Source: Sphingomonas parva (ex Maeng et al. 2020)
GTDB taxonomy: Bacteria > Pseudomonadota > Alphaproteobacteria > Sphingomonadales > Sphingomonadaceae
Assembly: GCF_004564275.1 (NCBI RefSeq)
Contig: NZ_SPDV01000020.1
Location: 1 to 64,000, forward strand
Length of the DNA stretch: 64,000 bases
Direction: 5' to 3'
Position 1 is the stretch's first letter. Each line of letters opens with the position of its first letter. The position numbers and the translations under genes were made by a program. Of this stretch, positions 1 to 64,000 are shown in pieces. The notes beneath the pieces were generated by a model. That model searched no databases. It worked only from the letters and a program-made list of their open reading frames with translations, and was not told the origin of the DNA.

Positions 1-474
1 CTTCCTCAGCGAGAGCTACATCTTCGAGCACAATGACCGCTTCGCGGTCGCTGCGGCCGAGGAGGGTGATGCCTTTGTCCCGTTCGTCGGCGATCTCGCC
101 GGCGTGCTCTGCGCCAAGCACGAGCGGGTCGTCAGCAACGACAATTGCATCCGCTTCGAGGGCTTGGTGCTGCAAATTCCCGAGCAGCGTCACCGCCGTC
201 ACTACGTCAAGGCGACCGTCCAGGTGCGTCAGCAAGGCGACGGCTCCATCGCGATCTATCACGGTCCGAGGCGCCTCGCCGGCTACATGAGCGATGGCCG
301 CCTGGTCATCGAACAGGGAGGACCCACGAAATCGGCCGCTTAAGTCTGCTCGGCGGCCGACCTGTGGCCTCCTGGTCGGTGCTCCGCACCGCCCACGATC
401 CCACAGGTCGAACAGGAAAGAAGCGGACATTTGATGTGCTACGAAAGCCGGACATCTTTACGTGCTAGCGACAT
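1..474 (+). mobile_element. Right end of an ISNCY-type insertion sequence (partial)
   Basis: The window opens inside an insertion sequence. A transposase C-terminus ends at 343 and is followed by about 130 bases of non-coding terminal sequence. Two imperfect direct repeats, at about 422-441 and 447-467, share a GGACAT...GTGCTA core and probably form the transposase-binding part of the right end. The outermost bases read CTAGCGACA on the plus strand, so the tip is put near 474. The left end is outside the window, so element length and target duplication cannot be judged. Confidence 0.65.
2..343 (+). CDS. ISNCY family transposase, C-terminal fragment
   Basis: This open frame enters from the left edge with no start and stops at a TAA at 341-343, giving 113 visible residues. 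The segment HERVVSNDNCIRFEGLVLQI, followed by a RRHYVKATV stretch and GDGSIAIYHG, matches the beta-rich C-terminal domain that follows the DDE catalytic core in ISNCY/IS1202-group transposases. The catalytic core lies outside the window. Whether the element is intact cannot be seen. Confidence 0.75.
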   Translation, partial: FLSESYIFEHNDRFAVAAAEEGDAFVPFVGDLAGVLCAKHERVVSNDNCIRFEGLVLQIPEQRHRRHYVKATVQVRQQGDGSIAIYHGPRRLAGYMSDGRLVIEQGGPTKSAA

Positions 475-504
475 GCCGCTGCCTCTCCCCGGGGACGCGG
501 CGCT

Positions 505-1563
505 TCAGCGCAGCGCCTCGAGCCAGCGCACCACCTCCGCCGCCAGCGTGATCCTCTTGTCCGCGAAGGCGTGGTCGCTTTCCAGGCCGACGTCCGTCAC
601 CCGCTTCGCGCCGGCCTTGCGCAGCGCCGCGGCGAAGGCCCTGTTCTCGGCGGCGAGCCCGCCGCTGGCATAGACGCTGAGCACTGGCGTCACGCTGAGG
701 CGCGCGGCGAGCGGCGCCAGCGCCCATTGGCCGCCGCGGCGGTCGAGCTCGTCGGCGATGTCGGCGGCGGTGATCGGGCCGAGGGCGTGGCCGAGGTCGT
801 CGAAGCTCGCGATCAGCGCCTGGCGCCCGGCGGCGCCGGCCGCCTTCACCTGGGCCGCGGTCTCGCCGATCGGCCAGGCGTCGAGCAGGATGAGGCCGGC
901 CAGCGGCTCCCAACGCTCGGGCGGGCCGTGATCGGCGCGGGGCGCCGACAGCAGATCGTTCGCCGCGGTGAAGGCCGCCGCATAGCCGCCCATCGAATGG
1001 CCGGCGAGGACGAGACGGCTGCGGTCGATGCCGTATTCGCGCGCCGCCGCGTCGGAGCGGAGGAAGGCGAGGGCGGCCTTCGTGTCCTCCAGCGCGTGCT
1101 GGATCGAGAAGGTCCCCTGGCTGCCCCAGGCGCCGCGATAGGTGAAGGTGAGAACGTTCCATCCGGCGCGGCGGACCGCCTGGGCGAGATCGAGATTGCG
1201 CTCGTTGCCGGGCAGGCCGTGGAGGAGGAGCATGGTCGGCTTCGGCCCCTCGCCGGCGGCGAGCAGGAAGAGCGCGTTCATCCCGAAGCCGTTGGAGGGA
1301 ATGACGAGCTGGCGGTTGCTCGCGGGATGCGCGGCATCGCGCGGCAAGTCCGCATAGGCCGCCTCCGGGATCTCGCGCCCCTGCGCGTCGAGGTAGATCG
1401 GCCTGCGACTCGGATCGCCTTGCATTGCGTCGAACGGCTCGAGCCTTTCCAGCTGGTTGGTCGTCACGGCCGCGGCCGTCGGATCGTCCGACGAGGTCTG
1501 CTCGGCGCTCGCGGAGGCGCAGGCGCCAAGAAAGAGACAGGCCACAAGGATCATGTGCTTCAT
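505..1563 (-). CDS. Secreted alpha/beta hydrolase
   Basis: 352 residues. The N-terminus is hydrophobic (MKHMILVACLFLGACASA) with a LGAC lipobox, so the product is probably a lipoprotein or periplasmic. The alpha/beta hydrolase core shows the oxyanion segment LLLHGLPGNE near residue 115 and a nucleophile elbow GHSMGGYAAA near residue 190. The late His sits in ESDHAFADKR near residue 330. The fold suggests an esterase or peptidase-like hydrolase; the substrate is unknown. A purine-rich ribosome site (GGGGGAG) lies 5-10 bases upstream of the ATG. The gene stands alone next to the IS end, 31 bases from its probable tip. Confidence 0.8.
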   Translation of the reverse strand: MKHMILVACLFLGACASASAEQTSSDDPTAAAVTTNQLERLEPFDAMQGDPSRRPIYLDAQGREIPEAAYADLPRDAAHPASNRQLVIPSNGFGMNALFLLAAGEGPKPTMLLLHGLPGNERNLDLAQAVRRAGWNVLTFTYRGAWGSQGTFSIQHALEDTKAALAFLRSDAAAREYGIDRSRLVLAGHSMGGYAAAFTAANDLLSAPRADHGPPERWEPLAGLILLDAWPIGETAAQVKAAGAAGRQALIASFDDLGHALGPITAADIADELDRRGGQWALAPLAARLSVTPVLSVYASGGLAAENRAFAAALRKAGAKRVTDVGLESDHAFADKRITLAAEVVRWLEALR

Positions 1564-1704
1564 AAAGGCTCCCCCTAGAGCCGGAGCCTAAGGCGCAGTC
1601 CGGCGCCTGACCAGCATTGAAGCAGGCGATTGCGCATCAAGCTTTGTGAACGCTAACATGTACGCGAGACCTGCTTCAGCAGGCATCAACAGGGAGAGTG
1701 ATCG

Positions 1705-2733
1705 ATGGGCTTCAGACATTTCCTCGCCGGTCTGGCGGCGCTGGCGGCGAGCGCCTGCGCGAGCGCGCCGAGCGAGACCGCGTCGGCGGGCGACAATGCC
1801 GCGCCGGCCGCGCCGGCGGCGACCGCGTTCAGGCGCGGGGTCAACATCATCGGCTACGATCCGATCTGGGAGGATGCGTCCAAGGCGCGCTTCCAGGAGC
1901 GGCATTTCGGCGAGATCAAGCGCGGCGGCTTCGACTTCGTCCGGGTCAATCTGATGGCCTTCCGCCACATGGACGGTGAGAACCGGCTCGACCCCAAGTG
2001 GCTGGAGCGGCTCGACTGGGTGGTGCGCGAGGCGACCGAGGCGGGCCTTGGCGTGATCCTCGACGAGCATGATTTCGATCCCTGCGCCAAGGACGTGCCG
2101 ACCTGCCGGGTGAAGCTCGCCGCTTTCTGGCGCCAGGTCGCGCCGCGCTACAAGGACACGCCGGCGAGCGTCGCCTACGAGCTGATGAACGAGCCCTACG
2201 GCCCGGTCGACGCCGCCACCTGGAACGAGATGTCGGCCGAGCTGCTCGCCATCGTCCGCGAGACCAACCCGACCCGCATTGTCGTGATCGGCCCGACGCA
2301 GTGGAACAACTTCAGCCAGCTCAAGACGCTGAAGCTGCCCGAGAACGACCGCAACATCCTCGTCACCTTCCATTATTACGAGCCGTTCCGCTTCACTCAC
2401 CAGGGCGCGAGCTGGGCCGGCGACATGAAGGACGTGAAGGGCGTGCAGTGGACCGAGGAGGGCCGGCTGCAGGCGCGCAGGGACTTCGCCGAGGTCGCTG
2501 CCTGGGCGGGGGCCAACGACCGGCCGGTGCTGCTCGGCGAGTTCGGCGCGTACGACAAGAGCGGCACGCCGGTCGACCAGCGCGTCGCCTATACGGTCGC
2601 GATCCGCGAGGAGGCCGAGGCGGCCGGCTTCCCCTGGGCCTATTGGCAGTTCGATTCGAACTTCCTGGTCTGGGACATGGAGAAGAACGGCTGGGTCGAG
2701 CCGATTCACAGGGCGCTGATCCCGCGGGAGTAA
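1705..2733 (+). CDS. Glycoside hydrolase family 5 (cellulase-like)
   Basis: 342 residues, with a lipoprotein-type signal (LAALAASACAS) followed by an Ala/Pro-rich linker to about residue 40. The TIM-barrel domain carries the two family 5 catalytic acids: Glu163 in YELMNEPYG (acid/base) and Glu279 in LLGEFGAYD (nucleophile). The clan motif VRVNL near residue 80 and HYYEPF near residue 220 also fit. It should cut beta-1,4-type glucan or mannan outside the cytoplasm; the exact substrate cannot be told. The ATG at 1705 follows a GGGAGAG ribosome site. It is a single gene with no other carbohydrate genes nearby. Confidence 0.88.
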   Translation: MGFRHFLAGLAALAASACASAPSETASAGDNAAPAAPAATAFRRGVNIIGYDPIWEDASKARFQERHFGEIKRGGFDFVRVNLMAFRHMDGENRLDPKWLERLDWVVREATEAGLGVILDEHDFDPCAKDVPTCRVKLAAFWRQVAPRYKDTPASVAYELMNEPYGPVDAATWNEMSAELLAIVRETNPTRIVVIGPTQWNNFSQLKTLKLPENDRNILVTFHYYEPFRFTHQGASWAGDMKDVKGVQWTEEGRLQARRDFAEVAAWAGANDRPVLLGEFGAYDKSGTPVDQRVAYTVAIREEAEAAGFPWAYWQFDSNFLVWDMEKNGWVEPIHRALIPRE

Positions 2734-2744
2734 GGGCGCCCTGA

Positions 2745-2807
2745 TCCTCCCTGTCAGCCCGCAGGGCTGATGGGGAGGGGGACCGCGCGCAGCGCGGTGG
2801 AGGGGCC
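2745..2807 (+). repeat. Left arm of the DUF559-bearing inverted-repeat element
   Basis: A 63-base unit with conserved blocks TCCTCCCTG, TGGGGAGGGGGACCGC and GCGGTGGAGGGGCC, separated by variable self-complementary stems (TCAGCCC/GGGCTGA and GCGC/GCGC). The reverse complement of 3157-3213 has the same blocks in the same order with different stems. The stop codon and last residues of the DUF559 gene lie inside this arm. Confidence 0.85.
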
Positions 2808-3155
2808 AGCAGCGCAGGACGCCAGTATCTCCTTCAACACGCTTTCCGGCTCGCGGATCACGTCCTCAGCGATGAACCGGACGATCGTCACGCCGTGCTC
2901 TCGAAGCCACGCATCTCGCTTCGCATCTCTCTCGGGATTGTTCCCCATGTCGTGCACGGCACCGTCCACCTCGACCCCCAAGCGAGCAGCCGGACAGTAG
3001 AAGTCCAGGATGAACGGCCCGAGCGGGTGCTGCCTGCGAAACTTTACGCCTTGCGGCCGCTGTCTGAGAATGGTCCAGAGTATCTCCTCCGGAGGTGACA
3101 TCGTTCTCCGCAGTGCCCGTGCTTTTGCGACCGTCCTCTTCGTCGTGCTCCGCAC
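2754..3155 (-). CDS. DUF559 endonuclease-domain protein
   Basis: 133 residues from a GTG at 3155. The core reads RRTMSPPEEILWTILRQRP, then GVKFRRQHPLGPFILDFYC, RLGVEVDGAVHD and FIAEDVIREPESVLKEI. This is the DUF559 fold, related to Vsr-type mismatch endonucleases, with a likely catalytic Asp/Glu set in ILDFYC and VEVDG. The open frame reaches upstream to 3290, but that extension translates the repeat arm. GTG 3155 sits directly after GGAGGGGCC of the right repeat arm, which can act as its ribosome site. The C-terminus (from about SCAAGPSTALRAVPLP) is encoded by the left arm. The gene is thus embedded in the repeat element. Its biological role is unknown. Confidence 0.75.
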   Translation of the reverse strand: MRSTTKRTVAKARALRRTMSPPEEILWTILRQRPQGVKFRRQHPLGPFILDFYCPAARLGVEVDGAVHDMGNNPERDAKRDAWLREHGVTIVRFIAEDVIREPESVLKEILASCAAGPSTALRAVPLPISPAG

Positions 3156-3156
3156 C

Positions 3157-3213
3157 GGCCCCTCCACCGCCTTCGGCGGTCCCCCTCCCCACCGCCTTCG
3201 GCGGCAGGGAGGA
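3157..3213 (-). repeat. Right arm of the DUF559-bearing inverted-repeat element
   Basis: Read on the minus strand this gives TCCTCCCTG, a CCGCC/GGCGG stem, TGGGGAGGGGGACCGC, a short stem, then GCGGTGGAGGGGCC. The blocks match 2745-2807 while the stems differ in sequence but stay self-complementary. That pattern suggests selection on structure. Confidence 0.85.
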
Positions 3214-3319
3214 TAACCCATCGGCATGGGGAAGTCAGTGGCCCGCCGAGCGTAAAGCGCCTCCACGCGGAGCACGAACCCCCTTCGCAACCTCGCCGCC
3301 GCGGCTTAGGCTCGCGCGC

Positions 3320-4084
3320 ATGGACGAGAGCGACTCCCTGTTCGAGGATACGCCGCAGGTCGGATCGGCCGATCGGCTGACGCTCGACCTCGACGGCTGG
3401 GAGGGGCCGCTCGACCTCCTGCTCACCCTGGCGCGGTCGCAGAAGGTCGATCTCGCCAAGATCTCGATCCTGGCGCTGGTCGAGCAATATCTCGCCTTCA
3501 TCGCCGACGCGAAGAAGCTGAAGCTCGAGATCGCCGCCGATTATCTCGTCATGGCGGCGTGGCTCGCCTACCTCAAATCGTGCCTGCTGCTGCCCAAGGA
3601 TCCGGAGCAGGATCCCTCGCCCGAGGAGCTGGCGCTGCGCCTGCAATTGCGGCTGCAGCGGCTCAGCGCGATGCGCGAGGCGGGGGCGCGGCTGATGGCG
3701 CGGGACCGGCTCGGCCGCGACGTCTTCCTTCGCGCGGCGCCGGAAGGGCTGCGGGTGGTGCGCAAGTCGCTGTGGCAGGCGGACCTCTACGACCTGATCG
3801 CCGCCTACGGCAACGTCCGGGCGCGCAACGAGCCGGCGGTGCACGTCGTCGGCCGCCGCCCGGTGATGACGCTCGACGAGGCGCTGCACCGGGTCGAGCG
3901 GCTGCTCGGCCTGCGGCTCGAATGGACCCGGCTGGAGAGCTTCCTGCCCGAGACCCAGGACGGCGAGTATCGCAAGTCGGCGCTCGCCTCGAGCTTCGTC
4001 GCGGCGCTCGAGCTGGCCAAGCGCGGCAGGCTCGAGATCGACCAGGAAGCCGCCTTCGCGCCCCTGTTCGTGCGGGCGGCATGA
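3320..4084 (+). CDS. scpA: Segregation and condensation protein A
   Basis: 254 residues. ScpA is the kleisin subunit of the SMC-ScpAB condensin that organises and segregates the chromosome. The family signature LTLDLDGWEGPLDLLLTLAR begins near residue 20, followed by KVDLAKISILALVEQYLAF; the C-terminal winged-helix part ends with FVAALELAKRGRLEIDQEA. The open frame extends upstream to 3095, but ATG 3320 gives the usual family start. The stop overlaps the start of scpB by four bases (ATGA), so the two are translationally coupled. Confidence 0.95.
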   Translation: MDESDSLFEDTPQVGSADRLTLDLDGWEGPLDLLLTLARSQKVDLAKISILALVEQYLAFIADAKKLKLEIAADYLVMAAWLAYLKSCLLLPKDPEQDPSPEELALRLQLRLQRLSAMREAGARLMARDRLGRDVFLRAAPEGLRVVRKSLWQADLYDLIAAYGNVRARNEPAVHVVGRRPVMTLDEALHRVERLLGLRLEWTRLESFLPETQDGEYRKSALASSFVAALELAKRGRLEIDQEAAFAPLFVRAA

Positions 4085-4689
4085 GCACGGAAATGCCGGA
4101 CGAGCCCGGCCCGGAGCCGCTGTCCGACGCGGTCCGCGCCGTCGAGGCGGTGCTGTTCGCCGCCGCCGAGCCGCTCGGCGCCGACGAGATCGGCGAGCAT
4201 GTCGGCCAGGGGGTGGACGTCAAGGCGGCGCTCGCCGCGCTCGAGGCGCATTATGCCGGCCGCGGGATCAACCTGGTCGAGCGGGCGAAGCGCTGGCATT
4301 TCCAGACGGCGCCCGATCTCGCCAACCTGCTCCGCCGCGAGCGCGACGAGAGCCGCAAGCTGTCGCGCGCGGCGGTCGAGACGCTGGCGATCATCGCCTA
4401 TCACGAGCCGGTCAGCCGCGCCGAGATCGAGGCGATCCGCGGCGTCCAGATCTCCAAGGGCACGCTCGACGTGCTGATGGAGGCGGGCTGGGTGCGGCCG
4501 GCTGGCCGGCGCGAGGTGCCGGGGCGACCGCTGACCTATGCCACCACCGCCGATTTCCTCGCCCATTTCGGCCTCGCCAGCCGCCGCGACCTGCCGGGCA
4601 TCGACGATCTCAAGGCCGCCGGCCTGCTCGACCCGATCGACGCCGCGATGGAGCAGCTCGTGCTGGAGACGGGGCCGGAGGGAGAGTAG
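4081..4689 (+). CDS. scpB: Segregation and condensation protein B
   Basis: 202 residues. ScpB is a dimer of winged-helix subunits that binds ScpA within the SMC complex. The motifs AVEAVLFAAAEPL near the N-terminus, LSRAAVETLAIIAYHEPVSR and EIEAIRGV in the middle, and PGRPLTYATTADFLAHFGL are characteristic. The ATG at 4081 overlaps the scpA stop. The stop is followed by about 230 bases without a gene before tatA. That gap holds a small GAGGCTGCGCCTC hairpin inside a degenerate copy of the TCCTCCCC-type repeat. Confidence 0.95.
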   Translation: MSTEMPDEPGPEPLSDAVRAVEAVLFAAAEPLGADEIGEHVGQGVDVKAALAALEAHYAGRGINLVERAKRWHFQTAPDLANLLRRERDESRKLSRAAVETLAIIAYHEPVSRAEIEAIRGVQISKGTLDVLMEAGWVRPAGRREVPGRPLTYATTADFLAHFGLASRRDLPGIDDLKAAGLLDPIDAAMEQLVLETGPEGE

Positions 4690-4920
4690 GGGGGGGCACA
4701 TCCTCCCCATGAGGCTGCGCCTCAAAGTGAGGATTGTCTCCCGCCGCGCAAAACGCTTTCCCGACATCCGTCGAAGGGCTAGAGGCGCAGGCGGGGGTGA
4801 CCGGCGTGACGAGCGCCGGCGCGCATCTATTTGGCGCGGGAGGCGCGGAATCGGGCCCGGCGCATTGAGCCGGGGCCGTTCAGTGCCTAGGTACGCACCA
4901 GGTTTTTTCGGAGAAGTCCC

Positions 4921-5181
4921 ATGGGTGGTTTGAGCATCTGGCACTGGCTGATCGTCGGGGTCATCATCCTGCTGCTGTTCGGCAAGGGGCGTTTCTCCGA
5001 CATGATGGGCGATGTCGCTAAGGGCCTGAAGAGCTTCAAGAAGGGCATGGCCGAGGACGACGAGCCGACGACCCGCACGCCGCCGCAGGCACCGCCGCGG
5101 CTGCGCGACGAGAGCAATCTCGAGGTTCCGGTCGATCGCACCAAGGACATCGACGGCGCCGGCAGCCGCCGCGAGCCCTGA
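4921..5181 (+). CDS. tatA: Twin-arginine translocase subunit TatA
   Basis: 86 residues. TatA forms the size-variable pore of the Tat pathway that exports folded proteins across the inner membrane. One N-terminal membrane helix ([18 protein letters not shown]) is followed by the [20 protein letters not shown] amphipathic helix with its conserved hinge, then a polar tail. Position 8 carries His-Trp rather than the Glu typical of TatB. It is first in a tatABC operon; a purine-rich GGAG lies upstream of the ATG. Confidence 0.95.
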
Positions 5182-5204
5182 ACCCCCGCCGAGACGGACC
5201 CTAG

Positions 5205-5720
5205 ATGTTCGACATCGGCTATTCGGAGCTCCTCGTCGTCGCGATCGTCGCCCTGGTGGTGATCGGGCCGAAGGACCTGCCGCGGGTGATGCGCACGGTC
5301 GGCCAGTGGGTCGGCCGCGCCCGCGGCATGGCCCGCCATTTCCGCTCGGGCATCGACACGATGATCCGCGAGGCGGAGCTCGAGGAGATGGAGCAGAAGT
5401 GGCGCGCGGAGAACGAGCGGATCATGCGCGAGCATCCGGCCGCGGCGAGCTGGGACGATCCGGTCGCGCTGCCGCCGCCGGCCGCCGGCGACGCTGAGGC
5501 CGACGCCGGCGAAATCATCCCCGCGACGGTGCCCGCGCCCGATCCGGGCAATGTGATGCTGCCGATCGAGCCGCCGGCTGCGGCCGAGCCGGCATCAAGC
5601 GCGCCCGCCGCGCCGCCGCCCGCCGACGACGGCCAGCTATCGCTGCTGCCGCCCGATCCCGCGCCGCCTCGGGGCGCGAGCGAAGGGGAGGGCGGCGCCG
5701 TCCGCCGGCCGCTGCCATGA
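5205..5720 (+). CDS. tatB: Twin-arginine translocase subunit TatB
   Basis: 171 residues. TatB forms the substrate receptor with TatC. It opens with [20 protein letters not shown], with the TatB-type Glu at position 8, then [20 protein letters not shown], which is the amphipathic helix. The C-terminal half is a long Ala/Pro-rich low-complexity tail (about residues 85-171), common in sphingomonads. The stop overlaps the tatC start by four bases. Confidence 0.95.
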
Positions 5721-6502
5721 TCCGCGACATCGACGACAGCCGCGCGCCGCTGATGGACCATCTGATCGAGCTGCGGCGGCGGCTGATCTGGTCGTTCCTC
5801 GCGCTCGGCGCCGCCTTCGCCGTCTGCTTCTATTTCGCCGACGACATCTACGCCTTCCTCGCCCAGCCGCTGGTCCAGGCGTTCGGGCCCGGCCAGGGCA
5901 AATTGATCTACACCAAGCTCTACGAGGCCTTCTTCACCGAGGTCAGGGTCGCGCTTTTCGCCGCCTTCTTCCTCGCCTTCCCGATCATCGCCATGCAGAT
6001 CTGGCTGTTTGTCGCGCCCGGCCTCTACGCCAAGGAGAAACGGGCGTTCCTGCCGTTCCTGATCGCGACGCCGATCCTGTTCCTGATGGGCGGGGCGCTG
6101 GCTTATTACGTGGTGATGCCGACCGCCTTCCGCTTCTTCCTGAAATACCAGGGGAACATGGGCGGGATCGAGCAGGAGGCGCTGCCCGCGATCGGCGAAT
6201 ATCTGTCGATGGTGATGCAGTTCATCTTCGCCTTCGGCGTCGCCTTCCTGCTGCCGATCCTGCTGATGCTGCTCGAGCGGGCCGGACTGGTCACCCGCAA
6301 GCAACTGGTCGGCGGCCGCCGCTACGCCATTCTCGTCGCGTTCGTCGTCGCGGCGGTGGCGACGCCGCCCGACGTCGTCTCGCAGTTCATGCTCGCGATA
6401 CCCCTGTGGCTGCTCTACGAGATGTCGATGATCGCGATCTGGTTCACCGAACGCCGCCGGGCCCGAGAGGTCACCGCGAGCGCCGAAGCCGAGCAGGGCT
6501 GA
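5717..6502 (+). CDS. tatC: Twin-arginine translocase subunit TatC
   Basis: 261 residues with six predicted membrane helices. TatC recognises the twin-arginine signal together with TatB. The N-terminal signature [17 protein letters not shown] and the loop [20 protein letters not shown] with [11 protein letters not shown] are diagnostic. The gene starts within the tatB stop (ATGA). A CCCGTC/GACGGG hairpin at 6505-6522 separates it from the convergent lipoprotein gene. Confidence 0.96.
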
Positions 6503-6529
6503 GCCCGTCCCGAGCGACGGGCCCGGGAT

Positions 6530-6877
6530 TCAGCGCGCCGTCACCTGGACCTTGTTGCCGCGATCGCTGGTGATCGCCCGGGTCTGGCCTCGGCGCAGCG
6601 GCACCGCATAGGGCCAGCATTCGCGGAAATTGCCCGACCAGGTGAAGCAGAGCTCGTCGCCGTCCATCGCCCAGCGGCCGGCCACCTCGCGGCCGCCGAA
6701 CCGCGCGGTCACCGCCCCGCCGTCGCCGAGGCGCAGGGTGGACACCTGGCCCGCCGCGGTCCTCACCTCGAGGGTCTGACCGACGAGCGCGGCCGAGCGC
6801 GGCGACCGGTCGCCGCCGCCTCCGGTGGCGCAGGCGCCGAGCGCCGCAGCCAGGCCGAGCGCGAAAAATCGTCTCAT
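6530..6877 (-). CDS. Small lipoprotein of unknown function
   Basis: 115 residues from the ATG at 6877, preceded by a strong GGAGGAAAG ribosome site; the longer open frame upstream is not used. The signal MRRFFALGLAAALGACATG ends in a lipobox (LGAC). The mature part is a small beta-rich domain (TLEVRTAAGQVSTLRLGDGG... GRWAMDGDELCFTW) with two Cys residues, at FTWSGNFRECW and DELCF, that could pair. No family could be named with confidence. It is convergent with tatC and divergent from the GGDEF/EAL gene. Confidence 0.75.
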   Translation of the reverse strand: MRRFFALGLAAALGACATGGGGDRSPRSAALVGQTLEVRTAAGQVSTLRLGDGGAVTARFGGREVAGRWAMDGDELCFTWSGNFRECWPYAVPLRRGQTRAITSDRGNKVQVTAR

Positions 6878-7058
6878 GTCTCTTTCCTCCAGCTTCGTGT
6901 CGAACGCGGAACGAGGCCGCCGGTTCAACGGCAAAGCCGACGCACCCGTATTGTTACGTAACCGCCGGTTGACCGGCGTTAAGCACGGCCGGGCGATCAC
7001 CCGCGTGCGCTCGGGGGAGCGCGAGGCGGCCGAGGGCCGGTCGGGGGGAGCAGGACCT

Positions 7059-9023
7059 TTGTGGAGCGCGTTCGATTCGGCGGAGCCACGCGTTCCGGGG
7101 GAGCGGTCGCTGCTGCACGAGCAGTTCCGCATCCTCGCCGCCCAAATCCCCTTCATGTACGCGTTGATGTTCGTCGACGCCTGCTTCCTCAGCTTCGCGA
7201 TCTACGAGAAGGTGCCGGTTGCGCAGAGCCTCGGCGTGCCGGCGCTGCTCGTCCTCGCCGCGCTGGTCCGGGCCATGTTCTGGCTGCGCCGCCGCGACGC
7301 GCATCTCTCCGAGGCGAGGATCGCCCGCTATCTGAAGGTCACGCTCGTCACGGCGGGCGTGCTGAGCTTCGGCTTCGGCGGATGGGGCCTGCTGCTGTTC
7401 GAGAGCGCTGACCTGACCCAGCGCACCTGCATCGCGCTCTACATCTTCATCGGCGCGATCAGCTGCTCCTATTGCCTGCAGGCGCTGCCCGGCGCGGCGC
7501 GGCTGGTTCTCTATTGCGGGGCGGCGCCGATGACCTTGCGCCTGCTGGTCGGCAACGACCTTCTGCTGATCGGCCTTGGCGTCGACATGCTGCTGGTCAT
7601 GCTGCTGATCCTGCGCCTGCTCGGCACCAGCTATTCGGGCTTCGTCGAGGTCGTCTCGTCGCGCACGACCGTGATCGCCGAGCGCGAGCGCGCCCGCGAC
7701 GCCGAGCAGCGCGCGCACCAGCTCGCTTACCATGATCCGCTCACCGGTCTCGCCAACCGGCGTGCGCTCAGCGACCATATCGATCGCGCCCTCGCGGCAC
7801 CGGCCGGGGGGGCCGGAGTCGGGCTGCTGGTCATCGATCTCGACCGCTTCAAGATCGTCAACGACGTGCACGGCCACCCGGTCGGCGACGCGCTGCTGCG
7901 CGACGTCGCGGCGCGGCTGATCGAGCTCGATGCCGAGAATGCCCGCGCCTTCCGGCTCGGCGGCGACGAGTTTGCGATCGTGGTCGAACCCGGCCCCGAC
8001 GACAAGGACGCGCCGCGGCGGCTCGGCCGGCAGATCGTCCAGCATCTGGGCGAGCCGTTCGCGATCGGCGGGGTCATCCACCATATCGGGGCCAGCGTCG
8101 GCATCTCCCTCTTCCCGCACGACGCGCAGGATCGCGAGACGCTGATGCGCCGCGCCGACATCGCCCTCTACCGCGCCAAGGAAGCCGGCCGGAACCAGCA
8201 TCGCTGCTTCGAGCCGCTGATGGACGCCGAGATCAAGCGGCGCTCTGTCCTGGAGCGGCAGCTGCGCGAGGCGATCCTGGCCGACGATCTCCGGCCGCAT
8301 TTTCAGCCGCTGGTCGAGCTCGCCGGCCGGCGCCTGGTCGGCTTCGAACTGCTCGCCCGCTGGCCGCGGCGCGACGGCCTCAACATCGGCCCCGACCAGT
8401 TCATCCCGATCGCGGAGGAAAGCGGGCTGATCAACGAGCTGATGCTGCAATTGCTCGAGCGCGGCTGCCGCGAGGCGCTGGGCTGGGACGCGCGCCTCAG
8501 CATCGCGATCAACATCTCCCCGGTCCAGCTCAAGGACCCATGGCTCGCGCAGAAGATCCTGGCGACGCTCACCCGGCTCGCCTTCCCGCCGCAGCGGCTG
8601 GAGATCGAGGTCACCGAGAATGCGCTGATCGTCGATGCGGACAATGCGCGCAGGACGATCGAATCGCTGAAGAACCAGGGCATCAAGGTCGCCCTCGACG
8701 ATTTCGGCACCGGCTATTCGTCGATGCACCATCTGCGCATGCTGGCCTTCGACAAGATCAAGATCGACCGCTCCTTCATCCAGGCGCTCGACACCGATCC
8801 CGATGCGAGGAAGATCGTGCGGGCGATCGTCGGCCTCGCCTCGAGCTTCGATCTGCCGGTGGTGGCGGAAGGGATCGAGACCGAGGCCGCGGCGCAGACG
8901 CTGGCGGCGCTCGGCTGCTCCTACGGCCAGGGTTATCTGTTCGGCGCGGCGCTCTCGGCCGAGCAATTGTGGCGCGAGTGGCTGGTCCCGGTCACCCGCG
9001 GCGGCGAGCTCGGCACCGCCTGA
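7059..9023 (+). CDS. Membrane-bound GGDEF/EAL cyclic-di-GMP enzyme
   Basis: About 654 residues from a TTG at 7059, which has a GGGGGGAG ribosome site 8 bases upstream; the open frame extends in frame to 6825, but that would run across the divergent promoter. An N-terminal hydrophobic region of several membrane helices (about residues 30-200) is followed by a GGDEF domain with intact RLGGDEFAIV (301-305) and an EAL domain. The EAL motif reads FELLARW (Glu430). The other phosphodiesterase motifs (EVTENALI, DDFGTGYSS, KIDRSFIQ, VVAEGIETE) are present. It could therefore both make and degrade cyclic di-GMP at the inner membrane. The signal sensed is unknown. Confidence 0.88.
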   Translation: MWSAFDSAEPRVPGERSLLHEQFRILAAQIPFMYALMFVDACFLSFAIYEKVPVAQSLGVPALLVLAALVRAMFWLRRRDAHLSEARIARYLKVTLVTAGVLSFGFGGWGLLLFESADLTQRTCIALYIFIGAISCSYCLQALPGAARLVLYCGAAPMTLRLLVGNDLLLIGLGVDMLLVMLLILRLLGTSYSGFVEVVSSRTTVIAERERARDAEQRAHQLAYHDPLTGLANRRALSDHIDRALAAPAGGAGVGLLVIDLDRFKIVNDVHGHPVGDALLRDVAARLIELDAENARAFRLGGDEFAIVVEPGPDDKDAPRRLGRQIVQHLGEPFAIGGVIHHIGASVGISLFPHDAQDRETLMRRADIALYRAKEAGRNQHRCFEPLMDAEIKRRSVLERQLREAILADDLRPHFQPLVELAGRRLVGFELLARWPRRDGLNIGPDQFIPIAEESGLINELMLQLLERGCREALGWDARLSIAINISPVQLKDPWLAQKILATLTRLAFPPQRLEIEVTENALIVDADNARRTIESLKNQGIKVALDDFGTGYSSMHHLRMLAFDKIKIDRSFIQALDTDPDARKIVRAIVGLASSFDLPVVAEGIETEAAAQTLAALGCSYGQGYLFGAALSAEQLWREWLVPVTRGGELGTA

Positions 9024-9035
9024 GCGGGCAACGAA

Positions 9036-9064
9036 AGAGGGCCGCCCCGGCGGGACGGCCCTCT
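9036..9064 (-). terminator. Terminator between the GGDEF/EAL and entericidin-like genes
   Basis: A 9-base-pair GC-rich stem (AGAGGGCCG / CGGCCCTCT) with an 11-base loop lies between two convergent genes. On the minus strand it is followed by a T-rich run, so it ends the entericidin-like transcript; it may also stop the plus-strand transcript. Confidence 0.75.
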
Positions 9065-9090
9065 TCGCAATCCAGGACGGATCGGGCGGC

Positions 9091-9216
9091 TCAGATCGCC
9101 TTGTCGCCGGCCTCGCCGACCGACTTGATATCCTCGCCGGCGCCCTTGACGGTGTTGCAGGCGCCGAGCGCCATCGTGGTGGTGAGGGCGAAAAGACAAA
9201 GAAGCTTACGGACCAT
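9091..9216 (-). CDS. Entericidin A/B family small lipoprotein
   Basis: 41 residues: MVRKLLCLFALTTTMALGAC, then NTVKGAGEDIKSVGEAGDKA. The signal and lipobox (LGAC) followed by NTVKGAGEDI are the hallmark of the entericidin/EcnAB family of tiny membrane lipoproteins, linked in enterobacteria to stationary-phase lysis and envelope stress. An AGGAG ribosome site lies upstream. About 65 bases upstream of the start, a GGAAC-N17-CATT sequence on the minus strand (9279-9304) resembles an EcfG promoter with one mismatch in the -10 element. That would fit a stress-induced peptide but is weak evidence. Confidence 0.85.
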   Translation of the reverse strand: MVRKLLCLFALTTTMALGACNTVKGAGEDIKSVGEAGDKAI

Positions 9217-9368
9217 GACAATTCTCCTGGGGCTACTCCAAGCGCATCGCTCGCGTTCGGTGTGCTGGCGGAGGCCTAAATGCCCGCTGGCGCGCGATGG
9301 TTCCGGCGCCGCACGGAGATGGGGGATGCCGGGCAGCGCCCGCGCCGGCAGGCGCCGGTCCGCAGACC

Positions 9369-9514
9369 AAAAAAAAGCCGCTCCGGCGGGAGCGGCGTCG
9401 CAGGGGGGGCCAGACGAATTTGAGCCCGGAGGCGCCACCGGGGGGGGGGAGGTTGGCGCGTCCGGGCTCATTTTCTGGATAGCGAGAGCGGGGGGGCAAA
9501 AGGTCACTATCCGA
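9369..9514 (-). ncRNA. Candidate EcfG-dependent C-rich small RNA
   Basis: Predicted to run from about 9514 to the end of a T8 run (A8 on the plus strand) at 9369, about 146 nt. Three stem-loops expose runs of cytosine. Hairpin 1 (9477-9512, GGATAG/CTATCC) has C7 in the loop. Hairpin 2 (9422-9469, 9-bp GAGCCCGGA/TCCGGGCTC plus an inner GCGCC stem) has C10. Hairpin 3 (9396-9416, CGTC/GACG) has C7. A textbook terminator (GCCGCTCC/GGAGCGGC plus T8, 9369-9396) follows. Short open frames cross the region but look random. C-rich loops are the binding element of alphaproteobacterial sRNAs that block G-rich ribosome sites. The role here is inferred. Confidence 0.75.
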
Positions 9515-9521
9515 AGTGCAC

Positions 9522-9546
9522 AACGTCGATGCAGTGCCCGGGTTCC
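9522..9546 (-). promoter_or_regulatory. EcfG (general stress sigma factor) promoter of the C-rich sRNA
   Basis: On the minus strand the sequence is GGAAC, 16 bases, CGTT, a perfect match to the EcfG consensus GGAAC-N16/17-CGTT. The predicted start, about 7 bases downstream, falls just before the first sRNA hairpin. An A/T-tract region (about 9554-9590) lies upstream. Confidence 0.8.
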
Positions 9547-9636
9547 GCGCCGTTCGAAAAAAATCTGCGCGAACGCATTTTTTTGAAACCCGCCGCGCCG
9601 GCTGCCGGTTCAGGGTCGAAAGACAGGAGACACGAC

Positions 9637-9810
9637 GTGCCCAAACCGCCCGAGGCGACCCCGCACAGCGACATCGACGGCATCCACCGCGACGAGAAGA
9701 AGAACATCGACAGCGCCAACGAGGCCGGTCAGGACAGCAGCGATCTCCAGAAGGCGCACGAGGAATCCGCGGCGCGACCGCCCTATAGCGACGACAAGGG
9801 CGGCGGCTGA
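9637..9810 (+). CDS. Small hydrophilic protein of unknown function
   Basis: 57 residues from a GTG at 9637 with AGGAG 7 bases upstream. The product has no hydrophobic segment and is very rich in Asp, Glu, Lys, Ser and Asn (e.g. IHRDEKKNIDSANEAGQDSS), so it is probably disordered, like many small desiccation or stress peptides. It is divergent from the EcfG-driven sRNA and adjacent to the stress locus, so a stress role is plausible. No clear promoter of its own was identified beyond a degenerate GAAAC...CGGTT pair. Codon use is unremarkable. Confidence 0.65.
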   Translation: MPKPPEATPHSDIDGIHRDEKKNIDSANEAGQDSSDLQKAHEESAARPPYSDDKGGG

Positions 9811-9866
9811 GCGGCGAGCAGCCTCCGCAGGAGCTGCGCAGCTGACGTCAGAGCTCCGAAAAACCC

Positions 9867-9898
9867 TTCCTCCCCTTACAGGGGAGGATGGTGGAGCC
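9867..9898 (+). repeat. Short TCCTCCCC-type palindromic repeat
   Basis: TCCTCCCCT-TAC-AGGGGAGGA followed by TGGTGGAG is a minimal copy of the palindromic family seen at 55755-55884. It lies between the small hydrophilic gene and the kinase gene, which are convergent, and may act as a weak mRNA 3' hairpin for either. Confidence 0.55.
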
Positions 9899-9912
9899 GC
9901 TTCCCGCCCGCC

Positions 9913-11493
9913 TCAGTGCCTGTCGGCCTTGTCGACCACGGCGATGTTGAGCGCGTAGCGGCCGATCTCGGTATCGCGGTCGATACTGGTGCGCAGCTGG
10001 CGCGACAGGCCGGTGACGATCCGCTCGAACCGGTCGCTCAATTTCTCGTCGCACGACACCTGGCCGCGCAGGCTGTCCGATTCGAGGACGAGCTCCGCCA
10101 GGGCAGGATTCGCGTTGCCGCCAGTGAGCGCGATCTGGACCGAGCTCGCGCCGCAGAACATGGCGAATTCGACGACCTCGGTGACCAGGAAGGCGACCGA
10201 GACGGCGACGTCCTGGGTCGCGTAATAAGGCTCGAGGTCGAGACGGATCGTCATCGACGCGGCCGAGCCCGGCGCCGTGGCGCGCAGGTTGGCGGCAAGC
10301 TCGGAGACGAGCGGCTTCAGGGCGACGCCGCGATTTTCCTCGAGCTCGGCATAATGGTTGCGGTGGACCACGGCGAGCGCGTCCACCCGCCGCTGGATCG
10401 AGGCGTAGGCGGCGGCGGCCGCCTCGTTGGGCGAGCCGCGCGAATGGATGTTGAGCAGCGACGCCACGACCTGCAGGTTGTTCTTCACCCGGTGATGGAC
10501 CTCGCGGACGAGCTTGGTCTGCCGCTCCACCGCCGCCTCGAGCTCCGCTTCGTGGCGGGCAACAGTCTGGGCGACGCCTTCGAAGGCGAGGCCGAGATCC
10601 GAAATCTCCCGCGCCGGCGAGGCGATGCGCGGCAGGCCGAACTCGCGATCGCCGGGCTGATAGGCCGAGACGTGGCGCTGCATCCGGACCAAGGGCCGCA
10701 GCAGCAGGCGATCGACGACCAGCCAGCCGATCACCGAGGCGGCCAGCCACATCAGCACGGGGAGGAGGATCAGCAGCCCCTCGAGCGGAGTGATCGGGAC
10801 GGCGCTGGCCGAGATGTCGAGCCGCAGCTGGCCGTCGGCCAGCGCTTCGGAGGCGTTGACGGTATGGACGAACGGACCGTCCTCATATTCGTCGCGCAGC
10901 ACCATGCTGCGGCCATCCTGCCTGAGCGTCAGATCGAAGGCGGTGGAGGTGCCGGCGATATAGGTGATGCCGGAAAGCGTCTCGCGCGAATATTCGGCGA
11001 CGCCTTCGAGCAGACCGGTGTCGCCGAAGACGAACAGCTGGAGCGCGCGACCGTCGGCGGTGATCCGGACGATGCCTTTGCCCGCGGGCCCGGTCCGGGG
11101 AAGCGGCGGACGGAAGCCCCGGCTCGCGCAGCGCACCTCGCGCCCCTGGGCGATCAGCGCGTACCGTCCGGGATAAGGCGCGTTCTCGAGCCGGGTCAGC
11201 GTCCGTTCGCAGACCCGCGAGCCCGGCGGCGCGACGGCGATCGCCCCGCCGGCAGTGCCGATGGTGATCTCCGCGCGGGTGAGGTTGCTGCTGATCCGCT
11301 GCGCCTTCACCTCGAGCCGCGAGATGGTCTGATCGGTGCGGTCCTGATTCTTCTGCTGCGCGCTCTGAATCGAGGCGAGGATCGCGACCAGGCCGAGCGG
11401 GAAGAGGGCGAGGCTGAGGATGAGCAGCATCTTCGCGCCCGTCGAGAGGCCCGCGAAGCGCGCTGCGATCCAGCCCTGTCTGTCTGCGTTCAC
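9913..11493 (-). CDS. phyP: PhyP-like sensor histidine kinase with degenerate ATPase domain
   Basis: 526 residues. Two membrane helices (about 20-42 and 238-262) flank an extracytoplasmic sensor region, followed by a HAMP-like segment and a HisKA_2 dimerisation domain with REVHHRVKNNLQVVASLL (His333). The catalytic domain lacks normal ATP-binding boxes: the N-box position reads LVTEVVEFAM and no DxGxG or G2 glycine motif is visible. This agrees with Sphingomonas PhyP, which sits beside phyR and acts as a negative regulator, probably a phosphatase of PhyR. It starts 28 bases after the nepR stop, so the two form an operon divergent from phyR. Function is by homology and context. Confidence 0.85.
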   Translation of the reverse strand: MNADRQGWIAARFAGLSTGAKMLLILSLALFPLGLVAILASIQSAQQKNQDRTDQTISRLEVKAQRISSNLTRAEITIGTAGGAIAVAPPGSRVCERTLTRLENAPYPGRYALIAQGREVRCASRGFRPPLPRTGPAGKGIVRITADGRALQLFVFGDTGLLEGVAEYSRETLSGITYIAGTSTAFDLTLRQDGRSMVLRDEYEDGPFVHTVNASEALADGQLRLDISASAVPITPLEGLLILLPVLMWLAASVIGWLVVDRLLLRPLVRMQRHVSAYQPGDREFGLPRIASPAREISDLGLAFEGVAQTVARHEAELEAAVERQTKLVREVHHRVKNNLQVVASLLNIHSRGSPNEAAAAAYASIQRRVDALAVVHRNHYAELEENRGVALKPLVSELAANLRATAPGSAASMTIRLDLEPYYATQDVAVSVAFLVTEVVEFAMFCGASSVQIALTGGNANPALAELVLESDSLRGQVSCDEKLSDRFERIVTGLSRQLRTSIDRDTEIGRYALNIAVVDKADRH

Positions 11494-11520
11494 GATGATC
11501 GGCCGCCTTGGCGGCGGCTC

Positions 11521-11724
11521 TTAGCCAAGCTTGCCCAGTAGATCGAGAAGATCCGGCGGGATGTCCTCGTTGATGGTCTGCTGATACGCGGCGCGCAGCG
11601 CGTGGCCGACCTCGGGCGTGTTCGCGCGCTTCTTGCTGGCTCTCGACTCGTTCCGATTGGCGCCGTCCGGGGAAGATGCCGCCCTGCGCCGGCGCTCGCC
11701 ATCCTGTTCGTCTGCGAAAGTCAA
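11521..11724 (-). CDS. nepR: Anti-sigma factor NepR
   Basis: 67 residues from a TTG at 11724 with GAGGGG about 9 bases upstream. After a charged N-terminal tail, the C-terminal half reads VGHALRAAYQQTINEDIPPD then LLDLLGKLG, the two-helix NepR core. NepR holds EcfG inactive until phosphorylated PhyR captures it. The gene is divergent from phyR and leads the nepR-phyP operon. A near-consensus EcfG promoter lies upstream, so its own target sigma factor probably controls it. Confidence 0.92.
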   Translation of the reverse strand: MTFADEQDGERRRRAASSPDGANRNESRASKKRANTPEVGHALRAAYQQTINEDIPPDLLDLLGKLG

Positions 11725-11862
11725 ATCAAATTACCCCTCACGGCCGGACGCCGCGCCCGCTGCCTAGACAAAAGGAACGTGCCTGGACAAGCGGTGAGTG
11801 GCCGATTGCAGCTGGCAAGCCCCGTGCCGCGCGCGAAATTAATCGCCCGCAGATGCCGTGGA

Positions 11863-11887
11863 AACAAAAAACTCCGCCATTGGTTCC
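11863..11887 (-). promoter_or_regulatory. Putative EcfG promoter of nepR-phyP
   Basis: On the minus strand: GGAAC, 16 bases, TGTT, one mismatch from the GGAAC-N16/17-CGTT consensus, about 140 bases upstream of nepR. The same segment read on the plus strand gives GAAAC-N16-GGTT, a poorer version pointing toward phyR, so one patch might serve both directions. Confidence 0.55.
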
Positions 11888-12021
11888 ACCCCTTCATGCG
11901 AGGGCGGGCCGACGTTTTTTCTGCACACGTCACCTTCCTTCGTGCCTTTATTGGGGCGGGGTTGCAAAGCCGTTTGCACGCTCTCACAAAGCCCCGGGGA
12001 TTCGAATAGGAGTCGTAACGA

Positions 12022-12816
12022 ATGTCGCTTGGTCAGGAACTCGCCCCCCATCTTCCCTTTCTGCGGCGCTACGCCCGCGCCCTGACGGGTAGCCAGGGGC
12101 ACGGCGATGCGTTCGTCCGGGCGACCCTGGAGGCGATCGTCGCGGCGCCGGGCGATTTCCCGCGCGACGTCGATCCGCGGCTCGGCCTCTACCGCACCTT
12201 TCACGCGATCTGGTCGTCGGCCAATATCGAGGAAGATCCGGGCGCGAGCTCGGGCGTCGATCCCGAGAGCATCGCCCAGGCGCGCCTCGCCCGGATCACG
12301 CCGCTGTCCCGCCAGGCGCTGCTGCTGACCGCGATGGAAGGCTTCACCCCGGAGGACGCCGGCTACCTGATCGGCGCGCAGCCGAACGAGGTCGAGCGGC
12401 TGGTCGCCGAGGCGCTGGCCGAGATCGAGCGCCAGACCCGCGCCGAAGTGCTGATCATCGAGGACGAGCCGATCATCGCGATGGACATCGAGACGATCGT
12501 CCGCGACCTCGGCCATTCGGTTACCGGCGTCGCCGTGACCCGCGACGAGGCGGTCGCCCAGGCGATCGCGCGCCGCCCCGGCCTGGTCCTCGCCGACATC
12601 CAGCTCGCCGACGACAGCTCGGGCATCGACGCCGTCAAGGACATCCTGCAGGAATTCCAGGTGCCGGTGATCTTCATCACCGCCTTCCCGGAGCGGCTGC
12701 TGACCGGCGAGCGGCCGGAGCCGACCTTCCTGATCACCAAGCCGTTCCAGCGCTCGACCGTGAAGGCGGCGATCGCCCAGGCGCTGTTCTTCGATCAGGC
12801 GACGATTCCCGCCTGA
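12022..12816 (+). CDS. phyR: Response regulator PhyR with sigma-factor-like domain
   Basis: 264 residues. The N-terminal half (about 1-140) imitates an ECF sigma factor: a sigma2-like segment (LPFLRRYARALTGSQGHGDA) and a sigma4-like segment (SRQALLLTAMEGFTPEDAGY). The C-terminal half is a receiver domain with EDEPIIAMD and the phospho-acceptor Asp192 in LVLADIQLAD, plus the conserved Thr in VIFITAF and Lys in FLITKPF. When phosphorylated the sigma-like domain binds NepR and frees EcfG. It is divergent from nepR and directly upstream of the small peptide-ecfG unit. The ATG follows AGGAGTCG. Confidence 0.96.
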   Translation: MSLGQELAPHLPFLRRYARALTGSQGHGDAFVRATLEAIVAAPGDFPRDVDPRLGLYRTFHAIWSSANIEEDPGASSGVDPESIAQARLARITPLSRQALLLTAMEGFTPEDAGYLIGAQPNEVERLVAEALAEIERQTRAEVLIIEDEPIIAMDIETIVRDLGHSVTGVAVTRDEAVAQAIARRPGLVLADIQLADDSSGIDAVKDILQEFQVPVIFITAFPERLLTGERPEPTFLITKPFQRSTVKAAIAQALFFDQATIPA

Positions 12817-12828
12817 TCAACTATTTGC

Positions 12829-12853
12829 GGAACCCCCTCGTCCAGAGAGCGTT
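12829..12853 (+). promoter_or_regulatory. EcfG promoter upstream of the small peptide and ecfG
   Basis: GGAAC, 16 bases, CGTT: a perfect EcfG consensus, starting 12 bases after the phyR stop and about 30 bases before the small membrane peptide. Transcription from it would read through that peptide into ecfG, giving positive autoregulation. Confidence 0.85.
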
Positions 12854-12884
12854 GCCCCGATGTAACGACTGGAACCGAGGAACC

Positions 12885-13022
12885 ATGGACGAGGGTAATC
12901 CGCATATCGACACGACCAGGGCACGTCAGGGGGCGACCCCGCACATGACGCGCTACATCCTGCCGATATCGCTCGGACTGGTCGTCATCCTCTTCCTGCT
13001 CCTGTTGCTACTCTGGAGCTGA
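12885..13022 (+). CDS. Small single-pass membrane peptide in the stress locus
   Basis: 45 residues from the ATG at 12885 (GAGGAACC upstream). A hydrophilic first half (MDEGNPHIDTTRARQGATPH) is followed by one strong membrane helix, about residues 26-44 (ILPISLGLVVILFLLLLLLW). It lies between phyR and ecfG, 32 bases after a perfect EcfG promoter, so it should be stress-induced together with ecfG. The open frame extends back to 12825, but that would start upstream of the predicted transcript. No family was recognised. It could be a membrane accessory to the stress cascade or simply an effector. Confidence 0.7.
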   Translation: MDEGNPHIDTTRARQGATPHMTRYILPISLGLVVILFLLLLLLWS

Positions 13023-13073
13023 AAGCTTACATCTGAAGCGTGAAGGGGGCGCGCGTCCGCGCGCCTGAGCGGC

Positions 13074-13754
13074 ATGACCGAATTCAGTGCATCCTATCAT
13101 GACGGGGCCAGCTTGAGCCATACTCCTGCATCTGCCGACGAGATCGACGAGGTTCGTCCGGAACCGGTCCCGCTTCCCGACAACGAGTTCAAGGACCAGC
13201 TCGCGCAGGTCATTCCGCATCTGCGCGCGTTCGGGCGATCCCTCTCGGGAAGCCGCGACCTGGCCGACGATCTCGTCCAGGAGACGCTGCTGAAGGCCTG
13301 GGCGGCGCGCAAGCGCTTCCAGGCCGGCACCAACATGCGTGCCTGGACCTTCATCATCCTCAGGAACCTGTTCCTCAGCCAGATGCGCCGCGCGCGCTTC
13401 AAGGGCGAGTGGGACGAGATCACCGCGTCGAAGATGCTGGCGGCGCCGGCGAGCCAGGACCGGCACGTCGAGCTTTCCGACATGCAGCGCGCGCTGCTCC
13501 ACCTCCCGCAGCCGCAGCGCGAGGCGCTGATCCTGGTCGGCGCCGGCGGCTTCGCCTACGAGGAAGCGGCCGAGATCTGCGGCTGCGCGGTCGGCACGAT
13601 CAAGAGCCGGGTCGCCCGCGGCCGGGTCGCGCTCGAGAACCTTCTCGCCGAAGGCAAATTGCCGTCGCGGCGCGAGCACGAGACCGACGGCACGTCGGCG
13701 CTGCAGAGCATCATGAGCGAGGTCGAGGACCTCAGCCGCGACCGCGACCTCTAA
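13074..13754 (+). CDS. ecfG: General stress response sigma factor EcfG
   Basis: 226 residues. Region 2 ([20 protein letters not shown], then KAWAARKRFQAGTNMRAWTF) and region 4 (LPQPQREALILVGAGGFAYE, then EAAEICGCAVGTIKSRVARG) are those of the ECF15/EcfG group. EcfG directs RNA polymerase to GGAAC-N16/17-CGTT promoters. The N-terminal 35 residues are an acidic extension. Two further ATG codons are not far downstream, but 13074 gives the full extension. A GGCGCGCG/CGCGCGCC hairpin (13046-13063) lies just upstream of the start and might affect translation. Confidence 0.94.
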   Translation: MTEFSASYHDGASLSHTPASADEIDEVRPEPVPLPDNEFKDQLAQVIPHLRAFGRSLSGSRDLADDLVQETLLKAWAARKRFQAGTNMRAWTFIILRNLFLSQMRRARFKGEWDEITASKMLAAPASQDRHVELSDMQRALLHLPQPQREALILVGAGGFAYEEAAEICGCAVGTIKSRVARGRVALENLLAEGKLPSRREHETDGTSALQSIMSEVEDLSRDRDL

Positions 13755-13853
13755 GCGGCTGTCGCCGACGGGCGCCCACCGGCCTGGCCGGCGGCGTCCG
13801 CGGTGCGTCCGCCCGGGCGATCGCGGTCGCGCCGCTCCGCAGCAGGCGCAATG

Positions 13854-13881
13854 AAAAACCCCTTCGGCAGAGCCGAAGGGG
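13854..13881 (-). terminator. Terminator of the NepR-like gene
   Basis: On the minus strand: a 10-bp stem CCCCTTCGGC/GCCGAAGGGG with a 3-base loop followed by GGTTTTTC, a strong intrinsic terminator 24 bases after the stop of the small gene at 13905. Its presence supports that gene being transcribed. Confidence 0.85.
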
Positions 13882-13904
13882 CTGGCGGCAAGCCGGAAGG
13901 CGCG

Positions 13905-14081
13905 TCAGTCCTGGTCGAGGCGGGCGAGCAATTCCTCGAACATCTTCAGCGAGCGCACCTCGCCGTCCATCGCGAACGCCTGGCGCAGCGCGCTGCCGAC
14001 GCCGGCGTGCACGGTCGGGGGGGCGACCTTCACGAACCGCCTCTCGGAAGCATCCACCATGGCTTCGTTTCTCGGATTCAT
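13905..14081 (-). CDS. NepR-like small protein (putative second anti-sigma factor)
   Basis: 58 residues (ATG 14081; a GTG at 14090 would add three). The last 31 residues, beginning GVGSALRQAFAM and ending SLKMFEELLARLD, align without gaps to the 29-residue core of NepR. Shared are the VG-ALR-A start, an aromatic at position 9 and the F-LL-L helix 2. The loop lacks the usual EPVP. It sits convergent to ecfG and has its own terminator. A diverged NepR paralogue is the best reading; binding to EcfG or PhyR is inference. No EcfG promoter was seen upstream. Confidence 0.6.
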   Translation of the reverse strand: MNPRNEAMVDASERRFVKVAPPTVHAGVGSALRQAFAMDGEVRSLKMFEELLARLDQD

Positions 14082-14164
14082 TGTACTCACGCGGGTCCAA
14101 CGCCCGGGACCGGCCCCGGTTGCAAATGTTGCGCACCCTCAATGGAACTGATCTGTGATGTTGT

Positions 14165-16885
14165 ATGGACGACACATTAGGTAAATCCGTTGTTAACCAA
14201 GCACTTGCGAGGGCGCGCGAGCATTCGCCCTTCCTCCGGCTGCAGCTCGACCGCTTCCCGGCGGTGGCGGCGGCACTGGCCGAGGGGGCCGTCAAGGACG
14301 CGCTGGAACGGGCGCGCGACGCCGGCCGCGATGCGCCCGATACCGCTGCGGCGCTGCGCCGCGAGCGCAGCGCGACCGCGGCGGCGCTCGCGATCGGAGA
14401 CCTCGCCGGGCTGATCCCGCTCGAGGGGCTGGTCACCACCCTGTCCGATCTCGCCGACCGCGCGCTGGAGCAGGCGATCGCGACCGCGATCGCCGAGCGC
14501 ACGCCCGGTGAGGCGCCGCGCGGCTTCGCGATCATCGCGCTCGGCAAGCACGGCAGCCGCGAGCTCAATTATTCGTCCGACATCGATCCCCTGTTCCTGT
14601 TCGATCCGGCCACGCTGCCGCTCAAGCCGCGCGAGGAGCCGGGCCAGGCGGCGGTGCGGATCGGCCAGCGCGTCGTCGAGCTCCTCCAGAAGCGCGACGG
14701 CGACGGCTATGTCTTCCGCGTCGACCTGCGGCTGCGGCCCTCGCCCGAAGTGACCCCGATCGCGCTGCCGGTCGACGCCGCGATCTCTTATTACGAATCG
14801 TCGGCGCTGCCGTGGGAGCGGGCGGCGTTCATCCGCGCGCGCCACGCGGCGGGCGATGCCGAGGTCGGCCGCTATTTCCTCGAGGCGATCCATCCGTTCG
14901 TCTGGCGGCGCTCGCTCGATTTCGGCGCGATCGGCGAGCTCCAGACGATCACCCGGAGGATTCGCGACCATTATGCGCAGGGGCAGAGCTTCGGCCCCGG
15001 CTACGACCTGAAGCGCGGCCGCGGCGGCATCCGCGAGGTCGAGTTCTTCGCGCAGATCCATCAGCTGATCCACGGCGGCCGCGAGCCGGGGCTGCGGCAG
15101 CCGGCGACGCTCGACGCGCTCGCCGCCCTCGCCGAGGCTGGGCGCATCACCGCCGACGATGCCGAGGTGATGGCGGAGGCCTATCGGCTCTACCGCACGA
15201 TCGAGCACCGGCTGCAGATGGTTGACGACCGGCAGACCCACAGCCTGCCCAAGGACGCGGAGGCGCTGGACAATGTCGCGCGGCTGCACGGCCTCGGCAA
15301 CGGCGCGGCGCTGGTCGCCCTGCTCGAGCCGCATGTCGGACGGGTGGCGCGGCTCTACACTGGCCTGGCCGGGGAGGACGAGCAGCGCCTTCCGCTCGAT
15401 CCGGAAGCGCTGGAGGCGCATCTCGCCGGCATCGGCTTCGGCGAGGCGGCGCAGGGGCGGGGGCGGATCGAGCGCTGGCGCACCGGCAAGGCGCGCTCGC
15501 TGCGCACCTCCGCCGCGCGCGACGCCTTCGAGGCGATGCTGCCGGTGCTGGTCGAATCGTTCGCCCGCGCGCCCGATCCGATGGCGGCGATGAACCGCTT
15601 CGAGGACGTGATCGAGCGATTGCCGAGCGGCGTCAATTTCTACCGCTTGCTCGAGGCGCGCCCCGGGCTGACCGCGCACCTCGCCGAGATCCTGAGCCAC
15701 GCCGCGCCGCTCGCCGAGCAGCTCGCCCGGCGGCCCGAGCTGCTCGACGGGATGATCGATGCCTCGGCCTTCGCGCTGCCGCCGCCGCTGTCCGAGCTGG
15801 CGGCCGAATTCGCCCGCGCCGACCGGCCGGACGAGGATTATCAGCTGGTCCTCGACCGGGTGCGGCGGCGGGTCAACGAGCGGCGCTTCGCGCTGGGCGT
15901 GCAGCTCGTCACCGGCCGTAGCGCGCCGCTCGACGTCACCGAGGGCTATGCGCGGGTCGCCGAGGCGGCGATTCAGGTGCTCGCCGACGCGGCGATCGCC
16001 GAGTTCGAGCAGAGGCACGGGCGGGTCCCCGGATCGGAGCTGCTGATCCTCGCGCTCGGCCGCTTCGGCGGCGAGGCTTTGACCCATGCCTCCGATCTCG
16101 ACCTCGTCTATCTGTTCAGCGGCACGCACGAGGCCGAATCCGACGGGTCGAAGCCGCTTCGCGCCACCGATTATTTCAACCGCCTGGCGCCGCGGGTGAC
16201 GGCGGCGCTCAGCGTCGCCACCGCCGCGGGGCCGCTCTACGAGATCGACACGCGGCTGCGCCCGTCGGGCAAGGACGGATTGCTGGCGGTCAGCGTCGAG
16301 AGCTTCGACCGCTATCAGAAGGAGCAGGCCTGGACCTGGGAGCATCTCGCCCTGTGCCGCGCCCGGCCGGTGTACGGATCGGCCCCGGCCCGTGACGCGC
16401 TTCGCCGGGTGGTCGAGGAGACGCTGCGGCGGCCGCGCGACCGCGGCGCCGTCACCGCCGACGCGGTGCGGATGCGCGGCGAGATCGACGCCCACAAAAG
16501 GCCGAGCGGACCGTTCGACACCAAGCTCGGCCCGGGCGGCCTCGTCGATCTCGAATTCGCCGTCCATACCCTGCAGCTCACCACCGGCATCGGGCTCGAT
16601 CCGCATCTCGAGGTGGCGATCGCGGCGCTCGCCGGCGCGGGGCTGGTGCCGGCCGACATCGAGGACGCCCTGCGCCTGCTGATCTCGATGCTGGTGATGT
16701 TCCGCCTGGTCTCGCCCAGCTCGGCGGAGCCGGCCGAGGCGGCGAAGCCGCTGGTCGCGCGGGCCTGCGGCCTGGCCGACTGGAACGCCCTGCTTGCAGC
16801 GCACGAGACGGCGCGGCAGAGGGTGTCGCAGCTTTGGCGCGGCGTCGCCGCGGCCGCCGGGCCGAACAGCGAAGGGATAGAGTGA
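14165..16885 (+). CDS. glnE: Glutamine synthetase adenylyltransferase/deadenylase
   Basis: 906 residues, the expected size. GlnE adds and removes AMP on glutamine synthetase in response to nitrogen status. Two nucleotidyltransferase domains are visible. The N-terminal, deadenylase half has GKHGSRELNYSSDIDPLFLF near 125-145. The C-terminal, adenylylating half has LGRFGGEALTHASDLDLVYL near 635. The joining motifs FDTKLGPGGLVDLEF and GRGGIREVEFFAQ are also present. The stop overlaps the bcp start by one base (TGATG). Confidence 0.96.
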   Translation: MDDTLGKSVVNQALARAREHSPFLRLQLDRFPAVAAALAEGAVKDALERARDAGRDAPDTAAALRRERSATAAALAIGDLAGLIPLEGLVTTLSDLADRALEQAIATAIAERTPGEAPRGFAIIALGKHGSRELNYSSDIDPLFLFDPATLPLKPREEPGQAAVRIGQRVVELLQKRDGDGYVFRVDLRLRPSPEVTPIALPVDAAISYYESSALPWERAAFIRARHAAGDAEVGRYFLEAIHPFVWRRSLDFGAIGELQTITRRIRDHYAQGQSFGPGYDLKRGRGGIREVEFFAQIHQLIHGGREPGLRQPATLDALAALAEAGRITADDAEVMAEAYRLYRTIEHRLQMVDDRQTHSLPKDAEALDNVARLHGLGNGAALVALLEPHVGRVARLYTGLAGEDEQRLPLDPEALEAHLAGIGFGEAAQGRGRIERWRTGKARSLRTSAARDAFEAMLPVLVESFARAPDPMAAMNRFEDVIERLPSGVNFYRLLEARPGLTAHLAEILSHAAPLAEQLARRPELLDGMIDASAFALPPPLSELAAEFARADRPDEDYQLVLDRVRRRVNERRFALGVQLVTGRSAPLDVTEGYARVAEAAIQVLADAAIAEFEQRHGRVPGSELLILALGRFGGEALTHASDLDLVYLFSGTHEAESDGSKPLRATDYFNRLAPRVTAALSVATAAGPLYEIDTRLRPSGKDGLLAVSVESFDRYQKEQAWTWEHLALCRARPVYGSAPARDALRRVVEETLRRPRDRGAVTADAVRMRGEIDAHKRPSGPFDTKLGPGGLVDLEFAVHTLQLTTGIGLDPHLEVAIAALAGAGLVPADIEDALRLLISMLVMFRLVSPSSAEPAEAAKPLVARACGLADWNALLAAHETARQRVSQLWRGVAAAAGPNSEGIE

Positions 16886-17349
16886 TGGTGAACGAAGGTG
16901 ATGTGGCCCCGGACGTGAAGATGGTCAGCGTAGAGGGCAAGGAGATCAGCCCGACCGACTTCCGGAGCCAGAAGCTGGTCCTCTATTTCTACCCCAAGGA
17001 CGACACGTCCGGCTGCACCGCCGAGGCGCAGGCGTTCAGCGCGCTCGCCGACGCCTTCGAGGAGGCCAATGCCTGGGTGCTCGGCGTCTCCAAGGACGAT
17101 GCCAAGAAGCACGCGAAGTTCATCGAGAAATACGATCTCAAGGTCCAGCTCGCCACCGATCCGGACGGTTCGGTCTGCGAGGCGTTCGGCACCTGGGTCG
17201 AGAAATCGATGTACGGCCGCAAGTACATGGGCATCGACCGCGCGACCTTCCTGATCGACCGCGACGGCGTGGTGAAGGGCGTCTGGCGCAAGGTGAAGGT
17301 CCCCGGCCACGCCGAAGCGGTGCTCGAGGCGGCGCGGGCGCTGCCGTGA
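16885..17349 (+). CDS. bcp: Thioredoxin-dependent thiol peroxidase (Bcp/PrxQ)
   Basis: 154 residues. A peroxiredoxin that reduces hydroperoxides using thioredoxin. The peroxidatic site YPKDDTSGCTAEAQAFS has the conserved Thr and Cys, but the usual resolving Cys five residues later is Ala (CTAEAQ rather than CTxExC). It is therefore probably a 1-Cys or atypical member. The motif MGIDRATFLIDRDG and the C-terminal VPGHAEAVLEA fit the family. It is read from the ATG overlapping the glnE stop. Confidence 0.93.
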   Translation: MVNEGDVAPDVKMVSVEGKEISPTDFRSQKLVLYFYPKDDTSGCTAEAQAFSALADAFEEANAWVLGVSKDDAKKHAKFIEKYDLKVQLATDPDGSVCEAFGTWVEKSMYGRKYMGIDRATFLIDRDGVVKGVWRKVKVPGHAEAVLEAARALP

Positions 17350-17376
17350 GTTTCTGACTTGCGCGCGCCCTTGCTT

Positions 17377-17400
17377 CCCCTCCCCCATCGAGGGGGAGGG
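17377..17400 (+). repeat. Palindromic intergenic repeat
   Basis: CCCCTCCCCC-ATCG-AGGGGGAGGG, followed by ACTGGGAGGAGGG, is a self-complementary element of the same general style as the other TCCTCCC repeats. It lies between bcp and the MBL-fold gene and is probably a 3' mRNA hairpin of bcp. Confidence 0.5.
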
Positions 17401-17462
17401 ACTGGGAGGAGGGAGTAGGTTGCGGCCTGCATCCGGCGCCGCGGCTTAGCGTTGGAGTTAGC

Positions 17463-18491
17463 ATGACCCCCAGCTTTCACCCGCGCCTTGTCAACGACCG
17501 CTTCGGCGATCCGGGCGTGTTCGTGGAGATTCTGCATCGGCGCGAGGCGTTGCTGTTCGATCTCGGCGATCTCTCGCCGCTCTCGACGCGCGACCTGCTG
17601 CGGGTGAGCCACGTCTTCGTCACCCACGGCCATATCGACCATTTCATCGGCTTCGACGCATTGCTGCGCGTGCTGGTCGGGCGCGACAGGATCGTGGAGG
17701 TGGTCGGCCCGCGCGGCTTCGCCGACCGGGTCGGACACAAGTTGCTCGGCTATCAATGGGACCTGGTCGATCGCTACGAGACCGATCTGGTCTTCGAGGT
17801 CACCGAGCTCGAGGCCGATCTCACCACCCGCCGCGCCCGCTTCCGCTTCAAGCGCGGCTTCGCCCGCGAGGATCTCGGCGCGGGCGAGGCCCCGGACGGT
17901 CTCGTCGCGCGCGGCGACGGCTTCTGCGTCCGGGCGGCGGTGCTCGAGCATCACGGGCCTTCGATCGGCTATGCCGTGGAGGAGCCGGAGCACGTCAACA
18001 TCTGGCGCAACCGGCTCGCCGAGCGCGGCCTCGCGCCGGGACCGTGGCTGCAGGCGCTGAAGCAGGCGGTGATCGACAGGCGTGGCGACGCGTTTCCGGT
18101 CGAGACGCCGGACGGGGTCGCTTCGCTCGGCGCGCTGCGGGAGATGCTCAGCGTCACGCCGGGCCAGCGGGTCGCCTACGTCACCGATGTCGCCGATACG
18201 CCGGGCAATCGGGAGGCGATCGCGCAGCTCGCCGGCGGCGCGGACCTGCTGTTCATCGAGAGCTGCTTCGCCGCCGGCGACGAGGCCCAGGCGCAGGCCC
18301 GGGCGCATCTCACCACCCGCGCCGCCGGCGAGATTGCCCGGGCCGCCGGAGTGCGCCGAGTGGAGCCCTTCCATTTCTCGCCGCGCTACGAGCAGGGCGG
18401 CGCGGACGCGATGATCGCCGAGGTGGCCGCCGCCTTCGAGAGTCAGACGCGCGCCGGATCGAGGTCAGAGAGCGGCGCCACGGCCTCGTAG
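17463..18491 (+). CDS. MBL-fold metal-dependent hydrolase (RNase Z-like)
   Basis: 342 residues. The metallo-beta-lactamase motif THGHIDHFIGFD (near residue 55) supplies the metal ligands, with further His at LEHHGPSIGY (near 165) and EPFHFSPRY near the end. Layout and the LLFDLGDLSPL opening resemble ribonuclease Z-like proteins, but the exosite characteristic of true tRNase Z was not recognised, so the substrate is open. The last 49 bases overlap the end of the convergent phhA gene. Confidence 0.85.
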   Translation: MTPSFHPRLVNDRFGDPGVFVEILHRREALLFDLGDLSPLSTRDLLRVSHVFVTHGHIDHFIGFDALLRVLVGRDRIVEVVGPRGFADRVGHKLLGYQWDLVDRYETDLVFEVTELEADLTTRRARFRFKRGFAREDLGAGEAPDGLVARGDGFCVRAAVLEHHGPSIGYAVEEPEHVNIWRNRLAERGLAPGPWLQALKQAVIDRRGDAFPVETPDGVASLGALREMLSVTPGQRVAYVTDVADTPGNREAIAQLAGGADLLFIESCFAAGDEAQAQARAHLTTRAAGEIARAAGVRRVEPFHFSPRYEQGGADAMIAEVAAAFESQTRAGSRSESGATAS

Positions 18492-19276
18492 AGGGCGTCG
18501 AGATCGGCCTCGAGCACGCTGTCGAGCAGGCCCTCGAAGCTGTCGATGACGAAATAGCCCGTCTGGAAGGCGTCGCTGCGATAGGTGGTGCGCAGCACCT
18601 CGGCGAGATCGAACGGGCGGCGCCGGGGCATGGCGCTCTCCAGGCTGAAGCGGGATTCGCCGAAGCTCGACAGGATGCCGGCGCCGTAGATGCGCAGCGC
18701 GCCGTCCTCGCGGGCGAGGCCGAACTCGACCGTGTACCAATAGAGGCGGGCGAGCCGATCGAGCACGCCCCTGTCGAGCGCCTCGAGCCCCTTGCGGCCG
18801 AGCGCCTGCATGAAATCGGCGACGGCGGGAAGGGCGAGCAGGGGAACATGGCCGAACACGTCGTGGAAGACGTCGGGTTCCTCGAGATAGTCGAGCTGGT
18901 CGCGGCTGCGGATGAAATTTCCCGCCGGGAAGCGTCGGTTGGCGAGATGCGCGAAGAAGACGTCGTCCGGCACCAGCCCGGGGACCGAGACGACGGTCCA
19001 GCCGGTGCGGGCGTGGAGCCGGGCGTTGAGCTCGCCGAGCTCCGGGATGCCGGGCCGCGAGAGACGGAGCACGTCCAGCCCCTCGGCGAAGGCGCGCACC
19101 GCGCGGCCGCGCAGCATCTCCTGCTGGCGGGCGAAGAGCAGGTCCCAGACCGCATGCTCCTCGGCGGTGAACCTCTCCCAATGCTGGGGGACGGTCCAAT
19201 CGGCCGCGGCGCCGGCGGGCGGCGTGGCCGCGACCGGCGGCGAAATCTCGGCGGAGTCGATGAAATCCTTGAACAT
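18443..19276 (-). CDS. phhA: Phenylalanine 4-monooxygenase
   Basis: 277 residues. Converts phenylalanine to tyrosine using oxygen, Fe(II) and a pterin. The iron ligands are in PDVFHDVFGHVPLL (two His) and RLYWYTVEFGLARE (Glu). The family motif GAGILSSFGE and PRRRPFDLAEVLRTTY follow. An upstream GAGGAAGG gives a good ribosome site. The mRNA leader carries a Tyr-rich open frame and a terminator hairpin, so expression is probably attenuated by tyrosine supply. That points to a biosynthetic rather than purely degradative role. Confidence 0.96.
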   Translation of the reverse strand: MFKDFIDSAEISPPVAATPPAGAAADWTVPQHWERFTAEEHAVWDLLFARQQEMLRGRAVRAFAEGLDVLRLSRPGIPELGELNARLHARTGWTVVSVPGLVPDDVFFAHLANRRFPAGNFIRSRDQLDYLEEPDVFHDVFGHVPLLALPAVADFMQALGRKGLEALDRGVLDRLARLYWYTVEFGLAREDGALRIYGAGILSSFGESRFSLESAMPRRRPFDLAEVLRTTYRSDAFQTGYFVIDSFEGLLDSVLEADLDALYEAVAPLSDLDPARV

Positions 19277-19295
19277 TGGCGGCCTTCCTCGTGCG

Positions 19296-19333
19296 AAAAG
19301 AAAGACCCCGCCCGGAGCGGTCCGGACGGGGTC
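19296..19333 (-). terminator. Attenuator hairpin upstream of phhA
   Basis: On the minus strand a 13-bp stem (GACCCCGTCCGGA pairing with TCCGGGCGGGGTC, one G-U) with a CCGC loop is followed by TTTCTTTT. It lies between the Tyr-rich leader (stop at 19362) and phhA (start 19276). The alternative partner of its 5' arm is in the leader coding region: 19372-19378 can pair with 19324-19330, and 19367-19371 with 19335-19339. This would dismantle the terminator. Confidence 0.82.
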
Positions 19334-19361
19334 GATTGAAGCTCGATCTGCGATCAGCGCG

Positions 19362-19469
19362 TCAAATCAATCCCGTCCCCGGGGCGTAATAATAGGAATA
19401 GACGGTCGCGCTGACGCGGCGGCCGGCGAGGGCCGAGGCGTCGAGAGAGAAGAGCGCGAGCGCAGTCAT
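19362..19469 (-). CDS. Tyrosine-rich leader peptide of phhA
   Basis: 35 residues: MTALALFSLDASALAGRRVS, then ATVYSYYYAPGTGLI. Four of five consecutive codons are Tyr (Tyr-Ser-Tyr-Tyr-Tyr, 19386-19400). They lie two codons before a segment able to pair with the 5' arm of the downstream terminator. A ribosome stalled for Tyr-tRNA would leave that segment free (antitermination); one reaching the stop at 19362 would cover it (termination). The arrangement matches classical amino-acid attenuation. A TTGACA at 19502-19507 is 32 bases from the ATG, so the mRNA may begin at or near the start codon. Confidence 0.8.
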   Translation of the reverse strand: MTALALFSLDASALAGRRVSATVYSYYYAPGTGLI

Positions 19470-19501
19470 TGCAATTCCTGCCTGACCTTCGGGATCCCGT
19501 T

Positions 19502-19507
19502 TGTCAA
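19502..19507 (-). promoter_or_regulatory. Possible -35 element of the phhA leader
   Basis: TTGACA on the minus strand, with a poor -10 (CAGGCA) 17 bases on. Start-site spacing predicts transcription beginning 0-3 bases before the leader ATG. The trp leader has the same geometry. Confidence 0.4.
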
Positions 19508-19570
19508 CCCGAAGGGGAAGGGCGATGCTGCGCCCCAGCGGATGAACCCCGCCTTGCCGCGCCTCGGCGG

Positions 19571-19599
19571 TTGACCGGGACACCATGGCCGTTTAGCTG
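19571..19599 (+). promoter_or_regulatory. Possible promoter of the trp leader
   Basis: TTGACC, 17 bases, TAGCTG. The predicted start is 7-9 bases further, at or next to the ATG of the leader peptide (19608), so the leader mRNA may be leaderless. The rhizobial trpL transcript is known to begin at its ATG. Confidence 0.45.
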
Positions 19600-19607
19600 T
19601 TTGCGAG

Positions 19608-19700
19608 ATGACGCTTTCTTCCTCGTCTTTCGCTCCGACTCGCACTCTGTGGTGGCGCTGGCCCTCGCAGACCGACGCGGCGCGCCCATCGACGGAGTAG
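19608..19700 (+). CDS. trpL: Tryptophan-rich leader peptide TrpL
   Basis: 30 residues: MTLSSSSFAPTRTLWWRWPS, then QTDAARPSTE. Three Trp codons in four (W15 W16 R17 W18) are followed by a GGAAGC/GCTTCC hairpin (19702-19717) and an intrinsic terminator. This is the arrangement of trp attenuators, here in front of a DAHP synthase-trpE-trpG operon. There is little room for a ribosome site, consistent with a leaderless transcript. Confidence 0.85.
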   Translation: MTLSSSSFAPTRTLWWRWPSQTDAARPSTE

Positions 19701-19733
19701 AGGAAGCCCGAGCTTCCTTCGCAACCGACCAAG

Positions 19734-19760
19734 GCCCGCCCTCCAGGCGGGCTTTTTTTT
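19734..19760 (+). terminator. Attenuator terminator of aroG-trpE-trpG
   Basis: A 7-bp stem GCCCGCC/GGCGGGC with a CTCCA loop, followed by T8, ends 25 bases before the aroG start. The 3' arm and T-run (19748-19754, CGGGCTT) can alternatively pair with AAGCCCG at 19704-19710 just after the leader stop, giving a competing structure. The exact antiterminator was not resolved. Confidence 0.88.
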
Positions 19761-19785
19761 GACCTTCAGACACGGAAAACCTCCC

Positions 19786-20802
19786 ATGATCATCGTCCTC
19801 AAGCCGGAAGCCTCGGCCGAAGTCGCCCAGGAACTGCTCGATCAGATCGCGGCCAAGGGCCTGAAGCCGCTCCACATGCCCGGCAGCGAGCGCGTCGTGC
19901 TCGGCGCGCTCGGCGATGAACGGGTGCTCGCCGAACTCGCCCTCGAAGGCCATCCGATGGTGGAGTCGCTGAAGCCGATCCTCGCGCCGTACAAACTGGT
20001 CAGTCGCGAGATGCACGCGCACGATACGGTCGTGCGGCTCGGCAAGGTCGCGGTCGGCGGCCGCGGCTTCACCGTCATCGCCGGGCCCTGCGCCGTCGAG
20101 ACCGAAAGCCAGATGCGCAACACCACGCGGGCCGCCAAGGCCGCCGGCGCCCACGGCCTGCGCGCCGGCGCCTTCAAGCCGCGGACCAGCCCCTATGCCT
20201 TCCAGGGCCATGGCCTCGAAGGGCTGAAGCTGCTGCGCGCGACCGGCGACGAGTTCGACCTGCCGGTGGTCACCGAGGTGATGGAGACGGCCGACGTCGA
20301 GGTGGTCGCCGAATATGCCGACGCGCTGCAGATCGGCGCCCGCAACATGCAGAACTTCTCGCTGCTGAAGGCGGTCGGCCGCGCCGGCAAGCCGGTGGTA
20401 CTGAAGCGCGGCATGGCCGCCAAGGTCGAGGATCTGCTGCTCGCCGCGGAATATCTTCTCGCCGAAGGCAACGAGCAGGTGATCCTGTGCGAGCGCGGCA
20501 TCCGCACGTTCGAGACCGCGACCCGCAATACGCTCGATCTCAACGCCATCCCCTACATCAAGCAGAAGACCCATCTGCCGGTGCTGGTCGATCCCTCGCA
20601 CGGCACCGGCGTGCGCGACTTCGTCATCCCGATGGCGCTGGCGGCGGCGGCGTGCGGCGCCGACGGCATCCTCGTCGAGATGCACGAAAATCCGCCCGCC
20701 GCCTGGTCCGACGGCGCGCAGTCGCTCTACCCCGAAGGGTTCGAGCGGCTGATGGCGGCGCTCGAGCCGATCACCGCCGCCGTCGGACGGCAGTTGCGGT
20801 GA
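19786..20802 (+). CDS. aroG: 3-deoxy-7-phosphoheptulonate synthase (family I-beta)
   Basis: 338 residues from the ATG at 19786. Catalyses the first step of the shikimate pathway (PEP plus erythrose-4-phosphate). An N-terminal ferredoxin-like regulatory domain (MIIVLKPEASAEVAQELLDQ, about 1-70), as in Thermotoga-type enzymes, precedes the barrel with VIAGPCAVE, RAGAFKPRTSPYAFQG, LQIGARNMQNF and VDPSHGTG. Because it follows the Trp leader and overlaps trpE (GTGA), this isozyme is tied to tryptophan supply. Confidence 0.95.
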   Translation: MIIVLKPEASAEVAQELLDQIAAKGLKPLHMPGSERVVLGALGDERVLAELALEGHPMVESLKPILAPYKLVSREMHAHDTVVRLGKVAVGGRGFTVIAGPCAVETESQMRNTTRAAKAAGAHGLRAGAFKPRTSPYAFQGHGLEGLKLLRATGDEFDLPVVTEVMETADVEVVAEYADALQIGARNMQNFSLLKAVGRAGKPVVLKRGMAAKVEDLLLAAEYLLAEGNEQVILCERGIRTFETATRNTLDLNAIPYIKQKTHLPVLVDPSHGTGVRDFVIPMALAAAACGADGILVEMHENPPAAWSDGAQSLYPEGFERLMAALEPITAAVGRQLR

Positions 20803-22361
20803 CCGCCGCCGCGCTCTCCGGCGGCGGCGCCAAGGCGCTCACCCGCCGGCTCTACCGCTCGCCCGATCCGCTGGCGCTCTACGCCGCGCTGAGCGACCGC
20901 GGACGGCGCAGCGATACGATGCTGGTCGAGACGCTCGCCGGCCCGACGCTGATCATGGACCAGGCGGCGCTGCGCATCGAATGCCGCGGCCAGGAGGTCC
21001 ATCTCGCCGCGCTGACCGCCTCGGGCGCGCTCCTGCTGCGCACCCTTGCAAAATGCTTCGCGCATTTCGTCGCCGGCGAGAGCGGAGGGGCCGAGCGGCG
21101 GCTCGTGCTGCGCTTCCCGCGCCCCTGCGGCGACGACGCCGAGGCGCGCCTGCTCGCCGCCTCGCCCTTCGACGTGCTCCGGGCGCTCTCGACCGGCATG
21201 CGGAGCGACACGCCGGAGGAGCCGTTCACCCTCGCGCTGCTCGGCACCGTGGCGTTCGATCACGTCGATCTGTTCGAGGACCTGCCGGCACCGGCCGAGG
21301 ACGCGCTCGGCTTTCCCGATTTCGTCTTCTGGCTCGCCGAGAGCCTGATCGTGTTCGAGCAGGGGCTGGCGCCGCGGCTGGTCTGCACCGCCTTCGCCAG
21401 CGACGATGCGGCCGAATCGACGCGCGCCCATTTCAGCGCCGCCGACCGCCTCGCGGCGCTCGCCGAACGCTGCGAGCGGCCGCTGGACGAGGTGGGTCCC
21501 GCCGCGCCGAGCGATCCCGCCGTCGCCGAGACCGATCTCGACGACGCGGCCTATGGCGCGGTGGTGGCGCGGATGAAGGCGCACATCCTGGCCGGCGACG
21601 TCTACCAGATCGTGCCGTCGCGGACCTTCCGGGCGCCCTGCGCAGATCCGATCGCGGCCTTTGCCGCGGTGCGCCGGCTCGATCGCTCTCCCTACATGTT
21701 CTTCATGGCCGCGCCCGATCACCTGCTGTTCGGCGCCTCGCCCGAGACTTCGGTGCGGATCACGCGCGAGGACAAATGGCCGATGGTCGAGGTCAAGCCG
21801 ATCGCCGGCACCCGGCCGCGCGGCGGCGACGCCGACGAGGACGACCGGATGGAGGCGGACCTGCGCCTCGACCAGAAGGAGATCGCCGAGCACATGATGC
21901 TGGTCGATCTCGCCCGCAACGATGTCGCCCGGGTGAGCATCCCCGGCACGCGGCGGGTGGCGAAGCTGATGACGGTCGAGCGCTATGCGCGGGTCATGCA
22001 CCTCGTCTCCTCGGTGAAGGGGGCGCTGGCGATCGGCTATGACGCGCTGCACGCGCTCCAGGCCTGCCTCAACGTCGGCACCCTCTCGGGCGCGCCCAAG
22101 CTCAAGGCGACCGAGCTGCTCCGCCGCACCGAGCGGACGAAGCGGGGCCCCTATGGCGGCGCGCTCGGCTGGCTGAACGGGGAGGGGTTGATGGACACCG
22201 GCGTCGTCATCCGCTCGGCGGTGGTGCGGGACGGCATCGCCTACGTCCGCGCCGGCGCCGGCGTGGTCCACGACAGCGATCCGCAGAAGGAAGCGGACGA
22301 GACGCGGCGGAAGGCCTCCGCCATCCTTTCGGCGCTCGGCGCCCCGGAGACGAAGCTGTGA
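20799..22361 (+). CDS. trpE: Anthranilate synthase component I
   Basis: 520 residues from a GTG overlapping the aroG stop. TrpE makes anthranilate from chorismate with ammonia from TrpG. C-terminal chorismate-binding motifs are clear: GDVYQIVPSRTF, SPETSVRI, EVKPIAGTRPRG, DLARNDVARV, LNVGTLSGAPKLKATELL and AGAGVVHDSDPQKEADET. The open frame upstream of 20799 is only read-through of the aroG region. The stop overlaps trpG by four bases. This is the middle gene of the attenuated aroG-trpE-trpG operon. Confidence 0.95.
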   Translation: MTAAALSGGGAKALTRRLYRSPDPLALYAALSDRGRRSDTMLVETLAGPTLIMDQAALRIECRGQEVHLAALTASGALLLRTLAKCFAHFVAGESGGAERRLVLRFPRPCGDDAEARLLAASPFDVLRALSTGMRSDTPEEPFTLALLGTVAFDHVDLFEDLPAPAEDALGFPDFVFWLAESLIVFEQGLAPRLVCTAFASDDAAESTRAHFSAADRLAALAERCERPLDEVGPAAPSDPAVAETDLDDAAYGAVVARMKAHILAGDVYQIVPSRTFRAPCADPIAAFAAVRRLDRSPYMFFMAAPDHLLFGASPETSVRITREDKWPMVEVKPIAGTRPRGGDADEDDRMEADLRLDQKEIAEHMMLVDLARNDVARVSIPGTRRVAKLMTVERYARVMHLVSSVKGALAIGYDALHALQACLNVGTLSGAPKLKATELLRRTERTKRGPYGGALGWLNGEGLMDTGVVIRSAVVRDGIAYVRAGAGVVHDSDPQKEADETRRKASAILSALGAPETKL

Positions 22362-22963
22362 GCGCCCCCGTTACCGCCAATGTGCTGATGATCGACAATC
22401 TCGACAGCTTCACCTTCAACCTGGTCGAATCGATCGAGCGGCTCGGCGCCAAGGTGCGGGTGCTGCGCAACAGCGTCGCCGCCGCCGACGCGCTGGCGCT
22501 GGCCGAGGAGAGCGGCGCCCATCTCGTCCTGTCGCCGGGACCGGGACGGCCGGAGGATGCCGGATGCTGCCTGGAGCTGCTCGCCCTCGCCAGGGGGCGC
22601 GTGCCGGTGCTCGGCGTCTGCCTCGGCCATCAGGCTATGGTGCTCGAGGCGGGCGGCGAAGTGGTGCGCGCGCCGGCGCCGGTGCACGGCAAGACGTCGC
22701 TGCTGGTCCACGACGGGCAGGGACCGTTCGCCGGGCTCGACGGGCCGGTGCAGATCGGCCGCTACCATTCGCTCTGCACCCGCAACATTCCGCCGCGCTT
22801 CACCGTCCATGCCGAGACCGAGGGCATGGCGATGGCGATCAGCGATCCCGCGGCGCTGCAGACCGGCCTGCAGTTCCACCCGGAATCGATCCTGACGCCG
22901 ACCGGCAACCGGATGCTGGCGAACATCCTGCTGAAGGGGCGGGGCCAGAGCGACACACCGTGA
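22358..22963 (+). CDS. trpG: Anthranilate synthase component II (glutamine amidotransferase)
   Basis: 201 residues from a GTG at 22358. Class I glutamine amidotransferase supplying ammonia to TrpE. Visible are MIDNLDSFTFNLVE, LSPGPGRPEDAG, the nucleophile Cys in VLGVCLGHQAM (near residue 88), and the His-Glu pair in LQFHPESILTPTG. It could also serve PabB, but the operon argues for TrpE. There is no trpD/trpC after it; the next gene is DUF455, 31 bases downstream. Confidence 0.94.
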   Translation: MSAPVTANVLMIDNLDSFTFNLVESIERLGAKVRVLRNSVAAADALALAEESGAHLVLSPGPGRPEDAGCCLELLALARGRVPVLGVCLGHQAMVLEAGGEVVRAPAPVHGKTSLLVHDGQGPFAGLDGPVQIGRYHSLCTRNIPPRFTVHAETEGMAMAISDPAALQTGLQFHPESILTPTGNRMLANILLKGRGQSDTP

Positions 22964-22994
22964 CGCGTGGCGGGCCATCCGCTACGCGCCTCGC

Positions 22995-23804
22995 ATGATA
23001 CCGGATACTCTCGCCCAGGCTTGCCGCAACGTCCTCCTTACCGCCGAACCGCGGGAGAAGGTGCGCGCGGCGCGGGAGGCAGCGCGGGGGTGGCGGCGGG
23101 GAAGGCTGGCGCACGTCTTCGACGTCGCGATGCCGGACCGGCCGGCGCGGCCCGAGGCGCCCGAATTGCTGCCCGCCTCGCGCATGCCCAAGCGCGGACG
23201 CGGCGGATCGGAGCGGGGGCGGATCGCGATGCTGCACGCGCTCGCCCATATCGAGTTCGGCGCGATCGACCTCGCCTTCGATCTGGTCGGCCGGTTCGGC
23301 GGCGACTTCCCGCCGGACTTCGCCGACGACTGGATCGGCGTCGGCGCCGACGAGGCGATGCATTTCGCCTTGCTCGACCGGCGGCTGCGGGCGCTCGGCG
23401 GCGGCTATGGCGCGATGCCGGCGCACGACGGTCTGTGGGAGGCCGCGGAGGAGACCGCGGGTGACGTCCTCGCCCGCCTCGCCGTCGTCCCGATGGTCCT
23501 GGAAGCGCGCGGGCTCGACGTCACGCCGGCCACCGTCGCGCGGTTCGAAGCGGCCGGCGACCGGCGCTCGGCAGCCATATTGAACCGTATTTTTACGGAT
23601 GAAATTCGCCACGTCAGGGCCGGAACGAAATGGTTTGTCTCCCGGTGTCAATCGCAGGGATTCGCGACAATTCCGCACTGGCAACGATTGGTCCGGAGGC
23701 ATTTTCGGGGTGCGATTAAGCCACCTTTCAACGACTCGGCGCGCGACCAAGCCGGTCTGTCCCGCGATTTCTACCTCGGGGTTGCGGCGTCAAAAGATGT
23801 TTAA
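22995..23804 (+). CDS. DUF455 family ferritin-like protein
   Basis: 269 residues. Matches the DUF455 family: MLHALAHIEFGAIDLAFDLV (near residue 80), DDWIGVGADEAMHFALLDRR (near 110), VPMVLEARGLDVTP and ILNRIFTDEIRHVRAGTKWF (near 200). The spaced Glu and ExxH motifs (HIEF, DEAMHF, EARG, DEIRH) look like a di-iron four-helix bundle site. Reaction unknown; relatives resemble MiaE-type hydroxylases. It probably shares the upstream trp transcript or has its own promoter in the short gap. Confidence 0.88.
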   Translation: MIPDTLAQACRNVLLTAEPREKVRAAREAARGWRRGRLAHVFDVAMPDRPARPEAPELLPASRMPKRGRGGSERGRIAMLHALAHIEFGAIDLAFDLVGRFGGDFPPDFADDWIGVGADEAMHFALLDRRLRALGGGYGAMPAHDGLWEAAEETAGDVLARLAVVPMVLEARGLDVTPATVARFEAAGDRRSAAILNRIFTDEIRHVRAGTKWFVSRCQSQGFATIPHWQRLVRRHFRGAIKPPFNDSARDQAGLSRDFYLGVAASKDV

Positions 23805-23942
23805 CAATCTCCGGCCACACGTCGCGGGGTGGGCAAGATTCCTTGACGTCACAGGCCGGGCAGCGAAGTCCGGCACTTTGGTTTGGACATAGAAGAGGGC
23901 GGCCTTGGCGCTTCGAAGCCGAGACCGGACCGGGGACAGATA

Positions 23943-24875
23943 GTGCTGACTGAGACGATCAACGCCGGCTGGGGGAAAGGGTTCCGTAAGCTCTTCCGCT
24001 CGCGCGACATTTTCCTGCACGACGGCCGCAGCCTGCGCCGCGTGCGGATCAGCGCCGGCGTGCAGCTGTTCGGCGCCGTCGCCGCCCTGCTGACGCTCTG
24101 CTGGTCGGTCTTCGCCGCGGCCCAGCTCGCCACCGTCGACAGCGCGCCGGTTCCGGCCGACGTCGCCCGCATGGAGCGCGAGGTCCGCGCGATGCAGGCC
24201 GATGTCGCCGCCATCCGCGAAGCCGCGCAGAAGCGCTTTCAGCTCACCGCCGGCGAAGTCCGGCGCCTCGGCCTCGATCCGCAGCGCCTGCAGGCCGGCG
24301 GCGTCGGCGGCCCGTACGAGCCGGTCGATACCGACCACGCCGCCGATCCCAATTTCAAGGCGCTGTTCATGAGCTGGAAGCAGCTCGACAGCCTCGAGCA
24401 GGGCACGATCGCCATTCCGTCGCTCGAGCCGGTGAAGGGCACCCGCTTCACCTCCGGCTACGGCGTCCGCTCCGATCCGTTCAAGGGCCGCGCCGCGATG
24501 CACGCCGGCCTCGACCTCGCCGGTCCGATCGGCACCCCGATCTACGCGACTGCCGACGGCACCGTGGGCCGCGCCGAATATAACAATGGCGGCTACGGCA
24601 ACCTCGTCGAGATCGAGCACGGCCACGGCATCCAGACCCGCTACGGCCATCTCTCCAAGTACATGGTCAGCGCCGGCCAGAAGGTGAAGCGCGGCGACCT
24701 GATCGCCCTGATGGGCTCGACCGGCCGCTCGACCGGCAGCCACCTCCATTACGAGGTCCGGATCGACGGCAAGGCCGTCAACCCGATCCCCTTCATGCAG
24801 TCGTCCGATTACCTCCAGTCGGTGCAGCGCCGCGCCGCCGCGGTCGCGATCGGCGGACCGGCCAAGGCCGAGTAA
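23943..24875 (+). CDS. M23 family zinc metallopeptidase (murein hydrolase-like)
   Basis: About 310 residues from a GTG at 23943 (GGGGAC upstream; a TTG at 23883 in the same frame is possible). A single N-terminal membrane helix (QLFGAVAALLTLCWSVFAAA, near 40-60) anchors a periplasmic domain. A short helical stretch MEREVRAMQADVAAIREAA precedes the LytM domain. The domain has the Zn motif MHAGLDLAGP and the HLHYEVRIDG pair. It probably cuts peptidoglycan peptides or activates an amidase. It is followed by a strong terminator. Confidence 0.9.
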   Translation: MLTETINAGWGKGFRKLFRSRDIFLHDGRSLRRVRISAGVQLFGAVAALLTLCWSVFAAAQLATVDSAPVPADVARMEREVRAMQADVAAIREAAQKRFQLTAGEVRRLGLDPQRLQAGGVGGPYEPVDTDHAADPNFKALFMSWKQLDSLEQGTIAIPSLEPVKGTRFTSGYGVRSDPFKGRAAMHAGLDLAGPIGTPIYATADGTVGRAEYNNGGYGNLVEIEHGHGIQTRYGHLSKYMVSAGQKVKRGDLIALMGSTGRSTGSHLHYEVRIDGKAVNPIPFMQSSDYLQSVQRRAAAVAIGGPAKAE

Positions 24876-24902
24876 GACTTCAGGAGAGAGCCAGAAGGCC
24901 AG

Positions 24903-24931
24903 AGCCCCGGCGGAAACGCCGGGGCTTTTTT
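24903..24931 (+). terminator. Terminator of the M23 peptidase gene
   Basis: 10-bp stem AGCCCCGGCG/CGCCGGGGCT, AAA loop region, followed by TTTTTT. Ends 56 bases after the stop codon. Confidence 0.92.
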
Positions 24932-24937
24932 CATATC

Positions 24938-24982
24938 GGCACTCGCCGGGGCGAGTGCCCGGCACTCGCCGGGGCGAGTGCC
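24938..24982 (+). repeat. Tandem pair of short hairpin repeats
   Basis: Two identical copies of a 22-base palindromic unit (GGCACTCGCC-GG-GGCGAGTGCC), separated by one base. It is intergenic, directly downstream of the M23 terminator. Confidence 0.85.
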
Positions 24983-25030
24983 GGGGGAAGGGGAAGGGCC
25001 GGGTAAAATTGCTCCGGTCCGAAGCTCGTC

Positions 25031-25139
25031 GTCCCGGCGCAGGCCGGGAGCTCAGGACGAGACGTCCCAAACGCCAAGGGAGCGCGCCATTGACGGCGGC
25101 GCGGACTGACCCCGAGATCCCGGCCTCCGCCGGGATGAC
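25031..25139 (+). repeat. Inverted pair of TCCCGGC...GCCGGGA palindromic repeats
   Basis: The left unit at 25031-25055 (GTCCCGGCGCAGGCCGGGAG) and the right unit at 25114-25139 (GAGATCCCGGCCTCCGCCGG continuing to GATGAC) are the two orientations of one family, about 58 bases apart. Similar pairs occur at 44219-44501 and 47953-48063. Confidence 0.85.
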
Positions 25140-25148
25140 GGACCCGGA

Positions 25149-25925
25149 CTATTTGCCGCGCTTGGCGCGGTGCTGGTCGAGGTCGAGGACGCTGTTCTCG
25201 CCTTCCGGAAGCAGGCCGAGGCGGCGGGCGACTTCCTGATAGGCTTCGGCCTCGCCGCCGAGGTCGCGGCGGAAGCGGTCCTTGTCGAGCTTCTCGTTGG
25301 TGGTCATGTCCCACAGGCGGCAGCCGTCGGGGCTGATCTCGTCGGCGAGGATGACGCGGGCGTAGTCATTCTCCCAGATCCGGCCGAACTCGAGCTTGAA
25401 GTCGACCAGGCGGATGCCGATCGCCGCGAACAGGCCGCAGAGGAAGTCGTTCACGCGCACCGCCATGTCGGCGATGTCGTTCATCTCTTCCTGGCTCGCC
25501 CAGCCGAAGCAGGCGATATGCTCGTCGGCGATCAGCGGATCGCCGAGCGCATCGTCCTTGTAATAATATTCGATGATCGTGCGCGGGAGCTGGGTACCCT
25601 CCTCGATGCCGAGGCGCTTCGACAGCGAGCCGGCGGCGACGTTGCGCACCACCACCTCGATCGGGATGATCTCGACCTGGCGGATCAGCTGCTCGCGCAT
25701 GTTGAGCCGGCGGATGAAGTGGGTCGGCACGCCGATCGTGCCGAGCAGGGTGAAGACGTGCTCCGAGATGCGGTTGTTGAGCACGCCCTTGCCGGAGATC
25801 GTGCCCTTCTTCTGCGCGTTGAACGCGGTCGCGTCGTCCTTGAAATACTGGATCAGCGTGCCCGGCTCGGGGCCCTCGTAGAGGATCTTGGCCTTGCCTT
25901 CGTAGATCTGGCGGCGGCGGGACAT
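25149..25925 (-). CDS. purC: Phosphoribosylaminoimidazole-succinocarboxamide synthase
   Basis: 258 residues. Makes SAICAR from CAIR and aspartate in purine synthesis. Motifs include the ATP-binding start [29 protein letters not shown], the signature [17 protein letters not shown], and [11 protein letters not shown] plus [14 protein letters not shown]. The gene is read from the ATG at 25925. Only about 20 bases separate it from the T-run of a terminator-like hairpin at 25944-25996, so that structure may lie in its own leader. Confidence 0.96.
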
Positions 25926-25943
25926 GGCAAAGCTCCGACTCGA

Positions 25944-25996
25944 AAAAGGTGCGCCCCGCCCGCGGCGTCTCCTCGCGGGAGCGCGCGGGCGGGGCG
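25944..25996 (-). terminator. Strong terminator-like hairpin between the S9 peptidase and purC
   Basis: Perfect 13-bp arms, CGCCCCGCCCGCG (25952-25964) and CGCGGGCGGGGCG (25984-25996), with an inner CTCC/GGAG stem. On the minus strand they are followed by CACCTTTTTCG. It is either the end of the S9 transcript or an attenuator in the purC leader. Confidence 0.7.
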
Positions 25997-26047
25997 GAGG
26001 CGTGCCCTATAGCCGATGGGTCCGGGCGGCGCAATTCGCCGGACCGG

Positions 26048-26071
26048 CCTCCCGCCGCGAGCGGCGGGAGG
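26048..26071 (-). repeat. 3' mRNA hairpin of the S9 peptidase gene
   Basis: Perfect 11-bp inverted repeat CCTCCCGCCGC/GCGGCGGGAGG with a 2-base centre, starting 10 bases after the stop codon. No T-run follows, so it is more likely an mRNA-stabilising hairpin than a terminator. Confidence 0.6.
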
Positions 26072-26081
26072 TTCGAGCGTC

Positions 26082-28106
26082 CTATTTCGAGGCGAGCGCG
26101 TCGGTGAGTCCCGGCGCGAATTCCGCCCCGTGCGGCACCTGCGCGGTCGATGCCTTCACGGCGCCGCCGATCGGCTCGGCGCGGCCGCCGAGGCACTTCG
26201 CGAGGAAGTTCTCGGTCACCGCATTGAACGCGATGTTGTTGGCCGGCCTGGCGAAGCCATGGCCTTCGTCAGGAAAGACGACATAGGTGACGGGAATGTT
26301 CTTCGCCTTCATCGCGTTCACGATCTGCTCCGATTCCGCGACGTTGACCCGCGGATCGTTGGCGCCCTGGCCGATCAGCAGCGGCTTGCGGATCTGATCC
26401 GCCTTGTAGAGCGGCGAGCGCTCCTTGAGCAGCGCCTGGCCCTCGGGCGTGTTGGGATCGCCCATCCTCTTGTAGAATTGGGTGCGGATCGCGGTCCAGT
26501 AAGGCGGGATCGTCTTGAGCAGGGTCTCGAGGTTCGACGGGCCGACGATGTCGACGCCGCAGGCGAACTTGTCCGGCGTGAAGGTGAGGCCGGCGAGCGT
26601 CGCATAGCCGCCGTAGGAGCCGCCCATGATCGCCACCTTGTCGGCGCTGGTGACGCCGCGCCCGACCGCCCAATCGACCGCGTCGAGCAGATCGTCGTGC
26701 ATCTTCCTGCCCCATTGCAGATCGCCGGCCGAGATGAACTTCTTGCCGAAGCCGGTCGAGGCGCGGAAGTTGGGCGAGAGGACGGCATAGCCGCGATTGG
26801 CCAGCCACTGGTGATAGCCGTTATAGCCATAAGCGTCGCGGCCCCAGGGACCGCCATGGATCAGCAGCACCAGCGGCACCGCCTTGTCCGGCCGGCCGTC
26901 CCCGTCGGGATCGCTGCCCGGCGGGAGCGTGAGATAGGAGACCATGTTGAGGCCGTCGCGAGTCCTGATCTCCACCGGATGCATGGCCGCCAGCGGCGCG
27001 CCTTCCAGCTCCGGCCGGGTCGTGTAGAGCTTGGTCAGGCGCTTCGCCTTGCGATCGTAGAGATAGGCGGAGGAGGGGGCGGTGACCGGATCCTCGGCGA
27101 CGATCCACTTGTCGTCGGCGTCGGTGCGGGAGGCGACTGCGAACTCGCCCTTCAACCGGCTCCTCAGGAAATCGAGATCGCCCTTCACCGCCGGATCGAG
27201 CGGCGTCCACTCGTTGCGGAAGTAATTGACCGCATAGGCCTCGATCCTGCCCGTCTTCGGGTTCTGCAGGGCGCCGCCGATGTCCGCGCGCGGGTTCTCC
27301 GCAAGCACCGTCTTGCGGCCGGTGGCGACGTCCTGCGCGATCAGCGCGGCGGTGTCGCGGCCGCGGCTGTCGATCCAGTAGAGCGTCTTGCCGTCGGTGG
27401 TGAAGCCGGCAGGGGAGGTGGTCTGGCTGTCCTCGAGCCCGACTTTCTCGAACGGCTGCGCGTCGACGACGTTGTTGGTCACCCGGTAGAATTCGCTGCC
27501 GCCGTCGTCGGTGGGCTTGGTGGCGCCGCGAATGGCGAGCTGCTCGTCCGCCAGGAAGCCGGAATAGCCGCCGGTGTTGATCAGCACCGGAGTCAGCTTG
27601 CCGGTGGCGAGATCGAGGCTGTGGACGTCATGCCAGCGCGCGTCGCGGTTGTTGATGCCGACGAGGATGTGGTCCTTGACGTCGGTCGAGATGCCGACGA
27701 TCTGGACCCGCGTCTTCTCGAACGGGGTCAGCGTCTTTTGCGCACCCGAGGCGACATCGACGCCGTAGAGCAGGAAATTCTCGTCTCCGCCCTTGTCGTT
27801 GATGAACAGGATCTGCCGGCTGTCGGGCGACCAGAAGTAGCTGCGGATCGGCCGCTCCTTCTCGCTGGTCAGCGCCCTGGCCTGCTGCGGGTTCGAGGCC
27901 GGGGCGACCCAGACGTTGAGCACCCCGTCGCGCGGCGCGATCCAGCTCAGCCACTTGCCGTCGGGAGAGAGGCGCCCCGCCGCCTTGCTGGGATTGCCGA
28001 AGATCTTCTCGCGCGGGATCAGCGGCACATTGCTCTGGGCGAGCGCCGCGGTCGCGGCGACGGGAATGAGAAAAGCAGCGGCGGCCAGCAGCACGGATTT
28101 CTTCAT
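26082..28106 (-). CDS. S9 family prolyl oligopeptidase-type peptidase
   Basis: 674 residues from the ATG at 28106 (GGGAGGG upstream). The signal peptide MKKSVLLAAAAFLIPVAATA predicts a periplasmic enzyme. The N-terminal half is a beta-propeller (e.g. RLSPDGKWLSWIAPRDG); the C-terminal half is the catalytic alpha/beta hydrolase. It shows LLIHGGPWGRDAYGYN, the nucleophile GGSYGGYATL, the Asp region GANDPRVNVAESEQ and the His in FPDEGHGFARP. It cleaves peptides, probably acyl-aminoacyl or dipeptidyl type; exact specificity unknown. A 24-base palindrome lies 68 bases upstream. Confidence 0.93.
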   Translation of the reverse strand: MKKSVLLAAAAFLIPVAATAALAQSNVPLIPREKIFGNPSKAAGRLSPDGKWLSWIAPRDGVLNVWVAPASNPQQARALTSEKERPIRSYFWSPDSRQILFINDKGGDENFLLYGVDVASGAQKTLTPFEKTRVQIVGISTDVKDHILVGINNRDARWHDVHSLDLATGKLTPVLINTGGYSGFLADEQLAIRGATKPTDDGGSEFYRVTNNVVDAQPFEKVGLEDSQTTSPAGFTTDGKTLYWIDSRGRDTAALIAQDVATGRKTVLAENPRADIGGALQNPKTGRIEAYAVNYFRNEWTPLDPAVKGDLDFLRSRLKGEFAVASRTDADDKWIVAEDPVTAPSSAYLYDRKAKRLTKLYTTRPELEGAPLAAMHPVEIRTRDGLNMVSYLTLPPGSDPDGDGRPDKAVPLVLLIHGGPWGRDAYGYNGYHQWLANRGYAVLSPNFRASTGFGKKFISAGDLQWGRKMHDDLLDAVDWAVGRGVTSADKVAIMGGSYGGYATLAGLTFTPDKFACGVDIVGPSNLETLLKTIPPYWTAIRTQFYKRMGDPNTPEGQALLKERSPLYKADQIRKPLLIGQGANDPRVNVAESEQIVNAMKAKNIPVTYVVFPDEGHGFARPANNIAFNAVTENFLAKCLGGRAEPIGGAVKASTAQVPHGAEFAPGLTDALASK

Positions 28107-28173
28107 GAACACCCTCCCTGTTCGTCCAAGCCGTTGCGTACCTTATGATTCGCAGCGGCCGAGGCGCAGATGA

Positions 28174-28197
28174 TGTGTCTTATTGAAATAAGACACA
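28174..28197. promoter_or_regulatory. Perfect 24-base palindrome upstream of the S9 peptidase gene
   Basis: TGTGTCTTATT-GA-AATAAGACACA has perfect 11-bp arms. It is AT-rich in a GC-rich genome, so it stands out as a likely dimeric regulator site. It lies between the end of kynU and the start of the S9 gene; no regulator gene is adjacent. It could instead be a weak terminator of kynU, but lacks GC and a T-run. Confidence 0.6.
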
Positions 28198-28224
28198 AGA
28201 GGGTTGTGGACGCGGGCGCGCCAA

Positions 28225-29454
28225 TCAGGTCACCTTGCCGCGGACGGCGAAGCGCGGGTCGCGCCAGCGCCCGGTGTCGAGGATGTCGGCCATGATCGCG
28301 ACGGCGCGGAACACGTCCTCGAAGCCGAGATAGAGCGGGGTAAGGCCGAAGCGGACCACGTCGGGTGCGCGAAAATCGCCGATCACGCCTTCGGCGATCA
28401 GCGCCTGGCAGATCTCGAAGGCGTGCGGGTGGCGGAAGGAGATGTGGCTGCCGCGGCGCTCGGCATCGGCCGGCGAGATGCAGGCGAGCGCTGGGCATGT
28501 CTCCGCGACCAGCGAGGCGAACAGGTCGAACAGCGCAACCGACTTGGCCCAGATCGCGTCCATCGTGATTCCGTCGAATGCGTCGACGCCGCTCTCCAGG
28601 GCCGCCATCGCGAGGATCGGCGGGGTGCCGGCGAGGAAGCGGGCGATCCCCGGCGCCGGCACGTAATCGTCGGTGAAGGCGAACGGCGCCGCATGCCCCA
28701 TCCAGCCGCGCAGCGGCGAGACGAGCTGCTCCTGGAGGTGCTCGGCGACGTAGAGGAAGGCCGGGGCGCCGGGGCCGCCGTTCAGATATTTGTAGCCACA
28801 GCCGACGGCGAGCTCGGCGCCGTCGCGGTTGAGGTGGAGCGGCACCGCCCCGGCGCTGTGCGACAGGTCCCAGAGGGTTCGCGCCCCTGCCGCCTTGGCG
28901 CGCGCGGTCACCGAAGCCATGTCGAAGCGGAACCCCGCCTTGAAGTGGACGTGGGTGAGCAGCAGGAGGTTGGTGTCCGCGCCGATGCGGGCCTCGATCG
29001 CCTCGCGCTCGGCGATCTCGAGCCCGAGGTTCGGGACCAGCTCGGCCGCGCCCGAGGCGATGTGCAGGTCGGTGTGGAAATTGCCGGCTTCGGACAGCAG
29101 CGTCGGCCGCTCGGGCGTCAGCGACGCGGCGGCGACGATCAGCTTGAACAGATTCACCGAGACGCTGTCCGCGACGATGACCTCGTGCGGCTGCGCGCCG
29201 ATCAACGCGGCGATCTTGGCGCCGACGCGTTGCGGCGCCTCGATCCACCCGTGATCGTTCCAGCTGCGGATCAGGCTGGTGCCCCATTCCTGCTCGACCG
29301 CGCGGCGCTGCCGCTCGGGCGTGGCGGCGGGCAGGGCACCGAGCGAATTGCCGTCGAGATAGATGATCCCGTCCGGCAGCAGGAAACGGTCGCGGCAGGC
29401 GCGCAGCGGATCTTCGGCATCGAGGGCGCGTGCCCGGGCGAGGTCGATCGTCAT
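28225..29454 (-). CDS. kynU: Kynureninase
   Basis: 409 residues from the ATG at 29454. PLP enzyme cleaving kynurenine to anthranilate and alanine. Motifs: IYLDGNSLGALP near the N-terminus, DSVSVNLFKL, WDLSHSAGAVPLHL, and the PLP Lys in VGCGYKYLNGGPGAPAF (near residue 225), then PPILAMAALESGVDAFDGI. The start overlaps the stop of the upstream hydrolase gene by four bases, so both are in one operon. A tryptophan dioxygenase gene is not in this window. Confidence 0.95.
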   Translation of the reverse strand: MTIDLARARALDAEDPLRACRDRFLLPDGIIYLDGNSLGALPAATPERQRRAVEQEWGTSLIRSWNDHGWIEAPQRVGAKIAALIGAQPHEVIVADSVSVNLFKLIVAAASLTPERPTLLSEAGNFHTDLHIASGAAELVPNLGLEIAEREAIEARIGADTNLLLLTHVHFKAGFRFDMASVTARAKAAGARTLWDLSHSAGAVPLHLNRDGAELAVGCGYKYLNGGPGAPAFLYVAEHLQEQLVSPLRGWMGHAAPFAFTDDYVPAPGIARFLAGTPPILAMAALESGVDAFDGITMDAIWAKSVALFDLFASLVAETCPALACISPADAERRGSHISFRHPHAFEICQALIAEGVIGDFRAPDVVRFGLTPLYLGFEDVFRAVAIMADILDTGRWRDPRFAVRGKVT

Positions 29455-30353
29455 CGGCCGAGCGCCTTCTCGATCTCGCCGCGCGCCACCCGCCAGGCGT
29501 CGCTCTCCGGCGCGATCAGCTCGACATGGCCGGTGCGGTCGACCATCCGGATCGTCACGTCGTCGCCGGCGGCGCGCATCGGCTGCGCATAGCCTTCCGC
29601 ATAAGCGGCGGGAATGATCCGATCCTGTACACCGTTGACCAGCACCTGCCGCACGCCGAGCGGCGCAAGCCGCGGCACCGACGTGTCGTCGAACCGGCCG
29701 CCGGTCAGCTGGGCGATCACCTCGGTGCCGCAGCCGCTGCCCGGGGGGCGCGCCGCTTCCTCGAGATCGGGAAGCCCGCCGAGGCTGACCACGCTCGCGA
29801 TCGGCAGCGGATCGGCGCTGCGCAGCGGACTGTCCGCCGGCAGACGTGGCCGGCCGGCGAGCCACAGGGCGAGGTGCCCCCCGGCGGAATGGCCGATCGC
29901 GACCACGCGCGAAAGATCGAGGTGGTATTCGGCCGCGTGGGCGCGGAGCGCATCGGTGGCCGCCGCCGCATCGAGGAAGGTGCCGGGATAGCCGCCGCCG
30001 TCGCGATCGACGCCGCGATAGTCGATGTTCCAGACGGCGATCCCGCGCGCCCGAAGATCGGCGGCGATCCAGTTCATGATCCGCCGGTCGGCGATCTCGC
30101 TCTGCCAGCAGCCGCCATGGACCATCAGCACCGTCGGGTGCGGACCGGACCCGGCGGGCAGCCAGAGATCGACGATCTGCATTTGCGCCTCGCCGTAGCG
30201 GACCGATGCGGTCGGCTCGGGCCGCTCCCGCTCGAGCAGGTCGGGCCAGACCATCAGGCCGTCGGGGCGGGTGTCGGGGGCCGCAGGGTTCACGGCGCAA
30301 GCGGCTAGCGCGAGGGCGAGGGCAGCGGCAAGCGCTTTCGGGCGGGCGATCAT
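29451..30353 (-). CDS. Alpha/beta hydrolase, candidate kynurenine formamidase
   Basis: 300 residues. The core motifs LMVHGGCWQSE (HGGxW, near residue 80) and VVAIGHSAGGHLALWLAG (nucleophile Ser, near 145) plus a late His in VDRTGHVELI match the hormone-sensitive-lipase-like group that includes arylformamidases. The tight operon with kynU supports hydrolysis of N-formylkynurenine. Oddly it begins with a lipoprotein-like signal (ALALALAACAVNPAA), which would place it outside the cytoplasm, unlike KynU. A generic carboxylesterase is the alternative. Confidence 0.75.
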   Translation of the reverse strand: MIARPKALAAALALALAACAVNPAAPDTRPDGLMVWPDLLERERPEPTASVRYGEAQMQIVDLWLPAGSGPHPTVLMVHGGCWQSEIADRRIMNWIAADLRARGIAVWNIDYRGVDRDGGGYPGTFLDAAAATDALRAHAAEYHLDLSRVVAIGHSAGGHLALWLAGRPRLPADSPLRSADPLPIASVVSLGGLPDLEEAARPPGSGCGTEVIAQLTGGRFDDTSVPRLAPLGVRQVLVNGVQDRIIPAAYAEGYAQPMRAAGDDVTIRMVDRTGHVELIAPESDAWRVARGEIEKALGR

Positions 30354-30401
30354 CCGCCCTTCATGGCCGAGCGGACGGCGCGCCGCCAGCCCGGCCGAGG
30401 C

Positions 30402-30527
30402 TCAGCAGGCGCCGCGCCGCTCCTTCCACGGCGCCGCGAACTGGATGCGGTTGAGCTTGCAGAAGGCGGCATCGAGGGCGGCGAGGCTGCGGCGGAGGCG
30501 GGCGGCGAGGCGGATGATGGTCGACAT
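30402..30527 (-). CDS. Small basic protein of unknown function
   Basis: 41 residues: MSTIIRLAARLRRSLAALDA, then AFCKLNRIQFAAPWKERRGAC. GGGAGAT precedes the ATG. Strongly basic, with an amphipathic N-terminal helix. It follows the 64-residue small gene on the same strand, with 22 bases between, and is divergent from a LysR-type gene, so the pair may be its target. No family recognised. Confidence 0.6.
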   Translation of the reverse strand: MSTIIRLAARLRRSLAALDAAFCKLNRIQFAAPWKERRGAC

Positions 30528-30549
30528 GGCGAATCTCCCGGAGTCGTGA

Positions 30550-30744
30550 TCAGACCGCGGAGGCGGTGAAGGTGAGGAGGGTGAGGCTGGTGGCGACGGT
30601 CGCGGCGAGCAGCTGGGCGCCGGCCGGCCGGTCCGCGAGGACTCGCCCGATCGCGCCGGCCAGGCTGCGGATCGACCCGCCGATCCATCTGGAAAACTGA
30701 TCATGATGATCGATCCAGAGCTGCGCATCATATTGATCCCGCAT
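30550..30744 (-). CDS. Small membrane protein of unknown function
   Basis: 64 residues. After a polar first half (MRDQYDAQLWIDHHDQFSRW) there is one C-terminal hydrophobic helix (AQLLAATVATSLTLLTFTAS). The GGGAGAAG ribosome site is strong. It is first of two small genes divergent from the GcvA-like regulator, whose probable operator lies between them. Confidence 0.65.
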   Translation of the reverse strand: MRDQYDAQLWIDHHDQFSRWIGGSIRSLAGAIGRVLADRPAGAQLLAATVATSLTLLTFTASAV

Positions 30745-30842
30745 CGTTCTTCTCCCGTCTGGTCTAGAGAGCCGAAGCGTTCGGCTGCAGCAGGAGAATG
30801 GCGCTTTCCGGAGCGCGCCGCCAACTAAAGGCTCGACACGGG

Positions 30843-30861
30843 TGATAAGCAGGACTTATCA
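30843..30861. promoter_or_regulatory. Probable LysR-type operator
   Basis: TGATAAG-CAGGA-CTTATCA is a perfect 7-bp inverted repeat, 10 bases before the LysR gene start. Symmetry and place fit an autoregulatory LysR site controlling both the regulator and the two small genes. Confidence 0.65.
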
Positions 30862-30870
30862 TCTTCAACG

Positions 30871-31794
30871 ATGCGCCACCTTCCGCCCCTGGCCGCCGTC
30901 CGCGCCTTCGAGGCCGCGGCCCGCCACGAGAATTTCTCGCAGGCGGCGGCGGAGCTCGGCATGACCCAGGCCGGCGTGAGCTACCAGATCAGGCTGCTCG
31001 AGGAGCGGCTCGGCCTTCCCCTGTTCGTGCGCTCGAAGCGGCGGGTGACGCTGAGCGACGCCGGCCGCAAGGTCGCGCCTTTGATCTCGGCCGCGCTCGA
31101 CGGCATCTCCGAAGCATTCGAGAGTGTCACCCAGGAGGATGACGGCGTGCTGACGATCAGCACGGCCCAGACCTTCGCCGCCAACTGGCTCGCCCCGCGG
31201 CTCGGCAATTTCCAGATCGAGCGGCCGGAGCTCGCCGTGAGGCTCCAGACCAGCGAGCGCCTGGTCGATTTCGCGCGGGACGAGGTCGACGTTGCGATCC
31301 GCATGGGGGCGGGGCCGTGGCCGGGCCTCTGCCAGCACTTCCTGATGCGGCTCCACAACACGCCGTTCTGCAGCCCCGCCTTCCGCGATCGTCACCGGAT
31401 CGAGCGGCCCGAGGACCTGCTGCGGGTGCCGCGGCTGAGCGCCGACGATCCGATGTGGCGCACCTGGCTGCGGGCGGCCGGAGTCGTCGAGGCCGAGCCG
31501 GCGGGATCGCGCGGAATCCGGCTCGATTCGCAGGTGGCGGAGGGCAATGCCGCGCTCGCCGGGCACGGCGTCGGCCTGCTGACGCCGCTCTACTGGCGCA
31601 GCGAGATCGCCGACGGGCGCCTCGTTCGCCTGTTCGAGCCGCTCGCCTTCGAGCGCGCCTCGATGTGGCTGGTCTATCCCGAGCACAAGCGCGCCCGGCC
31701 GAAGATCCGCGCCTTCCGCCTCTGGCTCGAGGCGGCGGTGCGCCGCGAGGCCGAGCTCGGCCCCGCGGAGGTGTTCACGCCGCCGGAGCCCTGA
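30871..31794 (+). CDS. LysR family transcriptional regulator (GcvA-like)
   Basis: 307 residues. N-terminal winged helix (MRHLPPLAAVRAFEAAARHE, then NFSQAAAELGMTQAGVSYQI) with a GcvA-type sequence, followed by a periplasmic-binding-like effector domain (about 90-300). RMGAGPWPGL and VAEGNAALAGHGVGLLTPLY are typical of the GcvA/AmpR-like branch. The effector is unknown. The last 20 bases overlap the convergent DUF4349 gene. Confidence 0.9.
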   Translation: MRHLPPLAAVRAFEAAARHENFSQAAAELGMTQAGVSYQIRLLEERLGLPLFVRSKRRVTLSDAGRKVAPLISAALDGISEAFESVTQEDDGVLTISTAQTFAANWLAPRLGNFQIERPELAVRLQTSERLVDFARDEVDVAIRMGAGPWPGLCQHFLMRLHNTPFCSPAFRDRHRIERPEDLLRVPRLSADDPMWRTWLRAAGVVEAEPAGSRGIRLDSQVAEGNAALAGHGVGLLTPLYWRSEIADGRLVRLFEPLAFERASMWLVYPEHKRARPKIRAFRLWLEAAVRREAELGPAEVFTPPEP

Positions 31795-32638
31795 CCGGCT
31801 CGGCGCGGGGCGCGGCGCCGCCGAGGAAGCGGCGGTTCACCCAGCGCCAGATCAGCGCGACGGCCAGGACGAGCGCGATCCAGGGAAGCAGGGTAAGGAC
31901 GACGACGATCAGCGCGGCGAAGCTGCCCTCGAGCATGCCGAGGGCGTTGCGAGCGGCGCGCGCGATCGGCCCCCCGGTCTCGCCGGACCGATAGTCGAAC
32001 ACCACGGGCGTCGTGGCGAGCTGGCTGCGGCGATCGGTCTGCTGCGCCTGATTGGCACGCGCCGCCTCACGCAGCTGCTCGGCCTGCCGCTGCAGCTCGG
32101 CGCGCTCGGCGGCCGGGAGACCGCCGGCGGCGAGACGCCGCTCGATCGCGGCGAGCTCGGCGGAGACGCTCTCGCCTTCGCGCGCACCGGCCTGGATCTC
32201 GGCACCGACGTCGGTGCCCGTGATGTCGGCGCTGCGGACCTCGCCCTGGGCCCGCTCGACCGCGGCGATGCCGTCCCGCCCGAAGCCGCGGGCCAGCGCC
32301 GGATCGAGCTTGAACGCCAGCTGGGCGCTGACATCCTCCTCGCCGTCCTGCTCGTAATGCATGCCGGTGATCCGGCAGCGGCTGACGCCGAGCTTCTCGC
32401 AGGCTGCGGCATGCTGCTCCTGCACGGCCGAGATCCGCGCACCCGGCAAAGCGAAGACGTAGCGATAGTTGAAGGCGACGCCTGGCGCCGCGGTGGGCGT
32501 GACACCGGGCGGGGTCGGGCGGCCGGAGGCGTCGGTGCTCTCCGCGAGCTGCTCGCCGCCGGAGGTGCCGCGATCATCTTCGGCGCCGCTGCAGCCGGCG
32601 AGCAGAAGGACCGTGAACAGGGCCACTGCCTTGCGCAT
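31775..32638 (-). CDS. DUF4349 domain lipoprotein
   Basis: 287 residues from the ATG at 32638 (GGAGAG upstream); upstream open frame not used. Signal MRKAVALFTVLLLAGCSGAE with a lipobox (LAGC). The domain includes FNYRYVFALPG, a helical section (SAELAAIERRLAAGGLPAAE, then RAELQRQAEQLREAA) likely coiled-coil, and PVVFDYRSGE. A C-terminal membrane helix (FAALIVVVLTLLPWIALVLA) follows. Function unknown. Divergent from parC. Confidence 0.82.
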   Translation of the reverse strand: MRKAVALFTVLLLAGCSGAEDDRGTSGGEQLAESTDASGRPTPPGVTPTAAPGVAFNYRYVFALPGARISAVQEQHAAACEKLGVSRCRITGMHYEQDGEEDVSAQLAFKLDPALARGFGRDGIAAVERAQGEVRSADITGTDVGAEIQAGAREGESVSAELAAIERRLAAGGLPAAERAELQRQAEQLREAARANQAQQTDRRSQLATTPVVFDYRSGETGGPIARAARNALGMLEGSFAALIVVVLTLLPWIALVLAVALIWRWVNRRFLGGAAPRAEPVRAPAA

Positions 32639-32747
32639 CTTGCTCTCCTTCGAGCCCGTTTCGAGCTTCTTCTTTACTCTACCGCAAGAGTAGACAATCA
32701 GCAATAGCGGCTCGCATCGCGCCCTCCTCCTTGCTATCGCTCGCGCC

Positions 32748-34991
32748 ATGTCCGACGCCGTCAACGATATCGATCCGATCGAAAACACGCCTTTCGACAA
32801 GGCCTTGTCGCAGCGTTACCTGGTCTACGCGCTGTCGACGATCACCGCGCGCTCGCTGCCCGACGTGCGCGACGGGCTGAAGCCGGTGCACCGGCGCCTG
32901 CTCTGGGCGATGCGGCTGCTGCGGCTCGATCCGGCGGCCGGCTACAAGAAATGCGCCCGCGTCGTCGGCGACGTGATCGGCAAATATCATCCGCACGGCG
33001 ACCAGTCGGTCTACGACGCGATGGTCCGCCTCGCGCAGACCTTCTCGCTGCGCTACCCGCTGGTCGACGGCCAGGGCAATTTCGGCAATGTCGACGGCGA
33101 TAACGCCGCGGCGATGCGCTACACCGAGGCGCGCCTCACCCAGGCCGCCAACGACCTGATGGCCGGCCTCGACGAGGGCACGGTCGACTACCGCCCGACC
33201 TACAATGGCGAGGAGGAAGAGCCGGAGGTCTTCCCCGGCCTGTTCCCCAACCTGCTCGCCAACGGCGCCAGCGGCATTGCGGTCGGCATGGCGACCTCGA
33301 TCCCGCCGCACAACCTCGCCGAGATCATCGAGGCGGCGATCCACCTGATCGACAATCCGCAGGCCGAGCCCTCGGCGCTGATGGATTTCGTTTCCGGTCC
33401 GGACGTCCCGACCGGGGGCGTGATCGTCGACAGCGCCGAGGCGATCGCGCTCGCCTATCGCACCGGTCGCGGCGCCTTCCGCGTGCGCGCGCGCTGGGCG
33501 ACCGAGGACCAGGGCCGGGGAACCTGGAACGCGGTGATCACCGAGATCCCGTTCCAGGTGCCGAAATCGAAGCTGATCGAGCAGATCGCGGCGCTGATCT
33601 CCGACAAGAAGCTGCCGATCCTCGCCGACATCCGCGACGAATCCGACGAGCAGATCCGGATCGTGCTCGAGCCGCGCAGCCGCACGGTGGAGCCCGCGCT
33701 GCTGATGGAGAGCCTGTTCCGGCTCACCGATCTCGAGGTGCGGATACCGCTGAACATGAACGTCCTCGACGCCGATCGCACGCCGCGCGTGATGGGCCTC
33801 AAGGAGGTGCTGTCCGCCTGGCTCGCGCATCAGTTCGAAGTGCTGGTGCGCCGATCGCAGCATCGCATCGCCAAGATCGAGGACCGGGTCGAGCTGCTGG
33901 TCGGCTATCTCGCCGCCTATTTGAACCTCGACCGCGTGATCCAGATCATTCGCGAGGAGGACGATCCCAAGGCGGTGATGATCGCCGAGTTCGAGCTCAG
34001 CGACCGCCAGGCCGAGGCGATCCTCAACATGCGCCTGCGCTCGCTGCGCAAGCTCGAGGAGATGCAGATCCGCGGCGAGCGCGAGACGCTGGAGAAGGAG
34101 CGCGATCAGCTGATCAAGCTGGTCGGCTCGCCGGCGCTGCAGCGCAAGCGGCTGCAGAAGGATCTGACCGCGCTGCGCGACCGCTACGGTCCGGATACGG
34201 AGCTCGGCCGCCGCCGGACGCTGATCGAGGAAGCGGCGCCCGCCCGCGAGATCCCGCTGGAGGCGATGATCGAGCGCGAGCCGATCACCGTGATCATGTC
34301 GCAGCGCGGCTGGATCCGGGCGATGAAGGGCCATGTCGACCTCTCCAACCCGGACGCGATGAAGTTCAAGGAAGGCGACGGGCCGCGCTTCTTCTTCCAC
34401 GCCCAGACCACCGACAAGATCCTGCTCGCCTCGACCACGGGGCGTTTCTACACGCTCGGGGCCGACAAATTGCCGGGCGGCCGCGGCTTCGGCGAGCCGG
34501 TGCGGCTGATGGTCGATATCGAGGGAGAGGGCGACATCGCCGCCTTGGTCCCGGCCGCGCCGGGGGCGAAGCTGCTGCTCGCCTCGTCGGACGGCCGCGG
34601 CTTCCTCACCGCCGCGGCCGGCGCGATCGCCGAGACCCGCAAGGGCAAGCAGGTGGTGAACGTGCGCACCGGCGCCCGCCTCGCGATCGTGCGGCCGGTC
34701 GGTCCCGAAGACGATTATGTCGCCGTCATCGGCGAGAACCGGAAGATGGTCGTGTTCCCGATCGCCGAGCTGCCGGAGATGGGCCGGGGCCAGGGCGTCC
34801 AGCTCCAGCGCTATCGCGACGGAGGCCTCTCCGATGCGCGGACGCTGCGTTTCGCGGACGGGCTGAGCTGGAGCATGGGCGGATCGAGCGGGCGCAACCG
34901 CACCGAGGCCGATCTCTCGGCCTGGCGGACGGCGCGCGGCGCCGGCGGGCGAATGGCGCCGAACGGCTTCCCGCGCGACAACAGATTCTGA
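32748..34991 (+). CDS. parC: DNA topoisomerase IV subunit A
   Basis: 747 residues. Breakage-reunion subunit that decatenates daughter chromosomes with ParE. The N-terminal segment [20 protein letters not shown], the [20 protein letters not shown] quinolone-resistance region and the catalytic Tyr in [11 protein letters not shown] (near residue 125) are all present. The C-terminal beta-pinwheel carries repeats such as [10 protein letters not shown] and [14 protein letters not shown]. Length and lack of a GyrA box favour ParC over GyrA. Confidence 0.95.
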
Positions 34992-35118
34992 CCCGCGACC
35001 GCTGATCGAGACTCGCTGCAGCACCGCAGGAACGGGGCGGCGGCGCGGGCCGCGAGCCGTAAAGACTAGCCCATGTTGCTCAACCGGCTGTTAACGCCTG
35101 CGGCCCTATTCCCGGCTC

Positions 35119-36876
35119 ATGGAAGCCGCTGCCGCGCCTGCGCGAACCTGTGACGACGCCGACGCGGGCGAGCTGCCGGAGGCGTCGCACGACGCGCGGA
35201 TGAGCACTTCGGTGCGGCAGGACTATATCGACGCCCTGCCGATCGCCGCCGCCGTGTTCCGGCTCGGCGACGGCGCGCCGCTGTGGATCGACATCGCCAA
35301 CGAGCCGTTCGTCGATCTCGCCGGCTGGGACCTGCTGGCCGGTCCGCGCGAGGCGAGCGAAAGCGCGTTCCTCGACGACAGCGGCCTCGGCGATGCGATC
35401 GCGCAATTCCTCAAGACCAACGAATGCACGCGCCAGTTCGAGAGCAGCGACGGCCAATTGGTCGGCGCGCGGCACTTCGTCGTTCGCCTGGCGCGCCTCC
35501 GCGCCTATCCCGGTCTCGGCGTCCGCTGCCTCGTCTCGCTGATCGACCGCACCGCGCAGGTCGAGACCGAGCGGAGCCTTCGCGCCGAGATGCTGCGCGA
35601 CAGCCTCACCGGTCTTCCGAACCGCCTCGCCTTCAACGAGGAGGTCGAGAAGGTGCTGGAGGATCCGGCCTTCCTGCCCGGCAGCCACGCCGTCCTGGTC
35701 GTCGACATGACTCGCTTCAGCCGGGTCAACGAATGCGTCGGATCGATGGCCGGCGACGAGCTTCTGATCACCTTCGCCCGCCGGCTGTTCTCGTCGCTGC
35801 GCGCCGGCGATTTCCTCGCCCGGACCGGCGGCGACGAGTTCGGCCTGCTGCTCAAGCTCGACAAGGGGCTGGAGGACGCGATCCAGGCGGCGGAGCGGAT
35901 CCGCACCGCGCTCTCGGCGCCGTTCCGGCTGTCCGAGCTCGAGATCCGGGTCGATTGCGCGATGGGCTGCGCCCTGCTCGGCGGATCGGAGGAGCTTGCC
36001 GAGGAAGTGCTTCGCAACGCCCAGTTCGCGCTCAAGCGGGCCAAGGTCGACGGCGGAATCCGCTTCTACGAGCCCAACCAGGCGCGAGCCGCCAGGCGGC
36101 GGTTCAGCATCGAGACCGAGCTCAGGCGCGCGATCGAGGGCAACGAGCTCACGCTCGCCTTCCAGCCCCTGGTCGATCTCAAGACGGGCGCGGTCTCCGG
36201 CTTCGAGGCGCTCGCCCGTTGGGAGAACGGCCGCCGCGGCGCCATTTCGCCGGTGGAGTTCATCCCCGTCGCCGAGGAATCGGGGCTGATCGTCCCGCTC
36301 GGGCGCTGGGCGCTGGAAGCGGCGGTGGAGACGCTCGCGTCGTGGGACCGCAAGGCCGGACGGACGCTTCCGCTCTCGGTCAGCGTCAACCTCTCGGCCA
36401 TTCAGATCGCGCGCGACGACGTCGCCACCCGCGTTTCCGCGGCGCTGGAGGCACACGGAATCGGCGGTGACCGGCTGACGCTCGAGCTGACCGAAAGCGC
36501 CATCGTCCAGGATCCGCGCCGCGCGACCAAGGTGCTCCAGGAGCTCAAGGATCTGCGCGCCCGGGTGGCGATGGACGATTTCGGCACCGGCTACACGTCG
36601 CTCGCCTATCTCCAGCGCCTGCCGATCGACGTGCTCAAGATCGACCAAAGCTTCGTCGCTGCAATGCTCGGCGACGGCGATTCGATCGCGATCGTTCGCG
36701 CCATCCTGTCGCTGGCCGACGCACTCGGCATGGACACGACCGCCGAGGGGATCGACTCTCCCGAGCTCGCCAAGGCGCTGACCCGGCTCGGCTGCACGCA
36801 TGGCCAGGGCTTCTACTTCGCGCGGCCGCTGCCCGGAGACGCGGCGCTCGATTACTGGCTGGCGCGCAGCGCCTGA
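35119..36876 (+). CDS. GGDEF/EAL cyclic-di-GMP enzyme with N-terminal PAS-like domain
   Basis: 585 residues, no membrane helix. An N-terminal PAS-like region (ALPIAAAVFRLGDGAPLWID, about 35-150) is followed by GGDEF with intact RTGGDEFGLL (237-241) and EAL with GFEALARW (Glu363). NLSAIQIARDD, LELTESAIV, MDDFGTGYTS, KIDQSFVAA and DTTAEGIDSPELAK follow. GGDEF substrate-loop residues are only partly conserved, so the phosphodiesterase may dominate. The 3' end overlaps cca by 25 bases on the opposite strand. Confidence 0.88.
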   Translation: MEAAAAPARTCDDADAGELPEASHDARMSTSVRQDYIDALPIAAAVFRLGDGAPLWIDIANEPFVDLAGWDLLAGPREASESAFLDDSGLGDAIAQFLKTNECTRQFESSDGQLVGARHFVVRLARLRAYPGLGVRCLVSLIDRTAQVETERSLRAEMLRDSLTGLPNRLAFNEEVEKVLEDPAFLPGSHAVLVVDMTRFSRVNECVGSMAGDELLITFARRLFSSLRAGDFLARTGGDEFGLLLKLDKGLEDAIQAAERIRTALSAPFRLSELEIRVDCAMGCALLGGSEELAEEVLRNAQFALKRAKVDGGIRFYEPNQARAARRRFSIETELRRAIEGNELTLAFQPLVDLKTGAVSGFEALARWENGRRGAISPVEFIPVAEESGLIVPLGRWALEAAVETLASWDRKAGRTLPLSVSVNLSAIQIARDDVATRVSAALEAHGIGGDRLTLELTESAIVQDPRRATKVLQELKDLRARVAMDDFGTGYTSLAYLQRLPIDVLKIDQSFVAAMLGDGDSIAIVRAILSLADALGMDTTAEGIDSPELAKALTRLGCTHGQGFYFARPLPGDAALDYWLARSA

Positions 36877-38051
36877 TCGACCAGGGTGCGGGCGAGCGCC
36901 TGCTGGGTTTCCGCCTCGGCCGGAAAGCCCGCTTCGGCCCAGCTCCGCTCCAGCGCCTGCAGCGTCGCCGCCACCACCGGACCGGGCCGGAGCCCCATCG
37001 CGATCAGGTCTCCCCCGCCCAAGGAGAGACGCGGCCGCTGCCAGGATTCGAGCGAGGCCGCGTCCGCCGCATCGCCGCTGCCGAGCAGGATCCGGTCGAC
37101 CGCCTCGTCCCGGCCGAGGCGATAGGCGAGGCGCTGCGCCGGCTCCCCAGCGTCGGCAGCGGACCGCCGGGCGGCGCTGGCCAGGCGCTTCGCGGCCTTG
37201 TTCGACAGGCGCAGGCGCGCGGCGACCGAAGCCGCGACCTCGGCATTGGCCGGGAGCAGCGCCGCCAGGCGGCGCAGCGGGTCGGCGGCGAGACCGGCCT
37301 CGGCCTCGCGCGCGATCAGCGCCTCGAGCGGCTCCGCGTCGGAAATCTCGGGCAGCACCGGCCGCAGGATTCCGCCGTCGATCATCAGGCGCACGGCGCC
37401 GCACGGCGCGGGCAGGGCGAGGAGCTTCAGCACCTCGTCGGCGATCCGCTCGCGCGAGAGCGCCATCAGGTCGTTGGCCCGCGCCACGCAGGCGGCGAGC
37501 CCTTCCGGCTCGGCGGGCCCGCGCCCGAAGCGCGCGTGGAAGCGGAAGAAGCGCAGGATGCGCAGATGATCCTCGGCGATGCGCTTCAGCGGCTCGCCGA
37601 TGAAGCGGACGCGGCCCGCGGCGAGATCGCCCTCGCCGTCGAAATAATCGTGGACGTCGCCGGTCTGCGGATCCGCCGACAAAGCGTTGATCGTGAAGTC
37701 GCGGCGCGCCGCGTCCTCCTTCCAATCGTCGGTATAGGCGATGGTCGCGCGCCGTCCGTCGGTGGAGACGTCGCGGCGCAGGGTGGTGACCTCGACCGGC
37801 CGCCCTTCCACGATGGCCGTGATCGTCCCATGGGCGAGCCCCGTGGGCACCGCCTTGATGCCGGCGCGGCGCAGCCGGGCGAGGACCTCGTCAGGCCTCA
37901 GCCGCGTGGCCAGATCGAGATCGGAGACGGGAACGCCGAGCAGGGTGTCGCGAACCCAGCCGCCGACATAGCGAGTCTCGCCCTCCCGGGCGCCCAGGGT
38001 GTCGAGGAGCCGCCTGAGAGCGGCGGTGGTCGTAACGTCGGGAAGCTTCAC
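36852..38051 (-). CDS. cca: CCA tRNA nucleotidyltransferase
   Basis: 399 residues from a GTG overlapping the upstream NUDIX stop. Adds or repairs the 3' CCA of tRNA (or poly(A) polymerase, a sibling family). Motifs: YVGGWVRDTLLGVPVSDLDL (nucleotidyltransferase GG and DxD), VTTLRRDVSTDGRRATIAYT, RRDFTINALSAD, and RIAEDHLRILRFFRFHARFG. The C-terminal helical domain is alpha-type. Third of an overlapping DUF1285-NUDIX-cca operon, a common alphaproteobacterial arrangement. Confidence 0.93.
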   Translation of the reverse strand: MKLPDVTTTAALRRLLDTLGAREGETRYVGGWVRDTLLGVPVSDLDLATRLRPDEVLARLRRAGIKAVPTGLAHGTITAIVEGRPVEVTTLRRDVSTDGRRATIAYTDDWKEDAARRDFTINALSADPQTGDVHDYFDGEGDLAAGRVRFIGEPLKRIAEDHLRILRFFRFHARFGRGPAEPEGLAACVARANDLMALSRERIADEVLKLLALPAPCGAVRLMIDGGILRPVLPEISDAEPLEALIAREAEAGLAADPLRRLAALLPANAEVAASVAARLRLSNKAAKRLASAARRSAADAGEPAQRLAYRLGRDEAVDRILLGSGDAADAASLESWQRPRLSLGGGDLIAMGLRPGPVVAATLQALERSWAEAGFPAEAETQQALARTLVDQALRASQ

Positions 38052-38641
38052 GACACCAGCTCCAGACGGCGCGACAGGTTGACGATCATCGCCGCCGTCG
38101 CGCCCCAGATGCGCCGCCCGTCCCACATGATCTCGTAATAGGAGCGGCGCTGTCCCTGGAAATCGACGGTGCGCACGGTCTGCCGCGCCGGATCGAGCAG
38201 GAAATCCAGCGGCGCCTCGAACATGCCCGCGACCTCGCGCGGATCCGGGCGCAGCGGGAGGTCCGCCGGGACGACGCCGACGATCGGAATCACCTGGAAA
38301 CCGGTGATCGTGCGGTAGGGATCGGCCTCGCCGATCACGTCGACCACGGCCGGCGCGAGGCCGATCTCTTCCTCCGCCTCGCGCAGGGCGGCTTCGATCG
38401 GCCCGCGATCCTCGGGCTCGATCCGGCCACCCGGGAAGCTGATCTGTCCCGGATGCTTGCGCATCGTGTGCGGCCGCTCGGTGAGGATGACGGTCGGCAC
38501 CGCCCGGTCGACCACGGCGACGAGCACCGCTGCGGGGACGCTCGCCGGGCCGTCGTCCTCGAGCAGATCGCCGGCGAGCAGCTCCGGACTGCGCGTCCGG
38601 CCCAGCTCGAGCGCCTCGCGGAGGCGGTCGGCGAGGCTCAT
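38048..38641 (-). CDS. NUDIX hydrolase (CoA pyrophosphatase-like)
   Basis: 197 residues from the ATG at 38641, which overlaps the DUF1285 stop by four bases. The NUDIX box runs GGRIEPEDRGPIEAALREAE then EEIGL (near residue 85). The preceding HPGQISFPGG and the LPVxLDP-like region are typical of the NudL/YeaB CoA diphosphatase subgroup. Cleaves CoA or a nucleoside diphosphate-X; substrate by homology only. Confidence 0.9.
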   Translation of the reverse strand: MSLADRLREALELGRTRSPELLAGDLLEDDGPASVPAAVLVAVVDRAVPTVILTERPHTMRKHPGQISFPGGRIEPEDRGPIEAALREAEEEIGLAPAVVDVIGEADPYRTITGFQVIPIVGVVPADLPLRPDPREVAGMFEAPLDFLLDPARQTVRTVDFQGQRRSYYEIMWDGRRIWGATAAMIVNLSRRLELVS

Positions 38642-39198
38642 TCGACGGGCTCGAGCGCGAAGAACGCGCCGTTGCTCCACACCCCGCCGCCTTCGGCGAG
38701 CGCCAGCTCGGCAAGCTCGTAATAGGCGGCGCGGCCGATCAGCGCATCGAGGCCGGGGCGGACCTCCAGATAGGGATGGGGGCCGTCGCTGCGATCCTCC
38801 AGCCAGAGACGGTGGCGCGGGCCGGCGACGATCACATCGCCGGTGTTCAGCCTGAAGGCGATCCGGCGCGCCTCGCCTTCGCCTTCGGTCTTGAGCTCGA
38901 CCGCAACGAACGGCGCGTCCTCGACCGCGATGTCGAGCTTTTCGACCGGGGTGACGAGCACGTAGCCGCCGTCCGGCTCCCTGCGCAGGATGGTGGAAAA
39001 CAGGCGCACCATCGCCGGCCGGGCGATCGGGCTACCCTGATGAAACCAGCTGCCGTCCCGCGCGATGCGCATCTCGCTGTCGCCGCAGCTTTCCGGGGTC
39101 CACGCCTCGACGGGGGGAAGCTTCTTTTCCTCGGCGAGCCGCGCGATCTCGGCGAGCGACAGGCCGGACAGATCCTGGAGGGGCGGGAGCATCGGCAT
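38638..39198 (-). CDS. DUF1285 family protein
   Basis: 186 residues. The conserved sequences PPVEAWTPESCGDSEMRIAR, DGSWFHQGSPI, RLFSTILRREPDGGYVLVTP, EKLDIAVEDAPF and PHPYLEVRPGLDALI identify DUF1285. No signal peptide. The family has a solved fold but no established reaction. It is the first gene of the operon with NUDIX and cca, divergent from the SDR gene by about 75 bases. Confidence 0.9.
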   Translation of the reverse strand: MPMLPPLQDLSGLSLAEIARLAEEKKLPPVEAWTPESCGDSEMRIARDGSWFHQGSPIARPAMVRLFSTILRREPDGGYVLVTPVEKLDIAVEDAPFVAVELKTEGEGEARRIAFRLNTGDVIVAGPRHRLWLEDRSDGPHPYLEVRPGLDALIGRAAYYELAELALAEGGGVWSNGAFFALEPVE

Positions 39199-39273
39199 GG
39201 CCCGGCGTTAGGCGAGGGACCGGGGGGCGGGCAAGCCTTGCCGCTGGCCGGGGCGGCGCCTAACGCTCCGGCC

Positions 39274-40038
39274 ATGGAGAGCGAATTCCAGGGACCGCGA
39301 ACCGCGATCGTCACCGGCGGCGGCAAGCGCATCGGCGCTGCCTTGTGCCGCGCCCTCGCCGCCGACGGCTGGCATCTGCTGATCCACTGCAACCGCTCGC
39401 GGGCCGAAGCCGAAGCGCTGGCCGCGGAGCTTGGCAACGCGCGAACGGTGGCGGCGGAGCTCGGCCGGCCGGACACGGCGGAAACGATCATGGCCGCGCT
39501 CGCCGGCCTGCCGCCGGCGCGGCTGCTGGTCAACAACGCCTCGCTCTTCGCCTATGACAGCGCCGACGATTTCACGATCGAGCAATGGGACCGGCATCTC
39601 GACATCAACCTGCGGGCTCCGGCGCTGCTTTCGCAGGCGTTCGCGCGGCGCGCCGAGGTCGGCGGACTGATCGTGAACCTCCTCGACGCGAAGCTCGAGG
39701 CGCCGAATCCCGACTTCTTCACCTACACGGTGTCGAAGGGCGGCCTCGCCACCCTCACCGAACTCGCCGCGCGCGCCTGGGCGGGGCGGGGGATCCGCGT
39801 CTGCGGCATCGCCCCTTCGGTGACGCTTGTCTCCGGCCCTCAAAGCCGCGACAATTTCGATGCGGTGCATGCGCTGAACGCGCTCCGCCGCGGTGTCCGG
39901 GTCGAGGAGATCGTCGGCGCACTGCGCTTCCTCATTGCGACTCCGACCATTACCGGGCAGACGATCACGCTCGACGGCGGGCAGCGCTTTCTCGGCCTCG
40001 CCCGCGACGTCCAGTTCCTGGAGACCGACGATGAATGA
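39274..40038 (+). CDS. SDR oxidoreductase, probable FolM-type dihydromonapterin/dihydrofolate reductase
   Basis: 254 residues from the ATG at 39274; the longer open frame upstream crosses DUF1285. Rossmann motif AIVTGGGKRIGAALCRALA and LLVNNASLFAYDSADDF. The catalytic Tyr-Lys pair is in FFTYTVSKGGLATLTELAAR. The LNLLDAK-type segment (IVNLLDAKLEAPNPDFF) matches FolM/PTR1-like reductases. It overlaps folB by eight bases, which supports a pterin substrate; a generic SDR is the alternative. Confidence 0.85.
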   Translation: MESEFQGPRTAIVTGGGKRIGAALCRALAADGWHLLIHCNRSRAEAEALAAELGNARTVAAELGRPDTAETIMAALAGLPPARLLVNNASLFAYDSADDFTIEQWDRHLDINLRAPALLSQAFARRAEVGGLIVNLLDAKLEAPNPDFFTYTVSKGGLATLTELAARAWAGRGIRVCGIAPSVTLVSGPQSRDNFDAVHALNALRRGVRVEEIVGALRFLIATPTITGQTITLDGGQRFLGLARDVQFLETDDE

Positions 40039-40432
40039 CCGGCCGAGGCTCGATGGCCTCGTCCCCGAACGGCTGGCGCCGAAGACGCGCAAGATCGTGC
40101 TCGAGGATTATACGCTCCCCGCCGACATCGGCTTCCACGACTTCGAGATCGGCACGGCGCAGCGCCTGTCGATCACCGTCGAGGTCTGGCTCGACGAGGC
40201 GGCCTTCGCCGCCAGCGATGCGGTGGAGGACGCCTGGGACTATGACGTCCTGCGCCGGGAGATCGGCGCGCTGGTCAGCGGCCGGCGCTACAATCTCCAG
40301 GAGACGCTGGCGCGCGCCATCTACGACGTGGTCGCCGCGCGGCGCGGAGTCACCGGCCTGCGGGTGTCGACCCGCAAGCCGGACATCTATCCCGATTGCG
40401 GCGGCGTCGGAGTCGAGCTCGCCTCCTTCTGA
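40031..40432 (+). CDS. folB: Dihydroneopterin aldolase
   Basis: 133 residues from the ATG at 40031. FolB cleaves 7,8-dihydroneopterin in folate synthesis. Signature elements: IVLEDYTLPADIGFHDFEIG, VEVWLD, DYDVLRREIGALVSGRRYNL with Glu in QETLARAIYDVV, and VSTRKPDIYPDCGGVGVELA. It is translationally coupled to the FolM-like SDR upstream. Confidence 0.92.
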   Translation: MNDRPRLDGLVPERLAPKTRKIVLEDYTLPADIGFHDFEIGTAQRLSITVEVWLDEAAFAASDAVEDAWDYDVLRREIGALVSGRRYNLQETLARAIYDVVAARRGVTGLRVSTRKPDIYPDCGGVGVELASF

Positions 40433-40468
40433 TCCGCGCGTCCCGGCGGAGGCTGCTCGACGCCTCCG

Positions 40469-41332
40469 TCAGGCGCGCGTCCGCGTCCGCGGACAGGGGC
40501 CGAGCTGCTCGAGGATGAAGCGGTAGTCGTTCTGGATGGCTGCGGCGCCGGCGGCATCGGCGTCCGCCAGGCTCCGGCCGGGGAGAGCGCGCGGCAGGGT
40601 GCAGGCGAGGCGATACCAGAGCAGTGAGTCGCGTTTGGGCGCGGCCGCGGCGTCGTCGACGATCTCGCTCAGCGCCACCGCCCATTGCGGGGTCTCGCCC
40701 GGCCGGCGCAGCACCGTCATCGAGACCGGCTGGTTGGCGGCGGTCTGCAGGAAGATCTGGGTCTCGCTCTCGCCGGGGATCGCGCCGGGAACGTGGAAGG
40801 CGCGGCCGATGCCGGTAATCCTGGGCGCTGCGTCCGGCTGAGTCGATTCGCGCAGGATCGTCCGCACCTGATCGGTGCGTGCCGCCGCGTAGGGAATCTG
40901 GGCGTCCGGCGCGGCGAGCTGGATCTCGTCCGCCTTGCCCGGCACGGGAAGGCCGAAGACGAGGAATTCGGTGCCCTTGCGAACCTTCGGAACCTTGCCT
41001 TTGGGATCCCGTGGCAGGTCGACGACGTAGCGGATACGGCTGGGGAGGCCACCGTCCGCGCTGCGGATCAGCGAGACGATTTCTGCCTCAATGTAGACTC
41101 GCCCGAAGCCGGGGCGAACGCCGGCGGCCGCCTCCTTCTTGAGCTCCTGCGCACGCGCGACCCGGACGTGCGCGGCGATCGGCGCCGCCAGAGCCAGATC
41201 CGCGAGGTCGGCGTAGGTAGGCGCATTCACCTGAATCGAAGGGGCGGAGCCCTGCGAATCGCCGGCCGTCGCGACTCCGCTCAGCAGCGCCAGAGCGACG
41301 CCGAGAGCGATCCTGGAAACGTTAATCTTCAT
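40469..41332 (-). CDS. Secreted hypothetical protein
   Basis: 287 residues with a signal peptide (ALGVALALLSGVATAGDS). The mature part contains YADLADLALAAPIAAHVRVA, then IEAEIVSLIRS, RYVVDLPRDPKGKVPKVRKG and FLVFGLPVPGKADEIQL, suggesting a beta-rich domain. Towards the end, two Cys (LACTLPR and LGPCPRT) may pair. It resembles uncharacterised sphingomonad periplasmic proteins; no function assigned. Convergent with folB. Confidence 0.8.
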   Translation of the reverse strand: MKINVSRIALGVALALLSGVATAGDSQGSAPSIQVNAPTYADLADLALAAPIAAHVRVARAQELKKEAAAGVRPGFGRVYIEAEIVSLIRSADGGLPSRIRYVVDLPRDPKGKVPKVRKGTEFLVFGLPVPGKADEIQLAAPDAQIPYAAARTDQVRTILRESTQPDAAPRITGIGRAFHVPGAIPGESETQIFLQTAANQPVSMTVLRRPGETPQWAVALSEIVDDAAAAPKRDSLLWYRLACTLPRALPGRSLADADAAGAAAIQNDYRFILEQLGPCPRTRTRA

Positions 41333-41574
41333 TCCGGCTCCGCAAATATTTCATGTTCCTGCCATAGCCTTAGCCTCATTAACGCCGGATTTCAGCCACT
41401 TTTGCCACCGGTGGCAGGAACGCACAGGAGGATTGCACAGGCGTTTGGGACACGATAGAGACACGCCGCAGTCGCAATGATATGTTGAAACATCAATGGA
41501 CCCGAAGGGTGCGAAACGCGTTGTTGGTTAACGCCGTGCCCGGAAGAGTTTGAGAGAGGGAGTCTGGCTGGTTA

Positions 41575-42261
41575 ATGTCATATGCTGACAACAACAGGAT
41601 GAGCTCGAGCCGGATTGCCGCGATCGTGGTCGTGGCGCTCCTCCATGCTCTCCTCGGCTACGCCTTCGTTACCGGCCTGGCCTTCAATGTGGTCAAGAAG
41701 GTGGCGCAAGACCTGAAGACCTTCAACGTCGAGGAGCCGCCGCCCCCCGAAGAGGAGCCGCCGCCCCCGCCGCCGGAGCAGCCGCAGGTCGAGACTCCGC
41801 CGCCGCCGATCGTCAGTCCGCCGCCGCTGGTCCGCATGCCGACGCCGCCGCCGCCGGTCGCCGTCGTCAACACGGCGCCGCCGACCACGGTGATCACGAC
41901 GACCGCGACTCCGGCGCCGCCGGCGCCGCCGGCGCCGCCGCCTCCGCCGCCGCCGCCGCCCGCCAAGAAGGTCGAGGCCGCGCGCGCCAAGGCGAACCTC
42001 GCGTCCTACGTCTCGAACGCCGACTATCCGGCCGCCGCGCTGCGCGGGGAAGAGGAAGGCACGACCGGATTCCGACTCGAGATCGGTCCCAACGGCCGCG
42101 TCACCAACTGCACCGTCACCTCGTCGAGCGGATCCTCTTCCCTCGATTCGACGACCTGCAGGCTCATGCGCAGCCGTGCCCGCTTCACGCCGGCGATCGA
42201 CAGCAACGGCAATCCGACGTCCGACTCGGTCAGTAGCCGCATCACCTGGCGTCTCGAATAG
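41575..42261 (+). CDS. tonB: Energy transducer TonB
   Basis: 228 residues. An N-terminal membrane helix (RIAAIVVVALLHALLGYAFV) is followed by a long Pro-rich linker, about residues 50-140, with runs of Pro and Glu-Pro. The C-terminal TonB domain runs YPAAALRGEEEGTTGFRLEI through LMRSRARFTPAID. TonB couples the proton-motive force, via ExbBD, to outer-membrane transporters. It leads the tonB-exbB-exbD-exbD operon. Two Cys in the C-terminal domain (NCTVTSS, STTCRLM) may form a disulphide. Confidence 0.94.
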   Translation: MSYADNNRMSSSRIAAIVVVALLHALLGYAFVTGLAFNVVKKVAQDLKTFNVEEPPPPEEEPPPPPPEQPQVETPPPPIVSPPPLVRMPTPPPPVAVVNTAPPTTVITTTATPAPPAPPAPPPPPPPPPAKKVEAARAKANLASYVSNADYPAAALRGEEEGTTGFRLEIGPNGRVTNCTVTSSSGSSSLDSTTCRLMRSRARFTPAIDSNGNPTSDSVSSRITWRLE

Positions 42262-42320
42262 GCCTTGCCCGATTTCGATTGCCGACATCGCAAGTTTCAA
42301 TTGAGAGGAAAGTAACAATC

Positions 42321-43124
42321 ATGGCCAACCCAGCAGCAGCCCCCGGCGGCGAAAATCCTTATGGTCTTTTTGCTGCGCTCGAGCAGGGCGGCGCGATCGC
42401 CTGGTCGGTGTTCATCATCCTGGTGATCATGTCCGCCGCCTCCTGGTACGTGCTGTTCGTCAAGCTGTTCGAACAGCAGAAGATCATCAATCAGGGTCGT
42501 CGGGCACGCACCTCGTTCTGGCAGGCGCCGAACCTGCGCGAGGGCGCCAACAAGCTGGAGAAGAACAGCGCCTATCGTCAGATCGTCGACGACGGCATTC
42601 TCGCTCTCGAGCAGCACGACAAGCTGACCGATCCGATCGATCAGCACGACTGGATGCAGAACTCGCTGGCCCGCAGCCACGGCGCGATCGCCTCGCGTCT
42701 CAGCACCGGCCTCGCGCTGCTCGCCACCGTCGGTTCGACTGCGCCGTTCATCGGTCTGTTCGGCACCGTCGTCGGCATCTACCGCGCGCTGGTGAAGATC
42801 GGCGCCGCCGGTCAGGCCTCGATCGACGCCGTCGCCGGTCCGGTCGGTGAAGCGCTGATCATGACCGCCCTCGGCCTCGTCGTCGCGGTTCCGGCCGTGC
42901 TCGCCTACAACTGGCTGCAGCGCCGCAACAAGGCGATCCTCGAGGAGCTCGCCCGCTTCTCGAACGACCTGCACGGCTACATGATGTCCGGCGGCGCCGT
43001 CCGTCCGACCGTCACCACCCGTGGCGCCGCCACCCCGGCCGCGGCGGCCGGTGCGACCAAGGCGGGCTCGACCGCCTCGGGCAGCGCGCAGGGCACCACC
43101 ACCCCGGGCCTCAAGAAGGTCTAA
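42321..43124 (+). CDS. exbB: Proton channel ExbB (MotA/TolQ/ExbB family)
   Basis: 267 residues from the ATG at 42321 with AGAGGAAAG upstream. Three membrane helices, including AIAWSVFIILVIMSAASWYV near the N-terminus and LLATVGSTAPFIGLFGTVVG with the conserved Pro-Gly-Thr region. A C-terminal Ala/Thr/Gly-rich tail (PAAAAGATKAGST) is unusual but common in this group. Works with TonB and ExbD. Confidence 0.95.
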   Translation: MANPAAAPGGENPYGLFAALEQGGAIAWSVFIILVIMSAASWYVLFVKLFEQQKIINQGRRARTSFWQAPNLREGANKLEKNSAYRQIVDDGILALEQHDKLTDPIDQHDWMQNSLARSHGAIASRLSTGLALLATVGSTAPFIGLFGTVVGIYRALVKIGAAGQASIDAVAGPVGEALIMTALGLVVAVPAVLAYNWLQRRNKAILEELARFSNDLHGYMMSGGAVRPTVTTRGAATPAAAAGATKAGSTASGSAQGTTTPGLKKV

Positions 43125-43207
43125 GGACAGTCCCGGCGGAGCGGCCCGTCCGCTCCGCCGGTTGCTCAGTTCGCTGCAGGCTTTGAGACAGAGTAGGAAT
43201 CAATAAG

Positions 43208-43696
43208 ATGGCCATGAGTGTCGGCGGCGAAGGCGGTGAAGACACCCCGATGTCCGACATCAACACGACGCCGCTCGTCGACGTCATGCTGGTGCTCCTC
43301 ATCATCTTCCTCATCACCGTTCCGGTGGTGATCCAAACGGTGAAGGTCGATCTGCCGGAAGTCCGGTTCGAGCCGACCACCACCAAGCCGGAGAACGTCT
43401 CGCTCTCCGTGCGCACGGAGGATGACGGCAGCTGCGGGATTTACTGGAACCTCAAGCGGGTGAACTCCGAGGAGCTCCTCGATCTCGCCGCGAAGAAGCT
43501 CGAGGCCGAGGTCAAGAAGGCCGGCGGTCCCGACAACATCACCGAAGAGAATATGCCCGAGGCGCATATCCGCGGCGACATCAACACGCCGTACCGTTGT
43601 ATCGGCGGCGCGGTCTTCACGATGCAGCGGGCAGGGTTCGCACGGGTCGGCTTCATTTCCGAGCCGGCGCCCGGCGGCGCCACCACCCGCCTCTAG
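43208..43696 (+). CDS. exbD: ExbD/TolR family protein 1
   Basis: 162 residues. N-terminal MSDINTTPLVDVMLVLLIIF carries the proton-path Asp in the single membrane helix. The periplasmic domain includes CGIYWNLKRVNSEELLDLA. Second ExbD-type protein follows at 43715. It has two Cys residues (DGSCGIYW, YRCIGG). Confidence 0.94.
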   Translation: MAMSVGGEGGEDTPMSDINTTPLVDVMLVLLIIFLITVPVVIQTVKVDLPEVRFEPTTTKPENVSLSVRTEDDGSCGIYWNLKRVNSEELLDLAAKKLEAEVKKAGGPDNITEENMPEAHIRGDINTPYRCIGGAVFTMQRAGFARVGFISEPAPGGATTRL

Positions 43697-43714
43697 AGTT
43701 CAGGAGTCACGACA

Positions 43715-44146
43715 ATGGCAATGGCAGTTGGCGGCGGTGAATCCGACGAGCCGATGATGGACATCAACACCACCCCGCTGATCGACGTCATGCTGGTGCT
43801 GCTGATCATGTTCATCATCACGATCCCGATCCAGACTCACGCGGTGAAGCTGGATCTGCCGCAGAACGACAATACGCAGACCCCGCCCCCGGTCGATCCG
43901 GTGAAGAACAAGATCGTCATCACGCCGCAGGGCGCGGTGCTCTGGAACGGCGAGCAGGTCGACCTGGTCCGGCTTCGTCAGTATCTGGACCTCTCCCAGA
44001 CGATGACGCCGATCCCCGAGCTGCACCTGCAGCCCGATCCGGCGGCCCGCTACGAGCTGGTCGACGAGGTTCTCGCGGTCACCAAGCGCGCCGCGGTCGA
44101 GAAGATGGGCTTCGTCGGCAACGAGGCCTACGCGACGGCCTTCTGA
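43715..44146 (+). CDS. exbD: ExbD/TolR family protein 2
   Basis: 143 residues. MMDINTTPLIDVMLVLLIMF again has the helix and Asp. The periplasmic domain ends PDPAARYELVDEVLAVTKRA. Distinct from the first ExbD in sequence outside the helix (no Cys), so the complex may contain two ExbD types, as in xanthomonads. It ends the operon; a terminator follows. Confidence 0.94.
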   Translation: MAMAVGGGESDEPMMDINTTPLIDVMLVLLIMFIITIPIQTHAVKLDLPQNDNTQTPPPVDPVKNKIVITPQGAVLWNGEQVDLVRLRQYLDLSQTMTPIPELHLQPDPAARYELVDEVLAVTKRAAVEKMGFVGNEAYATAF

Positions 44147-44171
44147 GGCTGCGACAGCGACGGAACAGGAA

Positions 44172-44200
44172 GGGCGGCCCTCGGGCCGCCCATTTTGTTT
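44172..44200 (+). terminator. Terminator of the tonB-exbBDD operon
   Basis: GGGCGGCCC/GGGCCGCCC stem with a very small loop followed by ATTTTGTTT, 25 bases after the second exbD stop. Confidence 0.88.
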
Positions 44201-44218
44201 GCCATCGGCCCAATGCGC

Positions 44219-44501
44219 CATCCCGGCGGAGGCCGGGATCTCAGGTCGAGAAAGCGCCAACGTCCGTAAAGGGCGCTGCCGCCGTTGCGCCGCTGCGATG
44301 CGACGCCGGCGTCCACGAACGAAGTGCAACACACCGGCGGCTCATTCTTGCGGCACGCTCCCTTGCCGCCGGCGTGTATTCTCCCCGAGATCCCCCAAGT
44401 TCACACACGAAGTGCAACACACCCGCCTCATCGTCGCCGCGGCGCGCTCCCCTGCCGCCGGCGCCTGCTCTCCCCGAGATCCCGGCCTACGCCGGGATGA
44501 C
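44219..44501 (+). repeat. Composite intergenic repeats (inverted pair plus a 75-base direct duplication)
   Basis: This 373-base gene-free stretch between the operon terminator and the ABC exporter holds an inverted TCCCGGC...GCCGGGA pair (44219-44245 and 44476-44501). Inside it are two diverged direct copies of a 75-base unit (44320-44394 and 44408-44483). Each copy begins CGAAGTGCAACACAC and ends CTCCCCGAGATCCC. Nothing coding was seen. It looks like repeat growth by duplication. Confidence 0.8.
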
Positions 44502-44573
44502 GGTGAGGGGCAGGCGCGCTCCAAGTGAGGCGTCAGCGAACGAAGGCGCCGGCGCGGTTAGCCCCTGTACTCG

Positions 44574-46340
44574 TCAGGCAGCGGCGTCGAACTGAAGGCG
44601 GGCGAGGCGGGCGTAGAGGCCGTTCTGGACGAGCAGGCTCTCGTGATTGCCCTGCTCGACGATCCGGCCATGGTCCATCACCACGATCCTGTCGGCGGCC
44701 CGGACGGTGGCGAGGCGATGGGCGATCACCATCGTGGTCCGGTCCTTCATCAGCCGCTCGAGCGAGGCCTGGACGAGACGCTCGCTTTCGGCGTCGAGCG
44801 CCGAGGTCGCCTCGTCGAGGAGGAGGAGGGGCGCATCGCGCAAAATGGCGCGGGCGATGGCGAGGCGCTGGCGCTGCCCGCCGGACAGGCGGGCGCCGCC
44901 TTCGCCCATGAACGTGTCGAGGCCCTCGGGAAGGGCGCGGAGGAAATCGGCGGCATTTGCCGCCTCGGCCGCGGCCCAGAGCGCCTCGTCGCTCGCGTCC
45001 CAGCGCCCGTAACGGAGATTGTCGCGCGCGGAGGCGGCGAAGATCACCGTCTCCTGCGGGACCAGCGCGATGCGCGCGCGCACGTCGGCGGGATCGGCGT
45101 CGCGCAGGTCCACTCCGTCGAGCGATATCGATCCGGCTTCGGGATCGTAGAAGCGCTGGGCGAGCTGGAACAGGGTCGACTTGCCGGCGCCCGAGGGACC
45201 GACCACCGCCACCGTCTCGCCCCGCGCGACCTCGAGCGAAAAATCGACCAGGGCGCTCACCTCGGGGCGGGTCGGGTAGCGAAACGCGACCTGGTGGAAG
45301 GCAATCTCGCCCCGCGCCGGCTCCGGCAGCGCGCGAGGCCGGGCCGGAGCGGCGATCGTCGGCTGCTCCTGCAGGAGCTCGGACAGGCGCCCGGCGGCGC
45401 CCGCGCCGCGCAGCAGGTCTCCATAGACCTCGGTGAGGGCGCCGAGCGCGCCGGCGACGAGGCCGCCGGTGAGCACGAAAGCGGCGATCGTGCCGCCGGA
45501 CAGGCGGCCGGCCTGAACGTCGAGCGCGCCCTGCCACATCACCAAGGTGATGCCGCTGAAGATCAGGGCGATCACCATCGCGGTCATCACCGCGCGCAGC
45601 CGGATGCGGCGCCGCGCGGTGTCGAACACGCTGTCGACCGCCGCCTGGAAGCGGGAGGCCTCGCGTGCCTCCTGGCCGAAGGCCTGCACGACCTTCATCG
45701 CGCCGAGCACCTCGTCGACCATCGCGCCGACCTCGGCGACCCGGTCCTGGCTCTCGCGTGAGACATTGCGCACCCGGCGCCCCATCAGCACGATCGGGGC
45801 GACGATCGCCGGAATGCCGAGGAGCAGCATGGCGGCAAGCTTCGGCGCCAGAGCGAACAGATAGACGATCCCGCCGATGCCCATCACGACGTTGCGCAGC
45901 GCCACCGAGATGGTGGTGCCGACGACCTGTTCTATAATGGTGGTATCGGCGGTGAGCCGCGACGCGATTTCGGAAGGACGATTTTCCTCGAAGAAGCTCG
46001 GCGCGAGACGCAGCAGGTTGCGCTGAACCGAGGAGCGGACGTCGGCGACGACCCGCTCCCCCAGCCAGGAGACGAAATAGAAGCGGAAGGCGGTGGCCAG
46101 CGCCATCACGACGACGACGACCAGCAGATACTGGAACCAGCGGCCGACTTCGCCACCCGAGGCATTGAAGCCGCGGTCGATGATCAGCCGGAAGGCGTTG
46201 GGGATGGCGAGCGTCGCTGCCGCGGCCACCAGCAGGGCGAGCAAGGCGCCGGCGACATGGCCGCGATAGCGGGCGGTGAAGCGCCAGATGATGGCCAAGT
46301 TCGAAAGTTTTCTCGGCGCGCCGGCGCTGTCCTCTGCCAT
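44574..46340 (-). CDS. ABC transporter, fused membrane and ATPase domains (MsbA-like exporter)
   Basis: 588 residues. A six-helix permease (about 1-330) with the SWLGERVVADVRSSVQRNLL coupling region is followed by the ATPase domain. It has Walker A VGPSGAGKSTLF, signature LSGGQRQRLAIARA, Walker B PLLLLDEATSALD and the H-loop VIAHRLATV. A half-transporter that should dimerise to export lipids or drugs. Substrate unknown; MsbA and multidrug exporters are the nearest types. Confidence 0.93.
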   Translation of the reverse strand: MAEDSAGAPRKLSNLAIIWRFTARYRGHVAGALLALLVAAAATLAIPNAFRLIIDRGFNASGGEVGRWFQYLLVVVVVMALATAFRFYFVSWLGERVVADVRSSVQRNLLRLAPSFFEENRPSEIASRLTADTTIIEQVVGTTISVALRNVVMGIGGIVYLFALAPKLAAMLLLGIPAIVAPIVLMGRRVRNVSRESQDRVAEVGAMVDEVLGAMKVVQAFGQEAREASRFQAAVDSVFDTARRRIRLRAVMTAMVIALIFSGITLVMWQGALDVQAGRLSGGTIAAFVLTGGLVAGALGALTEVYGDLLRGAGAAGRLSELLQEQPTIAAPARPRALPEPARGEIAFHQVAFRYPTRPEVSALVDFSLEVARGETVAVVGPSGAGKSTLFQLAQRFYDPEAGSISLDGVDLRDADPADVRARIALVPQETVIFAASARDNLRYGRWDASDEALWAAAEAANAADFLRALPEGLDTFMGEGGARLSGGQRQRLAIARAILRDAPLLLLDEATSALDAESERLVQASLERLMKDRTTMVIAHRLATVRAADRIVVMDHGRIVEQGNHESLLVQNGLYARLARLQFDAAA

Positions 46341-46470
46341 CCGGGCCGCCTAGCAGCGCCTGCCGGACGGCTCAACAGAAGAGGCGGAGCCTTCGCGCAT
46401 ACCGTTGGTTTACTTAGGGTAATCGTTACCCGTTGACGCGCCGTCCGGCGGGTCTCATCTTGGAGAGCAG

Positions 46471-47691
46471 ATGCTTTACGACGCCTATGAAATGCAGCGT
46501 TCGCTGCTCGCCGGAGCCAGCACGCTCGCCAACATCGGCGCCGGCTGGATGCAGAACCCCGCCAATCCGTTCGCCTACAGCCAGATGGGCCCGATCGTCG
46601 CTTCGGCGCTCGACGTCTTCGCCCATGCCTCGGCGCCGCGCGGCAAGCCCGCGTTCGGCTTCGACGCCGTGGAGATCGACGGCGAGCTGGTGCCGGTGCA
46701 CGAGGAGATCGTGCTGAGGAAGCCGTTCGGCCAGCTCAAGCGGTTCGTCCGCGAGGGCGTGGAGAGCGGACCCAAGCTGCTGATCGTGGCGCCAATGTCC
46801 GGCCATTACGCCACCCTGCTGCGCGGCACGGTCGAGCGGATGCTTCCGGGGCACGACGTCTACATCACCGACTGGCGCGATGCGAAGCTGGTTCCGCCCG
46901 AAGCAGGCCGCTTCGATCTCGACGATTATATCGATTATCTGATCACCGTCCTCGAGCATATCGGGCCGGGCGCGCACATGCTCGCCGTCTGCCAGCCGTC
47001 GGTGCCGGCTTATGCGGCCGCCGCGGTGATGAGCGAGGACCGCCACCCGTGCCGCCCGCGGACGCTGACCATGATGGGCGGGCCGGTGGACACGCGCAAG
47101 GCGCCGACCGCGGTCAACACGCTGGCGACGCAACGTCCCTACGCCTGGTTCCAGCGCAACGTCATTGCGACCGTGCCGGTGCTCTATCCGGGCAACGGCC
47201 GCCAGGTTTACCCCGGCTTCCTGCAGCTCGCCGGCTTCATGACGATGAACCTCGGCAACCACCTCACCAGCCACTGGGAGATGTTCAAGCATCTCGTCGA
47301 GGGCGACGGCGAGAGCGCCGAGGCGACCAAGGCGTTCTACGACGAATATCGTTCGGTCTGCGACATGACCGCCGAATTCTATCTGCAGACCATCGACGTC
47401 GTCTTCCAGCGCCACCTGCTGCCCAAGGGCGAGATGATGCACCGCGGCCGCCGCGTCGATCCGGGCGCGATCACCGACGTCGGCCTGCTCGCGATCGAGG
47501 GCGAGCGCGACGACATTTCCGGGATCGGCCAGACCAAGGCGGCGCTCGACATCGCCGTCAATCTGCCCCGCAAGCACCGCAAATACCATCTTGCGCCCGG
47601 CGTCGGCCATTACGGCATCTTCAACGGCAGCAAGTGGCGCGGGAAGATCGCGCCGGTCGTTGAGCAATGGATCGCGGCCCACGAGGGGTGA
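46471..47691 (+). CDS. phaZ: Intracellular polyhydroxyalkanoate depolymerase
   Basis: 406 residues, no signal peptide. The lipase-box-like motif MLAVCQPSVPAYAAAA (Cys nucleophile, near residue 175), the opening MLYDAYEMQRSLLAGASTLA and PMSGHYATLLRGTVERMLPG are those of i-PhaZ enzymes that mobilise stored PHB. The C-terminal LAPGVGHYGIFNGSKWR holds the catalytic His. The enzyme family uses a Cys where secreted depolymerases have Ser. Confidence 0.93.
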   Translation: MLYDAYEMQRSLLAGASTLANIGAGWMQNPANPFAYSQMGPIVASALDVFAHASAPRGKPAFGFDAVEIDGELVPVHEEIVLRKPFGQLKRFVREGVESGPKLLIVAPMSGHYATLLRGTVERMLPGHDVYITDWRDAKLVPPEAGRFDLDDYIDYLITVLEHIGPGAHMLAVCQPSVPAYAAAAVMSEDRHPCRPRTLTMMGGPVDTRKAPTAVNTLATQRPYAWFQRNVIATVPVLYPGNGRQVYPGFLQLAGFMTMNLGNHLTSHWEMFKHLVEGDGESAEATKAFYDEYRSVCDMTAEFYLQTIDVVFQRHLLPKGEMMHRGRRVDPGAITDVGLLAIEGERDDISGIGQTKAALDIAVNLPRKHRKYHLAPGVGHYGIFNGSKWRGKIAPVVEQWIAAHEG

Positions 47692-47717
47692 GGCCCTACC
47701 CAAGCTATTGGTATCTC

Positions 47718-47745
47718 TTGAAAACCTATTTGTCCGGCCTATCTT
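47718..47745 (+). promoter_or_regulatory. Sigma-70-like promoter of the small peptide transcript
   Basis: TTGAAA, 16 bases, TATCTT. Start predicted near 47752, 30 bases before the small ORF. One of the best housekeeping-type promoters seen in the window. Confidence 0.55.
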
Positions 47746-47781
47746 CCAATCAGTGTTCAACAACTGAAAGGAGGTGGTCTG

Positions 47782-47850
47782 ATGTCTCATTGTCACATGC
47801 CGAACGCGGCTGATCTGGTGAGCGTCGCCTCCGCGGGGGCCTGCGCCTAA
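47782..47850 (+). CDS. 22-residue Cys/His-containing peptide
   Basis: MSHCHMPNAADLVSVASAGA followed by CA. It has the strongest ribosome site in the region (AAAGGAGGTG, about six bases before the ATG). Two Cys and two His in 22 residues (CH at 4-5, C at 21) could bind metal or be modified. Too short for similarity. No tailoring-enzyme gene sits next to it, so a peptide natural product is not indicated. Confidence 0.5.
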   Translation: MSHCHMPNAADLVSVASAGACA

Positions 47851-47880
47851 GGATTACAGCCGCGACCGGCTGACAATGTG

Positions 47881-47916
47881 GAGGCCGTCGGGGCGACCCG
47901 GCGGCCTCTTGTTTTT
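47881..47916 (+). terminator. Terminator of the small peptide transcript
   Basis: Stem GAGGCCG-T-CGGG / CCCG-G-CGGCCTC with a GCGA tetraloop (GNRA type), followed by TTGTTTTT. The internal T-G closes the stem without a break. Confidence 0.88.
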
Positions 47917-47952
47917 GGGGCTCAGAGTTGCTGGCGCGGGCAAACCAAAGAC

Positions 47953-48063
47953 GTCACCCCGGCGAAAGCCGGGGTCTCGATGAGAGTTCTCGGGGCGCCT
48001 TTGGAGCGCGCCCTTGCGGACTGCGCCTTTTCGACCTGAGGTCCCGGCCTTCGCCGGGACGAC
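47953..48063 (+). repeat. Inverted pair of CCCGGC...GCCGGG palindromic repeats
   Basis: Left unit 47953-47978 (GTCACCCCGGCGAAAGCCGG then GGTCTC) and right unit 48033-48063 (GAGGTCCCGGCCTTCGCCGG and onward). Same family as 25031-25139 and 44219-44501, with compensated stem changes. Confidence 0.82.
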
Positions 48064-48090
48064 GGGTTTGGACAGGAGGCCGGGAGAACC

Positions 48091-48360
48091 TCAGGCCGTC
48101 GCGCTCGCGCCTCGATCCTCCGCCTCGATCGCGGCAACGACCATTCGCTCCCAGGTCGCGACGTCGCCGGCTTCGGCCATGATCTGGTCGGGCTCGCGCA
48201 GGGTGCGCAGCACCGAGAGGGCGTCGCCGACATAGTCGCGCCAGATCTCGTCGACCCGCGGCCCCGCGGACGGATCGGCGCCGTCGGCGTTGATGCTCAC
48301 CACCCTGCCGGCGATGACCCTCGCGATCCGCTCGACGATGGACGTGTTCGATACCGGCAT
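48091..48360 (-). CDS. Small acidic hypothetical protein
   Basis: 89 residues with a GGAGGAG ribosome site. Mixed helical protein: IVERIARVIAGRVVSINADG, then DEIWRDYVGDALSVLRTLRE, MAEAGDVATWERMVVAAIEA. No signal or membrane segment. The layout resembles short hypothetical proteins widespread in sphingomonads; no function can be given. Confidence 0.75.
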   Translation of the reverse strand: MPVSNTSIVERIARVIAGRVVSINADGADPSAGPRVDEIWRDYVGDALSVLRTLREPDQIMAEAGDVATWERMVVAAIEAEDRGASATA

Positions 48361-48436
48361 TCCGCTCCTCCTTCGTTTCGAGCCGACAACGGCAGAAGCG
48401 GCAGGGGGTTTCGTGCGGCGGGGAGAATTGGCGTGC

Positions 48437-49393
48437 TCAGGCCTGGCAGCCGCCGAGCCGGCGCAGGCTGGCCTCGATCAGCGGCCGCACCTCGTTGGCC
48501 GGCATCGCAGCAAGGGTCTTCAGCGGGCGATCCTTGCCGATCTCCGCGGCGACGAGATAGCCGACGTAATAACCGTAGCGGGGCGGCAGCGGGCCGCCCG
48601 ATGCCCGTCCCATGAACAAGGGCCGGATATCCTCGTCGCTGGTGGAGTCGAGCTGCGCGACGATCGGGCAGAGCGCCGCGCGGCGGTCCTTCTCGACCGC
48701 CGGGCGCAGCGGCACCGGCTGGGTGAGCAGCAGCTGGTCGTCGCTGGCCGCCGGATTGAGCCGGTGTGCCACATAGGTGGCGAGACCCTCGTTCCACAGG
48801 CCGCACCAGAGCGCATCACAGTCGGAGAACGTGCGCCCGTGCAGCAGATGGAAGAGCTCGTGATGGAAGAAGGGCCGGATGTCGCGGTCGCCATGGATGC
48901 GGGCGATCACGTCTGCGCCGAACATCAGCCGGCTTCCGCCCGGCAGATCGCGCGTGCCGCCGTCGAACTCGCCGGCGCTGTGGACGAGGAGGATCGGCGG
49001 GTAGTCGGTCATCGGGCCGAATTCGGCCTCGAAACTGTGCTGCGCCGGGACGAGGGCAGCGGCGAAGCGATCGCGCACCGCCTCGATCGCCGTCCGCTGC
49101 TCAGGCCAGCTCTTCAACGCGCTCAGGATCGCCGCGTCATAGCCCGGAAAGGGCGAGCGGCCGCTGTAGAAGCCGGGTAGCCGGGTGGCGAAATAGGCCT
49201 TGAACGCCTCCAGCCGCGCCGCATCGGCCTGTCCCTCGCTCTGGGCCTGGAAGGCGGCGAAATCGTCGACCAGATCGACGAACGCGAGCGGCGTCGAGGC
49301 TCGCGCTCCCTCGGCTGTCTCAGGGCGCCGGTCGGTCGCGGTACAGGCGCAGAGCGCCGCCACGACCAGCAGCAACGAAGCAATCCTTCCCAT
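48437..49393 (-). CDS. Predicted secreted Zn-dependent protease (DUF2268-like)
   Basis: 318 residues from the ATG at 49393 (a GTG at 49411, coupled to the previous stop, is also possible). Signal with lipobox (IASLLLVVAALCACTATD). The metal motif FFHHELFHLLHG (HExxH, near residue 175) and the downstream Glu in LWNEGLATYVAHRL form a gluzincin-type site. It may cleave peptides in the periplasm or outer envelope. The gene follows DUF1232 with near-overlap. Confidence 0.82.
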   Translation of the reverse strand: MGRIASLLLVVAALCACTATDRRPETAEGARASTPLAFVDLVDDFAAFQAQSEGQADAARLEAFKAYFATRLPGFYSGRSPFPGYDAAILSALKSWPEQRTAIEAVRDRFAAALVPAQHSFEAEFGPMTDYPPILLVHSAGEFDGGTRDLPGGSRLMFGADVIARIHGDRDIRPFFHHELFHLLHGRTFSDCDALWCGLWNEGLATYVAHRLNPAASDDQLLLTQPVPLRPAVEKDRRAALCPIVAQLDSTSDEDIRPLFMGRASGGPLPPRYGYYVGYLVAAEIGKDRPLKTLAAMPANEVRPLIEASLRRLGGCQA

Positions 49394-49407
49394 CCTGTCC
49401 CCCAAAG

Positions 49408-49797
49408 TCACTCATAGGTCCAGATCCAGACCTGCCACACGGCCAGCGCGGCAACCAGCCATAGAGCCACGACGATCGCTGCCCCCCAGGCCGATTTCGG
49501 GCGCCCGGCCGCGGCGGCGGCGGCGGCGCGGTGCTCCGCGAACAGGCCCTTCGGCAGCAGACGGACGAACAGCCACAGGCCGAGGGGGATGAGGATCGCG
49601 TCGTCGACCAGCCCGAGCACCGGAATGAAATCCGGGATCAGGTCGATCGGCGACAGCGCGTAGGCCGCGACGAGCAGGCCGAGGGCCCGGGCATGCCAGG
49701 GGCAGCGCGGGTCGCGCGCCGCCAGCCAGACGGCGTGCACGTCGATCCGCAGCCGCTCGGCCAGCGAGGGACGGACCTTCGGATCCGCGCGACTCAT
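49408..49797 (-). CDS. DUF1232 (YkvA) family membrane protein
   Basis: 129 residues. The family motif RCPWHARALGLLVAAYALSP, then IDLIPDFIPVLGLVDDAILI, is diagnostic. A C-terminal helix (WGAAIVVALWLVAALAVWQV) makes it a membrane protein. Function unknown. Confidence 0.9.
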   Translation of the reverse strand: MSRADPKVRPSLAERLRIDVHAVWLAARDPRCPWHARALGLLVAAYALSPIDLIPDFIPVLGLVDDAILIPLGLWLFVRLLPKGLFAEHRAAAAAAAGRPKSAWGAAIVVALWLVAALAVWQVWIWTYE

Positions 49798-49816
49798 CGC
49801 GGCGCGTCCCTGCGCC

Positions 49817-50998
49817 TCAGAGCACCTCGAACAGCCCGGCCGCGCCCATGCCGCCGCCGACGCACATCGTCACCACGACGAAGCGGGCGCCGCGGCGCTT
49901 GCCCTCGATGAGGGCGTGACCGGTCATCCGGGCGCCCGACATGCCGTAGGGGTGGCCGATCGAGATCGAGCCGCCGTTGACGTTCATCTTCTCGTCAGGG
50001 ATGCCGAGCTGGTCCTGGCAGTAGAGCACCTGGACGGCGAAGGCCTCGTTCAGCTCCCAGAGATCGATATCGGCCACCGTGAGACCGAAACGGCCGAGCA
50101 GCTTCGGCACCGCAAAGACCGGGCCGATGCCCATCTCGTCCGGCTCCGTCCCCGCCACGGCCATGCCGACGTAGCGGCCGAGCGGCGTCAGGCCGCGCTT
50201 GGCGGCGAGGCCCGCCTCCATCAGCACGCAGGCGGAGGCGCCGTCGGAGAGCTGAGACGCATTGCCGGCGGTGATCGCACCTTCCGGCCCCATCACCGGG
50301 TGCAGCTTCTTGAGGTCCTCGATGGTGGTCGACGGACGGTTGCCCTCGTCCCTGGCGATGGTGACCTCGTGCATCGAGGTCTCGCCGGTCTCCTTGCTGG
50401 TCACCTTCATGGTGGCGGTGACCGGCACGATCTCGTCGTCGAACTTGCCGGCGGCCTGCGCTGCGGCGGTGCGCTGCTGCGACCTCAGCGCATATTCGTC
50501 CTGGCGGTCGCGGCTGACCGAGTAGCGCTTGCCGACCACCTCGGCGGTCTGGATCATCGGCATGTAGACGCCATTGTGCATCGACAGCAGCTCCGGGTCG
50601 GGTCCGAGGCGCATCTCCGGCGTCTGGACGAGCGAGATCGATTCGACACCGCCGGCGACAGCGACGTCCATCCGATCGACGATGATCTGCTTCGCGGCAG
50701 TGGCGATCGCCATCAGGCCGGAGGCGCATTGGCGGTCGATCGACATTCCGGACACGGTGACGGGCAAGCCGGCGCGCAGCGCCGCGGTACGGCCGATCGT
50801 CGTCTGCACCCCCTGCTGGAGCGCGGCGCCGATGATGCAATCGTCGACCTCGGCGGGATCGATGCGGGCGCGCTCGACCGCCGCGCGGATCGCATGCGCC
50901 GCAAGGGTAGGGGAGGGCGTCGCGTTGAACGCGCCGCGATAGGCTTTCCCTATCGCGGTGCGCGCGGTCGAGACGATGACGGCTTCACGATTGGCCAT
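49817..50998 (-). CDS. Thiolase (acetyl-CoA acyltransferase)
   Basis: 393 residues from the ATG at 50998 (AGGAG upstream). Catalytic Cys in [20 protein letters not shown] (near residue 90), His in [17 protein letters not shown] and Cys in [18 protein letters not shown]. It condenses or cleaves acyl-CoA. Part of a short cluster with CMD and MaoC proteins, so beta-oxidation or aromatic breakdown is likely. PHB synthesis is the alternative, but phaZ is distant. Confidence 0.93.
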
Positions 50999-51000
50999 GA

Positions 51001-51552
51001 TCAAGCTCCTGTTGAAGGCAGAATGGGCATCCCCTGCTCGGGGGCTAGAGCGAGCGCGCCGCAGATCAGCGACACGCCGTGATAGAAAGCGACGAGCTGG
51101 ATGACCTCCAGTATCTGGTCGTCGGAGCAGTGAGCACGCAGGTGCTCGAATTCCTCATCGTCGAGGCGCTTGCGATCGATCAGGGCGTCGGTGGTCTCGA
51201 GCAGCGCGACCTCCGCGTCCGACCACAAGCTCCGGTCGATCGCCGGCGCGGCCGTATCCCGAAGCTGCGCCGCGCTGAGCTCCGCTCGCGCGCCGAACAG
51301 CGTCGCGTGGATTCCCCATTCGTAGCTGCAGCCGCACCGGGCGGTGGTGCGATCAATCACGATCTCGCGCTCGCGAAGCGGCAGGGGACCCTTGTCCAGC
51401 AAGGATCCTGCGGCGAACTTCGTCCAGGCACGCTCCGACGTCGCGATGCTCCGAAACAGCGCGAGCGGAGGCACGTCCGGCGGCATCGTCCGCGTCATCG
51501 CCTCTGCGAACCAGTCCGGCCACGGCGCTTCGAGAGGCGCGATCCGGCTCAC
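51001..51552 (-). CDS. Carboxymuconolactone decarboxylase family protein
   Basis: 183 residues from a GTG overlapping the MaoC stop. The CMD motif: [20 protein letters not shown], then HATLFG, with the Cys pair (Cys-Gly-Cys) and His of peroxidase-like members, and [19 protein letters not shown]. Probably an alkylhydroperoxidase-like or decarboxylase-like enzyme in the same operon as the thiolase and MaoC; substrate unknown. Confidence 0.85.
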
Positions 51553-52004
51553 AGGAAGATCAGTCCGATCCAGGCGGCGGTCAGGGCGGGCTTGTCCTCG
51601 CCTTCGATCTCCACCGTCACGTCGTGGACGAACTGCCACTGCCCCCGCCGCTTTTCCTCTACCGAACTGAGCACGAAGCGGCCGCGCACCCGGCGGCCGG
51701 AGCGGACCGGCGCTATGAAGCGGACCCGTTCGAAGCCGTAGTTCACGGCCATCTTGATGCCGTCGGGCACCAGCATCACGCCCGCGGCCATCTGGCTGAG
51801 CAGCGACAGGGTGAGGAAGCCGTGGGCGATCGTGCCTCCGAACGGCGTCCGTGCCGCCGCCTGCGGATCGACATGGATGAACTGGTGATCGCCGGTCACG
51901 TCGGCGAAGGTGTCGATCGCCTGCTGATCGACGACGATCCAGGGCGAGACGCCGATCTCCTCGCCGACCCTGCTGCTGATGTCCTCGATCGCCGCGAGCG
52001 GCAT
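51549..52004 (-). CDS. MaoC family dehydratase
   Basis: 151 residues from the ATG at 52004. Hotdog-fold (R)-specific enoyl-CoA hydratase: VDQQAIDTFADVTGDHQFIH, then PFGGTIAHGFLTLSLL, with the Asp and His of the active site. First of the MaoC-CMD-thiolase operon. It could feed beta-oxidation or (R)-hydroxyacyl-CoA supply. Confidence 0.9.
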   Translation of the reverse strand: MPLAAIEDISSRVGEEIGVSPWIVVDQQAIDTFADVTGDHQFIHVDPQAAARTPFGGTIAHGFLTLSLLSQMAAGVMLVPDGIKMAVNYGFERVRFIAPVRSGRRVRGRFVLSSVEEKRRGQWQFVHDVTVEIEGEDKPALTAAWIGLIFL

Positions 52005-52183
52005 GTCGCTTCCCCAATTGCGCGTCGGCGGCCGCCGACCAGAGGGTCCTAAAGCCCTCGACGCCGCGGACTCAAGCCTTGCCCGCGCCGGTCGAGAGCA
52101 TCGGGCGAGCGCGACGCTACGGCATTGCCGGGGATGGCGCTGCAATTTTTTGGCCGGCTCGCGGCGGTGCCCGTCTTCGTGCC

Positions 52184-52636
52184 TCAGACGGGCAGCGCGA
52201 CTCCGCTCTTCACCTCCTCGATCACCGGGTAGCTTCGCGTCTCTCGTACCCCCGGCATTTCGGCGAGCGTGGTGAGGAAGACGCGGTAGGTGCCCATATC
52301 GGGCATGCGCAGCTTCAGCAGATAGTCGAAGCCGCCGGCCACCATGTGGCATTCGATGATCTCCGCCCGCTCGCGCACGGCTTCGGCGAACTCGCGGAAG
52401 ACGTCGCCGGTGGTGCGGTCCAGCGTCACCTCGATGAAGATCAGCAGCGGCTGTCCGAGCTTCTCCGGATCGAGCAAGGCGGCGTAGCCGAGGATGTAGC
52501 CGCGCTCGCGCAGCCGCCGCATCCGCTCGAGGCAAGCGGACGGAGACATGCCGCACCGGGCGGCGAGCTCCTGATTGGTGATGCGACCATCCTCCTGAAG
52601 GATGCGCAGCAGCTTCCTGTCGGTCTCGCTCAACAT
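52184..52636 (-). CDS. Lrp/AsnC family regulator, probable proline-responsive PutR
   Basis: 150 residues. N-terminal helix-turn-helix (LSETDRKLLRILQEDGRITN, then QELAARCGMSPSACLERM) and a C-terminal effector domain (CHMVAGGFDYLLKLR, MPGVRETRSYPVIEEVK). It is divergent from putA with about 106 bases between, the standard alphaproteobacterial arrangement of a proline-responsive activator. No ribosome site is visible, so the mRNA may be leaderless. Confidence 0.85.
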   Translation of the reverse strand: MLSETDRKLLRILQEDGRITNQELAARCGMSPSACLERMRRLRERGYILGYAALLDPEKLGQPLLIFIEVTLDRTTGDVFREFAEAVRERAEIIECHMVAGGFDYLLKLRMPDMGTYRVFLTTLAEMPGVRETRSYPVIEEVKSGVALPV

Positions 52637-52677
52637 GGGAAATTCGCTGTATCCGCCTCTTGCCGAAGGATCTGCGG

Positions 52678-52711
52678 GAAATCCGTCAGAGACCCGCGAA
52701 ATTACGTCAGA
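52678..52711. promoter_or_regulatory. Candidate PutR operator repeats
   Basis: GAAATcCGTCAGA (52678-52690) and GAAATtaCGTCAGA (52698-52711) are direct repeats 20 bases apart, two helical turns. A weaker GAAAT lies at 52639. They are in the divergent putR-putA region, directly upstream of putA. Confidence 0.5.
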
Positions 52712-52742
52712 TTTTCGGCTCGCGACAGGCTATTCCTGCGCC

Positions 52743-55700
52743 ATGCCGACTCCGATCCATCGCGAAGCGATCCGCCGCCTTCACCGGGCTCCCGAGCCCG
52801 AGGTCCTTGCTCCCCTGCTGCGTGACGCGGCGCTTTCGCCCGAGGCGCGCCGCAGGATCGAATCGCGCGCGCTGGCGATGCTCGCCGATCTTCGCGCCGC
52901 CCAATCCTCCGGCTGGGTGAACCAGTTCCTGCAGGAATACCGGCTCAACACCTCGGAGGGCGTCGCCTTGCTGTCGCTCGCCGAGGCGTTCCTGCGGGTT
53001 CCGGACCCGGAGACCGCCGACGCGCTGATCGCCGACAAGCTCGGCAATGCGGACTGGCGCGCCCATGCCGGCAAATCGCATTCGAAGCTGGTCAATTCGG
53101 CGACCTGGGGTCTGGTGATCGGCCGCGCGCTGGTCAGCGAAAGCGAGCAGGCGAGCGCGCTCAAGCGGCTGCTCTCCCGCGCCGGCGAGCCGTTCGTCCG
53201 CCAGGCGGTCGGCGCCGCGATGCGGCTGATGGGGGAGATCTTCGTCATGGGCCGGACGATCGACGAGGCGATCGGCCGGATGGACAAGCGCGAGAACCGC
53301 GGCTTCACCGCGAGCTTCGACATGCTCGGCGAATCCGCCCGCACCTTCGCCGATGCCGAAGTCTATTTCCGCGCCTATGATCAGGCGATCCGCGCCGTCG
53401 GCCGGGTCGCCGAGCGCGGCCATTCGATCTCGGTCAAGCTCTCCGCGCTCCACCCGCGCTACGAGGTCGCGCAATACGATCGCTGCGTGCCGTCGCTGAT
53501 CGAGCAGGTCGAGGCGCTGGCGACCCTCGCCAAGGACGCCGGCATCGCCTTCACCATCGACGCGGAGGAGAGCGAGCGGCTGGAGATGAGCCTCGACATC
53601 ATCGAGGCAGTGGCCGGGCTTCCCGCGCTCCGCGGCTGGGACGGCCTCGGCATGGCCGTCCAGGCCTATGGCAAGCGCTGCCGGCCGGTGCTCGGTTGGG
53701 CCGATGCGCTCGGCGCCGCCACCGGCCGCCGCATCGCGGTCCGCCTGGTGAAGGGCGCTTATTGGGACAGCGAGATCAAGCGCACCCAGGAGCTCGGCCT
53801 GCCCGATTATCCGCTGTTCACGCGCAAGGCGGCGACCGACGTCTCCTATCTCGCCTGCGCCCGTGACATGCTGGCGGCGAGGAACATCTACCCGGCTTTC
53901 GCCACCCACAATGCGCTGACCGTCGCGACCATCCTCGAGCATGCCGGCGCGAGCCGCGACTTCGAGTTCCAGCGCCTCCACGGCATGGGCGAGGGCCTGT
54001 ACGAGCAGCTCGTCCGCGAGGAGGGCTACCACACGCGCATCTACGCCCCGGTCGGCGGCCATCGCGACCTGCTCGCCTATCTGGTGCGACGCCTGCTCGA
54101 GAACGGCGCCAATTCCAGCTTCGTCCACCAGCTCGCCGACGAAAGGCTGAGCGACGCCGAGATCCTGGCGGACCCGGTTGCCAAGATCGCGGCGGTGGGC
54201 GGCAGCCGGCATCCGGGAATCCCCTTGCCCAAGGACCTGTTCGAGCCGAGCCGCGGCAACAGCGAAGGCCTGGATTTCTCGGACCGCGCCGAGCTCGGCC
54301 GGGTCGCGCGCGTGGTAAGCGGCGGCGACAAGGCGTTCGAGGCGAAGCCGGCGGTCACGTCGGCGGGCGAGCAATGGAGCGATTGCGGCATCGAAGCCAA
54401 GGCGATGGTGTCGCGCGCGCTCGCTGCTTTCCCCACGTGGGATGCGAGGAGCATCGAGGATCGCGCCGGCTGCCTCGACCGTCTCGCCGACCTGCTCGAG
54501 CAGGAGCGCGACACGCTGATGCGGATCTGCGTCCAGGAGGCGAAAAAGACGATTCCCGACGCGCTCGCCGAAGTGCGGGAGGCGGTGGATTTCTGCCGTT
54601 ACTATGCGCAGCAGGCGCGCACCGGCCTGCAGCCGATCGAGCTGCCCGGGCCGACCGGCGAACGCAACGTGCTGAGGATGAACGGTCGCGGCGTCTGGGT
54701 GTGCATCGCGCCGTGGAACTTCCCGCTGGCGATCTTCCTCGGGCAGGTCGCGGCCGCGCTCGTCACCGGCAATGCGGTGGTCGCCAAGCCGGCGCCGCAG
54801 ACCCCCGAGATCGCCGCCTTCGCCGTCGGCCTCGCCCACGGCGTCGGTATTCCGGAGGACGTGCTGATCCTCGCGCCGGGCGGGCCGGATCTCGGCGCCG
54901 CCCTGGTCGAGGACAGCCGCATCGCCGGCATCGCCTTCACCGGCTCCACCGCGACGGCCAAGAGGATCGCCCGCGCGCTGCTCGACGACGAGGAAAGGCC
55001 GATCGTGCCGCTGATCGCCGAGACCGGCGGCATCAACGCGATGATCGTCGATTCCACCGCTTTGCCGGAGCAGGTGGTGGTCGACGTCGTCACCTCCGCC
55101 TTCCGCTCCGCCGGCCAGCGCTGCTCGGCACTGCGCCTGCTCCTGCTGCAGGAGGAGATCGCCGAGCGGACGCTGGAGATGCTCGCCGGCGCGATGGACA
55201 CGCTGATCGTCGGAGATCCGGCGCTTCCCAGCACCGACGTCGGCCCGGTCATCGACCAGGGTGCCTATGAGCGGCTGATGGGCCATCGCGAAGCGATGCG
55301 CGGTCGCTGGCTGAAGACGATCGCGGCGCCGGACAACGGCCTGTTCGTGCCGCCGACGCTGATCCGGGTCGACCAGATCGAGGACGTCCGCAAGGAATGG
55401 TTCGGTCCGTTGCTCCACGTCGCCACGTGGAAGAGCGGCGAGCTCGCCGCCACGGTCGAGCGGGTCAACCGCTCCGGCTTCGGCCTCACCATGGGCCTGC
55501 ACAGCCGCATCGCCCGCGCCGCGGAGACGGTCGAGGAGGTGGCGACGGTCGGCAATCTTTACGTCAACCGCTCGATGATCGGCGCGATCGTCGGTTCGCA
55601 GCCGTTCGGCGGCGAGGGCCTGTCGGGCACCGGCCCGAAGGCCGGCGGGCCGCATTACCTGCCGCGTTTCTGCGCCGAGCGGGTGACCAGCACCGACACG

Positions 55701-55754
55701 ACCAGCGCCGGCGGCAACGCGACGCTGCTCAGCCTCGAGGACGTGGGGCTTTAA
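52743..55754 (+). CDS. putA: Bifunctional proline dehydrogenase / glutamate-semialdehyde dehydrogenase
   Basis: 1003 residues from the ATG at 52743; the upstream open frame is promoter region. Oxidises proline to glutamate through two active sites. The FAD-binding PRODH barrel (about 50-450) has VKLSALHPRYE, VRLVKGAYWDSEIK and FATHNALTV. The aldehyde dehydrogenase domain (about 470-960) has WNFPLAIFLGQVAAALVTGN and the catalytic Cys794 in FRSAGQRCSALRLL. No N-terminal ribbon-helix-helix repressor domain is present, consistent with separate control by PutR. Length is that of the short (type A) class. Confidence 0.96.
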   Translation: MPTPIHREAIRRLHRAPEPEVLAPLLRDAALSPEARRRIESRALAMLADLRAAQSSGWVNQFLQEYRLNTSEGVALLSLAEAFLRVPDPETADALIADKLGNADWRAHAGKSHSKLVNSATWGLVIGRALVSESEQASALKRLLSRAGEPFVRQAVGAAMRLMGEIFVMGRTIDEAIGRMDKRENRGFTASFDMLGESARTFADAEVYFRAYDQAIRAVGRVAERGHSISVKLSALHPRYEVAQYDRCVPSLIEQVEALATLAKDAGIAFTIDAEESERLEMSLDIIEAVAGLPALRGWDGLGMAVQAYGKRCRPVLGWADALGAATGRRIAVRLVKGAYWDSEIKRTQELGLPDYPLFTRKAATDVSYLACARDMLAARNIYPAFATHNALTVATILEHAGASRDFEFQRLHGMGEGLYEQLVREEGYHTRIYAPVGGHRDLLAYLVRRLLENGANSSFVHQLADERLSDAEILADPVAKIAAVGGSRHPGIPLPKDLFEPSRGNSEGLDFSDRAELGRVARVVSGGDKAFEAKPAVTSAGEQWSDCGIEAKAMVSRALAAFPTWDARSIEDRAGCLDRLADLLEQERDTLMRICVQEAKKTIPDALAEVREAVDFCRYYAQQARTGLQPIELPGPTGERNVLRMNGRGVWVCIAPWNFPLAIFLGQVAAALVTGNAVVAKPAPQTPEIAAFAVGLAHGVGIPEDVLILAPGGPDLGAALVEDSRIAGIAFTGSTATAKRIARALLDDEERPIVPLIAETGGINAMIVDSTALPEQVVVDVVTSAFRSAGQRCSALRLLLLQEEIAERTLEMLAGAMDTLIVGDPALPSTDVGPVIDQGAYERLMGHREAMRGRWLKTIAAPDNGLFVPPTLIRVDQIEDVRKEWFGPLLHVATWKSGELAATVERVNRSGFGLTMGLHSRIARAAETVEEVATVGNLYVNRSMIGAIVGSQPFGGEGLSGTGPKAGGPHYLPRFCAERVTSTDTTSAGGNATLLSLEDVGL

Positions 55755-55884
55755 TCCTCCCCGCTGTGCGGGGAGGGCGACCGATCGCGAAGCCACCGCT
55801 CGAAGACATCTCTCACACGCACGAGCCCCAATGAACCCCCTCCACCACGCTCGCGCGGCGGACCCCTCCCCGCGAGCGGGGAGG
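55755..55884 (+). repeat. Palindromic repeat pair downstream of putA
   Basis: A TCCTCCCCG-CTGTG-CGGGGAGG unit (from 55755) and, inverted, CCCCTCCCCGCGAGCGGGGA plus GGA (to 55884). The intervening part includes CCCCTCCACCACGCTCGCGC. It is a relative of the 2745-3213 element with different core blocks. It occupies most of the 316 bases between putA and the BI-1 gene; nothing coding seen. Confidence 0.75.
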
Positions 55885-56070
55885 ATCTTCTGATCTTGAA
55901 CTCGCCCACCGCTCCGCATACATCTGTGGTGCGGACCGGGCCCCTCTGGCGGGCGTCTCCTCGACGCTCGTGATGTCGGACCGCATCGGGTTAGCTCGAT
56001 GCAGGTTCAGGTGCCTACGCCCTCCCTCCCGAAGCCGACCCGATCGAAGCAATTTCGATGGAGAACGGCC

Positions 56071-56784
56071 TTGAATACTCCCTTTGCGCATCCTCGGACG
56101 GGCGTCGGCGACCGTGCCGCGTTCGATGCCGGCCTCCGCCAGCACATGCTGGCGATCTACAACAACATGGGGCTGGGCCTGGTCGTCACCGGCCTCGTCG
56201 CCTTCCTGGTAGCGAGCTCGCCCGCCCTTACCGCATTGATCTTCGGCACTCCGCTGAAGTGGGTGGCGATGTTCGCGCCGCTCGCCTTCGTCTTCTTCCT
56301 CTCGTTCAGGATCGAGCGGATGAGCGTCGGCTCGGCCCGGCTCGCCTTCTTTGCCTTCGCGGCGGTGATGGGCGTGTCGATGGCGAGCATCTTCCTGGTC
56401 TTCACCGGCGCGAGCATCGCCCGCACCTTCTTCATCGCCTCGGCGATGTTCCTCAGCGTCAGCCTGTGGGGCTATACGACGAAGCGGGACCTGACGAAGG
56501 TCTCGACCTTCCTGTTCATGGGTCTGATCGGCGTCGTGATCGCCAGCATCGTCAACATCTTCCTCGCCTCGAGCGCGCTGCAGATGGTGGTCTCGCTGGT
56601 CGGCGTGCTGGTCTTCACCGGCCTCACCGCCTGGGACACGCAGCGGGCGAAATCGGACTATCTCCATTATGCGGGCACGCCGCATGCCGAGAAGCTCGGC
56701 ATCATGGGCGCGCTCTCGCTCTATTTGAACTTCGTCAACCTGTTCCAGCTGCTGCTGACCTTCACCGGCCAGCGCGAGGAATAA
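56071..56784 (+). CDS. Bax inhibitor-1/YccA family membrane protein
   Basis: About 237 residues from a TTG at 56071 with GGAGAA 5 bases before; an ATG at 55999 would add 24 residues. Seven hydrophobic segments, the family motifs YNNMGLGLVVTGLVAFLVA, GASIARTFFIASAMFLSVSL, GLTAWDTQRAKSDY and LSLYLNFVNLFQLLL. The C-terminal Asp-rich turn (TAWDTQ) is near the pH-sensing region. Likely inner-membrane, FtsH-associated or ion-leak protein. Confidence 0.9.
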   Translation: MNTPFAHPRTGVGDRAAFDAGLRQHMLAIYNNMGLGLVVTGLVAFLVASSPALTALIFGTPLKWVAMFAPLAFVFFLSFRIERMSVGSARLAFFAFAAVMGVSMASIFLVFTGASIARTFFIASAMFLSVSLWGYTTKRDLTKVSTFLFMGLIGVVIASIVNIFLASSALQMVVSLVGVLVFTGLTAWDTQRAKSDYLHYAGTPHAEKLGIMGALSLYLNFVNLFQLLLTFTGQREE

Positions 56785-56794
56785 GGCGTTTCAA

Positions 56795-56933
56795 TCCTCC
56801 CTGCGCGCGCAGCGCGTGGGGAGGGGGACCGCGCATCGCGCGGTGGAGGGGCCGGGTAGAAGCGCAAACCCCCGGCCCCTCCACCAGGCTTCGCCTGGTC
56901 CCCCTCCCCATCGCCTAACGGCGACAGGGAGGA
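56795..56933 (+). repeat. Solo copy of the inverted-repeat element (no DUF559 gene)
   Basis: Left arm 56795-56853 and right arm 56874-56933 show the same blocks as 2745-2807 and 3157-3213 (TCCTCCCTG, TGGGGAGGGGGACC, GGTGGAGGGGCC). Variable stems are GCGCGC/GCGC and AGGC/GCCT types. Only 20 bases separate the arms, against about 350 at 2.8 kb. It ends five bases before the stop of the CocE-type gene. Confidence 0.85.
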
Positions 56934-56938
56934 TTAGA

Positions 56939-58864
56939 TTACTTCACCGTCACCGCCGTCTGGTCGACCGGCACCACCGGCAGCCAGACGGCGCTCGCCG
57001 CGTTGCCGCCGCGCTCGATCGTCACCGTCGCCTTCTGATAGTCGCTCTTCTTCGCCAGGAAGATGTTCGGCACGTATTTCTGCGGGTTGCGGTCGTAGAG
57101 CGGGAACAGGCTCGACTGGACCTGGATCATGATCCTGTGCCCCGGCTGGAAGACGTGGTTCACCGTCGGCAGGCGGAAGCGGTAGCGCTGGGTCTTTCCC
57201 GCCGGAATCGCGGTCGGCTTCTCGAAGCTGTCGCGGTAGCGGCCGCGGAAGATGTCGAGGCTGATCGGCAGCTGGTATCCGCCCATCTTGGTGTCGGTGG
57301 CGACCTCCTCGGGATAGACGTCGATCACCTTCACGACGAAATCGCCGTCGGTGCCGGTCGTCCTCGCGAAGACGTCGGCGATCGGCGCGCCGGACACGCG
57401 CACCGGGGCGGTCAGCACCTCGGTCTGATAGGTCAGCACGTCGGTGCGGCCGTCGGCGTGGCGCTGGTCGCTGACCAGCCAATCGCCCCAGCGGCCGTCG
57501 TTGAAGTTCACCGGCCGCGGCAGATGGGGCACGGGCTTGTCCGGATCGGAGACGTAGGAATCGTCGCCCATGGCCGGCCGGTCGAAGCCGAGCCGGCCGT
57601 CCGCCTGGAGGTAGATCGGCTTCAGCGGCGCCTCGCAGCCCTGCTCGCAGGCGAGCGGCCAGGTGGTGAGGCGATCCCAGCGGTTCTCGCCGGTGTTGTA
57701 GATCGTCGCGGCCGGCATCTGCACCGGCGGCCCGTCCTTCAGATACTGGTTGAAGAAGGGCAGGACCATCTGCTCGCGGAACTGGGCGGCGGTGTCGCCG
57801 TCCCATTTGAAGGCGCCGAGCTCGCGGCCCTCGCGATTGATCTGGCTGTGCCGCCACGGGCCCATCACCAGGAAGTTGTTGCCCATCTTGCCCTTGGCCT
57901 TCAGCGTCTCCCAGGCGGTGATCGCGCCGTACATGTCCTCCTGGTCCCAGAGGCCCTGCTCCCAGAGCGTCGGCACGTTGGACGGGTTGGCGGCGAGCAT
58001 CTTGTCGAGCGCCTGACCCTGCCAGAATTCGTCATAGGCCGGGTGGGAGACCATCTTCTGCCAGAACGGCAGTTGGGCATAGCCGGAGGCTTTCGCCCAC
58101 TCGCCCGCCGAGCCGATCCGGCGGAAATTGTCGTAATCGTCATAGCCGCCGGTCGGCGGCGCCTTGCCTTCGCCCTTGTAGCCGGTCTGGGCGCCGATCC
58201 AGGCGATGTTGGCGAGGCGGAAGGCGCCATAATGGAACCAGTCGTCGCCCATCCAGCCGTCGATCATCGGGCTCTCCGGCGCCGCGACCTTGAGCGCCGG
58301 GTGCGGCTTCAGCAGGGCGTTCACCACCGTGAACCCTTCGTAGGAGGAGCCGATCATGCCGACGCGGCCGTTCGATTCCGGCAGATTGGCCTTGTTGACC
58401 AGCCAGTCGATCGTGTCCCAGGCGTCGGTGACGTGATCGACATTGGTCTTGTTGAGCGGGCCGATCGGGGGGCGCGTGACGATATAGTCGCCCTCGGAGC
58501 CGTATTTGCCGCGGATGTCCTGATAGACGCGGATGTAGCCGGCCTTGACGAACATCTCGTCGGCCAGCGGCAGAGTGGAGAGAATGCGCGGGCTGTCCAT
58601 CCGTTTCGCCCGCCCCGCGGCATTGTAGGGGGTGCGGGTGAGGACGATCGGGGCGTTGGTGATGCCCTTGGGGTAGACGATGACGGTGAACAGCTTGGTG
58701 CCGTCGCGCATCGGGATCATCACTTCGCGCTTCACATAATCGCGATTCTCGATCGGCGGCTTGAACTCGGCCGGGATGTCGCCGCCGGCCGGCGGCGCCG
58801 CCTGCTGGGCCGGAGCGATCGTCGAGAGAGCGAGGGACGCGAGGAGGAGAAGCTTGATCTTCAT
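56939..58864 (-). CDS. CocE/NonD family hydrolase
   Basis: 641 residues from the ATG at 58864. Signal peptide (MKIKLLLLASLALSTIAPAQ). Family motifs: MIPMRDGTKLFTVIVYPKG, YRVYQDIRGKYGSEGD-type segment (YIRVYQDIRGKYGSEGDYIV), and GMIGSSYEGFTVVNALLKPH with the Ser nucleophile. A C-terminal jelly-roll domain includes VFQPGHRIMIQVQSSLFPLY. Relatives include glutaryl-7-ACA acylases and X-Pro dipeptidyl peptidases. Periplasmic; substrate unknown. Confidence 0.92.
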   Translation of the reverse strand: MKIKLLLLASLALSTIAPAQQAAPPAGGDIPAEFKPPIENRDYVKREVMIPMRDGTKLFTVIVYPKGITNAPIVLTRTPYNAAGRAKRMDSPRILSTLPLADEMFVKAGYIRVYQDIRGKYGSEGDYIVTRPPIGPLNKTNVDHVTDAWDTIDWLVNKANLPESNGRVGMIGSSYEGFTVVNALLKPHPALKVAAPESPMIDGWMGDDWFHYGAFRLANIAWIGAQTGYKGEGKAPPTGGYDDYDNFRRIGSAGEWAKASGYAQLPFWQKMVSHPAYDEFWQGQALDKMLAANPSNVPTLWEQGLWDQEDMYGAITAWETLKAKGKMGNNFLVMGPWRHSQINREGRELGAFKWDGDTAAQFREQMVLPFFNQYLKDGPPVQMPAATIYNTGENRWDRLTTWPLACEQGCEAPLKPIYLQADGRLGFDRPAMGDDSYVSDPDKPVPHLPRPVNFNDGRWGDWLVSDQRHADGRTDVLTYQTEVLTAPVRVSGAPIADVFARTTGTDGDFVVKVIDVYPEEVATDTKMGGYQLPISLDIFRGRYRDSFEKPTAIPAGKTQRYRFRLPTVNHVFQPGHRIMIQVQSSLFPLYDRNPQKYVPNIFLAKKSDYQKATVTIERGGNAASAVWLPVVPVDQTAVTVK

Positions 58865-58942
58865 GAGGATACGGCTCCGCGTAGAGGTTCGGTGACTTAG
58901 GACGGTAGCATCTCGCAACGCAATGCCTCCGCGGGGCCGAGA

Positions 58943-59674
58943 TCAGCTCTCCGCGGGCGCGAACACATAGCCGCCGCCGCGCACCGTCTTGAGCACGCGC
59001 GGCAGCCTGGGATCGGCCTCGATCTTGCGGCGGAGACGAACGATGCGAAGATCGACCGAGCGGTCGAACGCGCCCATCTCCTTGTGGTGCGCCATCGCCA
59101 TGATCTCGTGGCGCGAGAGGACCTTGTTCGGATTGCGGGCGAAGATCGCCAGCAGATCGTGCTCCATCGCCGTGATCGGGACGTCGGCGCCATCCTCGGT
59201 GCGGAGCTTGCCGGTCTCGAGATCGAGGATGCAGCGGCCGAAGCGGACCTCGGAGCCCATCGTCGCGGGCGCGACCTCGGCCGTCTCCAGCCGGCGCAGC
59301 ACGGCGCGTATCCGGGCGAGCAGCTCGCGCAGCTCGAACGGCTTGCCGACATAATCGTCGGCGCCGACCTCGAGGCCGGTCACCCGATCGACCAGTTCGG
59401 TGTTGGCGGTGAGCATCACGATGCCGACGGGGCCGCGGCTGCGCAGCTGGCGGGCGATCGTGATCCCGTCCTCGCCCGGCATGTTGACGTCGAGCACGAC
59501 AAGATCGACCGGCCGCTCGCGCATCAGCGTGTGCAGCGCCTCGCCACCATCGGCCTCGCTCACCTCATAGCCGTTCGCGCGAAGATAGGTCGCCACGGCG
59601 TCGCGCAGGTCGGGCTCGTCGTCGACGACGGCGATATGGGGCGGCGCGTCCGCCGCAATCTGTACGCTGCTCAT
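58943..59674 (-). CDS. OmpR-family response regulator
   Basis: 243 residues from the ATG at 59674. Receiver domain with VVDDEPDLRDA and phospho-acceptor Asp in LVVLDVNMPGEDG, plus Lys in VGKPFELRE. The winged-helix DNA-binding domain ends FDRSVDLRIVRLRRKIEADP, then LPRVLKTVRGGGYVF. The start overlaps the end of the upstream kinase gene by four bases, so they are a two-component pair. Target genes unknown. Confidence 0.93.
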   Translation of the reverse strand: MSSVQIAADAPPHIAVVDDEPDLRDAVATYLRANGYEVSEADGGEALHTLMRERPVDLVVLDVNMPGEDGITIARQLRSRGPVGIVMLTANTELVDRVTGLEVGADDYVGKPFELRELLARIRAVLRRLETAEVAPATMGSEVRFGRCILDLETGKLRTEDGADVPITAMEHDLLAIFARNPNKVLSRHEIMAMAHHKEMGAFDRSVDLRIVRLRRKIEADPRLPRVLKTVRGGGYVFAPAES

Positions 59675-62019
59675 GCTGCCGGTCCTGCCTTGATCTTCTG
59701 CACCACCGGCTCTTCCGGTTGCGCCAGGGCGGCGAGAAGCTGGCGGACGCTCTCGCCGGTGAACGGCTTCTCGATCACCGGCCGGTCGCAGCGCGCGACG
59801 AAGCGCGCCGCAGCCTCGCCGAGCGTGTCGCCGGTGACGAAGCCGATGCGCGCGAGCAGGTGCGGCTTCTCGCGCGCCAGCCAATCGTACAGCGCCGGTC
59901 CGTCGAGCTTCGGCATGCGAAGGTCGGAGACGATGATGTCGTAGTCGCACTTGCCGATCAGCGCCTGGGCGACGAGGCCGTCGGCGGCGATGTCGACCCG
60001 ATAGCCGGCGCGCTCGGCGATCAGCGCCAGCACCTCCGCGACGTCGGGTTCATCGTCGACGATCAGCGCCGTGCCGCGCGACGCGCTCGGGACCGGCGGC
60101 TGGGCCGGCATCGCCACGATCTGCGGCGTCGGCGGCGCCGCGTCGAGCGTGATCCGGAAGCACGCGCCGCCGCCGTCGCCCTCGATCAGCTCGAGCCGGC
60201 CGCCATGTGCCTCGATCAGGCCGAGCGAGAAGCTGAGGCCGACACCGGTGCCGGTGCCCTGCGGCTTGGTGGTGAAGAACGGCTCGAAGATCCGCCGGCG
60301 GATCTCCTCCGGAACGCCGGGCCCGTTGTCCTGCACCTCGATGCCGAGCCGTCCGCCGTCGAAGCGGCGGACCCGCACGATCAGCCGGCGCGGCGCCTTC
60401 TGCTCTTCCAGCGCCTGCTGGGCATTGACGATCAGGTTGACGAGGACCTGATGGAGCTGGTCGGGATCGGCGTGGAGCGCGGGAAGATCGGGGCCGATCT
60501 CCAGCCGCACCTCGATGCCGGCGGTGCGCAGCGGATATTCGGTGAGATCGAGCGCAGCGCGGACGACCTCCGCCGGATCGACGTTGCGCCGCTCGGGCTC
60601 CTTCTGCCGCGCCATGGCGAGGAAGGTCTGGACGATCTTGGAGCAGCGCTCGGCCGCACGGCGCACCTTCTCGGCGCGGGCGGCGAGGGGCGAGCCCTCG
60701 GCCATCTCCTCGAGCAAGGCGCTCTGGGCGGTGACGATCGAGAGCGGGTTGTTGAGCTCGTGGCTGACTCCGGCGAGCAGGCTGCCCAAAGCGGTCAGCT
60801 TCTCCGCCTGGAGCAAGGCCTCGCGCGAGCGGGCGAGCTCCTCCTCCGCCCGCTTGCGCTCGGTGAGATCGACGATCGAGGAGATGACGGCAGGCTCGCC
60901 TCGGTAGACGATGTGCCGCCAGCTCACCGCGACGGGGAAGCGGACGCCGTGGCGCACCATGTTTGTCTCGTAATTGTCGATGCGCGGATTGGCGCGGACG
61001 ATCTCGATGAACTTCTCCCAGCCATAGCCGCCCGCGGTCCATCCGCGCGGATCGATCGCGCCGAGCGCGCCCTGCTCGACGCCCATCATCTCGAAGAAGG
61101 CCGGGTTGCCGAGCACGATGCCGTTCTCGTCGGCGATCACCACCGGGATCGGGTGCGCCTCGGTGACGGTGCGGAACATCTCCTCGCTCTTGCGCAGGGC
61201 CGCATCGGCGTCGGCGCGTTCGAGGGTCGCCCAGGTCCGGTCGGCGACGTCGGTGAGCAGCCGCAGCTCCGTCTCCCGCCACTGGCGCGGCATGAATTGC
61301 TGCGCCGCCATGACCGCGCACAGCCGTCCGCGCTTGACCAGGGGCACGCTGAGGAAGGCGTGAACGCCGGCGGCGAGGAACCGCTCGCGCATCGGGCCCG
61401 AGACTCCGGGATCGTCGGCGAGATCGTCAGACGCGAGCGGCTGACCGCGGGAATGGGCGGTGACATAGTCCTCGGGATAGGCCGACATCGGAAAATCGTG
61501 CGCCTCGAGCGGAGGCCCCGCCGCGCGCCAGTCGCGGCCGACGTGCATGACTCCTTCGTCCATGTCGATCGTCGCGTAGACCACCCGGTCCGCGCCGAGC
61601 TCGCGGCCGACCGCCTCGGACACGATGGCGAGGATCGCTTCCGGATCGGATTCCTCGCGGATGCGGTCGCCGAGCCGCAGGAGGAAGGCCTGTGACCGCG
61701 TGACCCGCCGGTCCTCATGGATCTCGCAGCACGTTCCGATCCAGTGCGAAAGCGCCTCGCCTTCCCCGCGTACCGGCTTGGCCGAGACGGTGAAGGGGCG
61801 GAGCGTGCCGCCGATGCCGGGAAGGTCGATGGTCCGGCTGAACGGAGTGCCGCGCGCCGCCCTGATCGCCTCGGCCACCGGCCGGAAACCGTCGTCGGCG
61901 CCGTAATCGAGGCCGCGCCGGTTCAGCCAGGTTAGGCGCCCCTCGGCATCGGCCGTCCAGCAGATCACTGGCAATTGATCGGCGAAGCTGCGCCCCTCCT
62001 GCGTTCCTGCAGCCTCCAT
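59671..62019 (-). CDS. Hybrid sensor histidine kinase (PAS-GAF-PAS-HisKA-HATPase-REC)
   Basis: 782 residues from the ATG at 62019 (GGGGGACCGG upstream). No membrane helices, so cytoplasmic. Two PAS-like domains flank a GAF domain ([20 protein letters not shown] region to [10 protein letters not shown]). His[22 protein letters not shown]. HATPase: [41 protein letters not shown]-terminal receiver: [27 protein letters not shown]. Partner of the OmpR-type regulator that follows. Signal unknown; GAF/PAS point to a small molecule, light or redox. Confidence 0.93.
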
Positions 62020-62207
62020 CCGGTCCCCCAACCTGGCCGAAGCCTGTGCGCTTCGCGGCCGGAATGTAGCGAGGTTCCGCCATACAATCGATACCAAGTT
62101 GAGCCTGCCGGGACGTCCCGTCGCAACACCCCAGGGTCATCAACCGCCGCCGTGGGCGGGCCGCCGATGGGCGGCGGTTCGCCTCGAAATGACCAGGAGA
62201 ATCTTGA

Positions 62208-64000
62208 ATGAAGCGCATCAAGGGCAAGGAGGGGAGCGACCTCCTCATCGGCGGGGAAAAGGACGAGCGAATCGACGGCATGGGCGGCAATGACCTGCTG
62301 TTCGGCTTCGGCGGCGACGACGATATCGACGGCGGCGCCGGCGACGACACGATCTACGGCGGCGCGGGCAACGATCTGATCGACGGCGGCAGCGGCACCG
62401 ACATGATGGTGCTGGCCGGCCGCCGCAGCGATTTCCGAATCGAGTCGCTCTCCGACGGGCGCATCCGCATCACCGATCTGCGCGGCGGCTGGATCTCGGA
62501 AGGCACCGATATCGTCCAGAATGTCGAGCGCTTCCACTTCCTGCTCGAAGGCCGCACCTACAATGCCGGCGAGCTGATCAACCGCACCCCGACGGCGCGG
62601 GCCGATGCGGCGAGCGTGAGCGAGGACGGCAGCATCCAGATCGACGTGCTCGCCAACGACAGCGATCCGGATGCCGGCGACGGCAAGACGATCGTCTCGC
62701 TGGGCACGAGCGGAACGCTGGGCACCGCCTCGATCGTCGGCGGCAAGATCTCCTACGCGCCCGGCGCAGGCTTCCAGTCGCTCGGCGCCGGCCAGACCGC
62801 GACCGACACCCTGACCTACACGATGCGCGACTCCGCGGGCGCGACGTCGACGGCGACGGTCACCGTCACGATCACCGGCGCGAACGACGGACCGGCCGCG
62901 ATCGCCGACAGCGTCGTCGTCTCCGAGGATTCGGGCGCAACGATCGATGTTCTGGCCAACGATACCGACGTCGATGCCGGCGACAGCAAGGCGATCGTCT
63001 CGGTCAGCGCCAATCCGGCGCACGGCAGCGCCGCGGTGATCGACGGCAAGGTCGCCTACACGCCGGGCGCCTTCTTCCAGTCGCTCGCGGCCGGCCAGAG
63101 CGCGACGGAGACGCTGACCTATACGATGCGCGACGCCGCGGGCGCGACGTCCAGCGCGACCGTCACCGTGACCGTGACCGGCGCCAATGACGCACCGACG
63201 GCGGCCGCCGATGATGCGTCGGTGAGCGAGGACGGAAGCGTCACGCTGAACCTGCTCGCCAACGATGCCGATGCCGATGCCGGCGCGACGCTGACCCTCG
63301 ACGGCGTCGACACCCATGGCACGCTCGGCCAGGTGAAGATCGGCGTCGCCGGACAGGTCACCTACGATCCGGGCACTGCCTTCCAGCATCTCGCCGCCGG
63401 CGAGATCGCGACCGACAGCTTCACCTACAGCGTGCGTGACGAGCATGGCGCGCTGTCGCAGGCGACCGTCACTCTCACCATCACCGGCGAGGACGAGCCG
63501 GCGCCCGAAGGGCCGGTCGCGAACGACGATGCTCTCGCCTTCGTGGCTTACCAAGGCGCGGTCGAGATCGACGGACTGCTCGACAACGACTTCGGCGAGG
63601 GTCTGCAGCTCAGCGGCGTCGACGATGAATCCGCGGCCGGAGCCCGGCTGTATCTCGGCAAGGACGGCCGCGTGATCTACGATCCGGACATGCTGTTCCT
63701 GGAGCTCGACTACGGCGAGACGGCGACCGACAGCTTCACCTACACGATCACCGACGAGACCGGCGCCACCACCACCGGCACCGCGGTGATCTTGGTCACC
63801 ACCCCCTACGAGCTGATCGCGCCGATCTGGGTTGCCGAGGATATGTCCTCCGACAATCTGGTCGACGAGATCCTGTCGCTCGCCGCGAGCGAATTCGGTC
63901 CGGGTGTCGGCATCGAGAGCATCGACACGACCGGGACGATCGGCATCGTCGACGATGCGATGAGCGAGGGCGTGCTGATCTACACGGCCAGCCACCCCTG
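62208..64000 (+). CDS. RTX / cadherin-like repeat adhesin (partial, 3' end outside)
   Basis: At least 597 residues, open at the right edge. AGGAG precedes the ATG. Residues 1-65 carry RTX calcium-binding nonapeptides (GGMGGNDLLFGFGGDDDIDG type), followed by a linker (RRSDFRIESLSDGRIRITDL). Tandem cadherin/VCBS-like domains of about 100 residues follow, each with SEDGS or equivalent, VLANDSDPDAGD, TLTYTMRDSAGATSTATVTV and ITGANDxP. RTX repeats at the N-terminus are unusual; most are C-terminal. The protein should be secreted and bind calcium. Secretion genes are not visible here. Confidence 0.85.
   Translation, partial: MKRIKGKEGSDLLIGGEKDERIDGMGGNDLLFGFGGDDDIDGGAGDDTIYGGAGNDLIDGGSGTDMMVLAGRRSDFRIESLSDGRIRITDLRGGWISEGTDIVQNVERFHFLLEGRTYNAGELINRTPTARADAASVSEDGSIQIDVLANDSDPDAGDGKTIVSLGTSGTLGTASIVGGKISYAPGAGFQSLGAGQTATDTLTYTMRDSAGATSTATVTVTITGANDGPAAIADSVVVSEDSGATIDVLANDTDVDAGDSKAIVSVSANPAHGSAAVIDGKVAYTPGAFFQSLAAGQSATETLTYTMRDAAGATSSATVTVTVTGANDAPTAAADDASVSEDGSVTLNLLANDADADAGATLTLDGVDTHGTLGQVKIGVAGQVTYDPGTAFQHLAAGEIATDSFTYSVRDEHGALSQATVTLTITGEDEPAPEGPVANDDALAFVAYQGAVEIDGLLDNDFGEGLQLSGVDDESAAGARLYLGKDGRVIYDPDMLFLELDYGETATDSFTYTITDETGATTTGTAVILVTTPYELIAPIWVAEDMSSDNLVDEILSLAASEFGPGVGIESIDTTGTIGIVDDAMSEGVLIYTASHP

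Follow-up and report, generated by a model that had tools for sequence, protein, structure and literature searches.

The general stress locus of Sphingomonas parva is accompanied by a member of a real, conserved family of structured RNAs in Sphingomonadaceae, referred to here as type A RNA. With a probability of about 0.65, we consider this RNA to be an EcfG-induced small RNA (sRNA) acting in trans, whose C loops would pair with G tracts and which would be functionally similar to GsrN of Caulobacter crescentus.

A structured RNA under an EcfG promoter beside the general stress genes

The element lies in a window of 64,000 nucleotides (the whole stretch of DNA that was analysed), where the sequence and fold of the minus strand from 9546 to 9369 disclosed a promoter and a strongly folding RNA next to the general stress genes. 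The sRNA is situated within about 4.3 kb of the phyR-nepR-ecfG locus.

9522..9546, minus strand: EcfG-type promoter GGAAC-N16-CGTT, an exact match, with GGAAC (-35) at 9546-9542 and CGTT (-10) at 9525-9522
9410..9515, minus strand: conserved core of the type A small RNA, from covariance models R1 and R2
9477..9512, minus strand: hairpin 1, a 9-bp stem with the 18-nt loop CCUUUUG-C7-GCUC, C7 at 9496-9490
9421..9470, minus strand: hairpin 2, an 18-bp interrupted stem with loop C10 at 9449-9440
9403..9409, minus strand: third C7, within a weak stem that has 4 bp in the centroid structure
9369..9396, minus strand: intrinsic terminator in this genome, GCCGCTCC-CGCC-GGAGCGGC-T8, from sequence and fold
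9913..11493, minus strand: HisKA_2/HWE sensor kinase (Pfam), PhyK-like by position
11521..11724, minus strand: NepR anti-sigma factor (Pfam PF18557, E 2.9e-7), start codon approximate
12022..12816, plus strand: PhyR response regulator (Pfam PF22029, PF22233, PF00072)
13074..13754, plus strand: sigma factor (Pfam sigma-70 regions 2 and 4, PhyR_sigma2) that we take to be EcfG from its position and from known biology

The sRNA-like element that an initial annotation of this DNA had placed under an exact EcfG promoter is borne out by sequence, fold and conservation, and the terminator said to end the minus-strand RNA is present at 9396-9369. The RNA is predicted to start near 9515, about 6 nt past CGTT. 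As a 148-nt RNA (9516-9369) it folds with -69.1 kcal/mol versus -43.5 +/- 3.2 kcal/mol for shuffled sequences (z -7.9), and none of 200 shuffles was as stable as the native sequence. The annotation had also drawn three exposed C loops. C7, C10 and C7 do occur here, with mean unpaired probabilities of 0.88 (9496-9490), 0.99 and 0.73 (9409-9403), respectively; the third is weakly held and not conserved, a C run of at least 6 within 60 nt past hairpin 2 being found at 4 of the 62 loci compared below, this one included. Single C or G runs of at least 7 are not rare (11 expected per window, 6 seen), and in 30 first-order Markov simulations three same-base runs of at least 7 never started within 150 nt of each other.

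Rfam 15 at the gathering threshold returned nothing at the sRNA locus, where the model of ar14, an alphaproteobacterial sRNA family in Rfam, scored 14 bits versus a gathering score of 58.8. The sole Rfam match in the window is a terC RNA (RF03067; 55928-55988, 63.4 bits), distant from the sRNA. Divergent from the sRNA runs a plus-strand GTG-started ORF (9637-9810), whose charged 57-aa product has no Pfam match.

Conservation and covariation of the type A RNA

Comparison of the region by BLASTN gave a match in 26 of 60 genomes, namely S. parva itself, 24 out of 25 further members of its genus and one genome of another genus, and no match in the 24 genomes from other families of the order. Among these 26 close sequences the promoter spacer and the flanks vary, and GGAAC, hairpin 1 (C6-8) and hairpin 2 (C5-13) are kept. 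The covariance search in sphingomonad genomes that the annotation had proposed revealed a conserved family: a model built from the 26 sequences matched 109 of 298 GTDB Sphingomonadaceae genomes in 35 of 91 genera, counted at E 0.01 with weak matches down to 29 bits included. The conserved unit of the type A RNA is hairpins 1 and 2. Carriers among the matches listed by an exact-pattern scan belong to Sphingomonas, Sphingosinicella, Stakelama, Sphingomicrobium and Allosphingosinicella. In a draw of 297 genomes from the order, whose share of other families is not given, a broader covariance model matched 100, each one a member of Sphingomonadaceae. Outside the family, R2 yielded no convincing match in 337 genomes of the class, which may or may not include gsrN carriers; four matches there (E 3e-4 to 0.05) were dropped, and GGAAC-N16-CGTT is absent from their 240-nt slices. 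In a further alphaproteobacterial family, a hairpin with a C7 loop and, after it, a GGCCCGG hairpin were noticed without a visible EcfG promoter (L213, genome G602, around position 1500).

The 62 loci compared comprise 26 close loci and 36 family loci, the latter being a single locus from each of 34 further genera plus the two copies in a second genome, G262. L062 (34 bits, loop 1 without a C run) was excluded from A4 and retained among the 62. The promoter reads N16-CGTT exactly at 45 loci and N17-CGTT at 2; at 14, GGAAC is present among the preceding 50 nt and that -10 is lacking, and none was found at 1. The second copy in G262 (L095, 6048-6145, plus strand) is type A-like, with other stems, the same UUUUG-C7-GCUC loop and an EcfG promoter; the stress locus is not nearby and no entericidin gene accompanies it. 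At L330 (G076) the stress locus and entericidin are present and the sRNA is not visible.

Varying stems around constant C loops, the pattern named beforehand for a functional RNA, are what these loci display. In a 42-sequence alignment, whose covariation is somewhat inflated and leaning to structure because it was fitted to the model, all 27 pairs are compensated by double changes (9/9 in hairpin 1, 18/18 in hairpin 2). The promoter and two C loops are kept across the 62 loci. Paired cells amount to 96.2% of this alignment (98.9% in hairpin 1, 94.7% in hairpin 2) versus 31-44% when slid; double-change cells number 149 versus 29 in shuffled alignments, and none of 500 shuffles reached the observed values. 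An unfitted MAFFT alignment of the 26 close sequences, in which hairpin 1 is nearly invariant, holds double changes in 5 of the 27 pairs, all in hairpin 2, and the change of stem sequence across the family loci is visible by eye. G-U cells in the type A stems exceed A-C cells (45 versus 18), which favours the minus strand as the RNA strand.

C loops and terminators across loci

At 48 of the 62 loci, the C run of greatest length in the hairpin-1 part comprises exactly 7 residues, while the hairpin-2 part has a longest C run of 4 to 13 at 61 loci and none at 1. Of the 60 distinct sequences, 58 carry a C run of at least 6 in their 5' part, and in 45 loop 1 reads UUUUG-C6..8-GCU. Because the C length is mostly fixed in loop 1 and free in loop 2, our comparison suggests that loop 1 may be the constrained seed.

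Directly 3' of hairpin 2, a T run of at least 4 was found at 33 of the 62 loci; a separate downstream terminator takes its place at 4 (this one included), and the script recognised neither at 25. At roughly half of the loci, hairpin 2 with its U tail is likely to terminate the RNA, and in S. parva a second terminator follows.

Candidate targets

The following neighbour had been put forward as a first target and was tested:

7059..9023, plus strand: GGDEF/EAL gene (Pfam)

Its TTG start with a G-rich ribosome site is real (G6AG at 7043-7050 before the in-frame TTG at 7059), while its role as a target proved unsupported, since neither the adjacency nor the G6 is conserved. Matches to this gene at E 1e-100 are present in 20 of 26 genus genomes. 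In only two of the 25 other genus genomes, G014 and G015, does a close ortholog (74% identity) adjoin the sRNA, and the run in both is G4 versus G6 here; elsewhere the match lies on another contig or far away, a comparison limited by fragmented assemblies.

No peroxidase-family match was obtained in this genome. Absence of katG extends to four others of the 26 genus genomes, and all five genomes without katG carry the sRNA. The katG leader was readable in 20 of the 21 relatives that possess the gene (L254 gave no start); in all of these 20, the longest stretch of G lying no more than 25 nt from the start measures 2-3, and G5 occurs within 150 nt in two of them (L238, L246). The absence of katG here and the missing G tracts at its start in relatives make it an implausible target of the sRNA.

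The 12-nt complement of loop 1 has a single exact site in the whole genome, which is the sRNA gene itself, so that any pairing would depend on shorter tracts of G; one-mismatch sites number 24 versus 32 for the reversed control. The search for G-rich ribosome sites advocated in the annotation yielded no enrichment. Among 333 genes predicted by a crude gene caller in 463 kb of this genome (20 stretches and the window), a G run of at least 5 precedes the start by no more than 25 nt in 12, versus 9 and 11 in two 25-nt windows further upstream; the counts for C runs in the same three windows are 8, 4 and 3. A share of about 3.6% of sampled genes with a G tract near the start is too unspecific to name a target, and the broad repressor proposed in the annotation is no more than a possibility in view of these counts. 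Across the loop-1 complement, katG, the GGDEF/EAL gene and G-rich ribosome sites, no conserved target was found.

The entericidin tandem and alternative readings

Downstream of the sRNA lies a small lipoprotein gene with a promoter of its own:

9091..9216, minus strand: entericidin, 41-aa lipoprotein (Pfam PF08085, E 9.5e-6; the scanned translation carried one extra codon in front)
9279..9304, minus strand: EcfG-like promoter of entericidin, GGAAC-N17-CATT, from sequence

Together the sRNA and the entericidin gene would constitute a module of two EcfG-driven outputs in tandem, located in most cases beside the stress genes. At 23 of the 36 family loci the fetched stretch of about 12 kb also contains PhyR, EcfG and a related kinase, and at 13 the stress genes fall outside it. 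The CATT variant of the -10 element recurs before entericidins and before the type B RNAs described below, which gives a hint that the EcfG -10 may be wider in this family.

The same tandem allows the element to be read in cis, as the 5' leader of the entericidin mRNA, structured and attenuated, with C loops or a hairpin-2 terminator that control read-through. We hold this to be rather improbable. Entericidin does lie on the same strand within 400 nt of the sRNA at 50 of the 62 loci, but at 37 of these 50 a second EcfG-like site (GGAAC-N15..18-[CGT][GA]TT, mostly CATT) stands before the lipoprotein ORF. The 13 loci without a second promoter, the gap of only 17-45 nt at the distant loci L066, L072, L077 and L091, which leaves little room for one, and the 25 of 62 loci without a clear terminator speak for a leader; in S. 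parva, by contrast, a terminator closes the RNA, 12 of the 62 loci show no entericidin (L005, L009, L010 and L016 of these near contig ends), and the L095 copy exists without it. An action as sponge or decoy, in which the C loops would sequester RNAs rich in G, other sRNAs or a protein that binds C (e.g., Rho or a cold-shock protein), appears to us just as doubtful as the leader: the pure C runs, the freely varying length of loop 2 and the lack of an extended loop-1 complement elsewhere in the genome would agree with it, whereas the length and flanks that loop 1 mostly keeps (45/60) suit a sequence seed better than a bulk binder of C.

Two further readings carry very little weight. A short peptide might start at the AUG between the hairpins, which is invariant in the 26 close sequences; the C length of loop 2 takes all residues modulo 3 in these same sequences and the AUG is lost in several other genera, making a small coding gene highly improbable. 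A chance occurrence or a feature of the DNA without an RNA role (a G-rich strand, a slippage tract) could be expected in a GC-rich genome where runs of at least 7 are as common as calculated above, yet the promoter, loops and compensated stems are conserved together across genera, and such an origin is hardly credible.

Sister RNAs of types B and C

The phyR locus was inspected in 20 family genomes without a match to the type A model; PhyR was found in 18 of them, and the 18 stretches were fetched. Fifteen of these (L331-L345) carry another RNA, type B, at a distance of 0.13-1 kb from phyR and in divergent orientation to it, 12 recognised by script and three (L335, L339, L342) by eye. An example is:

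L337:6611-6718, minus strand: type B RNA

The type B promoter reads GGAAC-N16-CATT in 13 of the 15 (N17-GGTT in L331, no clear -10 in L342), and the RNA consists of a hairpin with a loop around C5-7UCCCGUCC followed by a terminator hairpin, with double changes in 10 of 25 alignment pairs. Out of 298 family genomes, 134 pass E 0.01 with the type B model and 119 were counted as strong matches at a score of at least 58 bits, the next best being 38 bits. None of the strong matches falls within the 109 type A genomes, where 43.5 would be expected if the two were independent; this exclusion is valid for strong matches only, since 9 of the 15 dropped weak matches lie in type A genomes. Because the PhyR of 17 of the 18 genomes is 55-61% identical to that of the window, the type B genomes probably represent the erythrobacter side of the family.

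Rfam at the gathering threshold gave no match in the four type B stretches scanned. The best-scoring model was RF01521 (CC1840, a Caulobacter sRNA), which matched at full length and on the same strand with 23.8 bits, far under its gathering score of 50; it was found in none of 142 genomes of the class and, among 14 control genomes, in Caulobacter vibrioides only. Weak matches of the model R3 in 6 of 142 class genomes (E 4.5e-5 or worse) were dropped, and L358 and L359 have no EcfG promoter match.

A search for an EcfG promoter combined with a C6 pattern in the 26 genus genomes, in which selection used C runs and not hairpins, yielded 12 places in 9 genomes (type C). The places were picked by eye, four unlike ones (G013, G025, G022 C25, G019) being left out; with the reversed pattern as control, 5 were obtained in 26 genomes. 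Two copies belong to this genome:

C5:5323-5384 (L395:2841-2960), minus strand: type C copy 1
C55:10452-10516 (L396:2873-2992), minus strand: type C copy 2

All 12 possess a 5' C tract (at least 4), a hairpin capped by a long C loop, and a terminator hairpin, the terminator being strong in the copies of this genome, and double changes affect 7 of 18 alignment pairs. No sRNA match was found by Rfam in the five type C stretches scanned. The type A model R2 scores up to 34 bits on type C, with E below 0.03 in 9 of the 12, and a common origin of types A and C is therefore possible.

As a tentative extension, which we regard as somewhat less probable than its opposite, EcfG of sphingomonads might drive a redundant set of C-tract sRNAs of types A, B and C with interchangeable stems. 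Types A and B would alternate at the stress locus, only the C-tract seed would be under selection, and the slippage-prone loop 2 (4-13 C) could tune target strength between lineages, the whole acting as a general post-transcriptional branch of the stress response in alphaproteobacteria.

Relation to known RNAs and proposed mode of action

CcsR and the cuckoo RNAs of alphaproteobacteria are stress sRNAs with C-rich hairpin loops, and their motif CCUCCUCC had also been named in the initial annotation. The type A RNA is distinguished from them by its EcfG promoter and entericidin neighbour versus an RpoH promoter and DUF1127; in Rhodobacter, an RpoHI/RpoHII promoter and a DUF1127 partner are reported (PMC10253847).

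According to experimental work on GsrN of C. crescentus, this sRNA is driven by sigmaT, pairs with G-rich targets through a 5' C-rich loop and activates katG (eLife 2018, PMC5869019). It comprises 106 nt with six C in the exposed loop, and its homologs are typically located near ecfG, nepR and phyR; BLASTn hits are confined to Caulobacteraceae, analogues are predicted in Rhizobiaceae and others, and no analogue is reported as apparent in Erythrobacter litoralis (PMC5869019). Compared by description, the type A RNA resembles GsrN in its stress-sigma promoter, exposed 5' C loop and position at the stress locus, and differs from it in its two C loops, the UUUUG/GCUC flanks of C7, the tandem with entericidin and the implausibility of katG as a target. 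Since promoter, 5' C loop and locus are common to both, a GsrN-like action is most likely, and the type A RNA most likely belongs functionally with the GsrN-like stress sRNAs, a grouping by description that does not imply descent. Its targets must differ from those of GsrN, because katG is missing here and shows no G tracts near the start in relatives. SuhB, reportedly an sRNA of Sphingopyxis granuli tied to catabolite repression, likewise comes from a sphingomonad and differs in that reported link.

In the open-access literature, at the level of titles and abstract beginnings and with subscription journals mostly outside the search, no EcfG-driven sRNA of sphingomonads or erythrobacters was recognised. 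Word searches in the available text of papers on the general stress response of Sphingomonas melonis and Sphingopyxis granuli found no mention of such an sRNA, and those in the available text of Zymomonas sRNA papers and an sRNA review gave no sign of such an RNA. The type A family appears to be undescribed, though an overlap with one of the Zymomonas sRNAs, which were compared through the text of the papers, is conceivable.

The trans-acting sRNA remains our preferred reading of the element. Under stress, PhyR would free EcfG, which would in turn transcribe an RNA of about 100-147 nt from 9546-9522, as anticipated from the promoter, the neighbouring genes and the known biology of the general stress response. 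As computed from fold and covariation, this RNA should form two stable hairpins with C runs in their loops. By analogy, the loops, above all loop 1 (UUUUG-C7-GCUC), may initiate base pairing with G tracts of mRNA leaders, a step in which Hfq probably assists, and this pairing might alter how well a limited number of messages are translated or how stable they are, repression and activation being both conceivable.

Implications for the alphaproteobacterial stress response

EcfG is known mainly as an activator, and it is harder to see by what route it would bring about repression. With a conserved sRNA of C loops encoded at the very locus of EcfG, and with sister RNAs at other places of the genome as well as in the sister branch, alphaproteobacteria would seem to possess a GsrN-like RNA arm as a general component of their stress response. 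The type A loci provide exact places for deletion and pull-down.
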